Assembly (NCBI GenBank): GCA_947573605.1
Contig: CANPGM010000004.1
Location: 58,634 to 122,633 of the forward strand
Origin: an uncultured Roseburia sp.
GTDB lineage: Bacteria > Bacillota > Clostridia > Lachnospirales > Lachnospiraceae
Reading direction: 5' to 3'
Length of the DNA: 64,000 nt
Position 1 is the stretch's first letter, and each line of letters starts with the position of its first letter. The notes under the pieces were generated by a model. It was not told where the DNA came from. It saw only the letters and a program-made list of their open reading frames with translations, and made no database searches. Position numbers and translations under genes: made by a program. Positions 1 to 64,000 of the stretch are shown in pieces.

Positions 1-974
1 AAGGTGGGCGTACGCACTCTCATTCTGTCTACAAACTTTGAACCGTTTGCTCTTACATAATAAAACGCTTCTCCTCTCGGCTGCTCCAGTCGAACATAAG
101 CTTCTCCATTCGGGAACCCCTTTACCGGAACCGAAATTTCCGTATCCGGTATCTTGGATACCGCCTGGCGAATAATCTCGATTGACTGAAAAAGTTCCGC
201 GATACGCACTTTACAGCGGGCAAAACTATCACATTCTTTACTGGTTATTACCTGAAAGTCAATTTCGTCATAAGCCGCATAACCTGTTTTTCTCATATCC
301 ACTTCAATACCGCTTGCACGCATCATCGGCCCTACCGCGCCGCGCCTGATCGCGTCCTCTTCTGTCAGGATTCCCACGCCCACAAGACGGCTCTTCACGG
401 TATAATCATCCAGAAAGGTCTGCGTCGTCTCGCGCAGCTCTTTTTCCATCCCGTCCAAAACAGCTACAAAATTCGAAAGCATCTCCGCCGGCATATCTTT
501 CAGTACGCCGCCGATTTTATTTACGGAAAAAATCACACGTCCGCCGGTAGCAATCTCAAACATATCGAGAATCTTTTCACGAAGCCTCCAGGACTGCATA
601 AACAGCGCTTCAAAACCGAACGCGTCCGCAAGCAGTCCCAGCCACAGCAAATGACTGTGAATCCGCGACATTTCCGCCCAAATCGTACGCAAAAACTCCG
701 CCCTTCTCGGAATCTGCACATTCATAATCTGCTCCACCGCCGAACAGTAGCCCATCCCATGCATAAAAGAACAGATTCCGCAGATTCGTTCCGTAACGTA
801 AACCATCTCGTTAAAATCTTTTTTCGCAACCAGACTTTCCAGTCCCCTGTGCACATATCCGATAGAGGGAATTGCCTCAATTACCAGCTCGTCCTCCAAA
901 ACCAAATCCAGATGAATCGGCTCAGGCAGAACCGGATGCTGCGGGCCAAACGGCACAATACTTCTCTTTGGCAT
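1..974 (-). CDS. echE: Ech-type [NiFe] hydrogenase large subunit (NuoD/EchE-like), C-terminus truncated by window edge
   Basis: Minus-strand reading from ATG at 974: MPKRSIVPFGPQHPVLPEPIHLDLVLEDE... with the L1 hydrogenase motif RICGICSFMH; open to the window edge. Confidence 0.85.
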   Translation of the reverse strand, partial: MPKRSIVPFGPQHPVLPEPIHLDLVLEDELVIEAIPSIGYVHRGLESLVAKKDFNEMVYVTERICGICSFMHGMGYCSAVEQIMNVQIPRRAEFLRTIWAEMSRIHSHLLWLGLLADAFGFEALFMQSWRLREKILDMFEIATGGRVIFSVNKIGGVLKDMPAEMLSNFVAVLDGMEKELRETTQTFLDDYTVKSRLVGVGILTEEDAIRRGAVGPMMRASGIEVDMRKTGYAAYDEIDFQVITSKECDSFARCKVRIAELFQSIEIIRQAVSKIPDTEISVPVKGFPNGEAYVRLEQPRGEAFYYVRANGSKFVDRMRVRTPT

Positions 975-1331
975 TTATCTGTCCTCCTTTTTCAGGAATG
1001 GGGTTTCCTCATTAATACGGTAAAGCTTATCATGATAATCTACTTTAATAAATTCCACGTTGAGACCGAACAGCTCCCGCATTTCGTTTTCATAGAGAAT
1101 TGCCGACTTGTAAACACGGGAAATACTTGGTACAGACTCTTCCTTACCTACAATCAGACGATAATTGCTGATCTCATAACCGGTGGCAAACGAATAGGTT
1201 ACTTCATAGTTGCCTTCCACAAAGGAACAGCAAATCTGTACCAGCCGCCACATATCGTTTTTCTTTTCCATAATAACCGGAAAAAGCTCTACCTGCTCGA
1301 TTTTATAGATATTTTTCTGAATTTCTTCCAT
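975..1331 (-). CDS. echD: Ech hydrogenase subunit D-like (NuoC/30 kDa family)
   Basis: 118 aa, ELFGLNVEF motif, position between small and large subunit genes. Confidence 0.75.
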   Translation of the reverse strand: MEEIQKNIYKIEQVELFPVIMEKKNDMWRLVQICCSFVEGNYEVTYSFATGYEISNYRLIVGKEESVPSISRVYKSAILYENEMRELFGLNVEFIKVDYHDKLYRINEETPFLKKEDR

Positions 1332-1780
1332 TATGATTTTGCCGCCCTCTCTTTCCGTTTCTTTTTGTCATGCTTTTCCTGAAACAGCGCAACCGCCTTC
1401 ACAACGCCGTCAATAATCGATTCCGGTCTTGCGGCGCAGCCCGGCACATAAATGTCTACCGGTATCACGGTATCTACTCCGCCTTTTATATTGTAGCATT
1501 CTTTAAAAATTCCGCCCGTGCAGGCGCAGGTACCGACTGCAACTACCACCTTCGGACCGGGCATCTGTTCGTAAATCTGTTTCACCACGTCCTCGTTCTG
1601 ACTGTTAATCCCGCCGGTAATCAGAAAAATATCGGCATGCATCGGATTCCCCGTATTGACGACGCCGAACCGCTCCACATCATACACCGGTGTCGTACAA
1701 GCCAGCACTTCAATATCGCATCCGTTACAGCTTGAACCGTCATAATGAAGAAGCCACGGTGATTTATGTATATTTTTCAT
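1331..1780 (-). CDS. echC: Ech hydrogenase small subunit (NuoB-like)
   Basis: MKNIHKSPWLLHYDGSSCNGCDIEVLA...; CxxC, GTCACTGG and PGCAARPE Fe-S motifs; start moved from 1846 to 1780. Confidence 0.85.
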   Translation of the reverse strand: MKNIHKSPWLLHYDGSSCNGCDIEVLACTTPVYDVERFGVVNTGNPMHADIFLITGGINSQNEDVVKQIYEQMPGPKVVVAVGTCACTGGIFKECYNIKGGVDTVIPVDIYVPGCAARPESIIDGVVKAVALFQEKHDKKKRKERAAKS

Positions 1781-2046
1781 ATTTTCCTCATTTCTGTGCT
1801 GCTTTTCGCGCATAACGAGTTTGTGGCAAGCAGCGCGCAGACACAAATCTCGCGATTGAAAATTTTAATTTTCAATCTTGCCTCATTTCTGCCGCTTTCG
1901 CAGCCTTTCCTATGCCCCTGGTAAAGCTTTCACACCATCCAATCGAGAGGAAGAATGCCTGCATTTTGGCATTCTTGCGTGTGAAGCTTTAGAAGTTTTC
2001 AGCAAAACAGCCTCTGCTGTGAGCTTTAAAACTTCTCTTCACACTT
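1781..2046 (-). repeat. Structured intergenic mosaic between echB and echC (several consecutive hairpins plus ~95-bp composite element)
   Basis: Minus strand: GAAGTTTTAAAGC..GAAAACTTC, AAGAATGCC..GGCATTCTT, GCTGCGAAAGCGGC, ATTGAAAATT..AATTTTCAAT inverted repeats. Confidence 0.6.
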
Positions 2047-2928
2047 TTAGCGTTTAATCAGCTCCAGAATAAACAGATTCAGGCCGCCTGTTACAATTGT
2101 AACACCCCAGGCCATCTTTAACATCATCTGCCATTTCACACGCGCCGATGTATTGTCAATTAATATTTCCAGAAAGAAGACAACCAGCACCGCGGCAATT
2201 GCCCCAATAAAACTGAGCGGATTCGCCGTCACAAAAAACAGACCGATTACGCCGAACAGAAAAATATTTTCATACCATTCCGTCACTGTCGTTAAGGCAT
2301 ATTCCACGCCGACCATTTCCGTCGTTACACCCTTGACCACTTCCTGATGCGCATGATGCGTCGTACTTAAATCAAACGGCGATTTCCTCAGCTTAATTGA
2401 AAGGACAAATACAAAACCTGCAAAAAAGCCGGGCGCATATAATATAATCGGCGTAGTCCCCTCAATAATATCGCTCACCTGAAACGTTCCTGCCGCCAGA
2501 TAAAATCCGACCGCCGTAAGTAAAATCATCGGTTCATATGCCATCATCTGCGCCATCTCACGGTGCGTTCCGATCGTAGAAAACGGCGAATGCGTCGAGG
2601 TGGACGCCAAAATTAAAAACATTTCCGCCGTCGACAACGAGAAAAAGCACAACAGCATATCAAAACCGCCGAAAAACAGCACTCCCGACATGATGACAAA
2701 AAACAAATACGACATCACCATCAATAACTGAAACCGATTGACGGATAAAAGCTGTTTCTGCGTCAGCTTTGCGACGTCGTAAAAAGGCTGTAAAATAGAG
2801 GGGCCTTTTCTGCCCTGCATTCTTGCAGAGATTTTCCGGTCAAGCCCGTCAAGCAGTCCTCCGAGCAGGGGAGCCGCCACAATATAAAGCGCCATACAAA
2901 TGACTCTGATTCCAAACTCGTTAAGCAT
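2047..2928 (-). CDS. echB: Ech hydrogenase membrane subunit B (NuoH-like)
   Basis: Start MLNEFGIRVICMALYIV...; GLDRKISARMQGRKGPSILQPFYD motif of NuoH/EchB. Confidence 0.85.
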   Translation of the reverse strand: MLNEFGIRVICMALYIVAAPLLGGLLDGLDRKISARMQGRKGPSILQPFYDVAKLTQKQLLSVNRFQLLMVMSYLFFVIMSGVLFFGGFDMLLCFFSLSTAEMFLILASTSTHSPFSTIGTHREMAQMMAYEPMILLTAVGFYLAAGTFQVSDIIEGTTPIILYAPGFFAGFVFVLSIKLRKSPFDLSTTHHAHQEVVKGVTTEMVGVEYALTTVTEWYENIFLFGVIGLFFVTANPLSFIGAIAAVLVVFFLEILIDNTSARVKWQMMLKMAWGVTIVTGGLNLFILELIKR

Positions 2929-4834
2929 GAACGGCACCTCCCACAATTACGCATAAAAATATCAGTAATATCAACGCCCCGATTGCAACTGCCGGGCGAA
3001 ACAGCTTGTCCTCGCCAAACCAGTTTGTCATATACCAGTTCGAAATCTGAAGCTCCTTCGAATCCCCCTGAGAATCCACAAACCGTTTGTTGTCCCCGGT
3101 ATTTGCTCCGCCCATATAAACCATTACCGTTTTGTCCTTTCTGTTTCTCGTAAGCAGATAGTTGACGGACGGCACTACGAAAATCGCGCAAATCATAATA
3201 ACCATAATCGCAATATTTCCTTCCGAAATAACGGGACTTGCGCTTCCGTACATATCGTTCATCAAAGGCTCAATGACATATTTCGACAAAAACGGGAAAC
3301 CAACGCACAAAAGAATCAGAAAAATCGCATGAAAATACATGGAGACATATTCGTTTCGCTGTGTAACGTCTTTTCCTCTGGATTCGTGAATCCCTAAAAT
3401 TTTCGCAAACCATTTTGTCCAGTAAAACATTGTTGTAGCGCTTCCGAAAACGATAAATAATACCATAAGCGCACTTGGCGCATCGACAAACGCCTTTAAC
3501 GCCGCCCATTTGGAAATCAGCATACCAAACGGAGCCAAAAACATTCCGGCAATTCCAACCATTAAAATAAACGCAAGCTTCGGATAGCGAACTGCCAGCC
3601 CCTCCATATCCTCAATATCGCGGCTGCCCGTCGTATTTTCTATCGCGCCGACGCACTGGAACAGCATTGATTTTGAAACCGCATGAAAAATAACCAGAAA
3701 CACAGCCGCCCAGATGGTTTCCTGATAACCGGCTCCCGCGCAGGCTACAATCAGGCCAAGATTCGATATGGTCGAATACGCAAGAACCTTTTTTCCGTCG
3801 CTTTGCGAGATAGCAAGGCAGGAAGCCACCAAAAACGTAAATCCGCCGCAGAGATATACCATCTGTCCGACGTAATTTCCATTCATGGCAATTGCCAGCC
3901 GGATCAGAAGATAAACGCCCGCTTTTACCATCGTCGCACTGTGCAGAAGAGCGGAAGACGGCGTCGGAGCGGCCATCGCGCCCAGCAGCCAGCCGGAAAA
4001 CGGAAACTGCGCCGATTTCGTAAGCGCTGCAAACGCAAGCATTCCGACCGGTATCAAAAGTCCCGCTTCCTTGCCGAAATCAATCACATCATATAAGTTC
4101 ACCGTATGTTCCGCGTAAACCGCATACGTTATTGCCACCGCAATGCCCAATCCGCCAAGCAGGTTCATCCAGAGTGCGCCGAATGAGTTGTTTACCGCTT
4201 CTTCGGTCCGCGTATATCCGATCAGCAAAAACGAACATACGCTTGTAATTTCCCAGAAAAAATAAAGCCATATCAGATTCATGGAAAATACAAGACCAAA
4301 CATCGCTCCGTAAAATACAAATATCATAGAAAGGAAAAAGTTACTGCGGTCCGCAAACTCCTTATGGTGGATATGGTAGCCCCGCATATAACCTACCGCA
4401 TAAATCCCGATTGCAACTCCGATAATACCGATAATCAATATCATAATAAACGTCAGCCAGTCAATCCGGATATGATGCGCATTGACCGCCTCCGGTCCGA
4501 ACAATTCCGTCCAGATCACAAGACAGGTCTGTATCACAGAAAGCAGAGAAATAACTGTCTTCCGATGCTTCACTGAAAGATAGATAATCAAAAACATCAG
4601 AAATACATCCCCTGCCAGTATTGCCTTATCAAAAATTTCCGTAAAAGGCAGATCAAACGTAAGTACTTCACCGCCGCGCGCATACCACAGACCCGCCGTA
4701 AAAACAGCGAGAGCCGCTATGACAAAACCGCATAAGTAAACGGCATAACCCCGTATCCTGTCATGCTTTATGACAGCCGGGAGCAGCGCCATTAGAAACG
4801 GCAGGCATATCAGTACTGTAACCAATTTATCCAT
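2921..4834 (-). CDS. echA: Ech hydrogenase membrane subunit A (NuoL/antiporter-like)
   Basis: MDKLVTVLICLPFLMALLP...; NuoL core FFFWEITSVCSFLLIGY and MAAPTPSSALLHSATMVKAGVYL. Confidence 0.85.
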   Translation of the reverse strand: MDKLVTVLICLPFLMALLPAVIKHDRIRGYAVYLCGFVIAALAVFTAGLWYARGGEVLTFDLPFTEIFDKAILAGDVFLMFLIIYLSVKHRKTVISLLSVIQTCLVIWTELFGPEAVNAHHIRIDWLTFIMILIIGIIGVAIGIYAVGYMRGYHIHHKEFADRSNFFLSMIFVFYGAMFGLVFSMNLIWLYFFWEITSVCSFLLIGYTRTEEAVNNSFGALWMNLLGGLGIAVAITYAVYAEHTVNLYDVIDFGKEAGLLIPVGMLAFAALTKSAQFPFSGWLLGAMAAPTPSSALLHSATMVKAGVYLLIRLAIAMNGNYVGQMVYLCGGFTFLVASCLAISQSDGKKVLAYSTISNLGLIVACAGAGYQETIWAAVFLVIFHAVSKSMLFQCVGAIENTTGSRDIEDMEGLAVRYPKLAFILMVGIAGMFLAPFGMLISKWAALKAFVDAPSALMVLFIVFGSATTMFYWTKWFAKILGIHESRGKDVTQRNEYVSMYFHAIFLILLCVGFPFLSKYVIEPLMNDMYGSASPVISEGNIAIMVIMICAIFVVPSVNYLLTRNRKDKTVMVYMGGANTGDNKRFVDSQGDSKELQISNWYMTNWFGEDKLFRPAVAIGALILLIFLCVIVGGAVHA

Positions 4835-5007
4835 TGTAAAAAATCCTCCTCGAAAAATTTTCCCACATACTGTTATACCACTAATTTTAGAAATTGTTAA
4901 TCTTTTTTTTAGAAATATTTTGGTATTATTTTCCTGGTTGGATTCGATTGTCAAAAAGGAATCCCGTTTTTAAAATCGGGCTCTTACGCCCTGTTTTTCA
5001 CATAAAA

Positions 5008-5042
5008 AGACAGACGAAATGGCGGTCCATTTTCGCCTGTCT
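5008..5042 (-). terminator. Rho-independent terminator of the atp operon
   Basis: Minus strand AGACAGGCGAAAATGG-ACCG-CCATTTCGTCTGTCT followed by TTTTTATG. Confidence 0.8.
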
Positions 5043-5101
5043 GATACCCGGTGTTACGTCACGTTTCTGTTTGTGATTTCGTTTCCCGTAGTATGTTTTG
5101 T

Positions 5102-5518
5102 TTATTTCGCAATATCAATACGAATCAAAGCCTTGCGAAGCGCAAATTCGGCGCGCTTTATGTCTGTTTCTCCTGTTTTATGAGAAAGACGTTCCTCTGC
5201 GCGCTGCCTGGCCGCTTCCGCACGTCCTTTGTCGATTTCATCCGGCCATTCCGCAATCTCTGCAAGAAGAGTTACTTTTTCCGGCAGAATTTCCGCGAAG
5301 CCGGAATGCACTGCCGCGATTACATCATCTTCTCCGTCTTTGTGAATCTTTACGATCCCCGGAGCCAGTACCGTAGTAAGCGGTATATGACGTTTATACA
5401 CACCCAGTTCACCGGCAGCCGTATTAAACTCAATCATCGTCGCTTCGCCTCTGTAAAAAACGCGGTCCGGCGTAATGATTTCCACCTCAAAAATCCTGCT
5501 TTCGTCTGCCATACTCAT
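5102..5518 (-). CDS. atpC: F-type ATP synthase subunit epsilon
   Basis: ITPDRVFYRGEATMIEFNTAAGELGVYKRHIPL; gene order. Confidence 0.93.
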   Translation of the reverse strand: MSMADESRIFEVEIITPDRVFYRGEATMIEFNTAAGELGVYKRHIPLTTVLAPGIVKIHKDGEDDVIAAVHSGFAEILPEKVTLLAEIAEWPDEIDKGRAEAARQRAEERLSHKTGETDIKRAEFALRKALIRIDIAK

Positions 5519-5530
5519 CCTCCATCCCGA

Positions 5531-6979
<1,449 letters not shown>

Positions 6980-7115
6980 TCATTACTGCGCCGCTTTAAT
7001 CGCTCGGCTTTGCCGAGACTATGCGCATTGACGAGATTATGGCAGGCGACGCGCAGGCACAAATCCTGCGATTGAGAACATTCCTGACTTTGAATCTTCC
7101 ATCTTATCTCCCAAA

Positions 7116-7976
7116 TCAGGAGATAGCCGCCGCGCCGGCTATAATCTCGGTTAATTCCTGAGTAATAGAGCCCTGACGCGCTCTATTGTATTTCAGAGTC
7201 AGATCACTGATCATTTCTTCCGCATTGCTGGTAGCAGAATCCATCGCCTGCATTCTTGCCCCGTTTTCACTGGCAACCGCTTCGACTAATGCGCCGTAAA
7301 AGAGACTGGTAATGTACTTCGGAATAATCGTATCAAGCGCTTCCTCTTCATTCGGCTCATAATTCATCAGCACGTTTGAGCCGGCCGCCTGCTCCATTTC
7401 ATTTTCGTCAAATTCTATCGGAAGCAGCTTCATTAATTTCGGCTCATGACTGACCGTATTTTTAAAATGAGTATACGCGAGATAAATCTCTCCGATTTCT
7501 CCGTTTGTATAGGCGTCAAGTACTGTTTTACAAAGTGCAGCCGCGTTTTCATAGGCCGGGGATTCAATCATACCGGACTCGTCGGCCTTAATGGAATATC
7601 CGCGTCTTGACAGCGCTTCATGTCCCTTGCTGCCGATCGCATAAATTTCCACGTCCTCTTTTAAAAGTCCGCTTGCGGTCACTGTTTTTACCACATTAGA
7701 GTTGTAGCCTCCGGCAAGTCCGCGGTTCGATGTAATCACCACAACAGCTTTCTTATCCGATCCTCCTGCTTTTAAGTACGGATGGTCTACATTACCCGAC
7801 TTCGCCAGCATGGAAGTAACCGTCTGATACATATAATTAAAATATGGATTCGTCTGCTCCGCCCTGTTTTTTGCTTTCTGCAATTTTACGGTGGAAACAA
7901 GCTTCATGGCTTTTGTGATCTGCTGCGTACTCTGTATGCTGCCTTTTCTTCTTTTTATGTCCCTCATCGAGGCCAT
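7116..7976 (-). CDS. atpG: F-type ATP synthase subunit gamma
   Basis: MASMRDIKRRKGSIQSTQQITKAMKLVSTVKLQKAK. Confidence 0.95.
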   Translation of the reverse strand: MASMRDIKRRKGSIQSTQQITKAMKLVSTVKLQKAKNRAEQTNPYFNYMYQTVTSMLAKSGNVDHPYLKAGGSDKKAVVVITSNRGLAGGYNSNVVKTVTASGLLKEDVEIYAIGSKGHEALSRRGYSIKADESGMIESPAYENAAALCKTVLDAYTNGEIGEIYLAYTHFKNTVSHEPKLMKLLPIEFDENEMEQAAGSNVLMNYEPNEEEALDTIIPKYITSLFYGALVEAVASENGARMQAMDSATSNAEEMISDLTLKYNRARQGSITQELTEIIAGAAAIS

Positions 7977-8032
7977 AAGAAAACCTCCTTCTGCCGCAAT
8001 CCTGCGGCCGCGAAATCACATGGCAAATCTGC

Positions 8033-10091
<2,059 letters not shown>

Positions 10092-10104
<13 letters not shown>

Positions 10105-10607
10105 GTCGAATCACCCATTTCTTTCAATGTCTGTTCTACCAGCGTATCCTGAATTGCCGTATCAATTTTAGCTGCAACTACTTTTGCTGCCATCATGGAT
10201 GCAACGGCTATCATTTCCTGTTTTACCTCATCCATCGCGCGCTTCTTTGAAAGCTCTGCTTCCTCGTTTGCTCTCTGGATAATACGGGCAGCCTCTTCCT
10301 TTGCCTCGTTTTCAATGCGGGACGCATTTTTCTGCGCCTTTCCACGGGCTTCGCTTAAAATATGCTCTGCTTCCTTTTCTATATCCTTCAGTTTTCCTTC
10401 ATATTCTGCTTTTAATGCGGCCGCGTCCTTCTTATCCGCATTTGCGGTATCGATATCGGACGCTATTTTATCCTGTCTGTCCTTTAACATCTTACGTACC
10501 GGATTAAACAGCAGATAAGACATGGCAAGGAACAGGAAAAATACCGCGATTGCAATCAGCAGCGTATCAAAGAGGAGCTGAGGGTCAAGACCAAAAAGAA
10601 ATTCCAT
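10092..10607 (-). CDS. atpF: F-type ATP synthase subunit b
   Basis: N-terminal TM plus long charged helix; gene order. Confidence 0.92.
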
Positions 10608-10645
10608 CTTCTACCACTGGCCTCCCTTCCGAGTTTTATTGTTTT

Positions 10646-11667
<1,022 letters not shown>

Positions 11668-11679
11668 AATTTCACCTCC

Positions 11680-12114
11680 TTATGTGATTTCATTATTTTC
11701 ATTGTCCGAAGACTCATCACCTCTTCCTTGTATTTTTAGTATCGTTTTATGTGTAAAAGGCTGTAAGTAAGCGGCTACTTTTAAGCCTAATACTCCCGCA
11801 AACGCACTGTAAAGATTCCCCAGGTTAAATTTCATCATTACAAAGAAAACAAACACAACTACTGCATAGCGCAGTATCGATTTCGCTATAATCTTTGCCT
11901 GCGCTTTTTCCTGGCCGTAAATATCCACCGCATCGCAGAGAACGGCCGCTATATTGACCGCCATCCCGCATGCTAAGAGGATTCCAATCAGCAGCCCGGT
12001 CGAAAAACGAAGTTTGTCGGATACAAACCAGACGCCAATAAGCTCAATCATAATACCATATACAATAATTCCCAGAATCAGCTCCGGCAATGCATTATTT
12101 AATCTTCTTAACAT
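11680..12114 (-). CDS. atpI: ATP synthase subunit I-like membrane protein
   Basis: Four predicted TM, located directly upstream of atpB. Confidence 0.7.
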   Translation of the reverse strand: MLRRLNNALPELILGIIVYGIMIELIGVWFVSDKLRFSTGLLIGILLACGMAVNIAAVLCDAVDIYGQEKAQAKIIAKSILRYAVVVFVFFVMMKFNLGNLYSAFAGVLGLKVAAYLQPFTHKTILKIQGRGDESSDNENNEIT

Positions 12115-12346
12115 CCTTTTCTTTCCTGCCGTCTCCCAGACCGTAGATCTTTTTTGCCATTTTATAGATATTGGTAAACCCCGCCAGCGCCCCGACGAGA
12201 AACAGCGGCACGGTGATAATGGGTATGTCGTATTTCTTTCCCAGCCATACGCCTAACATCGTGCAAAGACAGATCGGAACAATCATGTTCAGTCCGAACT
12301 GCAAAATTAAAGTCAGGGACGACAATACTTTTCTCCGGTTCTTCAT
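12095..12346 (-). CDS. AtpZ/AtpI-family small membrane protein
   Basis: Two TM, GLNMIVPICLCTMLGVWLGKKYDI...GALAGFTNIYK. Confidence 0.7.
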   Translation of the reverse strand: MKNRRKVLSSLTLILQFGLNMIVPICLCTMLGVWLGKKYDIPIITVPLFLVGALAGFTNIYKMAKKIYGLGDGRKEKDVKKIK

Positions 12347-12461
12347 TTTGCTACCCCGTACAAATCACTATACTTTTCCATTATATCATTTTTCTATCTT
12401 TTGTCCATAAAATAATGCGTAACGCCGTAACTATTTATGCAACTTTTCCCCGTTTCCTTTT

Positions 12462-12947
12462 CTACAATGTGATTCCGATTTCCCGCCCCGTATGTTCATA
12501 CTGCTGCAAAACCACGCCCGCCGAACGCAGCATTCGTTTAGAAGCAATGACGGGAGGCGTTCCGTCATATTTGTCGCTGTCGTATACGATCCGTTTAATC
12601 CCCGACTGAATAATCGCTTTCGCGCATTCGTTGCACGGAAACAGCGACACATAAATAGTCGCTCCTTCCAGGCTGCCTCCCCGATAATTTAAAATGGCGT
12701 TGAGTTCACTGTGGGTAGTATACAAATATTTGTTCTCCAGCGGACCGCCGTCTCTCTCCCACGGATATTCGTCGTCCGAACATCCGATCGGAAGTCCGTT
12801 ATAGCCCATTGACAAAATTTTATGATCGGAACTTACAATACATGCCCCCACCTGTGTATTCGGGTCTTTAGACCGCATACCGCTAAGCTTCGCAACTCCC
12901 ATAAAATACTCGTCCCAGCTGATATAATCCTCTCGTTTTCCGCCCAT
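12462..12947 (-). CDS. dCMP/cytidine deaminase family (ComEB-like)
   Basis: HSELNAIL and PCNECAKAI zinc motifs. Confidence 0.85.
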   Translation of the reverse strand: MGGKREDYISWDEYFMGVAKLSGMRSKDPNTQVGACIVSSDHKILSMGYNGLPIGCSDDEYPWERDGGPLENKYLYTTHSELNAILNYRGGSLEGATIYVSLFPCNECAKAIIQSGIKRIVYDSDKYDGTPPVIASKRMLRSAGVVLQQYEHTGREIGITL

Positions 12948-12958
12948 ATCCCCCTCAT

Positions 12959-13588
12959 CTATTTCGTTCCGAAAATACGGTCGCCTGCATCTCCCAGTCC
13001 CGGAACGATGTATCCGTGATCGTTTAAATGGTCATCTAACGCTCCGATGTAAATATCCACGTCGCCATGCGTCTCCTGCATTTTCTTCACGCCTTCGGGC
13101 GCGGCGATAATACACATCAGGTGAATGCTCTTTACTCCCTTTTCCTTTAACATCTGAATTGCCGCAATCGCGGAACCACCGGTGGCAAGCATCGGGTCTA
13201 CGACAAATACCTCACGATTTGCGCAGTCCTCCGGCAGCTTGCAATAATATTCCACCGGCTCTAATGTCGCGGGATCACGATACAATCCGATATGGCCTAC
13301 TTTCGCAGCGGGTATCATGGTCAGCATACCGTCTACCATTCCGAGACCCGCGCGCAGAATCGGCACAACCGCAAGCTTTTTTCCTTTTAACTCCTTCACG
13401 GTCGTACGACAGATCGGCGTATCAACTTCTACATCCGTAAGCTTTAAATCACGGGTTGCCTCGTAACATTCCATCATGGCAATTTCACTGACCAGCGTAC
13501 GAAAATCCTTTGAGCCGGTTTCCGCTCTGCGGAGCAGCCCTATCTTATGCTGAATCAACGGATGATCCATAACTACTATTTTTGACAT
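12959..13588 (-). CDS. upp: Uracil phosphoribosyltransferase
   Basis: [27 protein letters not shown] motif; [17 protein letters not shown]-terminus. Confidence 0.95.
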
Positions 13589-13653
13589 TGTTTTTCTCCT
13601 TCCGGGAACGTCATATTTCGTTTTATTCCGCCCTTCGTATCACGTCTGATTAT

Positions 13654-14145
13654 TTATGCTTCATTCAGAAGATTCACCAATTTATAAATGGATTTCTTCA
13701 TCGTTTCATAACACAGCCCGTACGACTGCAGCGTTCCTCCGTACGGATCCAGTATCTCCAGCTCGTCGCCTACCAGCTCTGTTAATACAAAAAGATTCTC
13801 CGGTATGACACTTCCGTATTTCTCCAGAATTTTTTCCAACTGTGTACGCTCCATCACCAGTACCAGCGTATCCTCCGTAAAATCTTCCTCTGATAATTGT
13901 GTGGAAGAAAAGTCCTCCATTGAAATTCCGTTGCTTTTCATCACAGCTTCCGCCTTCTGATTCAACGGTTCCGGAAAAAGTACTACAAGTCCTCTGCTTT
14001 CAATTGTTGCCGGATGTTTTAACGTATATTCACTTAAGATTCCCGCCGCCATCGGCTCACGGCAGGTTCCGCTTTCCGCTACAAATAGTATCCTGTTAAA
14101 CTGCCTCATAAAATACCCAGCCTTTCTTTTCTTAAGGTCTTCCAT
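13654..14145 (-). CDS. Low-molecular-weight phosphatase (LMW-PTP/YwlE) homologue lacking the catalytic Cys
   Basis: ILFVAESGTCREPMAAGIL in place of FVCTGNTCRSPMA; DPYGG general-acid loop kept. Confidence 0.7.
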   Translation of the reverse strand: MEDLKKRKAGYFMRQFNRILFVAESGTCREPMAAGILSEYTLKHPATIESRGLVVLFPEPLNQKAEAVMKSNGISMEDFSSTQLSEEDFTEDTLVLVMERTQLEKILEKYGSVIPENLFVLTELVGDELEILDPYGGTLQSYGLCYETMKKSIYKLVNLLNEA

Positions 14146-14160
14146 GCGGCAAAATAAGGC

Positions 14161-15231
14161 TCACACATATAAAATCCGATGTCCCGCCGCCTTTTTAAGG
14201 CGGTTCATAACTGCCTCGAAAAGCCCTTTCGCCGCAAAGCTTTCGGAATAAATGATATCAACCTCTGATTGATCAAATTCCCGCAAAATTTTATATAAAT
14301 GACGCGCAATCGCATCCTTATCCTCTCTCGCACCAATACTTACCGTAAAATCGCTCAGATACTGTTCTTTTGTTTCGTCGGTCGCAATTACTCCAACCTT
14401 TAACCCCTCCTTCTTTTTTGTTTTGATCAGCTCATTGATGCTTTTTACTACAGATGCCATATCGCCTTCTACCAGCACCAGCTCCGCTTTCGGCGCATAA
14501 TGCCTGTATTTCATCCCAGGCGCTTTCGGTTTTAATCCCGACTGTCTGCCGGTCTCCTGCTCTCCCGCAAGAATGCCGGGGTCCATAAAGACTTCCACTC
14601 CAAGCGCTTCTTCCAGCATTTCTTTTGTAATATAACCCGGCCGCAGAATGACAGGCCTTTGTTCCGTTAGATCTACAATCGTCGATTCCAATCCGATTCC
14701 TACGGGTCCGCCGTCCAGAATCAACGGTATCCTTCCGTTCATATCAAATGCAACATGCGACGCTTCCGTAGGGCTCGGCTTTCCGGATGTGTTTGCGCTT
14801 GGAGCCGCAATCAGGCAGCCGCTTTCCTTAATCAGCGCAAGCGCTGCGGCATGATTCGGCATCCTGACCGCAACCGTTTCCATTCCGCCGGTCGTTTCGT
14901 AAGGCACCCTGTCATTCTTCCAAACGATAATGGTAAGCGGCCCCGGCCAAAATGCAGCCGCAAGCTTAAGCGCGGTTTCCGGCACTTCTTTTGCAATCAA
15001 GGCAAGCTCTTTTATCTCCTGAATATGTACAATCAAAGGGTTGTCCGAGGGCCGGCCTTTCGCCGCATATATTTTCTTAGAAGCGTCCGGCCGCAGCGCG
15101 TCCGCGCCGAGTCCGTATACTGTTTCCGTCGGAAACGCCACCAGTTCCCCCTGCCGGATCAGCTCCGCCGCTTTTTTTATAACCTCCGTATCAATATGGC
15201 GGGAATCTATTTTCAACAATTGGGTCTGCAT
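14161..15231 (-). CDS. tsaC: Threonylcarbamoyl-AMP synthase (Sua5/YwlC, TsaC)
   Basis: AFPTETVYGLGADAL, KGRPSDNPLIVHI; start MQTQLLK after SD GAGAGG. Confidence 0.9.
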   Translation of the reverse strand: MQTQLLKIDSRHIDTEVIKKAAELIRQGELVAFPTETVYGLGADALRPDASKKIYAAKGRPSDNPLIVHIQEIKELALIAKEVPETALKLAAAFWPGPLTIIVWKNDRVPYETTGGMETVAVRMPNHAAALALIKESGCLIAAPSANTSGKPSPTEASHVAFDMNGRIPLILDGGPVGIGLESTIVDLTEQRPVILRPGYITKEMLEEALGVEVFMDPGILAGEQETGRQSGLKPKAPGMKYRHYAPKAELVLVEGDMASVVKSINELIKTKKKEGLKVGVIATDETKEQYLSDFTVSIGAREDKDAIARHLYKILREFDQSEVDIIYSESFAAKGLFEAVMNRLKKAAGHRILYV

Positions 15232-15246
15232 TTTTCCTCTCATTCC

Positions 15247-15259
15247 GCCGTTTTACGGC
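15247..15259 (-). promoter_or_regulatory. SD-adjacent hairpin upstream of tsaC
   Basis: Minus strand GCCGT-AAA-ACGGC-GGAATGAGAGGAAAAATG. Confidence 0.6.
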
Positions 15260-15410
15260 ATCCACGTAAAACTTTATCCTATTTCCCCTATTGCAATCCA
15301 TTATGGCACAATTCCTATTTTTAGGCAACCTTCTTTTATATGGTACGCCCTTGCAAATGCCGGTCATTGTCTTGTATGCACTTTAGTACACGTTTTTTTT
15401 CACGAATGAC

Positions 15411-15439
15411 TTGTAATGCAATTTTTTTTGTATTAGAAT
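15411..15439 (+). promoter_or_regulatory. Putative sigma-A promoter of ferredoxin gene
   Basis: TTGTAA-17 bp-TAGAAT. Confidence 0.5.
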
Positions 15440-15465
15440 AATCAATAGGCTATCCGTTTCGATAG

Positions 15466-15672
<207 letters not shown>

Positions 15673-15701
15673 TCTTTGAAGAAAGCAAAAATCAGACACA
15701 T

Positions 15702-15740
15702 AAAGACCCTGTCTCCGTAAGCGGAGAACAGGGTCTTTTT
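15702..15740 (+). terminator. Bidirectional terminator
   Basis: AAAGACCCTGTCTCCG-TAAG-CGGAGAACAGGGTCTTTTT. Confidence 0.85.
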
Positions 15741-15759
15741 ACAGAAACAAAGCGACTTC

Positions 15760-16392
15760 TCAGATTTTCTTTGTTTTCTGTGCACGGTTCTTTTTCCAGT
15801 TTTTAATCCCGAAGCTTCTTTTCTTTTTCAGGTTCCCTCGGATCGCCTCGTCAAGAATGCGAAAGTGTTCTTCTTCCGCCTCTTCCCGCTCACGCATCAG
15901 ATAATTCATCTCTTTTAATACCTGTTCGCTTACATTGTCGCTGATGTTTTTACTCAGCGCCTCGTTATTTGCCGCGATTGCCTTTTCTACTATTTCTGTC
16001 ATTAATTCCGTAAACTGTGCCATCCGATCCGTATTGTCAAGAATGCTCTTTGTATTCTCCTTCGACGACACCATATACGGGCTGCGAAACAGGACTGTCC
16101 CCTGAAGAGACTTATCCGTCAGGTCCGTATCCAGCCCCGAAGTCAGCTCCGGTAATTTTTCGGAAATATTTCCGCTATGTACGATCATGCGAATTGCCTT
16201 TAACTGATAGCCTTTTTCTTTCAATTCTTTTATTTTCAAAAAATCATTTATATTTTCCTGCGTATAATACCTGTGGCCCATTTCGTTTCTCGGAATATCC
16301 AGCTCAAGTTCATCTTCCCAGTAACGCAATACATGCGACTCCACATTTACTAAACTCGCGGCGTCGGAAATCATGTAACGTACCTTTTCCAT
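15760..16392 (-). CDS. MerR-family transcriptional regulator
   Basis: MEKVRYMISDAASLVNVESHVLRYWEDEL...GHRYYTQENIN. Confidence 0.85.
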   Translation of the reverse strand: MEKVRYMISDAASLVNVESHVLRYWEDELELDIPRNEMGHRYYTQENINDFLKIKELKEKGYQLKAIRMIVHSGNISEKLPELTSGLDTDLTDKSLQGTVLFRSPYMVSSKENTKSILDNTDRMAQFTELMTEIVEKAIAANNEALSKNISDNVSEQVLKEMNYLMREREEAEEEHFRILDEAIRGNLKKKRSFGIKNWKKNRAQKTKKI

Positions 16393-16529
16393 TGCTTGTC
16401 CTCCTTCTAAGCAGCAGGGATTGCCGCAATAATGCGACAGCCCTTTTCTTGTTTTTATTATAGCTTTATTAAATTCGGCACACAATGAAAATCGCTCGCC
16501 TTATTTTGACAGCCTTCGCGTTTTTTCTG

Positions 16530-17012
16530 CTACTGAATAATACCGCATCCGATTTTTTCTCCCGAATTGCCGGACGGCTGTGTCGTAAAATCGTCCGGTT
16601 CCGCATGAACGACAATCGATCGTCCAATGATCTCCGGAATCGTTATCCGTTTATCATAAAACGCCATCCATGCATAGCCTTCATTTCCGAGCAGCGGCAT
16701 CAGATCCCCGGTATGATTGGGATGGTCCGCTTTTGTTCTGCTGTAATGATTTCCCGTTTGATCAAACGGTTTCGTACAGTCGCCTTTTTCATGGATATGC
16801 AGCGCATATACATTCACGGCGCCTTTTTTTGTTACGTTTGGCAGATTGAACAATTCCGCCTCTACTAAGACACCGTCGTTTTGAGTCCTGTAGAATTTTA
16901 CCAATCCATTTAAATCCGGATATTTGTCATTTCCCGTAATCCACGCAACCGCATCCGGGTTTCCGATTCTTAAAATGTCATTATAAAGCGTTCCGGGCAT
17001 ACTTTCTCTCAT
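16530..17012 (-). CDS. Cu/Zn superoxide dismutase-family protein, no signal peptide
   Basis: LHIHEKGDC, GNHYS...HPNHTGDL, IVVHAEPDDF...GNSGEKIGCGII. Confidence 0.8.
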   Translation of the reverse strand: MRESMPGTLYNDILRIGNPDAVAWITGNDKYPDLNGLVKFYRTQNDGVLVEAELFNLPNVTKKGAVNVYALHIHEKGDCTKPFDQTGNHYSRTKADHPNHTGDLMPLLGNEGYAWMAFYDKRITIPEIIGRSIVVHAEPDDFTTQPSGNSGEKIGCGIIQ

Positions 17013-17120
17013 AAAAATCCCCCGCCGTAAAGCTTTTCTTTCTATTTAATATATGTATCCGGGCAGCGGAGGGATACAGCAAATAAAAAGGAGGCTTCAA
17101 AACGGGCGGCTTTACTGCTT

Positions 17121-18455
17121 TTATTTTTCCATATTTCCGAATTTTGTGTACTGCGGCAGCCAAACCAGATTGATTGTTCCGATCGGACCGTTTCTCTGTT
17201 TTGCAATGATAATTTCGGAAATACCTTTCATATCCGAATCATGATTGTAATAATCGTCGCGGTAAATAAACATAACCACATCGGCGTCCTGCTCGATGGC
17301 TCCCGATTCGCGCAAATCCGACAGCATCGGACGGTGATCCGGGCGCTGTTCCACGGCGCGGGAAAGCTGCGACAATGCAATAACGGGAATTGACAGTTCA
17401 CGGGCAAGCGCCTTTAACGATCGGGAAATTTCCGAAATTTCCTGTTGTCTTGAATCCGACGAACGGCCGGAACCGGACATTAATTGCAAATAGTCGATCA
17501 TAATCAGCTTTAAATTATGTTCGAGCTTATATTTCCGGCATTTGCTCCGAAGCTCCGAAATGGAGATTCCCGGCGTATCGTCAATAATCAGCTTTGAATT
17601 TCCGATCACGCCCGCTCCCTCAATCAGTTTCTCCCAATCGGCGTCCGAAAGATTTCCGGTACGAAGCGCCTGCGCGTCCACATGCGATTCCAATGAGAAC
17701 AGACGATTTACAAGCTGCTCTTTCGACATTTCCAAAGAAAAAATCGCCGTACACAAATCTTCATGAAACGCGGTGTACTGGGCAATATTTAATGCAAACG
17801 CCGTTTTTCCCATAGAAGGACGCGCTGCAATCAAAATCAGATCGGACGGCTGAAGTCCCGCCGTCCGATAGTCCAAGTCGATAAAACCTGTCGGTATTCC
17901 GGTTACATTCCCCGATGCTTTGGCAGAATTTTCGATTTTTTCCAGCGCGTTCATAACTACCTGACGAATCGGTACATAATCACTGCCGCTGCCGCGCGCG
18001 GAGATCAGATCGAAAACTTTTTTTTCGGTCAGATCCATTACGGAATCAATGCTTTCTCTTCCGAGATAACATTCGTTTTCAATTTCTTCATTTAATTTAA
18101 TCAGCCTGCGGCGCAGCGCATGATCTTTTACGATTTTCGCATAATACTTTACATTTGCCGAAGTCGGAACCGCTGTTATCAAATCCCGCACGTAGTCCAG
18201 GCTTGCAATTTCATCCGGAACGTCCTTTTCTTTTAATCTGTTCTGCAGTGTGATAAGATCGACCGGAAGGCCGGCGCCGTACAGTTCAATCATCGCATCA
18301 AACAATACGCCGTACTGGCGATAGTAAAAATCGTCGCCGACCAGCATTTCCATTGCGGTCAGAATGGCGTCTTTGTCCATTATCATAGAACCTATTACAG
18401 ACTGCTCGGCCTCCAGACTGTTCGGCATAATCCGCTTTATAAGCGTCTCTTCCAT
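17121..18455 (-). CDS. dnaB: Replicative DNA helicase
   Basis: IAARPSMGKTAFALNIA, IIAKQRNGPIGTINLVW. Confidence 0.96.
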   Translation of the reverse strand: MEETLIKRIMPNSLEAEQSVIGSMIMDKDAILTAMEMLVGDDFYYRQYGVLFDAMIELYGAGLPVDLITLQNRLKEKDVPDEIASLDYVRDLITAVPTSANVKYYAKIVKDHALRRRLIKLNEEIENECYLGRESIDSVMDLTEKKVFDLISARGSGSDYVPIRQVVMNALEKIENSAKASGNVTGIPTGFIDLDYRTAGLQPSDLILIAARPSMGKTAFALNIAQYTAFHEDLCTAIFSLEMSKEQLVNRLFSLESHVDAQALRTGNLSDADWEKLIEGAGVIGNSKLIIDDTPGISISELRSKCRKYKLEHNLKLIMIDYLQLMSGSGRSSDSRQQEISEISRSLKALARELSIPVIALSQLSRAVEQRPDHRPMLSDLRESGAIEQDADVVMFIYRDDYYNHDSDMKGISEIIIAKQRNGPIGTINLVWLPQYTKFGNMEK

Positions 18456-18458
18456 AAT

Positions 18459-18905
18459 CTATTCCTCTGTCACATGTACAATTAACGTTCCGGTCACTTT
18501 CGGATGAAGCTTAATTCCCACTTCTACCATACCAAACGATTTGATTGCCTCCGGAAGCAGCATCTTCTTTTTGTCCAGTTCCAGACCAAGCTGCTTTTTC
18601 GCTTCCTGCGCAATTTCTTTTGTGGATACGGAGCCGAAAATTCTTCCTCCCTCTCCGCCTTTCATCTTAACGACTACTTTTTTATCTTTCAATTCCTCCG
18701 CAAGCGCAAGCGCCGCCTCATAATTTTCCTGTGCGACTTTATCCGCATGCTGATTTTTCAGTTTTAAATCATTTAAGTTTTTCGCATTTGCTTCAACGCC
18801 AAGCTTTTTCGGAAAAATCGCATTGCGCGCATAACCGTCGCTTACGTTTACAATTTCCCCTTTTTTCCCAAGCGCTTTTACGTCTTCTAACAAAATTACT
18901 TTCAT
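18459..18905 (-). CDS. rplI: 50S ribosomal protein L9
   Basis: [33 protein letters not shown]. Confidence 0.97.
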
Positions 18906-18920
18906 TCCGTCCTCCGTTCC

Positions 18921-18933
18921 GCCGCCGCGCGGC
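18921..18933 (-). promoter_or_regulatory. SD-adjacent GC hairpin upstream of rplI
   Basis: Minus strand GCCGCGCGGCGGCGGAACGGAGG...ATG. Confidence 0.5.
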
Positions 18934-18953
18934 TTTCTGCATGTCTGTATTTC

Positions 18954-21008
18954 TTATTTATCTGCAATGGCCCCTTCTTTTAACATATCGTCAAGCGTAC
19001 TTTGAATCATACGTTTGGCTTCCGCTACGGTGCAGTTCGTAAGCTGCGCTCCTGCGACATTCAAATGTCCGCCGCCGCCGAGGCGCTCCATAATAAGCTG
19101 CACGTTAATTTCGTCAATCGAACGGGAACTTACGTATATCTTTCCCTGATATTCTGTCAGTACAAAAGAAGCCTTGATTCCAACAATATTTAAAAGTTCG
19201 TTTGCCGCCTGTGCACCTACAATTGTAGGGCTTTCTACATTATCTGCAGGACAGACGGAAATCGCAAACGCGCCGCGGTAAACCTCCGCACGACGGACCG
19301 CTTCGGCTCTTGCTTTATACGCCGTCATGTCGTCCCGCAGCAGCTTTCGCACACGCGTTACCTCGGCGCCCGCCCTTCTTAAATACGCGGCGGCTTCAAA
19401 GGTTCTGACGCCTGTTTTCGTAACAAAATTATTGGTATCTATCAAGATTCCGGCATAGATACAGTCCGCCTCGCAAGGCTCAAGTCTGATATTTTCGGAA
19501 AAATACTGCAGTACTTCGGCTATCATTTCACACGCGCTTGAAGCATACGGCTCAATATAGGAAAGTACCGGATTCTCAATGACTTCGCTTCCCTGCCTGT
19601 GGTGATCAAACACACAGACCGTATCGGTTCTTTTCAACAATTCCGGACATTCCGTATAGCTTGGGCGATTCGTATCGACTACCATAACCAGCGTGTTGTG
19701 ATTGGTAATAGAAAGCGCCTCTTCGCTGTTAATAAATAAGTCCGCCGGATATCCTCTTTCTTCCGTAAAGCATTCTACCAGAGGTCTTAACGATGTTGTG
19801 ACTTCGTTTATGACAATCTGCGCTTTCTTTCCCAGTACTTTCGCAGCGCAGTATACGCCGATAGCCGCGCCGAGGGAATCCACATCGCTGATAGAATGGC
19901 CCATAATAACGACATGTTCTCTGCTTTCTAACATTTCCCGCAGGGCATGCGCCTTGACTCTCGCTTTCACACGGGTATTCCGCTCTACCTGCTTTGTTTT
20001 TCCGCCGTAATAAGAGACCTCTTCTCCTTCACGCACCACAACCTGATCTCCGCCGCGTCCCAACGCAAGGTCGATACCCATGCGGGCATACTCGTAATTC
20101 TGATTATAGCTGACTCCTTCGGAGCCGATTCCGATACTTAACGTAACGGCCATTTCGTTTCCGACTTTTACCCCTTTTACATCTTCAATCAGGCTGAATC
20201 TGTCCTGTTTTAGCTGATCCAGATATTTGTGCCGGAATACAATAAAATACTTGTCCTTTTCTATTTTCCTGACTAATGCGTCAATCTCCGCAAAGTATTT
20301 GTTTACCTTCCGGTCGACTAACGCCGTAAGCAGCGAACGTTTTACCTCTTCGATACTGTTTAAGGCTTCCTCGTAATTGTCAATATATACAAGCCCCGCT
20401 ACAAGCTGCTGTTCTCTGTTGTCGCGGATGTACTGATTCAGCTCCGTTTCATCAAACAAATACAGCGCCGTCAAATATTCGCTTCCTTCTTCCAGCGATA
20501 CAATTTCGCTTTCTTCAGTGAGCGAATCAAAATAGATTCTGCGCATTGTCGCACGATAAAACTTCTCCCCCAGCTCCAGATTTACCGCGTATACATCCTC
20601 ATCTTTCTGCAAAAGCTCTTTGGTCAGACTCGGAAATACCGTCGTAATAGACTTATGATATTTTTTTTCTTTTCCCGTTATTTCCGTAAATTTGTCATTG
20701 ACCCATAACAGCCGCGCATTATAGTCCAAAAGCGCATAAGGAACCTCCATTTCGTTCAAAAGCTGCTTTTGTACGGTAGCATATCTTGTGGCAAAATTTA
20801 TCATTTCGTTTAAAAGCTGCGTTCTGCTTTTTCTGCCTACAAGCTGCATGGTAACAAAATAAACTGCAATTAATCCGGAAAATAAAATACCGTCCGTAAT
20901 ATTATGTCTGTATAGCAGAATATTAAAAAGAATTAATAATATGGTAAAAAACAGCGGGAGATATAGATAAAATCGCAGTTTTCCTTTTATTTCTACTGTA
21001 GTTTTCAT
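18954..21008 (-). CDS. gdpP: GdpP-type c-di-AMP phosphodiesterase (PAS/degenerate GGDEF/DHH-DHHA1)
   Basis: VIMGHSISDVDSLGAA, VFDHHRQ, GGGGHLNVAGAQL; N-terminal TMs. Confidence 0.92.
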   Translation of the reverse strand: MKTTVEIKGKLRFYLYLPLFFTILLILFNILLYRHNITDGILFSGLIAVYFVTMQLVGRKSRTQLLNEMINFATRYATVQKQLLNEMEVPYALLDYNARLLWVNDKFTEITGKEKKYHKSITTVFPSLTKELLQKDEDVYAVNLELGEKFYRATMRRIYFDSLTEESEIVSLEEGSEYLTALYLFDETELNQYIRDNREQQLVAGLVYIDNYEEALNSIEEVKRSLLTALVDRKVNKYFAEIDALVRKIEKDKYFIVFRHKYLDQLKQDRFSLIEDVKGVKVGNEMAVTLSIGIGSEGVSYNQNYEYARMGIDLALGRGGDQVVVREGEEVSYYGGKTKQVERNTRVKARVKAHALREMLESREHVVIMGHSISDVDSLGAAIGVYCAAKVLGKKAQIVINEVTTSLRPLVECFTEERGYPADLFINSEEALSITNHNTLVMVVDTNRPSYTECPELLKRTDTVCVFDHHRQGSEVIENPVLSYIEPYASSACEMIAEVLQYFSENIRLEPCEADCIYAGILIDTNNFVTKTGVRTFEAAAYLRRAGAEVTRVRKLLRDDMTAYKARAEAVRRAEVYRGAFAISVCPADNVESPTIVGAQAANELLNIVGIKASFVLTEYQGKIYVSSRSIDEINVQLIMERLGGGGHLNVAGAQLTNCTVAEAKRMIQSTLDDMLKEGAIADK

Positions 21009-21179
21009 TCACTCTCATACCCCGTTTAAATCAACAATTTGGAAATATCTTTTGATATTTATATTATCTCAAAGTATCATGATTCTTTATTATACCATTT
21101 TACCGGCTCAATATAAAGCATATTTTTATATTAGGCGGCTGCCCGTAGAATCGAATCCGAACCGTTACAAAAAAAATCC

Positions 21180-21251
21180 CCTTTTAAACCAATCCCATTC
21201 GTCAAGCCATTCTTACTATGTGCTTTAACGAAATGGCATCACTTTAAAAGG
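21180..21251 (-). terminator. Terminator with unusually long internal loop
   Basis: Minus CCCTTTTAAA...TTTAAAAGGGGATTTTTTTT with inner GCCATTTCG/GAATGGC pairing. Confidence 0.55.
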
Positions 21252-21259
21252 GTCGCATT

Positions 21260-21919
21260 TTATTCGTCCAATGTTAAATAAATTCCTTTGTCCATGTCGT
21301 CAATTAAATTATTCGATAAAATCTGCGTTCCGGTTACCGCGGCAGGAAGCGTGTCTGAAAACAGCTCTTCCTGCTCCAGATACCCGGCCTGCTCTACTTT
21401 TGTATTGTAACGGCAGGTAATATATCCGGTTTCAAGAACACTGCTGCATACCGGAAAAATAATCTCCCGCCATCCGTTTTCCACGGTGTCGCTTATGATT
21501 ACAGGTGTTCTTACGCCTGCAAAACTGCCGATTACATGAAAATCGCTTCCATTCTCTTCCAGCAGCAGCACACAATCTCCGCCGTCCTTCATTGTATATT
21601 CGCCGATTACGGCTGCTGCAATTTCATTCTTGCCGTCTTCGTTTAAATCAACATAATTATAGTAATACCTTGTTTCCGCCAGGCGCTCGTCCGGTATTTG
21701 GTAATATTCCGTTAAAAAAGCCGCAAGCAAAGGATTATGTTCCGTCTCCGAAAAAACGATTGTCAGATTCGGAACATCCGGTCCTTCCCCAAGCGCGTCA
21801 AAAAAAGAATCCTGTTCGTTTTCCTTCTCTGTCGGCTCACTACAGCCCTGACATATAACAAAAAACAGTAGCAATGCCGTTAATAGCCCTGTCCGTCTGA
21901 TAAGTGATTTCCGTTTCAT
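21260..21919 (-). CDS. Hypothetical lipoprotein
   Basis: MKRKSLIRRTGLLTALLLFFVICQGCSE lipobox. Confidence 0.7.
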   Translation of the reverse strand: MKRKSLIRRTGLLTALLLFFVICQGCSEPTEKENEQDSFFDALGEGPDVPNLTIVFSETEHNPLLAAFLTEYYQIPDERLAETRYYYNYVDLNEDGKNEIAAAVIGEYTMKDGGDCVLLLEENGSDFHVIGSFAGVRTPVIISDTVENGWREIIFPVCSSVLETGYITCRYNTKVEQAGYLEQEELFSDTLPAAVTGTQILSNNLIDDMDKGIYLTLDE

Positions 21920-22085
21920 GATGTCGGATACTCCTGTCTGCTTATAGATATGTATCAAGTTACGCCGTTTTTCAGATATAAAAATCCGGTCGCCTGACTA
22001 AGCCATAATAGCATATAATATGCAGGAAAATCCTTAATAATATATTAATTTTTACGAAATATTGCTGACAAATTCTTCAAAAAAA

Positions 22086-22105
22086 GAGGATGCCGCAGCA
22101 TCCTC
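22086..22105 (-). terminator. Terminator of rpsF-ssb-rpsR operon
   Basis: Minus GAGGATGC-TGCG-GCATCCTCTTTTTTT. Confidence 0.8.
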
Positions 22106-22118
22106 CTATATAAAACGT

Positions 22119-22382
22119 TTATTCGCATACGTACGGCATAAGCGCAACATGACGCGCTCTTTTAATCGCCGATGTTAATGCTCTCTGATGTTTCGCACAG
22201 TTACCTGTAATACGGCGCGGAAGAATTTTTCCTCTCTCAGAGATGTATCTTTTTAATTTGTTTGTATCTTTGTAATCAATTACATTATCTTTACCGCAGA
22301 ATACACAAACTTTTTTTCTTCTATGCATCGGACGTCTCTTCATGGAGCCGCCTTCTTTATCTGCTGCCTTATTAAAAGCCAT
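22119..22382 (-). CDS. rpsR: 30S ribosomal protein S18
   Basis: [54 protein letters not shown]. Confidence 0.95.
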
Positions 22383-22397
22383 GATTTCCTCCATTCT

Positions 22398-22412
22398 GCC
22401 GCCAATTGCGGC
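22398..22412 (-). promoter_or_regulatory. SD-adjacent hairpin upstream of rpsR
   Basis: Minus GCCGC-AATTG-GCGGC-AGAATGGAGGAAATCATG. Confidence 0.6.
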
Positions 22413-22466
22413 GCTAACTTAAAACTGATGCCGGCCGGTCAACAAAAGGCTCTGCTTGCAGAACTC

Positions 22467-22907
22467 CTAGTTAAACGGCAGCTCTTCGTCTATTCCGTCA
22501 GGAATATTCATAAAACCGTCTCCTGCGGCGCTGCCGGGCGACGGTCTGTCAACCGGTATAAATCCGGAATTATCTCCGCCCGCGTTTTTGCTTTCCGCAA
22601 ATTCGCACTCTTCAACAACCACGTCTGTAGTGTACACTTTCTGGCCGTCTCGATTCGTATAGCTTCCGGTCTGAATACGCCCGGTAATCGCTACTTTTGT
22701 TCCCTTGCGGAGATACTTTTCCGCAAATTCACCAAGACGACCGAATGCTACGCAGCCGATAAAATCCGCGCTCTGCTGATCGCCGTCTCTCTTAAATCTG
22801 CGGTCCACCGCGATTGTATATCTTGCAACTGCGGTTGCCTGCTCCCCCTGGGAATAGCGAACCTCGGGATCTCTGGTCAATCGTCCCATAAGAATCACTT
22901 TATTCAT
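22467..22907 (-). CDS. ssb: Single-stranded DNA-binding protein
   Basis: MNKVILMGRLTRDPEVRY; acidic tail DGIDEELPFN. Confidence 0.96.
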   Translation of the reverse strand: MNKVILMGRLTRDPEVRYSQGEQATAVARYTIAVDRRFKRDGDQQSADFIGCVAFGRLGEFAEKYLRKGTKVAITGRIQTGSYTNRDGQKVYTTDVVVEECEFAESKNAGGDNSGFIPVDRPSPGSAAGDGFMNIPDGIDEELPFN

Positions 22908-22929
22908 ATGCGGTTTCCTCTTTTCAAAT

Positions 22930-23220
22930 CTATGCCTCGTCTTTTCTGACACATAAGAAACGAAGAATGTTGTCCATAATACGAACGTCCTGCTCAACGG
23001 CTGCGGGCACGTTTGCTTCCGCATCAAACTGAATGAAGTAGTAATAACCTTCGGTCATCTTCCGAATCTCGTAAGCAAGCTTTTTCTTGCCCCAGTCTTC
23101 TACTTCCGTTACCGTACCGCCGGCGCGAGTAATATACTCCTTCGCCTTTTCTACGGTTGCCGTTCTCGCATCATCCTCGATCTTTGCACTAACGACGAGC
23201 GCTAACTCATACTTATTCAT
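22930..23220 (-). CDS. rpsF: 30S ribosomal protein S6
   Basis: MNKYELALVVSAKIED...DWGKKKLAYEIRKMTEGYYYFIQFDA. Confidence 0.95.
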   Translation of the reverse strand: MNKYELALVVSAKIEDDARTATVEKAKEYITRAGGTVTEVEDWGKKKLAYEIRKMTEGYYYFIQFDAEANVPAAVEQDVRIMDNILRFLCVRKDEA

Positions 23221-23328
23221 GCAATTTTCCTCCTTTTGGTCTCTGGCCCATCTTCCGGTTCCGAAAAATGAGCAAGGATAATTTTAACATATCACAAGCA
23301 GTTACTATAGCATGGTTTTCGCGGAATT

Positions 23329-23520
23329 TCAAGCTTTTTTTCGGATTTCTTTCGTATTTTTTTCCACAAGCTTTCTTGCAATCATAATCTGATGACCGCA
23401 CCCGGTACATTTTAACCGAAAATCTGCCCCTACGCGCAAAATTTCCCACTCGCTGCTGCCGCAGGGATGCTTTTTTTTCAGGCGGACGATGTCGCCCACT
23501 TCATAATTGATTCCGTTCAT
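23329..23520 (-). CDS. DUF951-family protein
   Basis: YEVGDIVRLKKKHPCGSSEWEILRVGADFRLKCTGCGHQIMI. Confidence 0.85.
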   Translation of the reverse strand: MNGINYEVGDIVRLKKKHPCGSSEWEILRVGADFRLKCTGCGHQIMIARKLVEKNTKEIRKKA

Positions 23521-23537
23521 GCTTTTCCCCGTTTCCC

Positions 23538-23553
23538 CGCCGTCTGCGGCGGC
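23538..23553 (-). promoter_or_regulatory. Hairpin upstream of DUF951 gene
   Basis: CCGCCG-TCTG-CGGCGG, next to GGGGAAACGGGGAAAAGCATG. Confidence 0.5.
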
Positions 23554-23573
23554 GCAAATATTGCTCTGTCTGA

Positions 23574-23750
23574 TTACTCTGCGATCTCATACTGCATCAT
23601 TTCGTATTTCAGTTTTATACCTTCTGAAATCTCTGCGGGAAGCAGCGCCCGTGCGACCAGCTTCGGTTCCGCAGAAGAATCGTCTGTCCGCTTCAGATTT
23701 GCATAATCTCCGTCAATACTCAGCACTTCATAGTAAAGCGTTTCAAACAT
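23574..23750 (-). CDS. Small conserved hypothetical protein (58 aa, below ORF-track cutoff)
   Basis: MFETLYYEVLSIDGDYANLKRTDDSSAEPKLVARALLPAEISEGIKLKYEMMQYEIAE. Confidence 0.7.
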   Translation of the reverse strand: MFETLYYEVLSIDGDYANLKRTDDSSAEPKLVARALLPAEISEGIKLKYEMMQYEIAE

Positions 23751-23788
23751 CTGACATCTCCCTGTTCTTTCAATAATAATATTTGAAT

Positions 23789-24514
23789 TTATCCGACAGT
23801 CAGTTTTCCAAAAATCTCACCCAGTCCCGCCTGGATGACAAGATCCGCCCTGCCGTCCATCGGCGTCGTGGATTTATTAATTAAAACCAGCTTATTTCCT
23901 CTGTAGTAGTCAATTAATCCTGCCGCCGGGTAGACCGCAAGCGAGGTGCCGCCAATAATCAGCATATCCGCATGACTGATATAAAATACGGCGTCTTCCA
24001 ACGTCTTCTGATCCAAACCTTCCTCATATAATACGACATCCGGTTTAATCTGTCCGCCGCACGAATCACAAAGCGGAATATCTTTTGAATCCAGAATATA
24101 CTGCGCGTCAAAATTTTTTTTGCATTTTCTGCAATAATTCCTGTGCACGCTTCCGTGAAGCTCCAGCACGGTTTTGCTGCCCGCCGCCTGATGAAGCCCG
24201 TCTATATTCTGTGTAATTACGGCTTTCAGCTTCCCGGCCCGTTCCAGTTCGGCAAGCATTTTATGCGTAATATTCGGTTTCGCGTCTATACATAACATTT
24301 TTTCCCGGTAAAAACGGTAAAATTCTTCCGTGTTCCTTTCATAAAAGGAATGACTTAAAATTGTTTCCGGCGGATAGTCGTATTTTTGGTGGTACAGGCC
24401 GTCGACACTCCGAAAATCCGGTATACCGCTCTCTGTCGAAACGCCTGCGCCGCCGAAAAATACAATATTATCGGATTCTTCTACCATTTTTCTGAATTTT
24501 TCCGAATCAGCCAT
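23789..24514 (-). CDS. Sir2-family NAD-dependent deacylase
   Basis: FFGGAGVSTESGIPDFRS, TQNIDGLHQAAG, CxxC..CxxC zinc site. Confidence 0.95.
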   Translation of the reverse strand: MADSEKFRKMVEESDNIVFFGGAGVSTESGIPDFRSVDGLYHQKYDYPPETILSHSFYERNTEEFYRFYREKMLCIDAKPNITHKMLAELERAGKLKAVITQNIDGLHQAAGSKTVLELHGSVHRNYCRKCKKNFDAQYILDSKDIPLCDSCGGQIKPDVVLYEEGLDQKTLEDAVFYISHADMLIIGGTSLAVYPAAGLIDYYRGNKLVLINKSTTPMDGRADLVIQAGLGEIFGKLTVG

Positions 24515-24615
24515 AGGACCTCCCTCCCCGATAAAAAAGACTGTTTTTTCATTTACTGTTACTGATTGTAACATAGATACCTGGAGTGAGGACAGAATTT
24601 TTTTGTGTTTCGGCT

Positions 24616-25083
24616 CTATTCACCTATTTCCCGGATTAAATTTACCATCTCAATCGCTCCGACCGCACAGTCATATCCCTTGTTTCCGGCCTTTGTACCG
24701 GCCCGTTCAATCGCCTGTTCGATATTGTCCGTCGTAAGTACGCCAAACATCACCGGAATGCCGCTTTCAAGTGAAACGGCGGCAATCCCTTTCGAAACCT
24801 CGCTGCAGACATAATCATAATGGCTGGTAGACCCGCGGATAACCGCGCCCAGGCAGATCACGGCGTCATACTTTCCGCTTTTTGCCATTTTTGATGCAAT
24901 CAGTGGAATTTCAAATGCGCCCGGTACCCACGCCACCTGAATGTCCTCCTCCTTTACGTCATGACGGAGCAGTCCGTCAAGCGCGCCGCTTAAAAGCTTT
25001 GATGTAATAAATTCATTAAACCTTGCGGCAACAATACCGATTCTGATTTTTTCCGATACCAGTTTTCCTTCAAATGTTTTCAT
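24616..25083 (-). CDS. ribH: 6,7-dimethyl-8-ribityllumazine synthase
   Basis: [28 protein letters not shown]. Confidence 0.96.
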
Positions 25084-25109
25084 AATTCCTCCTGTTTCAT
25101 TTTATAATC

Positions 25110-26309
25110 TTAATAATCCAGAATGTGTCCCATACGCTTTTGCTTTGTTTTCAAATAAATCAAATCATGTACGGTCGCGTCCATTTGAATCGGTACGCGC
25201 TCCGTGATTTCTATCCCAAATTCCGAAAGCTGGTAGACCTTATCCGGGTTGTTTGTCAGCAGTCTCATACTTTTTACCCCAAGCTCCCGTAAAATCTGTG
25301 CGCCGATATAGTATTCGCGTGAATCGCCCGCAAAACCGAGCGCAAGATTCGCCTCTAACGTATCCATCCCCTGTTCCTGCAGTTCATAGGCGCGCAGCTT
25401 ATTCATCAGCCCGATGCCGCGCCCTTCCTGGCGCATATAAAGCAGAATTCCCCGCCCTTCCTGTTCAATCTGCGTCATGGCTGCTGCAAACTGCTGCCCG
25501 CAGTCGCAGCGCAGCGAACCGAACGTATCGCCTGTGAGACATTCGGAATGCACGCGGCAGAGTACGTCTTTTCCGTCGCCGATCTCGCCTTTTACAAGCG
25601 CGACATGATGCTCGCCGTTTAACCGGTTTACAAATCCGTAAGCCATAAAATCACCGTATTTCGTAGGCATCTTTACGGCCGCAACCCGATCCGTCAGCGT
25701 TTCATGGCACTTACGGTAATTTTGCAGCGCCTGAATGGTAATAAATTTCATATTCCATTTTTTTGCCAGATTCATAAGCTCCGGCATCCGCATCATGGTC
25801 CCGTCTTCTTGCATAATTTCACAGCAGAGACCGCATTCCTTCAAACCGGCCAGCCGGCATAAATCCACGGTTGCCTCGGTATGGCCGCCGCGCTCTAACA
25901 CGCCGTTTTTACGGGCAAGAAGCGGAAACATATGTCCCGGTCGGCGAAAATCCTCCGGTTTGGCGTCCTCCGCCACGCAGTGAAGCGCCGTTACCGAACG
26001 TTCCGCCGCGGAAATGCCCGTAGCAGTCGACACATGGTCAATTGACACGGTAAACGCCGTTTCATGATTGTCGGTATTCTGCTGCACCATCTGCGGAAAC
26101 TTCAGCTTTCCGATAAATTCCTCCGACATCGGCATACAGATAAGCCCTCTTCCGTAGGTCGCCATAAAATTGATATTGGCTGTCGTGGCAAATTCCGCCG
26201 CGCAGATAAAGTCTCCTTCGTTTTCCCTGTTTTCATCATCCGTTACCAGAATAATTTTGCCGCTTTTTAAGTCGCAAAGCGCATCTTCTATACTATCAAA
26301 TTCACTCAT
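25110..26309 (-). CDS. ribBA: Bifunctional DHBP synthase/GTP cyclohydrolase II
   Basis: [38 protein letters not shown]. Confidence 0.96.
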
Positions 26310-26311
26310 TT

Positions 26312-26424
26312 TTCCTCTCCCTTCCGCCGCTTCAGCGGCAATTTAATAAGGAAGAACTTTGTGCGTCGGCACAAATTCCGGGTTGAAAGCGTTTTTCTTT
26401 CAACCTTCCTCTCCCTTCCGCCGC
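26312..26424 (-). repeat. Composite ~95-bp intergenic element bounded by 19-bp direct repeat
   Basis: TTCCTCTCCCTTCCGCCGC at 26312-26330 and 26406-26424; internal GGTTGAAAG..CTTTCAACC hairpin. Confidence 0.6.
26326..26339 (-). promoter_or_regulatory. SD-adjacent hairpin upstream of ribBA
   Basis: Minus GCCGC-TGAA-GCGGC-GGAAGGGAGAGGAAAAATG. Confidence 0.6.
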
Positions 26425-27072
26425 CTAAAACCCGCAGCGGGCTAAAAAATCTCTTGTCAGGGCGCTCTCCTTCTGCTGCCCGGAAACCGAACCGAAAAGC
26501 TTCTCTACATATTTTCCGATAATGTCCGTTTCCAGATTTACCGAATCGCCTTCCCGCTTTCCGCTTAAAATGGTTTCTCTGACCGTGTGCGGTATCGTCG
26601 AAACGGAAAAGCAATCCGCCCCCGTTTCCGCCACGGTCAGGCTGATTCCGTCTATTGCAACGGAACCTTTTTCCACAATATAGCGCATAAGTTCCTCTCC
26701 CGCTTTCACCGTATACCAGACTGCGGTATCGTCACGCCGGATACGGACAATCGTTCCGACGCCGTCCACATGACCGGCGACAATATGACCGCCGAACCTT
26801 CCGTCCGCAGGCATTGCCCGCTCCAGATTAACGCGGCTTCCCCTCGTAAGGTGCGCCAGAGAAGAACGGTTTAGGGTTTCATGCATGACGTCCGCCGAAA
26901 ACATACCGGAGGAAAACGAGACGACTGTCAGACAGATCCCGTTTACCGCAATGCTGTCGCCGATTTTCATGTCCGCAAGTATTAAATCGGCGCGTATGGT
27001 CAATACGGCGGAAGCCTGCCCCCGTCTGACTTCCCAGACAGTTCCCACTTCCTCAATGATTCCCGTAAACGT
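26425..27072 (-). CDS. ribE: Riboflavin synthase alpha chain, apparent ACG start
   Basis: In-frame ACG-FTGIIEEVGTVWEVRR; upstream in-frame TAA/TAG; SD GAGGTGG; GHIVAGHVDGVG repeat-domain motif. Confidence 0.85.
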   Translation of the reverse strand, partial: TFTGIIEEVGTVWEVRRGQASAVLTIRADLILADMKIGDSIAVNGICLTVVSFSSGMFSADVMHETLNRSSLAHLTRGSRVNLERAMPADGRFGGHIVAGHVDGVGTIVRIRRDDTAVWYTVKAGEELMRYIVEKGSVAIDGISLTVAETGADCFSVSTIPHTVRETILSGKREGDSVNLETDIIGKYVEKLFGSVSGQQKESALTRDFLARCGF

Positions 27073-28159
27073 GATTCTCCACCTCGCTTTCTATTAAAAA
27101 ATCCCCGTCAAGCTGCGTTATCATGCTGTTTTTTAAAAGAAACGCATCGGAAGGAGACGCGACGCCGGTTCCTTCTATCGGCGTTTTCGCCGTCTGCCCG
27201 CCGAACAGCTTCGGCGCAAGATACGCCTGTACTTTTTGTACGATTCCGCAATGTAACGCGGACCAGTTCAGCGTTCCTCCCCCTTCCAGCAAAATACTGT
27301 CAATCTGTTCCTGCCCCAGTTTTTCCATCAGCATTTGCAAATCTACATGACCTTCTTTTTCCTCTATGGGCATAATTCTGCATCCCGCAGTTTCATAAGG
27401 CCGCCACCGCTCTTTTTCGGTACGGCAGGTCGCAAGAATCGTCGGCGTCTCTTTTGCCGTAGCGACAACCTGCGCCGTAAGCGGCGTGCGAAGATTCGTA
27501 TCGCAGATAATGCGGATCGGATTTTTACTGTCTTTCAGCCGGCAGGTCAGCAGCGGATCGTCTGCCAGCACCGTTCCGACTCCCGCCATAATCGCAGTAT
27601 AACGGTGGCGCTGCTTTTGAACGTGCGCTCTTGCGCCTTCTCCGGTAATCCACTTCGACGCTCCGGTATAGGCGGCAATTTTACCGTCCATTGTCATGGC
27701 GTATTTCATTACAACAAACGGACGTTTTGTTTGTATAAAATGGAAAAATACTTCGTTTAGCCGATCGCATTCTTCTTTCAGCACATGCTCCGTTACCTCG
27801 ATCTGATGTTCTCGCAGCATTCGGATTCCTTTTCCCGCGACAAGCGGATTCGGGTCGTCCGATCCGATTATTACCCGGCGAATCCCCGCTTCCAGAATAG
27901 CCTCCGTACAGGGCGGCTGCTTTCCGTAATGGCAGCACGGTTCTAATGTGACATAAAGAGCCGCTCCTTCGGTTGATTCGCGGCAGGAAGTTAATGCGTT
28001 CCGCTCGGCGTGAGGCCCGCCGTATTTTTCATGCCATCCCTGCCCGATCACTTTTCCGTCTTTTACAAGAACAGCCCCCACCATCGGGTTCGGCGACGTC
28101 CATCCCATTCCTTTCTTCGCAAGCGCAAGCGCAAGCCGCATATATTCTTCGTCATTCAT
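27053..28159 (-). CDS. ribD: Bifunctional riboflavin deaminase/reductase
   Basis: MNDEEYMRLALALAKKG; PHAERNAL, TLEPCCHYGKQPPC. Confidence 0.95.
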   Translation of the reverse strand: MNDEEYMRLALALAKKGMGWTSPNPMVGAVLVKDGKVIGQGWHEKYGGPHAERNALTSCRESTEGAALYVTLEPCCHYGKQPPCTEAILEAGIRRVIIGSDDPNPLVAGKGIRMLREHQIEVTEHVLKEECDRLNEVFFHFIQTKRPFVVMKYAMTMDGKIAAYTGASKWITGEGARAHVQKQRHRYTAIMAGVGTVLADDPLLTCRLKDSKNPIRIICDTNLRTPLTAQVVATAKETPTILATCRTEKERWRPYETAGCRIMPIEEKEGHVDLQMLMEKLGQEQIDSILLEGGGTLNWSALHCGIVQKVQAYLAPKLFGGQTAKTPIEGTGVASPSDAFLLKNSMITQLDGDFLIESEVENHVYGNH

Positions 28160-28203
28160 AACGATAAGATTCCTTTCTCCCACGTTTTGGGCGGATAAAA
28201 AAA

Positions 28204-28224
28204 CCCCGGGCAAAAGCTCAGGGC
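28204..28224 (-). terminator. Second putative terminator downstream of FMN riboswitch
   Basis: Minus CCCTGAGC-TTTT-GCCCGGGG-TTTTTTT. Confidence 0.5.
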
Positions 28225-28254
28225 AAAGCAAAGGAAACAAAGGAATATGCCCTC

Positions 28255-28294
28255 CAAAAAGAAAAAGCTCCGGAATGTAAAAACAATCCAGAGC
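28255..28294 (-). terminator. Expression-platform terminator of FMN riboswitch
   Basis: Minus GCTCTGGA..TTCCGGAGC followed by TTTTTCTTTTT. Confidence 0.65.
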
Positions 28295-28328
28295 ATTCAC
28301 TCATACAGAAGGTTATCTGTTTCTCACT

Positions 28329-28433
28329 CTTCTTTCATCCAGACTATACTGTCGGCTTCGGAATCGCACCGAATCATGCCTTGCGGCTCGTGGGCTGTAC
28401 CACCGGTAGGGAATCGCACCCTGCCCTGAAGAA
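28329..28433 (-). ncRNA. FMN riboswitch (RFN element)
   Basis: Minus TTCTTCAGGGCAGGGTGCGATTCCCTACCGGTGGTACAGCCCACGAGCC...GATTCGGTGCGATTCCGAAGCCGACAGTATAGTCTGGATGAAAGA upstream of ribD. Confidence 0.97.
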
Positions 28434-28742
28434 ATTATTTGATTTATAAGTATTATATGATTTCGATTTTCGGTTGTCAAGTGTGCTACGTCTCATGTAC
28501 GGAAATTCACGCCTCCGATTTCCAAAAACAAAGCCATGCAAAAACTACACATTCCCTTTGTAACGAAGCTGTTTTGTGCAGGAAAATAAGATTCTTTTCA
28601 TACTCTGTTTCATACCCGTTAGTTCGGTACATGGATGAAATCAGAAGCAGCCTGCAATGAGCCGGGATAGCGATTGGCGGGCGGTTGCACTGCAGCAAAA
28701 TCACTCGGTCAGAACATTGAAAGAATCCATTTAAAACAGCAA

Positions 28743-28782
28743 CAGACGGCAGGAACTATTATGCATAGTTCCCTGCCGTCTG
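28743..28782 (-). terminator. Terminator downstream of tRNA-fMet
   Basis: CAGACGGCAGG-AACTAT..ATAGTT-CCCTGCCGTCTG long hairpin. Confidence 0.75.
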
Positions 28783-28786
28783 ATAA

Positions 28787-28860
28787 TTGCGGGAGCAGGA
28801 TTTGAACCTGCGGCCTTCGGGTTATGAGCCCGACGAGCTTCCAGACTGCTCCATCCCGCG
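28787..28860 (-). tRNA. tRNA-fMet (CAT), initiator type
   Basis: CGCGGGATGGAGCAGTCTGGAAGCTCGTCGGGCTCATAACCCGAAGGCCGCAGGTTCAAATCCTGCTCCCGCAA; C1-A72 mismatch and GGG/CCC anticodon stem; CCA not encoded. Confidence 0.95.
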
Positions 28861-28927
28861 AGATTTCTTTCTGATAAACCAGATCAATTGAGAGTATTAT
28901 AGCCGTTTCCCTATCATTTGTCAAATT

Positions 28928-29452
28928 TTACATCATACCGGCTAATACCACGCTCGCCGCCGTTCCCGCCAGCGTAGCGAGAAGCGCGCCCCAAAGAGTA
29001 TAACGGCTTTTCTTTATTTTTACGGACATAAAATAGACTGACATAGTGTAAAAAATTGTTTCCGTACTGCTTAGCAGAATCGAAGCGATTCTTCCGTAAT
29101 AAGAATCCGTACCAAATTCTTTGTAAATATCGAGCAGCAGGCTAGTTGCCGCGGACGAGGAAAACATTTTTACAACCGAGAGCGGAAGCAGCTCCGACGG
29201 AAAATGAATCAGATTCGTCACTCTGCCAAACAGTCCCGAAATAAAGTCAAGAAAACCGGACGCGCGCAAAATTCCCACCGCTACCATAAGACCGATCAGC
29301 GTCGGCATAATTCCAATTACCGTATGAAAGCCGTCTTTTGCGCCGTCAATAAATTCCTCATAGACATTCTGACGGTTTAAAATCCCATAACCCACTATGA
29401 CAAATATTAAAATCGGAATCGTTACATCCGACAGGAAGATTAGAAATTTCAT
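28928..29452 (-). CDS. spmB: Spore maturation protein B
   Basis: FLIFLSDVTIPILIFVIVGYG..SGLFGRVTNLIHFPSELLPLS. Confidence 0.85.
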   Translation of the reverse strand: MKFLIFLSDVTIPILIFVIVGYGILNRQNVYEEFIDGAKDGFHTVIGIMPTLIGLMVAVGILRASGFLDFISGLFGRVTNLIHFPSELLPLSVVKMFSSSAATSLLLDIYKEFGTDSYYGRIASILLSSTETIFYTMSVYFMSVKIKKSRYTLWGALLATLAGTAASVVLAGMM

Positions 29453-29477
29453 AGTATGCCGCCGTCATTCGGAATTA

Positions 29478-29487
29478 TTATATTCTA
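29478..29487. repeat. Direct repeat copy 1 flanking inserted cassette
   Basis: TTATATTCTA, also at 31734-31743. Confidence 0.4.
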
Positions 29488-29619
29488 TTCAAAAAAAACG
29501 GAAAATAGACCTGAACTTTTTCCCTCAGAATCAGTCTCATTCGCGATTCTCAGAGCGCAGGCACTTACGCTAAATTACTTTATAGCAGAGGATCTGCCAC
29601 ATTTCTGATACTTTCCTTT

Positions 29620-30276
29620 CTATTTACTCTCCAATAATTTCATCAGCATGGAGGGGTATGATATATATCCCCCTTTGTTTTTATAACAATATATATCATA
29701 TGGCGGTTTACTTCCCCTTATTTCTGCTTTTTTACATTTATTATCAGGTTTTATAATGCAAAAAAGCATAAACATATCTTTCACACTTTTTCTTTTAACG
29801 CTGATCGCCATCAACCTCTGACAAAGTGCTTTTAAATCTTTATTATTCAACGCTGGAAGTGTTTTATCCGGCGCTCCTGCAATAGCGGCAAATACATAGT
29901 CTCTATTATTAACATATTTAAATGCTTGCGGATATTCCACCTGATCTTGAAAATATTGTATACTTTTTATAATCTGCTTTATAGAATGTCTTGCTTCCTT
30001 AGGATTTCTGGTTCCTTTTAATTCTATAATCCAGGTAATTTTCAGTCCCATACTGTTATCTTTTATTGTATATACCAGATTGTCACATATAAACTCTCCT
30101 TCAGATAATCCTGTTATTAATCCACCGTCTACCTGTACAATTTCAACTGAATTCCCAGTGTCAATCTGTATTGGTACCCATGCTTTACTCTTATGTTCTA
30201 TATCATCAATTACATATTTCTGCCCCTCTGTCTGATTAGTGATAAATGACTCCTTATGCCTTTTGTTTATTGCCAT
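29620..30276 (-). CDS. Uncharacterised 218-aa protein with PD-(D/E)xK-like D...ExK signature
   Basis: CDNLVYTIKDNSMGLKITWIIELKGT (D65, E85xK87); partner of ATPase in insertion. Confidence 0.55.
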   Translation of the reverse strand: MAINKRHKESFITNQTEGQKYVIDDIEHKSKAWVPIQIDTGNSVEIVQVDGGLITGLSEGEFICDNLVYTIKDNSMGLKITWIIELKGTRNPKEARHSIKQIIKSIQYFQDQVEYPQAFKYVNNRDYVFAAIAGAPDKTLPALNNKDLKALCQRLMAISVKRKSVKDMFMLFCIIKPDNKCKKAEIRGSKPPYDIYCYKNKGGYISYPSMLMKLLESK

Positions 30277-30285
30277 ATTTATTCC

Positions 30286-31632
30286 CTATTCTTTATCCAA
30301 TTCAATACCATATAATGCTGTGTATAATTCATTTACCTGCAATGATACATCATCAATTAAATTTGATTCTATTTCCCTTTCCTCCTCATCCAGTAATTTA
30401 ATATAATGCTGTTCTTCAAGTACACTATTTGTAAGCAACTTATATGCCGAAAGCTCTCCTTTTTTAATTATATAATTTTTATTCAAAACCTTATAAACCT
30501 CTTTAGCCTGCCCATCCTCTGCCAATACGCCCGCGTAATATAAATTATTAGCAACAGTAAGAATATAAGGGCTGTGCGTTGTAATAAATACGCCTCTATC
30601 CTGCATATTGGTAAATAAGGTGATAAACTCCATTACCTTTTTTTGGAGTAATGGATAAATATGCGCCTCCGGTTCTTCAATAATTAAAAATACATTTTCT
30701 TCCCGCAACATTAAAACATACATAAAATTCAAAAGCCATAAAATTTCCTGTTGTCCTGACGACGCAAAATTAATTGCTATCGGATGCTCAGCATCTTCTT
30801 CTATTTTCAGGAATTCCCTTCCTCCGTTATAAAAATATTCTCCTTTTTCAATGTTTACAATAAAATCCGTTATATTTTTAACATCAAAAAATCTTTTTTC
30901 TACAGGATAAAAAAGGTGCGCTTTTCGCACGCCATTTCCAAAGCTATTACGGACGCTGTCAATTAACATCATAAACACGTCTGTAATAAGATCAAGATTA
31001 CCGGCATTATTCATTATCGCACGATTATTTGACATTACTGTCAAAAGACTTCGTCCTGCAGGGATATAATAAGTTTCCTTATTATCACAGAAAATCTCAT
31101 TCACTTTATGAATTATTATTTCATGATTCCTTTTTCTTTCTTCATTTGTAAGAACAAGACTGGCTTTGACCACCCCTTCATTACTATAATACATTTCCCG
31201 TATTTCCATTTGCAGCTTTTTAATCGAATTTAATAACTTCGGCGAATAGGTCACGCTTATATACTGCTTGTTTTTATCTCCTCTTTTCAATTTCACTTGT
31301 ATCCAAATGTCTGACGCATAATCATATTTCATATAAAATTCAGGATTTAAATCCCAACTATATCCAAACAACTTTATAAAGATATTCTTCAGTTCTGATT
31401 TTATTGCCTTATCAAACCAAACATTCTGCTGTGAAACACTATTATAAGAATTCGAATCATATACTTGTGTCAAATAGTCAATAATTTTGGTTTTAACAGT
31501 TTTAAAATAATAAACACTTTTGGCAACAGTGCTTTTACCTGTTGCCTGCTCCCCGATTAATAAATTGAATTTCTCAACTTCCATCTCAAAATTCTTTATT
31601 GGTCCGTTATTTCTGATATATATTTTTTGCAT
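30286..31632 (-). CDS. AAA/ABC-type ATPase (OLD/AAA15-like), putative defence ATPase
   Basis: Walker A LLIGEQATGKST; signature-like FASSGQQE; Walker B VFLIIEEPEAHIYP; FITTHSPYIL; start MQKIYIRNNGPIKN. Confidence 0.8.
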   Translation of the reverse strand: MQKIYIRNNGPIKNFEMEVEKFNLLIGEQATGKSTVAKSVYYFKTVKTKIIDYLTQVYDSNSYNSVSQQNVWFDKAIKSELKNIFIKLFGYSWDLNPEFYMKYDYASDIWIQVKLKRGDKNKQYISVTYSPKLLNSIKKLQMEIREMYYSNEGVVKASLVLTNEERKRNHEIIIHKVNEIFCDNKETYYIPAGRSLLTVMSNNRAIMNNAGNLDLITDVFMMLIDSVRNSFGNGVRKAHLFYPVEKRFFDVKNITDFIVNIEKGEYFYNGGREFLKIEEDAEHPIAINFASSGQQEILWLLNFMYVLMLREENVFLIIEEPEAHIYPLLQKKVMEFITLFTNMQDRGVFITTHSPYILTVANNLYYAGVLAEDGQAKEVYKVLNKNYIIKKGELSAYKLLTNSVLEEQHYIKLLDEEEREIESNLIDDVSLQVNELYTALYGIELDKE

Positions 31633-31670
31633 CCTTATCACTCCATTACGAATAAGCTTATTATTGTAAT

Positions 31671-31700
31671 ATTGTACCATGAAGTTTTAAATGCATACAA
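31671..31700 (-). promoter_or_regulatory. Putative promoter of the ATPase cassette
   Basis: Minus TTGTAT-18 bp-TACAAT. Confidence 0.5.
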
Positions 31701-31733
31701 TAACTAATAGCAGCCAAATAAAAAAATTATGGC

Positions 31734-31743
31734 TTATATTCTA
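31734..31743. repeat. Direct repeat copy 2 flanking inserted cassette
   Basis: TTATATTCTA, also at 29478-29487. Confidence 0.4.
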
Positions 31744-31752
31744 ACAAAAATA

Positions 31753-32457
31753 TTATTTTCTCCGCCCCCTGTCCTTTAGCTTACAAAACACCACAGCCAC
31801 ACCAGTACTCACCGCCGTCGCTACAATCGCCGGACCAACGATTTCTGTTGGATTCACACTACCATACTGTTGGCGATAAGCAATGATATTTACGGGTATC
31901 AACTGCAATGAAGAAATGTTTATGATTAGAAAAGTACACATCTCATTGCTGGCAATCCGTTCCTGCTTTTTTTCTTTTCTATCCTCTGCTATCAGTCCCT
32001 CTATCAAATTTTTTCTTCCATACCTGTCTGATTCCCCAACATCTCCGTCTCTGTAAGCCTTCGCAGACAGATACCCCGGCGTCCCCTTCTCTTCCTCCAG
32101 TTCCGCCAGCGCCTCCATCGCCTTTAACCCCGCGGGAGTCGCGGCCCAGCCAAGCCCGAACACATTGGCAATCATATTTGTCGCAATATATTTGTTTGCG
32201 GAATGCCCTTCCGGAATATGCGGAAACAAAAATCTTAAAACAGGTTTTAATTTTCTCGACGCGCCTGCAATAATTCCGCCATTCTCCGCAATCTTCATAA
32301 GACCGACCCAAAAGGACATAATGCCCGTCATCGTAATACAAAGCGTAACGGCTTCCTTTGCGGAGTTTAGCGCTGCCGTCGTAATTTCCGGCAGCGTTCC
32401 GTGAAATGCCCCGTAAATTACGCCAATCAATATCATAATTGCCCAAAGATAATTCAA
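31753..32457 (-). CDS. spmA: Spore maturation protein A
   Basis: MNYLWAIMILIGVIYGAFHGTLPEITTAALNSAKEAVTLCITMTGIMSFWVGLMKIAE. Confidence 0.85.
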   Translation of the reverse strand: MNYLWAIMILIGVIYGAFHGTLPEITTAALNSAKEAVTLCITMTGIMSFWVGLMKIAENGGIIAGASRKLKPVLRFLFPHIPEGHSANKYIATNMIANVFGLGWAATPAGLKAMEALAELEEEKGTPGYLSAKAYRDGDVGESDRYGRKNLIEGLIAEDRKEKKQERIASNEMCTFLIINISSLQLIPVNIIAYRQQYGSVNPTEIVGPAIVATAVSTGVAVVFCKLKDRGRRK

Positions 32458-32651
32458 TTAAAATAACCTTTTCCTTTTTTTCTAATATATGAAAGCGGCG
32501 GGCCGCTTATGTAACTTTCGGCCGAAAACAATACGCTGTCCTTTTTTTCATATTCTGGGACGTCTTTACATATGATATGGTGATTCGCTATAATGAATCA
32601 GTATCTGCATACTGATTTTCCGGACACAGAAAAGGAAGGGATTTCAATCAT

Positions 32652-34517
32652 ATGAATTACCGTGAAAAAAAATCAGACAAACATCACACAAAAGCATTCT
32701 TTCCCATGAGAAAACTACAATTCCGGCATACGGGAAAACCGCTTTTCCTGCTTCTTAGCGCTGCGCTCACCTTTTCTTTTGCCGCCTGCAGCGTAAAGCC
32801 GACCACACAGCCGGAGCAAACGCCCTCCAGCCAGACGGAGCAGCCGGCGAAAGAGACACCCGATACGGCGACCCAATTTGAATCATATATGAACCGCATG
32901 TTCCGGGAAGAAGCGGTATCCAATACCGTAAATCTCCACTTTACAATCACTTCTCCGGAAAACTATGGAATCACCGATTATGAAATTACGCTTGGAGATC
33001 TGACGGATCAGGCTATTTCGGAAGGAAATGCCCGCATTGAAAATTATCTTAACCATTTAAAGGAATTTGACTATGGCAAGCTGACGCAAAAACAGCAGCT
33101 TACCTACGACGTACTATCCGATTTTCTGAAAACGCAGCTTAACGTTGCAAATCTCTATCTCTACGATGAACCGCTGAAAACGTCAACCGGCGTTCAGTCT
33201 CAGCTGCCCATTCTTTTTGAAGAATATGCATTTTACGATGAACAGGACATTATCGACTACTTACAGCTTATATCGCTGACTGACGAATATTTCGCTCAGG
33301 TAATCGAATTTGAAAAGAAAAAATCGGAGGCCGGACTGTTTATGTCCGACTTCGCCTGCAATACCATTATTTCTCAGTGCCGAGCCTTTACCGCGAATCC
33401 GGATGAACATTACCTGATAAAAACATTTAATAAACGAATCAACAATTTTGAAAATATTTCTCAGGAAAAAAGAGACTATTATACGCTGGAAAATATTAAA
33501 ATCGTGAAAGAGCAGGTGCTTCCCGCCTTTGATACGCTTGCGGCGGCAATGACAGAACTGATGGGCAGCGGAAAAAACAGCCAGGGACTCTGTTATCTTC
33601 CGGAAGGGAAAAAATATTACGAATATCTCGTTTATTACAACACGGGCTGTTCTTCTTCCGTAGCAGAAATCCGCGATATGATTTCCGCCGAACGCGCGTC
33701 CGACTTAAAGGAAGCCGCCGTGCTTATGGATCAGGATAAAGAACTCTGGAGCAAGTGCAATGCGGTTTCCCTGAACAACGAAGACCCAACCGCAACCTTA
33801 AACCGTCTGAAAGAAGCGTTGAAAAGCGATTTTCCGGCGGCTCCCGATACGGACTTTACGGTAAGTCTGATAGACGAGTGCGTAGCGGAATTTTTAGCGC
33901 CTGCCTTTTATGTGACGGCTCCCATTGATAACCATAACTCCAACTCCATCTATATCAACGGCGATACCGATACAACAGACATCCGTTATTTTACCACGCT
34001 GGCGCATGAAGGCTATCCGGGACACCTGTACCAGACCGTCATGTCCTATCAGGCAGGACTTTCGCCGATTCGCAGTATTTTGAATTATCCCGGCTACATA
34101 GAAGGATGGGCGACATATGTAGAAATGCAGTCCTATTTTTATGCGGGACTGGATACAAATATCGCTTCGCTGCTTCAGAAAAATCAATCCGCATTGTTAA
34201 GTCTCTACGCCACTACCGATATCGGGATTCATTACGAGGGCTGGTCTTTTGACGATACGGTTTCATTCTGGAAAGATTACGGGATCGCCAATGCGAATAC
34301 AATTAGAGAGATCTATGAATTGATTATCGAAGAGCCCGCACATTATCTGAAATATTACGTCGGCTATCTGCAGTTTAAACATTTAAAAGAAGAGTACAGC
34401 GCAAAATATCCGGATAAATTCAGTAATACGGGATTCCATCAGGCAGTATTAACCATTGGTCCCGCGCCGTTTGACATTATAAAAAAATATCTGGACGTCT
34501 ATTTTAAGACAAGATAA
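32652..34517 (+). CDS. DUF885-family lipoprotein (putative metallohydrolase)
   Basis: Lipobox TFSFAACS; LAHEGYPGHLYQT; SMS-like GYIEGWATYVE. Confidence 0.85.
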   Translation: MNYREKKSDKHHTKAFFPMRKLQFRHTGKPLFLLLSAALTFSFAACSVKPTTQPEQTPSSQTEQPAKETPDTATQFESYMNRMFREEAVSNTVNLHFTITSPENYGITDYEITLGDLTDQAISEGNARIENYLNHLKEFDYGKLTQKQQLTYDVLSDFLKTQLNVANLYLYDEPLKTSTGVQSQLPILFEEYAFYDEQDIIDYLQLISLTDEYFAQVIEFEKKKSEAGLFMSDFACNTIISQCRAFTANPDEHYLIKTFNKRINNFENISQEKRDYYTLENIKIVKEQVLPAFDTLAAAMTELMGSGKNSQGLCYLPEGKKYYEYLVYYNTGCSSSVAEIRDMISAERASDLKEAAVLMDQDKELWSKCNAVSLNNEDPTATLNRLKEALKSDFPAAPDTDFTVSLIDECVAEFLAPAFYVTAPIDNHNSNSIYINGDTDTTDIRYFTTLAHEGYPGHLYQTVMSYQAGLSPIRSILNYPGYIEGWATYVEMQSYFYAGLDTNIASLLQKNQSALLSLYATTDIGIHYEGWSFDDTVSFWKDYGIANANTIREIYELIIEEPAHYLKYYVGYLQFKHLKEEYSAKYPDKFSNTGFHQAVLTIGPAPFDIIKKYLDVYFKTR

Positions 34518-34528
34518 ACAGATCTTTG

Positions 34529-34569
34529 CCGGTGCGGTCAGGCATGTCACTTTGCCTGATCGCGCCGGA
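34529..34569. terminator. Bidirectional hairpin terminator
   Basis: CCGGTGCGGTCAGGCA..TGCCTGATCGCGCCGG then AATTTTTCTT. Confidence 0.65.
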
Positions 34570-35149
34570 ATTTTTCTTCATCCAGACAGAAAGTCAGTCC
34601 ATCATAAACGCCGCCTCTGACTTTACGAATGCCGGCTCTCCGCATACATTCATAAAACCCCAGCTTTTGCGCGCATTGAATCATCCTTAGATTGCCGGAC
34701 CATGTCTGCACACAGATCTCTTTGTGACCGCTGTCAAGATGATACCAGATATACCCCGCAAGCGCCTTCGTACCAAATCCCCGGTTCCAATAAGCAGATT
34801 CATTGATTTCAATACCCACGGCATAAAACACTTTCTGACCTTCCCGCACATCCGTTTTCCGGACCCACTCATAATTTTCGTCAATCAGATATGTATTCAC
34901 AGAACCGATATGGTTCCCCTCTACAGTATCCACTTCCAGACGCCAGCGAAAGCCTTCTTTGGGCTTTTTCTGCAATTCAAGTTCCTTTTTCCGATACTCA
35001 TCCGGATTAAAATTGCGAAGTTCTTCTTCCGTTTCCCAGGGCGCATCCCATAGCGCCCAATCAGTTTCCACCGTATTCCAGCGAATCTCATCTTCGATAT
35101 CCGTTTCTTTGCTGTCCCGAAGAATCATATCCATATAGTTCCATTCCAT
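34547..35149 (-). CDS. GNAT-family N-acetyltransferase
   Basis: GIEINESAYWNRGFGTKALAGYIWY; AQKLGFYECMRRAG. Confidence 0.85.
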   Translation of the reverse strand: MEWNYMDMILRDSKETDIEDEIRWNTVETDWALWDAPWETEEELRNFNPDEYRKKELELQKKPKEGFRWRLEVDTVEGNHIGSVNTYLIDENYEWVRKTDVREGQKVFYAVGIEINESAYWNRGFGTKALAGYIWYHLDSGHKEICVQTWSGNLRMIQCAQKLGFYECMRRAGIRKVRGGVYDGLTFCLDEEKFRRDQAK

Positions 35150-35353
35150 AATTGCACCCCGTACAAATTCAAAATTTACTCCTTATCATAATTGCCGCTA
35201 TGTCTTTCAAATGAAAATCCGACATACTCAAGCTTTTCAGTCAAATCTCCTTGTTTCAGCAATGTTCCCCTCGTAGCACATTATACACATTGATTACGCA
35301 ATAGGCAATGAGCTTATACACAACTTTTACACAATCATAGGCTTCCTGTTTTC

Positions 35354-37486
35354 TTATTCCAGAGAAAGCTTCTGCAGCTCCCGATATCCGTCCGTACGAT
35401 CAAAACTTACGATTTCTTCCGAATTTGCAAGATAAAAGCGGTCTCTGATATAAATACCCCTGTAATCCTCGCTCCGGTTCCAATCGCCAAGCGCAGTAGT
35501 CAGCCTGTTTTCAAAATGATCCCCTTCCCAGGAAAATACCAGATAACTTGCTTTTGCTTCGCGCGCATCATAATCGTACACGGCAAAAGCAGCAATATTT
35601 GCATTTTTCTCCGCGGTTACACATTTGTAATCATAAAGTGCGGGAGAATATTCTGCATTTTGAATGACAAGACTGCTGATTTCTTTTAACTCCGCCGGAT
35701 TGGAAATATCAAACATAATCAGCTTAATACCCATCTGCTCCCCCGTTTCGGGATTTGTCTCATATCCGATTCCCAACAGCTTATCCTCTCCCCACGGATG
35801 CAGATACTCCGAAAATCCCGTTACTTTCAGTTCGCCTGATAACTTCGGATTCTTCTCGTCCGACAAATCCACCGCAAACAGCGGGTCCGTATTCCGATAA
35901 GTAATAAAATATGCCGTATCGCCGAAATACCTCGCGGCATAAATCCGCTCGCCCCGCGCAATTCCCGTTACGGAGCCTGTCAGCTCAAGCGCTTCATTTA
36001 GAAGATAAAGATTGTTCGTTTCCGTACCGCCGTTTTCTTCCCGGCCGGTTGTCAGGACTCTTAACTTTCCGCTGTATTCATTAATTGCAAACGTATCGAG
36101 AATTTCTCCGTTTACCGAAGTCGCCCCGGATGCGTTTATCACGCCGTCTTTTAATAAAAACTTTGCAATCTGTGTTTTTATTTGCTCTGCGGAATAGTCG
36201 TTATGATACAGATATAACGCATCCGTACTTACATAAATATTCACAAAATCATTGACAATCATGGTCTTGTCTATTACCGTCTCCGGCTTATTTACATCAA
36301 ATGAGGATACAATCAATCCTTCGCTGCCCTGTTTCGGCAGATAGATACTGTCATAAGAAATCTGTTCTCCGTTGACAAGCGGAAGGAAACAGCCCTCCGT
36401 CCTTTCCATATCCGTCGCACGGTTTGCCGCCCCGAAAAGTCCCTGTTCCGTAAAGAGATAGACGATATCTCCGATTTTCCGCGAAGTACGGTAAAAACCG
36501 TCCTGTTCCGTTTTTCCGGTCAGTCTCGGCGCCTGTGGATTTGAAATATCATAGGTATAAATGACCGTACTGTTCTTTGATTCAATCCGATATGCACAGT
36601 CCTCGACCGGAAGCATACCGCTGCGTTTGCTTCCGCCGTTCGGAATATCAACCTCGTAAAGCTGATTTTCCTGAAGATACGTATCGTTTCTCTGTACAAT
36701 CAAAGTCAGATGTCCGTCGTCTACATACATTTCCAGCACATTGTCCGCCGCGGAATTCAGTCCCGGATCGATTTCCCCTGCAGACTCCATATTTCCGCTT
36801 CTTACGTCGGTAATAATTATTTTTCCGCCGGATACCGTAAAAATATAAGCTCCGTTTGTCTTAATGAAATCGCTCTCATCCACGCCTTCTGTCTGCAGAT
36901 TTGTTTTCGAATAATCTAAAGTGCTTTCATCAGACGCAGCGTCCGTCATAAACTTTACAGCGCTGCTGGAAAACTCGACGGATCCCGTTTCTTCCTCTGC
37001 TACAGCGTTGCCCGCCATACCGTCCCTGTCGTAATATCTTTCGCGTTCCTGTTCCAGACTCTGATAGACGTCCTCATAACTTTTGGCTACGGTATAAAGT
37101 TCTCCTGCATCCTGCTTCGGAGTCTGCGCCGGTTTAACGTCCGTTCTGTCGATTACATCTTGCATTTCCGTATTCTGATATTGGTTTAACGCGTACCCGC
37201 CGTCTGCAGAAGGCCGGCCGTTTTGCTTCAGATGAAACATTCCGGCCCCAGAGACGCTGACAGCTAGAAGAAGAACCGCCGCGGCCGCCGAATATTTTAA
37301 AATCCTTTGCTTCTTTCCGTTTGAAGTGTCTTTATGATCTGCCGCTTCCTCCTGCCAGCAGAAAGACGGCGTCTGCACCGCTTTTCGATTCAGCATACTC
37401 CTGATCTCCTCCGGTCCCAGCTTGACCGGAATTTCCACTCCTTCCGCGGATTCTTTTATTTTCTTCAATACTTCCTGCTCTGTCAT
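35354..37486 (-). CDS. Membrane-anchored beta-propeller-domain protein, likely anti-sigma partner
   Basis: Single TM near N-terminus, NLQTEGVDESDFIKTNGAYIF beta-propeller family start; follows ECF sigma gene. Confidence 0.75.
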   Translation of the reverse strand: MTEQEVLKKIKESAEGVEIPVKLGPEEIRSMLNRKAVQTPSFCWQEEAADHKDTSNGKKQRILKYSAAAAVLLLAVSVSGAGMFHLKQNGRPSADGGYALNQYQNTEMQDVIDRTDVKPAQTPKQDAGELYTVAKSYEDVYQSLEQERERYYDRDGMAGNAVAEEETGSVEFSSSAVKFMTDAASDESTLDYSKTNLQTEGVDESDFIKTNGAYIFTVSGGKIIITDVRSGNMESAGEIDPGLNSAADNVLEMYVDDGHLTLIVQRNDTYLQENQLYEVDIPNGGSKRSGMLPVEDCAYRIESKNSTVIYTYDISNPQAPRLTGKTEQDGFYRTSRKIGDIVYLFTEQGLFGAANRATDMERTEGCFLPLVNGEQISYDSIYLPKQGSEGLIVSSFDVNKPETVIDKTMIVNDFVNIYVSTDALYLYHNDYSAEQIKTQIAKFLLKDGVINASGATSVNGEILDTFAINEYSGKLRVLTTGREENGGTETNNLYLLNEALELTGSVTGIARGERIYAARYFGDTAYFITYRNTDPLFAVDLSDEKNPKLSGELKVTGFSEYLHPWGEDKLLGIGYETNPETGEQMGIKLIMFDISNPAELKEISSLVIQNAEYSPALYDYKCVTAEKNANIAAFAVYDYDAREAKASYLVFSWEGDHFENRLTTALGDWNRSEDYRGIYIRDRFYLANSEEIVSFDRTDGYRELQKLSLE

Positions 37487-37507
37487 ACGATCTCCCTCCT
37501 ATCTTCT

Positions 37508-38041
37508 TTAAACAACCGGTTTCTTTTTTTCCTTTGCTCCCATTTTTCCGGCGAGCTTTTTTAACGCGCGGCTTTCCTTTGAACGCACCGTATTTTCATT
37601 CATGTGCAAAAGCGCAGCCGTTTCCCGCCCGGTGTAACCGGCAAATAAATGCATTGCGAGAATCAGGCGTTCTTCCTCCGATAGCTCAAAAAACATTTGC
37701 CTTACCAGAATGTCATCCTCCGCCTCCCGACCTGGCTGCTCCTGTGTCAGATCCCCGCAAAAAAACCCTTCTTTTTTCTTATGTTCCCGCAGGCGGTCTT
37801 TGCATTTATTTGACAAAATCCGAAACATCCAGCTTTTGAACGCATCTTCCGACCGAAGTTCCGAAATAGCGGAAAACGCATATAAAACCGCCTCGCTGAC
37901 CGCATCCTCCGCATCGCTTTTTTCTCTCAGCGTATACAGTGCAAATCGGTATAAATCCGGATATATTTCCCGATAGAGATTCGCAAACGCCGTCGTATCG
38001 CCCTGTTTTGCTTTTCTTACCTGCTGCAGATAATTTTCCAT
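37508..38041 (-). CDS. ECF-type RNA polymerase sigma factor
   Basis: FANLYREIYPDLYRFALYTLREKSDAEDAVSEAVLYAF; region 4 HTH. Confidence 0.9.
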   Translation of the reverse strand: MENYLQQVRKAKQGDTTAFANLYREIYPDLYRFALYTLREKSDAEDAVSEAVLYAFSAISELRSEDAFKSWMFRILSNKCKDRLREHKKKEGFFCGDLTQEQPGREAEDDILVRQMFFELSEEERLILAMHLFAGYTGRETAALLHMNENTVRSKESRALKKLAGKMGAKEKKKPVV

Positions 38042-38064
38042 CCCAGATGTTCTCCTTCATACGC

Positions 38065-39033
38065 TTAATCGACGGCAATTACGGCAATATGGTATATTTC
38101 TGCCTGAGGCGCTCCCTCTTCCTGCCGGAAAAACATTTCCATCTGTTCATATGTAAGCGTTTCCGTATCCGTTAATACAATTTCCCGGTATCTTTTTCCG
38201 CCTTCGCCCGCCGTTTCTTCAATTGATCTTTCAAAGACCTTAAGATAAGGAAACGTATATTCCTGATATAAATCGCCCGTTCCGATAAAACCGTCTCTCG
38301 AATTGTCATGTACCAGATAAAAATCCGTTCCGTTATAGTTCAGGTAATCAATGATGGCATCTCCTTCTACCGTAAACTGAATGATTGTAAGTTCCGCAGG
38401 TTCACCGAGTGAAACTGCCTGATAAAACTGTTCAAAACGTTCTTCCCCCTGCTCCACACTTCCGTGTACGCTGATTAGGCAGTTCTCCGACTGCATCAGT
38501 TCCTCATACTCATTGGAAAATCCGGTTAAATATGCTTTTACCGTATCCAAATTCCGCTCTAACAACTCATTTTCGGCATTTAATTCACTTTCTGTCTCTT
38601 TTTCTCCGGCAGACGGAGCCTGGCTGCTTTCCCCCTTATCCGCTTCTTTCATGAGTTCCCATTTTACCGCCTGTATCTGCGCCGGATAACTCTCCGCAAT
38701 GTCGCCGGTATAGGTCACGGAAACAATATCCCCGACTTTTGCGCCGATATCGTCAAGTTCTTTCGTTCCGAAAAAGATCCGGTCCGCGCTTTTTCTGATT
38801 TCTTCGTCTAAATCCGGCTCTACCAACGCTCCGTCTTCTGTTAATTCCAGAATCGTCCCGGAAAAATCCGGACAGACAGATGTATCGCCTTTCCCGCATC
38901 CCGGAAAAAACAGAAATAATAACAGAATGGCCGCCGCGGTTATTTTCCCGGCCGTAAGCAAGTGCCTTGCATACATAGTCGTTTCATGAATATGTCTGTC
39001 TTTCCTTAATTTAAAATCCTTCTTCTCAATCAT
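38065..39033 (-). CDS. Hypothetical lipoprotein (DUF4362/DUF3221-like architecture uncertain)
   Basis: Lipobox LLFLFFPGCGKG; SGTILELTEDGALVEPD. Confidence 0.55.
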   Translation of the reverse strand: MIEKKDFKLRKDRHIHETTMYARHLLTAGKITAAAILLLFLFFPGCGKGDTSVCPDFSGTILELTEDGALVEPDLDEEIRKSADRIFFGTKELDDIGAKVGDIVSVTYTGDIAESYPAQIQAVKWELMKEADKGESSQAPSAGEKETESELNAENELLERNLDTVKAYLTGFSNEYEELMQSENCLISVHGSVEQGEERFEQFYQAVSLGEPAELTIIQFTVEGDAIIDYLNYNGTDFYLVHDNSRDGFIGTGDLYQEYTFPYLKVFERSIEETAGEGGKRYREIVLTDTETLTYEQMEMFFRQEEGAPQAEIYHIAVIAVD

Positions 39034-39123
39034 AGCATCGCTCCCTCTCTGTTTGTCTCTCTATTATATAAGACGCAGAAAAATATGGTTTTGTTGCAAA
39101 AAAATAAAATTTTTTTCGGATTC

Positions 39124-39187
39124 GGGTGTCAAAAGACAGACGTTAGGCTGTTGACTGACAAATTGAAAAGACTGCCTTTTGACGCCC
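39124..39187. repeat. Imperfect inverted repeat (first of a tandem pair)
   Basis: GGGTGTCAAAAG ... CTTTTGACGCCC. Confidence 0.65.
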
Positions 39188-39193
39188 AAATCT

Positions 39194-39267
39194 GTAAACC
39201 GGCGAACGCCGCCCATACCGGACAGTGAATTGTACTCTGTCTGATACAGGCGGCGTCCGCCGTTTAC
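39194..39267. repeat. Imperfect inverted repeat (second of a tandem pair), ~20-bp arms
   Basis: GTAAACCGGCGAACGCCGCC ... GGCGGCGTCCGCCGTTTAC, inner GACAG/CTGTC stem. Confidence 0.75.
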
Positions 39268-39298
39268 CTTTTCATATAATCTATTTCATAACCCGGAT

Positions 39299-40459
39299 TT
39301 AAGATTGTTTCGGAATATGAACTGCAAATGTAACAGTTCCGTCCTCGTTCAGCGTAAGCGTTTCGATTCTTAAAGACGAAAACTCATTGTCCGCAAAAGT
39401 ACAGTTATGAATTACCATTTGTGGTTTTTCCTTGAAGTATAACGGAACGTTGATACTTCCGGAACAGCCGCCGTATTCCTCCGAATCAAAGGAATATTGA
39501 ATATAACCATCCGCATCCGGCGTTAAAACCGAACTCTCTATAATCTCGCAGTACTCGGAAATGTTCTCCGGCGTCAGACGAGCCGCCCATTCCTTTATTT
39601 CTTCCGCCTCAGGATCCAATGGCTGGGTTTCGGGTTCCGTCTCATGCGATGAAAACAAATCTTCAATATAGCGCGCCGCTGCTTCCTTATCGCCTTTCGA
39701 AGCGTCAATCGGCAAATCAAAGAGGGCGTTTAGTCCCGTATATTCTTCGTTCCTTGTAATTTCACCTGTCGCAGCATCGTACACATAAGCTTTCTCATTA
39801 TAAAATGTTCCCTCGGATACGCACAAATACAGTCCGCAATCTGCAAATATTTCCACATTATCGCATTCTACCAGACGGTAAGTAACCCCATCCTCCGTAA
39901 ATTCCGTAAATCCGCCGTTCATCGACGCCGTATTATACATCCAGGGTTCATATCCTTTGATCAGCACGGATACGAAGAAGTCTGTGATGCTGTATGATTC
40001 GTCCGAAGTATCCGCCATCGGCGAATGATCGGAATTTTCGATTGCCACGGCAATGTACGACCTGTCTGTCGCAAGGGTACCGTTTGTAAATGCCTGTTTA
40101 TCGGCAAGATTTTCCCCCGATACAATTCCTAAGAAAGTAACGTCATATCCTGAATAACTCTGCGTTTCGTTCACTGCAATTGCATCCGCACCCGTAAACG
40201 CTTCCGTCAGCTTCCCGTCCTTGACCCGTTCCGCCACTTTATCAGGCGTTAAATACTTCCATGCAGCAAATACCGTGATAGAGCCTGTTGCAAGAATCAG
40301 CGCTGTAGAAAGCGCCAGTGCCGGCAGTCTTTTTATTTTCTTTATTTCCATATTTCCTCTTTCCTTTCCCTGATTTAATATTTTTTGGTTCAGCCAAAAA
40401 TCCGGTTCATCTGATGGAGTAAGGGCCTGTTTTAATAATTCGTCAAATTCTTTCTTCAT
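39299..40459 (-). CDS. DUF4179-like membrane protein, putative anti-sigma factor
   Basis: Single TM ALALSTALILATGSITVFA; follows ECF sigma gene. Confidence 0.6.
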   Translation of the reverse strand: MKKEFDELLKQALTPSDEPDFWLNQKILNQGKERGNMEIKKIKRLPALALSTALILATGSITVFAAWKYLTPDKVAERVKDGKLTEAFTGADAIAVNETQSYSGYDVTFLGIVSGENLADKQAFTNGTLATDRSYIAVAIENSDHSPMADTSDESYSITDFFVSVLIKGYEPWMYNTASMNGGFTEFTEDGVTYRLVECDNVEIFADCGLYLCVSEGTFYNEKAYVYDAATGEITRNEEYTGLNALFDLPIDASKGDKEAAARYIEDLFSSHETEPETQPLDPEAEEIKEWAARLTPENISEYCEIIESSVLTPDADGYIQYSFDSEEYGGCSGSINVPLYFKEKPQMVIHNCTFADNEFSSLRIETLTLNEDGTVTFAVHIPKQS

Positions 40460-40979
40460 TTAAAACAACCTCCAAATCTTTTTCTAATATCTTTCTTGCC
40501 TGATGCAGTCTGCTTTTCACGGTTCCGGCCGGTATTTTTACAACAGATGCAATCTGTGCCACGGAAAGCTCTTCCATATAATAAAGAAGCACAATCGTTT
40601 TCAGCCGATCCGGCAGTCTTTGTACCGACTGCCGTACTGCTCTTTCTTCCTCTTTGCAAAGCAGCGCCTCCTCCGGCGTCGGCTCTGTTGAAATGCCTGT
40701 CTCCGTATCCGAGTCGGGAAAACCTTCTTCCCAGTTAGCAATCCGCTTTCTCCATGCGTATTTTCGTTTTTTATTTTTCCAGATTTTCACCGCTATGGAA
40801 AGCAGATAACCCTTCGGCTGATTGCCGGCGTCTATTTTTTCCCCCAGCTCTATCGCCTTTAAAAAAGTATCCTGGTAAAGATCCTCCGCTTCCTGCAAAT
40901 TACAGGTTAGATATCTGCAAAAGGAAAAGATATCTTTTCCATATTTATTGATGCATAATTCTAATTCCGGTTTTGTCAT
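40443..40979 (-). CDS. ECF-type RNA polymerase sigma factor
   Basis: MTKPELELCINKYGKDIFSFCRYLTCNLQEAEDLYQDTFLKA; VKIPAGTVKSRLHQAR. Confidence 0.92.
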   Translation of the reverse strand: MTKPELELCINKYGKDIFSFCRYLTCNLQEAEDLYQDTFLKAIELGEKIDAGNQPKGYLLSIAVKIWKNKKRKYAWRKRIANWEEGFPDSDTETGISTEPTPEEALLCKEEERAVRQSVQRLPDRLKTIVLLYYMEELSVAQIASVVKIPAGTVKSRLHQARKILEKDLEVVLNEERI

Positions 40980-41228
40980 TTTAATACCTCTTACGAACGT
41001 TCTGCAAAGGTTTTGTGACCCTTCACTTATATATTGTAATAACTCGGAAAACGGTTCATACAATTCGAAAAATTTTTTCCGTTTTTCTTTTGCAATGGAC
41101 AAAGATAGATATTCCTCATATAATAATAAGTATACACAGCGAAAACGGAGGAGAAAAGACGGAAAACGATTCTGTTTCCTCCTGGAATTTGTAACGCTGT
41201 GCATACCGAAATTCTCACTGACTTAAGT

Positions 41229-41242
41229 GCCGTTTAGGCGGC
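41229..41242 (+). promoter_or_regulatory. SD-adjacent hairpin upstream of hemerythrin gene
   Basis: GCCGTTTAGGCGGC-GGAATGAGAGGAAATATG. Confidence 0.55.
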
Positions 41243-41257
41243 GGAATGAGAGGAAAT

Positions 41258-42139
41258 ATGAAAAATAACGTTGGATGGAACGACAGATTTAAAATTGGCG
41301 TGGATACGATTGATAAAGCGCACCAGAAATTGTTTGCCATCGTTTGCAGACTGATTAATTTAAATGAAGACGAAGAAAAAAGTCAATGGGCCTGTATGGA
41401 AGGCGTAAAATATTTTAAAAGTTACACCATGAAACATTTTGCAGAAGAAGAAGCCTATATGAGATATATTGACTACAGCGGATATGCCATGCATAAAAAA
41501 CTGCACGACGATTTGCGGGACAGAAAACTCCCCGCTCTTGAACGGGAACTGGAACTATCCGATTATTCGGCGGAATCGGTCAGACACTTTATCGGGATCT
41601 GCATCGGATGGCTGACGGAACATATTATGATTGAAGACCGCGCTATCACAGGAAAAATCGCGACAAAATGGGTCTATAATCCGGCCGACGAAGAATTGGA
41701 AACGGTTAAAAAAGCCGTTTCGCATGTGATGCAGGAAATTTTTCGATTCGACATGCGATTAATCAGCGAACATTACAGCGGCGAAGACTTCGGGTCTTCC
41801 CTGTGTTATCGGGTAAATTACATTTCTTTGGACGGCAAAAAAAGAATGCAGCTCTTTTTCATTCTCGAAGAACGGTTGCTTCTTTCCACGGTCAGCGGAC
41901 TGCTTGGAACGTCGTTTAAGCGAATCGACAATACGGTGCTCTCCACGGTAAAACAGCTTTTCCAGATTGTAATCAAACGTATGGGAATCAGCTATAAGCC
42001 GGAAAGCCAATATCGGCTGGAAAAAGACAATTTCCTGACGGATGAACAGATCGCGAAAATATTTGAAAGAGAATGTCCTCCTTTTAGCCTGCTCTATAAT
42101 ACCGGAAACGGCTATTTTGCTTTTTGCGTGAAAAAATAA
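41258..42139 (+). CDS. Hemerythrin-domain protein with C-terminal CheX-like domain
   Basis: GVDTIDKAHQKLFAIV, HFAEEEAYM, MHKKLHDDL, LTEHIMIED; C-terminus like CheX. Confidence 0.75.
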   Translation: MKNNVGWNDRFKIGVDTIDKAHQKLFAIVCRLINLNEDEEKSQWACMEGVKYFKSYTMKHFAEEEAYMRYIDYSGYAMHKKLHDDLRDRKLPALERELELSDYSAESVRHFIGICIGWLTEHIMIEDRAITGKIATKWVYNPADEELETVKKAVSHVMQEIFRFDMRLISEHYSGEDFGSSLCYRVNYISLDGKKRMQLFFILEERLLLSTVSGLLGTSFKRIDNTVLSTVKQLFQIVIKRMGISYKPESQYRLEKDNFLTDEQIAKIFERECPPFSLLYNTGNGYFAFCVKK

Positions 42140-42154
42140 AGGCTGGAAACATAA

Positions 42155-42195
42155 AACTCGGAAAAATGCACAAAGACATTTTTCCGAGTTTTTCA
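42155..42195 (+). terminator. Terminator
   Basis: AAACTCGGAAAAATG..CATTTTTCCGAGTTTTT. Confidence 0.8.
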
Positions 42196-42981
42196 GGAAG
42201 CCAGATCACGTTTTTCATAAACGAACGCTGCGGCGGTCAGACAGACGGCGGTAACAGCCAGACTGATGACCGCCATTTCTATATCCGCGCTTTTGTTCGT
42301 AAACAGATCCGCAGCATTGGAAAAATAAAACGGGGTCAGATATTTTAAGCGTTCCAAATCGGGGATTGCCCGGCAAAGCAGATCCGCCAGATAAAGCAGC
42401 ACGGAAAAACCCAGGGCCATTCCAATCTGCCGTTTTTTACAGACAGCGGAAATCAGAAAACAGATGCTTCCGACTTCTAACTGCATCAAAAACTGCATAG
42501 CATGATAAAGAAAAAAGCTGTCTTTTTCCAAAAAAACGCCGATTCCGGCAAATCCGGCCGCAATCCAGAGCAGACAGACTGCCTGAAAGAACATAATTAA
42601 GAGTACCATCGCCGCATATTTGGATAACAGAATCTGTTTTCTGCCAAAGGGCAGCGTACATAAAAACTCAGCCGTGTGCCCCTCTTCCTCCTTTGCCACT
42701 ATCCCGGCCCCTGTCATTGCCGCAAACATTGCCCCGCCGATTGCAAAAATCAACGCAATTTCCGTTGCATAAAATCCTTCCGGCGTACCGATATTCAATC
42801 GGTCCAGCCCAAGCGCAGCCGAAAAAGCTCCCATCTGGGCGTATGCTCCCGCCATTTCTTCCATCGTATCCTCCAGACTGTGAAAGAGCATCAGGCAGGA
42901 AAAACAAATAAATCCTACGCATGTAGTCCATATAATCAGGGTCTTTACATTTCTTCTGATTTCATGTTTTAATATCGTCAC
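42193..42981 (-). CDS. ABC transporter permease
   Basis: Six TM; KEEEGHTAEFLCTLPFGRKQILLSKY. Confidence 0.8.
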   Translation of the reverse strand: MTILKHEIRRNVKTLIIWTTCVGFICFSCLMLFHSLEDTMEEMAGAYAQMGAFSAALGLDRLNIGTPEGFYATEIALIFAIGGAMFAAMTGAGIVAKEEEGHTAEFLCTLPFGRKQILLSKYAAMVLLIMFFQAVCLLWIAAGFAGIGVFLEKDSFFLYHAMQFLMQLEVGSICFLISAVCKKRQIGMALGFSVLLYLADLLCRAIPDLERLKYLTPFYFSNAADLFTNKSADIEMAVISLAVTAVCLTAAAFVYEKRDLAS

Positions 42982-42995
42982 TGATTTTTCCTCCG

Positions 42996-43829
42996 TTATT
43001 CATAATAATGCATAAACAGCTCTTCTAAGGGCGGTTCTTCAATCAGTAAATCATCAATCGGAACAGAAGCTTCCATTTCGTTTATTTGTCGAAGCAGTTC
43101 CTTGATACTCCCTTTGAAATCAAAGGTTTCCCGGCGGCCGTTTCCGGAAATTGTGACCCGTCTGATATTGGATTTGGAGAGGTGTTCCACCGTATCCGTT
43201 TTTATAATGCTTCCATCTTTTATAATCGCCGCATTTTTGCAGTAGCGCCTAACTTCCGAAAGGGCATGGGAAGACAGAAAAATAGTCGTCCCCTCACGGT
43301 TGTATTCCAATAATAAATCAAAAAACGCCTCCTGCATCAGAGGATCCAGCCCCGACGTCGGTTCATCCAATATTAATAGTCCCGGCTTATGCTGCATGGC
43401 GCAGACAATACTGACTTTTTTGCGGTTTCCAAGCGAAAGTTCCTCTGTTTTCTTATTTTTATCGATTTCAAGAATCTCACAAATCCGCGTCGCCTCTTTG
43501 CCGCAGTCCATCCTTCGCGCATCTGCTGCAAACCGAATGACCTCCGATACCTTCATTCCGGGATAAAACATTGCTTCCGAAGGCATATAGCCGATACTGC
43601 TTAACAGTTCTTTCTGCTGTTTACCGGCTTTTTTCCCAAAAATCCGAATCTCTCCATCCTGATAACGAAGCAGTCCGAGCATACTGCGGATTGTTGTAGA
43701 CTTTCCGGCGCCGTTCGGCCCAAGAAACCCAAAAATATCGCCTTCTGCAACAGTCAGGGAAATCTGTTCGACGCCCCGGTGCTTCCCGTATCGTTTCGTT
43801 AATTTTTCAATTTCAATCGCCTGCTTCAT
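42996..43829 (-). CDS. ABC transporter ATP-binding protein
   Basis: GPNGAGKSTTIRSML, LSLGNRKKVSIVCAM, LLILDEPTSGLDPLMQ. Confidence 0.95.
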   Translation of the reverse strand: MKQAIEIEKLTKRYGKHRGVEQISLTVAEGDIFGFLGPNGAGKSTTIRSMLGLLRYQDGEIRIFGKKAGKQQKELLSSIGYMPSEAMFYPGMKVSEVIRFAADARRMDCGKEATRICEILEIDKNKKTEELSLGNRKKVSIVCAMQHKPGLLILDEPTSGLDPLMQEAFFDLLLEYNREGTTIFLSSHALSEVRRYCKNAAIIKDGSIIKTDTVEHLSKSNIRRVTISGNGRRETFDFKGSIKELLRQINEMEASVPIDDLLIEEPPLEELFMHYYE

Positions 43830-44293
43830 CTTTCCCTCCCTGATTTCTCCTTATACTCCGCCAACATTCGGTTCAGCCGATCCGTATCAATCCGCCTTTT
43901 TATTCTATTACAAAAATATACGCATAAAGATACGCCGATACAATATAGAAAAAATAGCAGCGTAGCGGCGGGAATCCTGTCATACCACCCGAATATATAA
44001 GAAGCGCCGGTATAAAGCCCGCTGCATAAAAAGAAAGACGCCGCTTCCTTTGCTCCGAACACTTCCGCTTCGTCCGGATTCTTAAGAACATAGACCTGAA
44101 AATATCCGATTGCATACGCAGTCAGAATCATTTCAAACATGGTTAGAATTTTTGCAGAATCTTGATGCCTGATCAATAAACAGGCAAAGTAAAAAGCCGT
44201 TATGCAGGAAAAATACAGACATGTTTTGTATTCGATTGTAATTTCCCTGCTTATGAACTTCGCAAGCCGCTGTTTTTTCTTACTCTTCGTCAC
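43826..44293 (-). CDS. DUF3021-like membrane protein
   Basis: Four TM, overlaps LytTR regulator gene. Confidence 0.55.
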   Translation of the reverse strand: MTKSKKKQRLAKFISREITIEYKTCLYFSCITAFYFACLLIRHQDSAKILTMFEMILTAYAIGYFQVYVLKNPDEAEVFGAKEAASFFLCSGLYTGASYIFGWYDRIPAATLLFFLYCIGVSLCVYFCNRIKRRIDTDRLNRMLAEYKEKSGRER

Positions 44294-44735
44294 TGTCTGC
44301 GCCTCCTTTTAAAATCTGCCGAAGCTGCTTTGCGTACTTCCGCGAAATCATGACCTGTTCTCCGTTTTCAACTGTCGCACGGATGCGATTTCCAGGTTCG
44401 CTTTTTAAATAACTGATTTTATGGATATTCAGTACCATAGACTTCGAACAGCGGAAAAATCCCCTGCTTTCAAAAAGCAGCGTCAGCTCGGCAAGGCTTT
44501 TATCCACCTTCGCCACTTTATCTCTAAGATAAGCAAACGTCGTTCCATCTACGCTTTCCAGATAAAAAATATCCTCCGGTTTTAAGAGTAACGTCTGTTT
44601 TTCCCAGACTCCGGTCAGCTTTTTTCTGCCTCCCCCGACTATTTCGATGATTGACGCAATCGTTTCATTCATATTTTGGTAGCGGATAACGACTTCGTCC
44701 TCTCCTTCTGCAATTTGGTTCAATGTAAGTTTCAT
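44280..44735 (-). CDS. LytTR-family DNA-binding regulator
   Basis: LKPEDIFYLESVDGTTFAYLRDKV...RCSKSMVLNIHKI. Confidence 0.9.
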   Translation of the reverse strand: MKLTLNQIAEGEDEVVIRYQNMNETIASIIEIVGGGRKKLTGVWEKQTLLLKPEDIFYLESVDGTTFAYLRDKVAKVDKSLAELTLLFESRGFFRCSKSMVLNIHKISYLKSEPGNRIRATVENGEQVMISRKYAKQLRQILKGGADSDEE

Positions 44736-45147
44736 TCGGCCCGTTCTGTTGCCTTTCTATGCGCTTTCCTTTTTTCTTTATTATACCAGACAGTTTGATT
44801 TTCACAATTGCAGACCCGGCAGGATGCACTTTTTTACAGATAAGTTGCTGACGGAATTGCAATGTATTTTTCCTTGTGGACAACTTACAAGGGACTGTCC
44901 AATATTTTCTTCTGAAAACAAATCCTCTGTCTCTGCTTTTCGTTTCAGTGAAAGTGTGTATAAGTGGTTACAGAATTATCAAAAAGAAAAAGTTGAGGAA
45001 TAGCATTTTACAAAATGCGTAAAAATGTAATTCCTTCATTTTATTTGCACAATTTCTGCTATAAGACTTGCATATTCAAGAATAAACAATTATAATCAAA
45101 TATAAATAAGTTAAAACAATTAAAAACACGAAATCGAGGTATTTATT

Positions 45148-45930
45148 ATGTTTATGGAAGAACGACAGAAAGATATTATTCGAAAAATAAACCAAACAGG
45201 ACGAATCCTGGTATCAGAAATTCAGGAATGTTATCAGATTTCGGCGGATTGTGCAAGGCGGGACTTAAAAGTATTGGAAAGTAAAGGATTGCTGCAGAGA
45301 ACACATGGGGGCGCCATTGCAGTTCATCCGAAAGAAAGATACCCTGCGCCGACATATAATCCAATAGATATAAAAGAAATAAAGACTGATTATCTGGCAG
45401 TTGCCAAAAAAGCAATCGAATATATTCAAAACAAGGAGGTCATTTATATTACCACGTCTTTAGTCGGATATTATATGGCTGAAAACTTACCGGAAGACAT
45501 AACCATTACAATATTGACAAATTCCGTTACCATTGCAGAGGTGTTGCGAAAAAAAATAAATATCTCCATTATATTATTGGGCGGAGAAATGTCCCATCGT
45601 GGTCACTGCCATGATTTTTATACCATTCAAATGGTAAAAAATATCCGCATGGATAAAGCGTTTTTATCGCACGCGGCATTGTCTTTGGATTTTGGAGCCT
45701 CCATTCATGATCCCGCCGGTGTGGAATTTGGAAAAGCTGTTATGGAGAACAGCAGGATGAATATCGGGCTATACCCGTCTAAGAAGATAGGAAAAAATTC
45801 CATCCATTCTGTATGTCAGGTAAAAGATTATGATTTACTGATTACGGATGATAATGTATCTGAGGATTTTCTGATACAGGTAGGGGAACTTGGTGTGGCT
45901 ATAGAAACAGTTCATTTGAAGGGGGTATGA
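45148..45930 (+). CDS. DeoR-family transcriptional regulator
   Basis: RQKDIIRKINQTGRILVSEI..CARRDLKVLESKGLLQRTHGGA. Confidence 0.9.
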   Translation: MFMEERQKDIIRKINQTGRILVSEIQECYQISADCARRDLKVLESKGLLQRTHGGAIAVHPKERYPAPTYNPIDIKEIKTDYLAVAKKAIEYIQNKEVIYITTSLVGYYMAENLPEDITITILTNSVTIAEVLRKKINISIILLGGEMSHRGHCHDFYTIQMVKNIRMDKAFLSHAALSLDFGASIHDPAGVEFGKAVMENSRMNIGLYPSKKIGKNSIHSVCQVKDYDLLITDDNVSEDFLIQVGELGVAIETVHLKGV

Positions 45931-45933
45931 AAA

Positions 45934-46551
45934 ATGTATTGTATATTAGTGACAGGTATTCCGGCAGCAGGAAAAAGCGTTATGGCAGAAGTCCTGTCAA
46001 AAAGGTTGAAACTGCCTGTTATTTCAAAGGATACCGTAAAAGAATTGCTGTTTGACAATGTTGGTTTTCAGTCGAGAGCAGAAAAAGTGAAACTTGGAAT
46101 TGCCAGTATGGAAATCATGTATTATGTTGCAGGTCAGCTTATGAAAGCAGGGCAACCTTTTATCTTGGAGAATAATTTTGAATTTTCGTCAGAACATGGA
46201 ATGAAAAATCTTTTAGAAAACTATCAATATTCCGCATTGACCATTACCTTAACAGGTGATTACAAAGCGATTTACCAGCGTTTTCTGGAACGGGAAAACA
46301 GCCCTGACAGGCACAGGGGGCATGTTGTGAATGACTGTTATCCGGAAAAGAAAGAGGATAATCGAAAGGCTCTAAAAGCAAAAACTATTTCTTATGAAAA
46401 CTTTGTTCGTGGAATAGAACAAAGGGGATTTGATGCCTTGTGCGTTGATGGCAGGCAGATTAAGGTTGATACAACAGATTTCTCAAGAATTAATATGGAA
46501 GAGTTATTTTCACGGATTGAGGCGTGGAAGGAGGAAATTCTGCATGATTGA
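45934..46551 (+). CDS. P-loop kinase (AAA_33/zeta-like fold)
   Basis: ILVTGIPAAGKSVMAEVLSKRLKLPVISKDTVKE. Confidence 0.8.
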   Translation: MYCILVTGIPAAGKSVMAEVLSKRLKLPVISKDTVKELLFDNVGFQSRAEKVKLGIASMEIMYYVAGQLMKAGQPFILENNFEFSSEHGMKNLLENYQYSALTITLTGDYKAIYQRFLERENSPDRHRGHVVNDCYPEKKEDNRKALKAKTISYENFVRGIEQRGFDALCVDGRQIKVDTTDFSRINMEELFSRIEAWKEEILHD

Positions 46552-47332
46552 CGCGCATGTTCATCTGGAAAAAGGCGATTATTCGGTAGAATGGATCAAC
46601 CAGTTTGTTTCGTATGCCGTAAAAAGAAATATAGACGAAGTTTACTTTTTGGAACATACCCATATCTTCAAAGAATGCCGTAATCTCTATAATGAAATGT
46701 CTGTATATAATGAATATCAGAAGAATTGGTATCAGAAAAAATGGGAACAGGCACGTCCTCTAAAGGATTATATAGATTACATAGAAAAATTAAAACAAAT
46801 AGATTTCCCGATACGATTAAAATTTGGTCTGGAAGTATGTTATTCTCCTGAGCATGAAATTGACATTGCACAAATGAAACAAATGTATTCCTTTGATTTT
46901 TTAGTAGGCTCAATCCATTTTATTGATGGATGGGCATTCAGTCATCGGAAACAGCGGTGGGACAGGAACGATTATGATATGGATGAACTGTACGAAAGGT
47001 ATTACGCACTTATGCTGTCATTAATTAACAGCCGATTATTTTCAGGATTGGCACACCCACAGTCATTACAATGTTATGGGGCATACCCGCAAAAGGATTT
47101 TAGACATATTTATTTACAGCTTGCACAAGCGCTTTGTTTAAATGATATGTATATTGAGGAAAGCAGCGGATTGGCGATTAATTATGGCGATAAGCAGTTG
47201 GGAATGAATGCGGATATGTTGGAGTGCATGGTAAGGTGTAATGTGCCAATTCTGACAGCATCAGATGCACACTCGCCACAAAATGTTGGCTTATATATTA
47301 AAGAAATGAACGACTTGATTCAATCTGTATAA
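46544..47332 (+). CDS. PHP-domain phosphoesterase (histidinol-phosphatase-like)
   Basis: MIDAHVHLEKGDYS; FLEHTHIF; GLEVCYSPEHE; GSIHFI; SDAHSP. Confidence 0.85.
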   Translation: MIDAHVHLEKGDYSVEWINQFVSYAVKRNIDEVYFLEHTHIFKECRNLYNEMSVYNEYQKNWYQKKWEQARPLKDYIDYIEKLKQIDFPIRLKFGLEVCYSPEHEIDIAQMKQMYSFDFLVGSIHFIDGWAFSHRKQRWDRNDYDMDELYERYYALMLSLINSRLFSGLAHPQSLQCYGAYPQKDFRHIYLQLAQALCLNDMYIEESSGLAINYGDKQLGMNADMLECMVRCNVPILTASDAHSPQNVGLYIKEMNDLIQSV

Positions 47333-47633
47333 TAGACTTTGGGCACTCATTGGCGGTTCTATGGAGATTAATGAGAATGCATTTAAAGAATAATTAGAGA
47401 AATACCGGGATTTTGAAACCAGTCCCGCAAATGAAGGAACGGAAAAGATTGATTGATAGGCTGGAAGATATTCATGCTTCATGGAGAAAGTCGAACATAT
47501 TATATACAGCCACTGCGATCCCGTCGCTCACATGGGAATGCACGCGATTGAGCAACTGAAAACGGACTGGCTTGCCAATCCGTTGGAAAAGAAATCGGAT
47601 AATCCGATAGAAGTTGCTTCTTTAACTATTCTA

Positions 47634-47991
47634 TTCATCCTTTATCTTTTTAACCATAATGCCTATAAAACAAGTGAATGGCTTTATGATGTTTTCATAA
47701 TATTTTTTATCTTCGAGTGCAAATTTATGCTTTGTATCGAACCATTCCTGCCAGGGCAGCTCAAATGACGACATTTCCCAGGTTTTCACTTCTCCGATCT
47801 CCCCATGCGCTCCAATCATTCGTTTCCAGAAATAAACTGGTTATCCCGCTCCCGCAGCCCAAATCAAGAACCAGATTGTCTGACGTATTTTGTAACGGAT
47901 ATGCTTCAAGCAGCTCGTCCAGCAGTCTTAAACAGTTTGGTCCCATCATATAGGGAGTTTTAAAATATTTTCTGTAATTGTCACTTCGCAA
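47634..47991 (-). pseudogene. Class I SAM-dependent methyltransferase remnant, internal deletion and frameshift
   Basis: N-part MRSDNYRKYFKTPYMMGPNCLRLLDELLEAYP..VLDLGCGSGITSLFLETND in one frame, C-part VKTWEMSSFELPWQEWFDTKHKFAL..IIKPFTCFIGIMVKK in another. Confidence 0.8.
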
Positions 47992-48185
47992 TATAAGTTG
48001 TCTCCTTATCTTTGTCTGTAATCTCTCGGATGATACGGCAGGGGTTCCCTGTCATAAATAAAAATCCTCATAACTTTTATTCTTCACTGTCGTAAAATGC
48101 GACCCTCTCTTGACAAGGGCATACGCGCCTCAACCATGATGTTTCACCGATTGAAAGGAACGCAGCAGAACACAAAATTTACGGA

Positions 48186-49031
48186 TTACTCCAGCAGCGC
48201 CTGATAAACCTCCCGCTTCTGCACCCCTCGGTCCTTTGCGACCAGCTTCATCGCTTCCTTCCGGTCAATTCCCTGCGCTTCGTAATACGCCATATGTTCA
48301 GGGATCGTCATAGCTTCCCATGACTTTTTCTCTTCTGCCGCTATTTCCTCAAATGACTTTCCTGCGACCACAAGAACATACTCGCCGCGCGGTTCATTGT
48401 CTTTATAATATGTTATTACATCTGATAATGTCGTCAATGTCGTCTCTTCAAACTTTTTCGTAAGTTCTCTGCAAACCGATATCCGTCTGTCGCCAAGCGC
48501 ATCTTTCAGTTCCTTCAATGTTTTCACCAGATGGTGCGGCGCTTCATACAGTACAATCGTTCGCGTCTCATTCTTTAACTGCTCTAAAATCCGTTCGCGC
48601 TCCTTTTTTTCACGCGGTAAAAATGCCTCAAACGCAAACCGTCTTGTTTTCTGACCGGACATGGTAAGCGCTGTGATACAGGCCGAGGGACCCGGAAGCG
48701 ACGTTACGGTAATTCCCTCTTCGATACAAATACGGACCAGCTCTTCTCCGGGATCCGAGATACCGGGCGTCCCCGCGTCCGTAATCAGCGCTATATTCTT
48801 GCCTTCTTTCATTTTTCCGACAAGCTGGTATGCCTTTTCGATTTTATTATATTCATGGTAGCTGGTCATCGGCGTTTTAATTTCAAAATGATTCAAAAGC
48901 CGAATGGAATTTCTGGTATCTTCCGCCGCAATCAAATCCGCTTCTTTTAAGATCCGCAGCGCCCGAAACGTAATATCCTCCAGATTTCCAATCGGCGTTG
49001 CACATAAATACAGCTTTCCCGCTTTTTCCAT
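48186..49031 (-). CDS. rsmI: 16S rRNA 2'-O-ribose methyltransferase RsmI
   Basis: LYLCATPIGNLEDITFRALRIL; AEDTRNSIRLLNHF. Confidence 0.95.
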   Translation of the reverse strand: MEKAGKLYLCATPIGNLEDITFRALRILKEADLIAAEDTRNSIRLLNHFEIKTPMTSYHEYNKIEKAYQLVGKMKEGKNIALITDAGTPGISDPGEELVRICIEEGITVTSLPGPSACITALTMSGQKTRRFAFEAFLPREKKERERILEQLKNETRTIVLYEAPHHLVKTLKELKDALGDRRISVCRELTKKFEETTLTTLSDVITYYKDNEPRGEYVLVVAGKSFEEIAAEEKKSWEAMTIPEHMAYYEAQGIDRKEAMKLVAKDRGVQKREVYQALLE

Positions 49032-49052
49032 ACGCTTTCACCCTCTCATTTA

Positions 49053-49799
49053 TTAATATCCGTATACATCATAGATTTCATCCGTATATACGCCCTGTTC
49101 CTTATAAACTATCAGAGGCTTTTCTACTGTTAATCTTGACTTGCCTCCGCGCAGTCCTTCAAGCAGCACCATATTCGGCTCTCTGTCTGCAAAAGGATAG
49201 ACAAGCCGCATCCGTTTCGGCTCGATTTGATACTCCACCATTTTACTCATAATCTCCGCCAGTCGAAACGGCCTGTGCACCATAAAAAACCGGCCTCCGG
49301 GCACAAGCAGTCTCGCGCTTTCCCGCAGCACATCGTCTAACGTACAAAGTACCTCATGTCTTGCAATCGCTTTCGCTTCGGACGGTGAATTTTCCCCATG
49401 CGTGCCGATCATATACGGCGGATTTGTCGTAATCACATGAAAAGAAGATGCTCCAAACAGATTTGAAGCATCTCTAATATCGCCCGTTACAATTTTTATT
49501 TTTTCTTCCAGATGATTATAGCATACGCTGCGGCGCGCCATATCGGCGCTGTCCTTTTGAATTTCCAGTCCGGTAAAGTCTTCGCTTTCCGTTTTCGCGG
49601 CTAAAAGGATCGGTATAATTCCGGTTCCGGTTCCGAGATCCAAAACTCTCTCTCCTTTTTTCGCGCGCGCAAAGCCGGATAAAAGCACCGCATCCATCCC
49701 AAAGCAAAAGCGAGACGGATCCTGAATAATTACGTAGCCGTTTCGCATCAGCTCGTCCAGCCGCTCTCCTTCATGAATCAAATCAGTTGGCGTCATCAA
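49053..49799 (-). CDS. tRNA1(Val) N6-methyltransferase-like (YabB)
   Basis: VLDLGTGTGIIPILLA, TTNPPYM. Confidence 0.88.
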   Translation of the reverse strand: MMTPTDLIHEGERLDELMRNGYVIIQDPSRFCFGMDAVLLSGFARAKKGERVLDLGTGTGIIPILLAAKTESEDFTGLEIQKDSADMARRSVCYNHLEEKIKIVTGDIRDASNLFGASSFHVITTNPPYMIGTHGENSPSEAKAIARHEVLCTLDDVLRESARLLVPGGRFFMVHRPFRLAEIMSKMVEYQIEPKRMRLVYPFADREPNMVLLEGLRGGKSRLTVEKPLIVYKEQGVYTDEIYDVYGY

Positions 49800-50715
49800 T
49801 TTTAGATTTTCCTCCGCGGTCCTCTAAAGCCTTTAATTCCTTCATTTCCTCCGCCGTAAGCTTTCCGTTTTCCGAACTGTTCTTTCGGTTTTCTTTCCTT
49901 CGTCTCGGTTTAAACTTCAGCTCGTCCACATGATACTCATGCAGTTCCTTTTCGTCATTCACTTCCACAAGCACTTTTACAAGCTGACGAAGTACGTTTA
50001 CGGAAGAAACCTCTCCTCTCAGACCATCATTTGTCGTAACATAGTCTCCTACATTCGGCAGACGGCTGTTTAAATACTCGTAAGTATCTTCTTCATTTTT
50101 CAGACAGCACATCAACCGTCCGCAAACCCCGGAAATTTTTGTCGGATTCAGCGAAAGATTCTGTTCTTTCGCCATTTTAATGGAAACCGGAGCAAATTCA
50201 GACAAAAACGTGTGACAACAGAGCTGTCTTCCGCAGATACCGTATCCGCCGAGTATTTTTGTCTCGTCACGCACGCCAATCTGACGCAGCTCGATTCTTG
50301 TCCGGAATACCGCTGCCAAATCCTTGACCAGCTCCCGAAAATCAATACGCCCGTCAGCAGTAAAATAAAACAGCAATTTATTGTTATCAAACGTATATTC
50401 GGCATCGACCAGTTTCATTTCCAACTTGTGCTTTTCAATTTTTTCCAGACAGATTTTATAGGCTTCCTTTTCTTTTTCCCTGTTTTTCTCCGCTGTTTTT
50501 TCATCGGCTTCCGTTGCAATCCGAATAACCGGTTTTAACGGCTGAACGACTTCTTCGTCCGAAACCTCTTTCGGGTCCGTCATAACGGTACCCATTTCTA
50601 CGCCGCGGGCGGTTTCTACGATTGTATGCATACCCGCTTTTAAATCCAATTCTGCCGGATCAAAATAATAGATCTTTCCGGCGCTGCGGAAACGGATTCC
50701 CACTACTTTTATCAT
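49783..50715 (-). CDS. ricT: PSP1-domain protein RicT (YaaT)
   Basis: YFTADGRIDFRELVKDLAAVFRTRIELRQIGVRDETKILGGYGICGRQLCC. Confidence 0.93.
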   Translation of the reverse strand: MIKVVGIRFRSAGKIYYFDPAELDLKAGMHTIVETARGVEMGTVMTDPKEVSDEEVVQPLKPVIRIATEADEKTAEKNREKEKEAYKICLEKIEKHKLEMKLVDAEYTFDNNKLLFYFTADGRIDFRELVKDLAAVFRTRIELRQIGVRDETKILGGYGICGRQLCCHTFLSEFAPVSIKMAKEQNLSLNPTKISGVCGRLMCCLKNEEDTYEYLNSRLPNVGDYVTTNDGLRGEVSSVNVLRQLVKVLVEVNDEKELHEYHVDELKFKPRRRKENRKNSSENGKLTAEEMKELKALEDRGGKSKIDDAN

Positions 50716-50716
50716 G

Positions 50717-51742
50717 TTAGTTCTCCTTTATCGTAAGCAGCAGCAGTTCAATCACCAAATCAAAATTTACATTTGCGTTTAGACGAAGCTCCGCCTTTTT
50801 TAACGCCTCAAGAATGGCTTCTATTCCGCTGTAAGAGCTTTTTACTGCCTGCCTTTTAATATCATAGACTTCGTCTTTAAAAATCAGTTCGTTTACGTCC
50901 CCTGTCGCTTTAAAATACAAAACATCCCGGTACCAGACCATCAGCAAATCAAAATACTCGTTTATTTCCAGCTTATAATCGCTTACCTGTCTGACTGCTT
51001 CCGTCATTTCATGCAGCTCAATGTCCTCCATCCTCTTTACGAGCTGCAGCGCAGACGCTTTTAACTCGTTAAATTCATCCGAAGACGCCAGTCGAATTGC
51101 TTTTCCGACATTCCCCTGTGCAAACGCCACGCAGACCTTCGCCTGATAATCGGGAATCTGGTAATGACTCATCAGAAAGCTTTTGATTTTTTCATCCGGT
51201 ACGGCTTTTAAATTCAGCAGCACACTCCTGGATAAAATCGTCGGAAGAAATACGTCCGCATTGGCCGTCAGCAATAAAATCACTGCATACGAAGGCGGCT
51301 CCTCCATTGTTTTTAACAGGGCGTTCTGCGCCTGTACATTCATTTTTTCCGCTTCATCGACAATATAAATCTTATATCTGCCGCTGTACGGTTTAATTGC
51401 GATATCGTGATTGATCTGTGTACGAATATCGTCTACAGATATGGTATTCGGTTTATCATGGGATACATAGATAATATCGGGGTGGTTATGCGTTTGAGCC
51501 TGCTTACAGGAGCGGCATTCCAGACAGGGCCTTTCAAAATCCTGCTTCATCCGGTCTTTCCCGGTGCCGTCCTGTCCGGCCGTACACTGAAGCGTCGTTG
51601 CAAACGCCTCGGCCAGCATCATTTTACCTGATTTGTCCGGCCCGTTCAAAATATACGCATGAGAAATCTTATCCGTTCTTACTGCATTCTGCAAATGCTC
51701 GATCAATTGCTCATGCCCGATAATATCTTTAAACCCCGCCAT
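50717..51742 (-). CDS. holB: DNA polymerase III subunit delta'
   Basis: HAYILNGPDKSGKMMLAEAFA; IVDEAEKMNVQAQNALLKTMEEPP. Confidence 0.92.
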   Translation of the reverse strand: MAGFKDIIGHEQLIEHLQNAVRTDKISHAYILNGPDKSGKMMLAEAFATTLQCTAGQDGTGKDRMKQDFERPCLECRSCKQAQTHNHPDIIYVSHDKPNTISVDDIRTQINHDIAIKPYSGRYKIYIVDEAEKMNVQAQNALLKTMEEPPSYAVILLLTANADVFLPTILSRSVLLNLKAVPDEKIKSFLMSHYQIPDYQAKVCVAFAQGNVGKAIRLASSDEFNELKASALQLVKRMEDIELHEMTEAVRQVSDYKLEINEYFDLLMVWYRDVLYFKATGDVNELIFKDEVYDIKRQAVKSSYSGIEAILEALKKAELRLNANVNFDLVIELLLLTIKEN

Positions 51743-51775
51743 ATCCGATACCCCATTCTCCCCGTTTTCTCATCC

Positions 51776-52216
51776 TTATATCAAAATATCCAAAAGCAGT
51801 CCCCGGATTTCTCCGATTTTACTTAATATAGATATATGGTCTGTCTCATCCTTCACAAGTTCCTGCGCCAGTTCATCCAGATTGGAATCGATCAGGCGAA
51901 TGAGACCGTATACTCTGTGCCTGCCCTTCCGGTCCAGAAAATTCTCTCTCGAAAACTTATGGGAACGGTAGACAACTTCATTTAAAAATTCCTTAATCAG
52001 TCCCCGGTACTTTTTCAAATCCCGGATATCCATATGACGCGCAATCCGATCTCCCTGCGCCGTGATGTCCGTCATCAGCGCGTCAATCTTCGCCTGCAGC
52101 TCCGCGTCCGTTATTGCGCTCGCTAATGTAAATTTAAAAGAGCCATCGCCGCTTGCCACCGGTTCCGTATCGGGAACCTGTGTTACCTGTGTCATCTGAT
52201 TTACCTTGATATCCAA
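51776..52216 (-). CDS. YaaR family (DUF327) protein
   Basis: [20 protein letters not shown]; synteny with holB. Confidence 0.85.
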
Positions 52217-52222
52217 CGATGG

Positions 52223-52828
52223 TCACCTTCCTTTGCCGTTTCGTGTGTTCTTTACAATATATGCTTTTATCTCGTCTTCGGTTTCTTCCAGAGTCCGGTT
52301 ATAAAACCTTTTTTCTACCCCGGCCGCTTTCAGCTTTTCCTCGGAAAAATCTGCCGCATCGGCTAAAAACCGCCTGCAGAGTTCCTCATACTTCGGACGC
52401 GCCTGCTGCCTTTCGCGCGTAATCGCCCTCATCAGCCGTTCCCCGTCTTCCACCTCAATGTATATCGGAACAACGCGCTCCTTTCCGAAGTACTCCCTGA
52501 TCTTTAAATAGGACTCAAGCGTGCCGATAATCAGATAATCCTGTTTACCCAAATCAATCTGTCCGTCGTCCACGGTAAAATATTTCCAAATCCCCTGTAT
52601 CGTATCATACGCCCGCAGTTCAATGATTTTATTCTGTTCCGAGAGCCGTTTTACTTGATTCTCGTCGCAGAAAAAATACTCGACTCCTTCGTGTTCGCCT
52701 TCCCGAATCGGTCTTGTGGTATACGATACAATTGTCTTAAAAGACAGTCGTTGATCGCATAATAATCTTTTATAGATCGTATCCTTTCCGGCCGAGCTTT
52801 TTCCCATGATACAATAAATCTTTCCCAT
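52223..52828 (-). CDS. Guanylate kinase-like protein
   Basis: IMGKSSAGKDTIYKRLL; SYTTRPIREGEHEGVEYFF. Confidence 0.85.
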   Translation of the reverse strand: MGKIYCIMGKSSAGKDTIYKRLLCDQRLSFKTIVSYTTRPIREGEHEGVEYFFCDENQVKRLSEQNKIIELRAYDTIQGIWKYFTVDDGQIDLGKQDYLIIGTLESYLKIREYFGKERVVPIYIEVEDGERLMRAITRERQQARPKYEELCRRFLADAADFSEEKLKAAGVEKRFYNRTLEETEDEIKAYIVKNTRNGKGR

Positions 52829-52858
52829 ACAAAATCCCCCGCGCTTTTCGGAACCTTT

Positions 52859-54313
52859 TTAAGTATAATATAGTCTTTCGGAATATACAATCTTTATCCG
52901 GCTTTTCGCGGAATCCGCAAAACCTTCCACACAAAGCCCCCTGTCAAGGCATATGCCCAGATTCCTTACAAGTTCTTCCGTAATTTCCTCTCCCGGCACA
53001 ATCAAAGGAATACCGGGCGGAAACAGATACAGATATTCCGCGGCAATCCTTCCTGCAGCTTCTCGAAACGAAAGTTCTTCGGAAGGAAGCTTTAGCGCCT
53101 CATGTATCGAAAATTTCGCTGCAACAGCAGGATACATTTGTCGTATAAAGTCACCGTCGCATTGTTTCTCTATTTTATTATCCATATTTCTTTCGATTTT
53201 ATTGTCGATTTCATGTAAAGCGCGGCTTAATCTTGAAAAACCGGTTTCCTCATCAAAAATTGACGTCATTCCCAGCACATAGCCGTCGGAAACCATTTCC
53301 ATCTGAATTTTATAATCAGAGAGCAGTTTTCTGTGAAGCTCTTCCCCCGTCATCTTTGCTCGGTGCGTAAATATAACAAGTTTCGATTGATCCAGATCAT
53401 AAGCCGCGCGCCCGGATACGTCTTCCCGCCGCATTACATGAAGCCCCTTTAAATCAGCGGTATCCTGATAGAACTGTTCCAATTTTTTACGGAAAGACAA
53501 AAACAGCTCTGCTCCGTTATTCCGTAACTGACGAATACACGCATCCATTCCCGCCATGAAGAGATAAGAAGGCGAGCTTGTCTGAAAAATTCCGAGATAT
53601 CGTTTTACCTGTTCCTTTGAAATCAAATCGGAGCAAAGATGCAGCAGCGCCGTCTGTGTGAAAGAAGGCAGCGTTTTATGCAGGCTCATAATGACTGCGT
53701 CCGCTCCAAGCCTTACCGCATTCTCCGGAAAACCTCTGTCAAATCCAAAATGGGCCCCGTGCGCTTCGTCTACAATCAACGGAATTTTACGGGCGTGCAC
53801 CGCTTTTGCGATACCGGAAATATCCGACACAATCCCTTCGTAGGTTGGCGACGTCAAGATCACTGCATCCGCATCGGAATGCTTTCTTAGCGCCTCTTCT
53901 ACTTGTTTTACGCAAATCTGTCCCTGTATCCCCGATTCCGTAATTTCCGGATAGAGATATTCCGCCCGGATTTCATTTAAAAACAGCGCATGATAAACCG
54001 CTTTATGGCAATTGCGCGCGACCAGCGCTTTTCCGCCTTTCGGAATAGCAGCGCATATCGCGGCTAAAAGGCCGCAGGTACTTCCGTTTACCAGATAAAA
54101 ACAATCTTTCGATCCGTATAAAGCGGATGCCCTCTGCTGCGCCTCTAAAATCAGGCCTTTTGCATGATGCAGATTATCGAATCCGTCAATTTCTGTAATG
54201 TCAATTTCATAAGGATTCGGGAAAGACGTCGTCTTTCTTTTATGTCCCGGCATATGAAACGGATATATGCCGGAATTTCGATAGTTTTCTAACTCATCTA
54301 ATAAATAATTCAT
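52859..54313 (-). CDS. Orn/Lys/Arg decarboxylase family aminotransferase-fold enzyme (YaaO-like)
   Basis: PFHMPGHKRK; VDEAHGAHFGF; SLHKTLPSFTQTALLH. Confidence 0.92.
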   Translation of the reverse strand: MNYLLDELENYRNSGIYPFHMPGHKRKTTSFPNPYEIDITEIDGFDNLHHAKGLILEAQQRASALYGSKDCFYLVNGSTCGLLAAICAAIPKGGKALVARNCHKAVYHALFLNEIRAEYLYPEITESGIQGQICVKQVEEALRKHSDADAVILTSPTYEGIVSDISGIAKAVHARKIPLIVDEAHGAHFGFDRGFPENAVRLGADAVIMSLHKTLPSFTQTALLHLCSDLISKEQVKRYLGIFQTSSPSYLFMAGMDACIRQLRNNGAELFLSFRKKLEQFYQDTADLKGLHVMRREDVSGRAAYDLDQSKLVIFTHRAKMTGEELHRKLLSDYKIQMEMVSDGYVLGMTSIFDEETGFSRLSRALHEIDNKIERNMDNKIEKQCDGDFIRQMYPAVAAKFSIHEALKLPSEELSFREAAGRIAAEYLYLFPPGIPLIVPGEEITEELVRNLGICLDRGLCVEGFADSAKSRIKIVYSERLYYT

Positions 54314-54337
54314 ATATTCCTTATGTAAAGATACGGA

Positions 54338-55270
54338 CTAATCGAGATATCGTCCCAGCTCCGGCATCCAGTCTCCGAAAAAAATCTCGTCCCGCGCCGA
54401 CGCATTCCAAATCGGAAGGAAGAACCGGAAAACTTTTTTTGATAAGTCCTTCCACTCCGGGATATCTGCGTTTTGAAAAGCCCCTTCTTTTTTTAATCCT
54501 CTTGAAAACTTTTCCCAGCGTTTTTTCATATAGGAATATTCCTGATAGTCCGAAAGCATTTCTCCCCGTTCTATGGAACATTCAATTTTTCTGTTCCTGC
54601 AAATCCCGGTTACGGCTTCCTGTAAACGCCGCCCGTCTATCATTTCTTTTGAAAGAATCTGATATACCATATAATAAGACTTCATGTCCGGAATCAGTTC
54701 CATATACTGTACAATCTGTATAAGCTGTTCAACCAGAATCGCTTCCATCGGATAATGTCTGTACGTCACTTTCCGTCCGCCCATGAAAAGCGGCTCAAAT
54801 TCTATCTCTTCCGGCGCTATTCCTCCTACTTTCAGTACACGGACGCCGAGTTCGAGAGGAACCTTCATTTCCTCAAACTCCGCCGTCGCCTCCACAGAAA
54901 GCTCCTCTTTCGTACAGATATAGCAGTATTTCCATCGGATACCGCGAAACCCGTCCTTTATAAAAATCGAGGACAACATCCGCTCAATGACTTCCTCCGA
55001 TAATTCTCTCTCGGAAACCTGTTTTTTTATGCGGGATGTCTTTTCATCCGGAACATACACAAAATCAAGGCGAAAATACTGTTCTTCCCTGTCCCGGCCG
55101 ACAGGAACAGTCTGATTCGTCTTAAGCCAGAGATGTTCCGAAAAATCGGATTCCGCCACCTCACACAGAATCGTCTCTAATATGTAGCCTGCCAACAGAT
55201 TCGGAAACGGGATATCAAGTTCTTCGCTTTTTTTCTTTAAATCTGCCTTCGTTATTTTATTTTCTTTCAT
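54338..55270 (-). CDS. Divergent AbiEii/DUF1814-like nucleotidyltransferase
   Basis: Downstream of AbiEi-like gene; FRLDFVY and IEFEPLFMGGRKVTYRHYPMEAILVEQL. Confidence 0.5.
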   Translation of the reverse strand: MKENKITKADLKKKSEELDIPFPNLLAGYILETILCEVAESDFSEHLWLKTNQTVPVGRDREEQYFRLDFVYVPDEKTSRIKKQVSERELSEEVIERMLSSIFIKDGFRGIRWKYCYICTKEELSVEATAEFEEMKVPLELGVRVLKVGGIAPEEIEFEPLFMGGRKVTYRHYPMEAILVEQLIQIVQYMELIPDMKSYYMVYQILSKEMIDGRRLQEAVTGICRNRKIECSIERGEMLSDYQEYSYMKKRWEKFSRGLKKEGAFQNADIPEWKDLSKKVFRFFLPIWNASARDEIFFGDWMPELGRYLD

Positions 55271-55900
55271 TTAGAGCCAGACTCCTATGATACTCTGTAC
55301 TTTTTTAACCGCCTTCCGTTCCCTGGCATAGCGCATCAGCTTTGCAATATCTTTGTCAGGATCTTTGATATAAGACATCAATCCCTCTTTCAACACATCG
55401 CGGTCGATTTTATCCTCATATTTTAAACAATCGCAGATTAAGCGTTCCTTTTCAAAGACAGCCATCCGGCAGCCTCCGACTTTTGCTTCCGTTACTCCCA
55501 GTTTTAGAATCTCCGGCTCCGTATAAAGCGGCAGTACTTTCGGATAATCCATTTTAAACCGGGACTTCGAAGTATTTTTGTCTACGGACAGACGCCAGCC
55601 GTACGGCTTTTTTTCTATATAGCCATACGCATACAGACCGCTCTCTAAATTCAGCACGCAGTCGGGAAACAGCTTTGCAATCAGTTCCTCCTCAGCAAAA
55701 TCACTGATTCTTATAGTATAATAACCGTTCTTTAACCGAAGCAGATCGCCCTTCTCTACGAAGTCCAAAATCCGGCGGTAATCGATTCCAAGCTCATTCA
55801 ACTGGCTTTTTTTCGCAATACCGCCATTTTTTAATATAAACTCTTTGACCTGGTCAAGAATATGTTCTCTCTTTTCATTAATGACATATGAATCTGACAT
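55271..55900 (-). CDS. AbiEi-like antitoxin/transcriptional regulator
   Basis: N-terminal wHTH GGIAKKSQLNELGIDYRRILDFVEKGDLLRLKNGYYTI; VFEKERLICDCLKYEDKIDRDVLKEGLMSYI. Confidence 0.75.
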   Translation of the reverse strand: MSDSYVINEKREHILDQVKEFILKNGGIAKKSQLNELGIDYRRILDFVEKGDLLRLKNGYYTIRISDFAEEELIAKLFPDCVLNLESGLYAYGYIEKKPYGWRLSVDKNTSKSRFKMDYPKVLPLYTEPEILKLGVTEAKVGGCRMAVFEKERLICDCLKYEDKIDRDVLKEGLMSYIKDPDKDIAKLMRYARERKAVKKVQSIIGVWL

Positions 55901-56086
55901 TTTTCCGCTCCATGAATGATAATGTGGTATTTATTTATACTATAATCCTTTTTTTACAGAATGTCAATTTCAGCCGTATCTGTAAAATATGGTTGAATAA
56001 TTCTTTTTTCCGTCGTATAGTAAATTAAGACAATATATAAATGTCTTTTCTGTCATATTTAGGATCCTATAATCTCTGATTGAGAT

Positions 56087-56100
56087 GCCGCTTACGCGGC
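56087..56100 (+). promoter_or_regulatory. SD-adjacent hairpin
   Basis: GCCGC-TTAC-GCGGC-AGAATGAGAGGAAATATG. Confidence 0.6.
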
Positions 56101-56115
56101 AGAATGAGAGGAAAT

Positions 56116-56625
56116 ATGAATTATTCATCATCACACGCAAGAAAAAATCCCTCCAGAGAGACCTGCGAGGGAATTATCAAACGAATTTTAATGACGGAAG
56201 TTCTGGAAAACGGGAAAAACCGTCATTTTCGTTCCGCTTCTGATTTTATGAACTATTTTCAATCTCTGTACCCTGCCTCAGACGCATTGACAAAGCAGGT
56301 GCAGCGAGCCATTAAAGCGCTGGATATGCCCAAAGACGAATACGGATATTTTATCCCGAATAAAACGACGGAACAGTTAAATCATGAAACAGAATTGAAA
56401 CAGCTTTTTCAAAAGGCAAACATTTCGGTGATACCGATGGAAGGTCTGGAACCGCTTTTTCTCTCCGCGGACAAAGAACTGCGTTCTTATCTGATTCATG
56501 TGCTCGAACATTCGCCTCTTTTTGAAGGAAAATTCGTCACGGCCCTGGAAACAAACAACGGAATTATTGTATATACATTAAATCCAAATCAATTAAAAAT
56601 TCTGATAGAAAGTCTTATTGTATAG
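56116..56625 (+). CDS. Divergent ArgR-like regulator (tentative)
   Basis: N-terminal HTH ALTKQVQRAIKALDMPKDEYGYFIP plus small C-terminal alpha/beta domain; real start ATG 56116, not TTG 56080. Confidence 0.45.
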   Translation: MNYSSSHARKNPSRETCEGIIKRILMTEVLENGKNRHFRSASDFMNYFQSLYPASDALTKQVQRAIKALDMPKDEYGYFIPNKTTEQLNHETELKQLFQKANISVIPMEGLEPLFLSADKELRSYLIHVLEHSPLFEGKFVTALETNNGIIVYTLNPNQLKILIESLIV

Positions 56626-56659
56626 TTATTCAATACAATTTTAACAGGGTCTTTTTTAA

Positions 56660-56700
56660 CAAAAAACGACAGCGAAAATTATCATTTCCTGTCGTTTTTT
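56660..56700. terminator. Bidirectional terminator
   Basis: AAAAAACGACAG..CTGTCGTTTTTT. Confidence 0.75.
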
Positions 56701-56705
56701 GTATC

Positions 56706-58112
56706 TTATCTTCTTCTTCGACGTCTTGTCCTGCGTTTTTTGACTTCCCGGAACTTTTGCTTTCTGTTTTTCCTTACCATTCTGTTATGACGAAAAATAT
56801 ACATATTGTCATAGATATATTTCAACAGAAATAAAAGCCCTGTCAATATCAGCGCTCCGACCATAATCAGCACAATCATAAGCGGATTCACTCTGCCGGC
56901 CGGTTTCTTTTCCTCTTCTTTTTTTGATTCCTCCGTTTCGGATTCCTTCTGATTATCAAAATCAAATGTCTCGATCTCCGCTCCGGTGGCAATAATATCG
57001 GCGCTTCCCACCGTCCGTCCGGCATACGTATAAGAAATGGTTCCCACTGTTTCCGAAACCTCGTCATTGTATTCAATTACGGATTGCGCTTCCGTAAATG
57101 CAGCCGTTTTCGGCAATACAATATTAGCTGCCGGGTCCATTTCGACAAAAGGGCTGTTGCCGTTTAAACTTCCTCTGTTTGCACGGTCGACGTCGGAATA
57201 GGCCGTCTCGTTTTCCGAAATATTAAAAAGCTGGAAATTGTCAAAACAGTAATTAAAAAGATTGGTACTGTCAACCCATTGGCTCTCGTTATCGGTATTC
57301 ATAACGACGCTGATTAAGGTCATTCCGTCCTTTTCCGCATATTCTACAAGTGTTGCATTCGCATTCGACGTATACCCGGTTTTTCCTCCGGTACAGTATT
57401 CGTAAACATACTTTGCCGACATATACGGATGCAGCATTTTGTTATGATTATTCAGAAGCGTTTCTTCCTCATGCTTATTGGTCGGCGGAATTACATAAGA
57501 CTTTGTTCCGGTTATAATGCGAAACGTCTCATTTTGGTATGCTTCTTTGGCAATCAGCGCCATATCGTAACAGGTGGTATAATGGTTATCGTCATGCAGA
57601 CCGTTCGGATTTACAAAATGCGTATTCGCACATCCCAGTTCTGCCGCTCTTTGGTTCATTCTGTCACAGAAGCCTTCGACATTTCCCTCCCCTGCAATAT
57701 GCTCGGCAACCGCATAGGCACATTCGTTTGCCGACTCTAACATTACCGCATACAGACACTGTTCCATCGTCATTTCTTCTTCCAGGTCTCTTGCAATATG
57801 CGAAGTGCCTCCTTCATTTTTAAACACCGCGTCAGCGGAGAATATAACCGTTTCGTCCAGACTGCTGTTCTCAAGCGCAATCAGCGACGTCATAATCTTT
57901 GTAATACTTGCCGGATAATGAACCTCCCTGCTGTTTTTTTCATATAAAATGGCTCCGGTAGAGGCCTCAATCACAATTGCCGACGGCGATGCAACCGCCG
58001 GCTCTTCGGGCCAGTAATCCACAGCCTTAACTCGTTCCGTATGAAGGGATAACAGGCACAGAACCGAGAAAAAAGCGCAGAACGCCTTCTTTCGTATTTT
58101 TTTTCTTATCAT
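56706..58112 (-). CDS. D-alanyl-D-alanine carboxypeptidase (DacF-like)
   Basis: YPASITKIMTSLIAL (SxxK), ESANECAYAVAE (SxN), CTGGKTGYT (KTG). Confidence 0.93.
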   Translation of the reverse strand: MIRKKIRKKAFCAFFSVLCLLSLHTERVKAVDYWPEEPAVASPSAIVIEASTGAILYEKNSREVHYPASITKIMTSLIALENSSLDETVIFSADAVFKNEGGTSHIARDLEEEMTMEQCLYAVMLESANECAYAVAEHIAGEGNVEGFCDRMNQRAAELGCANTHFVNPNGLHDDNHYTTCYDMALIAKEAYQNETFRIITGTKSYVIPPTNKHEEETLLNNHNKMLHPYMSAKYVYEYCTGGKTGYTSNANATLVEYAEKDGMTLISVVMNTDNESQWVDSTNLFNYCFDNFQLFNISENETAYSDVDRANRGSLNGNSPFVEMDPAANIVLPKTAAFTEAQSVIEYNDEVSETVGTISYTYAGRTVGSADIIATGAEIETFDFDNQKESETEESKKEEEKKPAGRVNPLMIVLIMVGALILTGLLFLLKYIYDNMYIFRHNRMVRKNRKQKFREVKKRRTRRRRRR

Positions 58113-58375
58113 TCCAATAATCTTGCCCTTTCCGTAACCTGCCGGTAAAAAAACCGCAGGCACAAATAACCACGCATTTCTGTCAGAATATGGTATAGTA
58201 TCAGTATAAAGGCTGAAAAAAATACATGCAACCTCTTTATAAAAAATTAAAAAGTCATAGGAAACAATCGAATTGTCCCATCTTTTTTCTAATACATCTT
58301 TTCTTTTTCTTTTTTTTCGTATAGAATAAATCTGCTGGAGAGAACGTTTACACCGATTTCAGAAAGGTTTTTATC

Positions 58376-59014
58376 ATGAGATTACGAAATATACCGGGTG
58401 CGGATAAGGCAATCGAAGAAAGCGAATATTGTTTCAATAACCCTGAAACTTTAAAAGGAAGATGGAAGGAGCAATTTCCCGCCGTCCGACCGCTTTATAT
58501 TGAAATCGGAATGGGGAAAGGTCGTTTCATTATGGAAATGGCAGCGCGCAATCCGGATATTAATTTTCTCGGAATTGAACGCTATTCAAGTGTATTGCTG
58601 CGCGCACTTCAGAAAATGGAACAGACTCCTTTGCCAAACCTAAAGTTTATCTGCATGGACGCCGCAGAACTGGAAGAGGTATTTGCTCCCGGAGAAGTTT
58701 CCCGGATTTACCTTAACTTCTCGGACCCCTGGCCGAAGGACCGCCACGCAAAGCGAAGGCTGACCTCGCGGCAGTTTTTCTTCAGATATCACAATATTCT
58801 TGCAAAAGACGGACGGCTGGAATTCAAGACGGACAACCAGGATTTATTTTCCTTTTCCCTTGAAGAAATACCGTTAGCGGGCTGGCGGCTGGATGCTTTT
58901 ACCAGAGATTTACACCGCGACCCTGTTTTAAACGAGGGAAATATCATGACAGAATACGAAGAAAAGTTTTCGTCTCTTGGCAATCCGATTTGCAAATTAA
59001 TCGCATCACGGTAA
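58376..59014 (+). CDS. trmB: tRNA (guanine-N7-)-methyltransferase
   Basis: IEIGMGKGRFIMEMA; LNFSDPWPKDRHAKRRLT. Confidence 0.96.
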   Translation: MRLRNIPGADKAIEESEYCFNNPETLKGRWKEQFPAVRPLYIEIGMGKGRFIMEMAARNPDINFLGIERYSSVLLRALQKMEQTPLPNLKFICMDAAELEEVFAPGEVSRIYLNFSDPWPKDRHAKRRLTSRQFFFRYHNILAKDGRLEFKTDNQDLFSFSLEEIPLAGWRLDAFTRDLHRDPVLNEGNIMTEYEEKFSSLGNPICKLIASR

Positions 59015-59019
59015 CAAAC

Positions 59020-59033
59020 GCCGATAAAACGGC
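59020..59033 (+). promoter_or_regulatory. SD-adjacent hairpin
   Basis: GCCG-ATAAAA-CGGC-AGAATGGAGGTCACTATG. Confidence 0.55.
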
Positions 59034-59048
59034 AGAATGGAGGTCACT

Positions 59049-59873
59049 ATGAAAATTTATACCTGTTTTCCGGGAGGGAAAGCAAAAGCGCTGACAATGA
59101 GCTATGACGACGGTAAGCTTGAAGACATCCGTCTGTTGGAAATTTTCAACAAATACGGCATCAGGGGAACGTTTAATCTAAACTATGGCCTGATGTGTCA
59201 GGATCAGACCGGACTTCCTCATCCGCGTATTCCAAAAGAGCGTATCGCAGAGCTTTACCAGGGTCATGAAGTTGCCACTCACGCTTACACACATCCGACG
59301 ATTGCCCGCTGCCCGCTGATTAGTATGGCGGACGAAATTTTAGAAGACCGGAAGGGGCTTGAAAAACTGACGGGCAATCTAGTACGCGGTCATGCCTATC
59401 CGAACGGTTCTTACAGTGAAGAAGTCAAACAGCTTTTTTACAAACTGGGTATTGCCTACGGAAGAGTGATTGAATGTATCCCTGATTATTCTCTTCCATC
59501 CGACCCGATGGAGTGGCATCCGACCTGCCATCATAAAGATCCGAAACTCATGGAAATGGCAAAATATTTTGCGGAATTTAAGAAAAAGCAATACCTGAAA
59601 TTAATGTATGTCTGGGGACACAGCTATGAATTTGCCGACAACGACAACTGGAATGTGATCGAAGAATTCTGCGCTTATATGGGAGGCAGAGACGATATCT
59701 GGTATGCGACTAATATAGAGATTATCGATTACATGAATGCCGCTAAAAATCTGATGTTTTCCGGAGACTGCGAAAGCGTTTATAATCCGAATGCACAAAG
59801 CGTCTGGCTGGAGCTGAATGATGAAAAAATCGTAGAAATTAAGAGCGGTGAATACGTAGATTTGAATTACTGA
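59049..59873 (+). CDS. Polysaccharide deacetylase-family protein
   Basis: KALTMSYDDGKLEDIRLLEIFNKYGIRGTFNLN; HEVATHAYTHP. Confidence 0.88.
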   Translation: MKIYTCFPGGKAKALTMSYDDGKLEDIRLLEIFNKYGIRGTFNLNYGLMCQDQTGLPHPRIPKERIAELYQGHEVATHAYTHPTIARCPLISMADEILEDRKGLEKLTGNLVRGHAYPNGSYSEEVKQLFYKLGIAYGRVIECIPDYSLPSDPMEWHPTCHHKDPKLMEMAKYFAEFKKKQYLKLMYVWGHSYEFADNDNWNVIEEFCAYMGGRDDIWYATNIEIIDYMNAAKNLMFSGDCESVYNPNAQSVWLELNDEKIVEIKSGEYVDLNY

Positions 59874-59963
59874 TTTTTGAAATAACCAAAAATTAAGCAC
59901 TAACAACGAGCCCTTTGCTTCGTCATTAATGCTTATCAACTGGTAAAAATTTTTTTAAAGTTA

Positions 59964-60036
59964 TGCGCCACCAGGGGTTCGAACCCTGGACACCCTGATT
60001 AAGAGTCAGGTGCTCTGCCAGCTGAGCTAGTGGCGC
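59964..60036 (-). tRNA. tRNA-Lys (CTT)
   Basis: GCGCCACTAGCTCAGCTGGCAGAGCACCTGACTCTTAATCAGGGTGTCCAGGGTTCGAACCCCTGGTGGCGCA. Confidence 0.95.
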
Positions 60037-60132
60037 ATACATCTTTAACACGAAAAATATTATATAACAGTTTTTTTAGAAATGCAAGCCTTTTTTAAGA
60101 TAAATTTTAAAAAATATTCATATCTGTTTTTT

Positions 60133-60504
60133 TTACTGAAGCAGACTTAATACGCCGTTCGACTTCCGGTTTGCCTGCGCCAAAACTGCCTGTGCAGACT
60201 GAACCAAAATGTTGTTTTTATGGTATGCAACCAGTTCAAAGCCCATATCCGCATCACGAAAAACCGATTCGCTCGCCAAAAGATTCTCACCGGTATTCTC
60301 ATTGTTTGCAACGGAATGTTCCAGCCGGTTCTGCAGCGCGCCATAGGTAGTTCTTGCCGCATTAAAAAAATCGACTGCTGCGTCAAGCCGACGCAGCGCC
60401 TTATCGGCATATTTGGGTTTTGTAATCGTTACCGAATTAATACCGAGCGCCGCCGGAAACGGTCGCCGCTTTACTGGACGAGCTGCCATATCGCACATTG
60501 TCAT
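60133..60504 (-). pseudogene. Orphan flagellin C-terminal (D1/D0) fragment
   Basis: LRRLDAAVDFFNAARTTYGALQNRLEHSVANNENTGENLLASESVFRDADMGFELVAYHKNNILVQSAQAVLAQANRKSNGVLSLLQ; no N-terminal flagellin domain upstream. Confidence 0.75.
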
Positions 60505-60616
60505 AAAAAACCGATGTATACACTTTTTCCGGATCCGACATTTGTATCATTTAATGACTGAACCGTTATGTGTGTTTCGAAAATTTTATCTCTGTCTCTT
60601 GCGCGACAGTAATAAA

Positions 60617-60661
60617 TAAAACAGCTTATTAACTATTTTTATAAATTTATAAGCTGTTTCT
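60617..60661. terminator. AT-rich hairpin terminator
   Basis: AAACAGCTTATTA..TTATAAGCTGTTTCTTTT. Confidence 0.5.
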
Positions 60662-60875
60662 TTTCTCTTCCGTATAATTTTAGCGCAAATTGTCAAATAT
60701 ATTTATATCTATTATATATAACAAATTCATTTTACACAAGCAGTTTAATCAATTTAAATTCATTCTTTCTATTTTTTATAAAATACCTTATAATAAGGAA
60801 AGAATCAGAATATGAAAGACAACGGTTCTATTGGCAGCTTTATTTTTCTGCAGATAGAAAGAAAGGACAGTTATT

Positions 60876-62108
60876 ATGCATGTGGAAGAAAGATTCCTGA
60901 AATATGTCTCTTACTGGACGACTTCGGACGAAAATAATACGCAAATTCCCTCCTCTGACCGTCAATTTAACCTTGCAAAGCTTTTGGCAAAAGAACTGAA
61001 AGACCTGGGACTGTCAAAAGTTACGTTGACAGATCATTGTTACGTCTATGGTCTTTTGCCTTCTACACCGGGCTATGAAAGAAAAAAAGCGCTCGGACTG
61101 ATTGCACATATGGATACTGCGCCGGATTTTTCCGGCAAAGAAGTAAAGCCGCAGATCATAGAAAATTATGACGGAAACGATGTTCTTTTAAGAGGAACCG
61201 GCGCTTATTTGAAAGTATCCGATTTTCCCGACCTGAAAAAATTAAAAGGAAAAACGCTGATTACCACGGACGGTACAACATTGCTTGGCGCCGACGATAA
61301 ATCCGGAATCGCCGAAATTATGACCGCGGTAGAAGAAATCATCTCTTCCAAAATTCCTCACGGCGATATCTGGATCGGCTTTACGCCGGACGAGGAAGTC
61401 GGACACGGAGCCGACTTATTTGATCTTACCTATTTCAAGGCTGATTTTGCTTACACCCTGGACGGAGATTACGAAGGAGAGGTCGCCTTTGAAAACTTTA
61501 ACGCTGCGGAAGCGATTTTTCAAATCAAAGGCGTTAATGTCCATCCCGGAGAAGCGAAAAATATTATGGTAAATGCGGGTATGCTTGCCTGCGAAATTCA
61601 GTCCATGCTTCCGGAGGCAGAAACTCCGGCGCATACGGAAGGCAAAGAAGGTTTCTTTCATTTAACTTCCATAAACGGAGATGTATCTCACGCAAAGCTT
61701 CATTATATTGTACGGGATCACGATAAAAATATATTTGAAACAAGACTGAATAAGCTTAGAATGATCGAAATCGAAATGAATCAGAAATACGGGGGAGGCA
61801 CCGTAAATCTAAAAGTCAATTCTTCTTATTCAAATATGCTTGAAGTAATTGAACATTCCCCCTTTACAGTAGATATTGCTAAAAAAGCAATTGCTTCCAC
61901 GGGACTAAAACCGATTTCCCGCCCTGTCCGAGGCGGTACAGATGGCGCGCGTTTGAGTTTTATGGGACTGCCCTGTCCCAATCTTGGTACGGGCGGTTAC
62001 GGATTTCATGGTCCTTTTGAACATATCACCGTAGAAGGCATGGAAACCTCCGTAAGAATTATAAAAGAAATTGCGCGGCTTACCGCAGAACTTCCTGAAG
62101 AAAAATAG
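60876..62108 (+). CDS. pepT: Peptidase T
   Basis: LIAHMDTAPDFSG; TTDGTTLLGADDKSGIAEIM; DGDYEGEVAFENFNAAEA; RGGTDGARLSFMGLPCPNLGTGGYGFHGPFE. Confidence 0.96.
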   Translation: MHVEERFLKYVSYWTTSDENNTQIPSSDRQFNLAKLLAKELKDLGLSKVTLTDHCYVYGLLPSTPGYERKKALGLIAHMDTAPDFSGKEVKPQIIENYDGNDVLLRGTGAYLKVSDFPDLKKLKGKTLITTDGTTLLGADDKSGIAEIMTAVEEIISSKIPHGDIWIGFTPDEEVGHGADLFDLTYFKADFAYTLDGDYEGEVAFENFNAAEAIFQIKGVNVHPGEAKNIMVNAGMLACEIQSMLPEAETPAHTEGKEGFFHLTSINGDVSHAKLHYIVRDHDKNIFETRLNKLRMIEIEMNQKYGGGTVNLKVNSSYSNMLEVIEHSPFTVDIAKKAIASTGLKPISRPVRGGTDGARLSFMGLPCPNLGTGGYGFHGPFEHITVEGMETSVRIIKEIARLTAELPEEK

Positions 62109-62120
62109 CAATATAAAAAA

Positions 62121-62167
62121 GCGCATTTTGATTCTTAAATAGCTAAGAATCAAAATGCGTTTTTATT
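62121..62167. terminator. Bidirectional terminator
   Basis: AAGCGCATTTTGATTCTTA..TAAGAATCAAAATGCGTTTTT. Confidence 0.8.
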
Positions 62168-62198
62168 TTTTTATGTAACGTATTTGAATATGGGAGCT

Positions 62199-63443
62199 TT
62201 ACATGCTTGCAAGCAGCGCTGCAATATCCTCCGGCGTCATCATTTTATTCGGATTCGATAAATCCGGTCCCGCCTTCTTTTCTTCTTTCACCGGAAGAGG
62301 CGCTTCTTCCATTATCGGAATTTCCTCCAAAACCGGTTCTTCGTCCGCTGTCTCTATCGGAGTTTCAAGAGAAAACAACTCTCTGGCGCCGGGCAGTTCC
62401 GGGTCTTTCTCTAAATCATTTATATCAAGTCCGATATCATCAAGCGTTCCTGCAATCAATGCCTCAATATCATCCGGCGTCATTGTCTGATTCGTATCCG
62501 GAACATCCGGTTCTATAGCCGGTTCTGTTTCCGATGGTTCGTTTTCCGGAACAATCTCCTCCGACGTATTGTCGTTTAGGACGGAATGAATGAGGTTTTC
62601 TACCGATACTTCATCCGGTATTTCCTCTTCCTTCGCAAAAGATTTCATAGAATCAGGAGCCGCTTCTTCGATCATTTCTGCAGGTACTTCGTCAATCAAA
62701 GAAGACTGCTCTTTTAATACGGCAAGACTTTTTGTCAATCCATCCATTGTATCAACGTTCATTTTTTCAATATGATCCGCGAGCCGCTCAATTTCCTCCT
62801 GAAAACCGGATACCTTTTCCGATAAAGTCAAAAGACTGTTGTTTAAAGAGGCTTCCATATTGTTTAACTCAATAAAAAGTCTGTCCTGCTTTGCAACAAC
62901 TTCATCGTTAAACGATTCGGTAAACGTTTCCTGATACTCCTGATTACTCCTGGCATTTGCTTCAGATTTTTCCTGAAATGCGTTAATTACATTTAAAATC
63001 TCATTATTTAATCTCAATACCGCATTTGTATGATCTTTGCTTTTATTGAGAATCGCTTTCGCCGTTGCTTTCTGCGAAATAATGATTTTATCGGAATCGT
63101 CTTCCTTCTTTTCGTCCGCTTTTTCAACCAGATAAGTTAACTCCTCATATGCTTTTTTCAGCAGTAAATAAGAAGCTTTCTCTGATTTAAAAATATTGTC
63201 ATAACGCTCGTCTTCCGCCGGATTCTGGTGCGCCGACATTTTGATTGCCGTATTTACCGCAACAAATAGCATTACCAAAACCAAATCCGCAAGAAGAATG
63301 ATTACAATAAAATTCTTCGGCTGATTAATCATAAAATACAACCCTGCAATAAACAGCGCTGTCGCCGCCAATACCGAAATGATGAATCTTTTTTGTAAAC
63401 TGCCGCTGTCTTTACCGGTTTTTTGTGTTCTGTTTTCTTCCAT
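62199..63443 (-). CDS. Two-TM coiled-coil protein with FliM-like TPDDIEALI/TPEDIAALL motifs
   Basis: Two N-terminal TM, long coiled coil, acidic linker, NQTMTPDDIEALIAG and C-terminal NKMMTPEDIAALLASM. Confidence 0.7.
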   Translation of the reverse strand: MEENRTQKTGKDSGSLQKRFIISVLAATALFIAGLYFMINQPKNFIVIILLADLVLVMLFVAVNTAIKMSAHQNPAEDERYDNIFKSEKASYLLLKKAYEELTYLVEKADEKKEDDSDKIIISQKATAKAILNKSKDHTNAVLRLNNEILNVINAFQEKSEANARSNQEYQETFTESFNDEVVAKQDRLFIELNNMEASLNNSLLTLSEKVSGFQEEIERLADHIEKMNVDTMDGLTKSLAVLKEQSSLIDEVPAEMIEEAAPDSMKSFAKEEEIPDEVSVENLIHSVLNDNTSEEIVPENEPSETEPAIEPDVPDTNQTMTPDDIEALIAGTLDDIGLDINDLEKDPELPGARELFSLETPIETADEEPVLEEIPIMEEAPLPVKEEKKAGPDLSNPNKMMTPEDIAALLASM

Positions 63444-63514
63444 CTTCACAATACCTGCCTCCCGATTAATCTTTCGCTTCAAAGCTCTTTTTATTTTATC
63501 ATAAATAGTACTAT

Positions 63515-63562
63515 AAAAAAAGTGCCGAAAACATGAAAAATCATATTTTCAGCACTTTTTTA
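63515..63562 (-). terminator. Terminator downstream of the tRNA-Arg fragment
   Basis: Minus AAAAAAGTGCTGAAAA..TTTTCGGCACTTTTTTT. Confidence 0.75.
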
Positions 63563-63563
63563 A

Positions 63564-63605
63564 CGTCGCTAAGAGGATTTGAACCTCCGGCCTACCGCTT
63601 AGGAG
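63564..63605 (-). other. 3' fragment of tRNA-Arg (CCT): candidate attachment site
   Basis: Minus CTCCTAAGCGGTAGGCCGGAGGTTCAAATCCTCTTAGCGACG with T-arm and acceptor 3' strand; matching 5' half (GTCGCTA...) absent. Confidence 0.65.
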
Positions 63606-63852
63606 TAGCCCCGTTTGCTAGTAGGCAGCTCCCTTTTAGTGTTATCTAATTCCTGTATTTCCTTGCTTGTCACGGATTCAGAATGTTATCTCGTACCTCC
63701 ATGTGACTGCTGATTTTAAGGTGTTTTAAATGTTCCTTTTAGCAGACGATTAGCAAGGGACTTGAATTTAGGGAAATGTTATGTTGTAAAGCCTTTCCCG
63801 ATTGATACCTGCATTTCACAACTAATCCAGTGTAGTTTAAGCTGTTTGCATT

Positions 63853-63936
63853 TTTTCTAAGGTCGTAAATTGCGACCTCAAAGAGTTTCTCATTCCTCTT
63901 TGCTTTTTCTAAGGTCACAAATTGTGACCTCAAAGA
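63853..63936. repeat. Two palindromic repeats, 52-bp period
   Basis: TTTTCTAAGGTCGTAAATTGCGACCTCAAAGA and TTTTCTAAGGTCACAAATTGTGACCTCAAAGA. Confidence 0.85.
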
Positions 63937-64000
63937 ACTTCTTAGTTCTCCGTTTCCAGTTCCAACCTTTGCAGGATGTCTTTGATGATGCCTGCATCTT

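Follow-up and report, generated by a model that had tools for sequence, protein, structure and literature searches.

The 64-kb stretch of DNA analysed here (the window) contains an AT-rich cassette of two genes, an ATPase (gene A) followed by a small predicted nuclease (gene B), lodged between spmA and spmB. An earlier note on this sequence had put the pair forward as a candidate new anti-phage system, and the locus raises two questions: whether the pair is new or belongs to a described kind, and how its two products might act together. The arrangement of the locus, in order of coordinates, is as follows.

28928-29452, minus strand: spmB-like gene (Gate domain), downstream flank
29620-30276, minus strand: gene B, predicted PD-(D/E)xK-type nuclease, 218 aa
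30277-30285, minus strand: spacer of 9 bp between the stop of A and the start of B
30286-31632, minus strand: gene A, OLD/AAA_15-type ABC ATPase, 448 aa
31633-31752, minus strand: AT-rich intergenic sequence separating spmA from gene A, in which any promoter is unproven
31753-32457, minus strand: spmA-like gene (Gate domain), upstream flank

The two open reading frames, the gap between them and the motifs read off by the earlier note are all present in the sequence, and the position between spmA and spmB is confirmed by the SpmA/SpmB Gate domain found in both flanking products. The description of the operon as 'divergent', if orientation was meant, does not apply, because spmA, A, B and spmB all lie on the minus strand. 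The ribosome-binding site of B (TAGGGAATAAATATG) overlaps the stop codon of A, and a GGAG ribosome-binding site stands about 8 nt before the ATG of gene A at 31632, with an alternative in-frame ATG upstream that would lengthen the product to 464 aa. Homology between the region upstream of A and the related copy in a second genome of the genus (G058) ends at approximately 31720. The pair had also been credited with its own promoter; the hexamers TTGTAT-18-TACAAT do occur, at about 31700-31671, but they are no evidence of a promoter, since the -35 element has only 3 of 6 consensus bases and promoter-like sites are as numerous in the stretch as in shuffled sequence (13 against an expected 12.2).

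The AT-richness of the cassette, reported from the start, is pronounced. Its GC content is 0.32, where 2-kb windows of the whole stretch have a median of 0.447, and no other 2-kb part of the 64 kb is as AT-rich; from its flanks it differs by about 12 points. Related loci behave similarly, with the cassette below its flanks in GC content in 52 of 54 cases and a mean difference of 10.6 points. The neighbourhood in the window consists of housekeeping genes and is not a defence island; a search for repeats at the cassette ends returned none that were convincing, and there is no integrase-like ORF in the 64-kb stretch.

The ATPase and its predicted nuclease partner

The product of gene A carries a Walker A motif (GEQATGKST, with K33), an arginine at position 194, an ABC-type signature (SSGQQE, S291-E296), a Walker B motif (FLIIEEPEAHIYP, with E319 and E320) and the sequence FITTHSPYIL (with H353); K33, R194, E319, E320 and H353 are among the residues invariant across an alignment of 49 relatives. 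Only a C-terminal helix (424-447) follows the ATPase domain. It matches AAA_15 in Pfam (1e-21) and, among the PADLOC models, AriA, PD-T4-4_A (1.6e-16), PDC-M29A (2.1e-16), NsnB and GajA, of which AriA is the single best, a general match that is common to all such ATPases. Matches to several ATPase models at once are usual within the OLD/AAA_15 superfamily. The AlphaFold model (pLDDT 88, pTM 0.90) finds its structural matches in PtuA of Septu, a retron PtuA, AriA of PARIS and the heads of Rad50 and SMC proteins. The gene is under strong purifying selection, as judged against the intact ATPase of G058, to which it is 74% identical (dN/dS approximately 0.04, with dS saturated).

Gene B encodes the motif CDNLVYTI...WIIELKGT, from which the earlier note had picked D65, E85 and K87. 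These three residues, to which we add Q101, are the predicted catalytic positions, and all four are invariant in 64 aligned B proteins with a mean column identity of 16% (M1 appears on the list too, but only as a consequence of trimming every sequence at its start codon). Searches with B against Pfam, NCBIfam and PDB sequences gave no match of note, those against PDB sequences returning chance matches only, and a weak Pfam match to HTH_44 was discarded as chance; PADLOC offered a single hint, PDC-M29B, which is borderline for this protein (E = 0.0096). Relatives of B match HSDR_N, HSDR_N_2, DUF2726, PDDEXK_9 and NucS_C, restriction-endonuclease-fold families among them. In the AlphaFold prediction for B (pTM 0.76; part of the C-terminus is of low confidence) the elements run strand(D)-strand(ExK)-helix(Q)-strand-helix, and Foldseek places FokI first among its PDB matches (probability 0.96), followed by XPF, BsoBI and Hef. 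These values are modest (best E-value 0.004, with low TM-scores of 0.28), so that the assignment of the fold rests on motif, topology and family matches combined. It agrees with the restriction-endonuclease fold that had been anticipated for B, and the wider proposal, that B is a putative PD-(D/E)xK effector beside an ATPase, is well supported by the invariant residues, the family matches of its relatives, the FokI and XPF matches of its model and a near-universal pairing with A.

Relatives of B were reached through searches with the ATPase. B lies directly downstream of A in 70 of the 80 ATPase loci found in named genomes, which bears out the expected co-occurrence of the two genes, and these pairs occur in at least nine phyla, including Bacillota, Cyanobacteriota, Bacteroidota, Pseudomonadota, Spirochaetota and Synergistota. 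The ten remaining loci comprise two at a contig end, two with remnants of B (L062 and L079) and others with no B or with an ATPase fragment only. Within the order to which the window belongs, A is present in 10 of 392 genomes (its own genome counted), and a small gene with the pattern CD-x(n)-ELK follows A immediately in nine of 12 other loci; B occurs in two of the 195 related genomes searched, again counting its own. The divergence of A is correlated with that of B (Mantel r 0.67, with none of 2000 permutations as high), a value uncorrected for shared species history; the ATPase tree shows that the family has moved between phyla, and joint travel of A and B is therefore the simpler reading of the correlation.

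Around the relatives, defence genes are few, with 14 PADLOC families, nearly all of them single-match, among 141 neighbours counted without a control. B, used as a single-sequence query, had no match among viral contigs, plasmids or phages, and a search of phages with A yielded two faecal scaffolds lacking annotation; of these, L129 has a complete A-B pair. This 'phage' scaffold (MT836320.1, 980-6332) looks like a fragment of bacterial chromosome; its pair is preceded by two genes (541 and 440 aa), and by eye the product of the second looks like a SIR2-type defence protein, without a Pfam match.

Kinship with WonAB, PDC-M29 and other systems

The closest described counterpart is WonAB, reported in 2025 from the WASA-1 prophage of Vibrio cholerae, which combines an OLD-ABC ATPase with a variant PD-(D/E)xK nuclease, resembles PD-T4-4 in organisation and is related to an operon class, 'OLD-ABC ATPase + novel REase', present in 0.96% of bacterial genomes (PMC12137116). 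That class was presented by Krishnan et al. 2020 with Anaerovibrio lipolyticus as an example (cited in PMC12137116) and, as far as it is described there, has the same gene order and domain pairing as the window pair, whose subclade differs in its enlarged nuclease.

WonAB and the window pair share a two-gene operon in which an OLD-ABC ATPase precedes a small variant PD-(D/E)xK nuclease. The residues of WonA (AWB73975) needed for defence (K34, R182, E300 and H333) correspond, by order and kind, to K33, R194, E320 and H353 of A, and the spacing from E to H is 33 in both, a comparison that concerns residue order and spacing only; likewise K71 of WonB (AWB73976) corresponds to K87 of B. The two differ in the size of the nuclease, 16.1 kDa in WonB compared with 218 aa in the window, and in distribution, WonAB homologues having been reported chiefly in Gram-negatives (PMC12137116) and the window pair belonging to the Clostridia. 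WonAB itself, sought in phages and plasmids by means of a proteobacterial relative, was not found there.

The PDC-M29A profile recognises each of the 49 A proteins, and the PDC-M29B profile 40 of the 64 B proteins (E <= 0.001), with the window's own B at the borderline value given above. An ATPase as first gene and a small PD-(D/E)xK partner directly downstream, the arrangement that characterises both the 'OLD-ABC ATPase + novel REase' operons and PDC-M29, are what the window contains. By our reading, WonAB and PDC-M29 would appear to be one family. With 40 of the 64 partners matching PDC-M29B and the published operons showing the same architecture, the proposal of a new system is not supported, also by the refuting condition set in the earlier note, a match to an already named system; the pair is rather a long-nuclease variant in a known and widespread gene-pair family.

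Other systems with a similar ATPase were rejected as identities for the pair. PD-T4-4 of E. coli also joins an AAA_15 ATPase, the PD-T4-4_A model of which is matched by A, to a reported PD-(D/E)xK nuclease, but neither B nor any of its 63 relatives matches PD-T4-4_B. PARIS (AriA/AriB), Septu (PtuA/PtuB) and Gabija (GajA) possess an ATPase fold related to that of A, but pair it with nucleases of TOPRIM-like or HNH type in place of PD-(D/E)xK. B has no match to AriB, the TOPRIM-like effector of PARIS, and carries a PD-(D/E)xK motif instead; it has no match to the HNH protein PtuB and its fold is different. Gabija combines a GajA that includes a TOPRIM domain with the helicase GajB, and A, at 448 aa, has nothing beyond the ATPase domain and helix and no adjoining helicase gene.

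In the ATPase tree the window sequence groups with G058, L059, L019, L021 and L022 (support 100) and then with L020 (support 98). The nucleases of this subclade measure 169-218 aa, the truncated G058 copy excepted; in the clade next to it, made up of Clostridia and Selenomonadaceae, they measure approximately 140 aa. Selenomonadaceae, the short-nuclease relatives from which stand in that adjacent clade, are the family of Anaerovibrio. The additional length lies in the N-terminal, inter-motif and C-terminal parts. Enlarged nucleases are found elsewhere in the tree (for example L014 and L049), and length alone therefore does not define the subclade; they are also barely detected by standard profiles, so that tools for finding defence systems probably miss part of the family. 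In G058, gene B (L140, G058:C28, 6829-7299) has lost its first ~82 codons, D65 included, for which an assembly error is a possible cause because that assembly is 61% complete.

What remains novel is this subclade, a modest addition, and its location. It is a tentative proposition, which we consider doubtful, that the subclade, with L020 basal, is functionally distinct and that cargo has repeatedly landed at the spmA/spmB junction in the genus; were it true, the added N-terminal and C-terminal segments of B might give it a target unlike that of WonAB, or change how A holds it.

A proposed mode of action

We consider it likely, with a probability of about 0.8, that the pair acts against phages as a module of sensor and effector, of the same kind ('OLD-ABC ATPase + novel REase' / PDC-M29) as that to which WonAB is assigned. 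Anatomy and kinship support this reading well: the analysis shows the structure of the genes, their conserved motifs, the predicted fold of B, the pairing and co-divergence of A and B, purifying selection on A and kinship with PDC-M29, while activation by A, an RNA target, growth arrest and the anti-phage effect are inferred from WonAB. WonAB acts by abortive infection and requires both genes; the toxicity of WonB depends on active WonA, and genomic DNA stays intact while translation stops (PMC12137116). By analogy, A would presumably dimerise through its nucleotide sites and hold the small nuclease B on its C-terminal extension; the sensing of a phage signal by A would then license B, which would cut nucleic acid with D65, E85 and K87. 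If B resembles WonB, it would be more likely to attack translation-machinery RNA than chromosomal DNA, and the outcome would be growth arrest and abortive infection. The pair extends a barely characterised family, one member of which has been studied in depth, into the Clostridia and many other phyla, and identifies the four invariant nuclease residues as targets for mutation.

The same structural evidence might be read in favour of a module directed at DNA, restriction-like or similar to Gabija and Lamassu, in which A would sense DNA ends or structures and B would cut phage or host DNA: the model of B comes closest in structure to FokI and XPF, SMC and Rad50 heads are among the matches of A, and HSDR_N and NucS_C are matched by relatives of B. 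We regard this as unlikely, since WonAB stops translation and leaves chromosomal DNA intact (PMC12137116), and the PD-(D/E)xK fold by itself cannot tell DNA from RNA. Decidedly improbable is a stabilising cassette of the toxin-antitoxin type, with B a toxic nuclease and A its neutraliser, maintained because its loss is costly and contributing to phage defence only secondarily. A compact, AT-rich and mobile-looking operon would suit such a role, as would the survival of an intact A in G058 beside a B deprived of its first ~82 codons and D65, but WonB is toxic only when WonA is present and active (PMC12137116), which excludes simple neutralisation in WonAB. A function linked to sporulation, in which the pair would work with spmA and spmB, is suggested by its position between these genes on the same strand and by the proximity of the G058 copy to spmB, and is most improbable, given that relatives occur in unrelated surroundings and in phyla without sporulation, that nearly all related genomes lack the pair and that its base composition departs so far from that of the flanks.

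The spmA/spmB junction

Outside the window's genus, the other families of the order mostly have spmA and spmB overlapping by 4 bp or separated by a few bases. Some genomes of the window's genus keep this close spacing, and about half of those checked have intervening genes or no spmA nearby; the commonest insert is a response-regulator GGDEF-EAL gene, and SatD with DUF3307 was found once (window 28928-32457; L130-L140). Two members of the genus, the window's genome and G058, have the cassette near spmB. The order in G058 is ATPase, broken nuclease, GGDEF-EAL gene and spmB, and no remnants of a GGDEF-EAL gene were found beside the window cassette. The junction may be a genuine hotspot of integration or simply a site that tolerates insertions.

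Some further features of the window may be recorded. An FMN riboswitch (28323-28437) lies upstream of the rib operon, and a tRNA-Met gene (28786-28861) just downstream of spmB. In a second AT-rich stretch, at 44701-47000, inspection by eye suggests a DeoR-like regulator together with two ORFs, one small and kinase-like and the other PHP-like.
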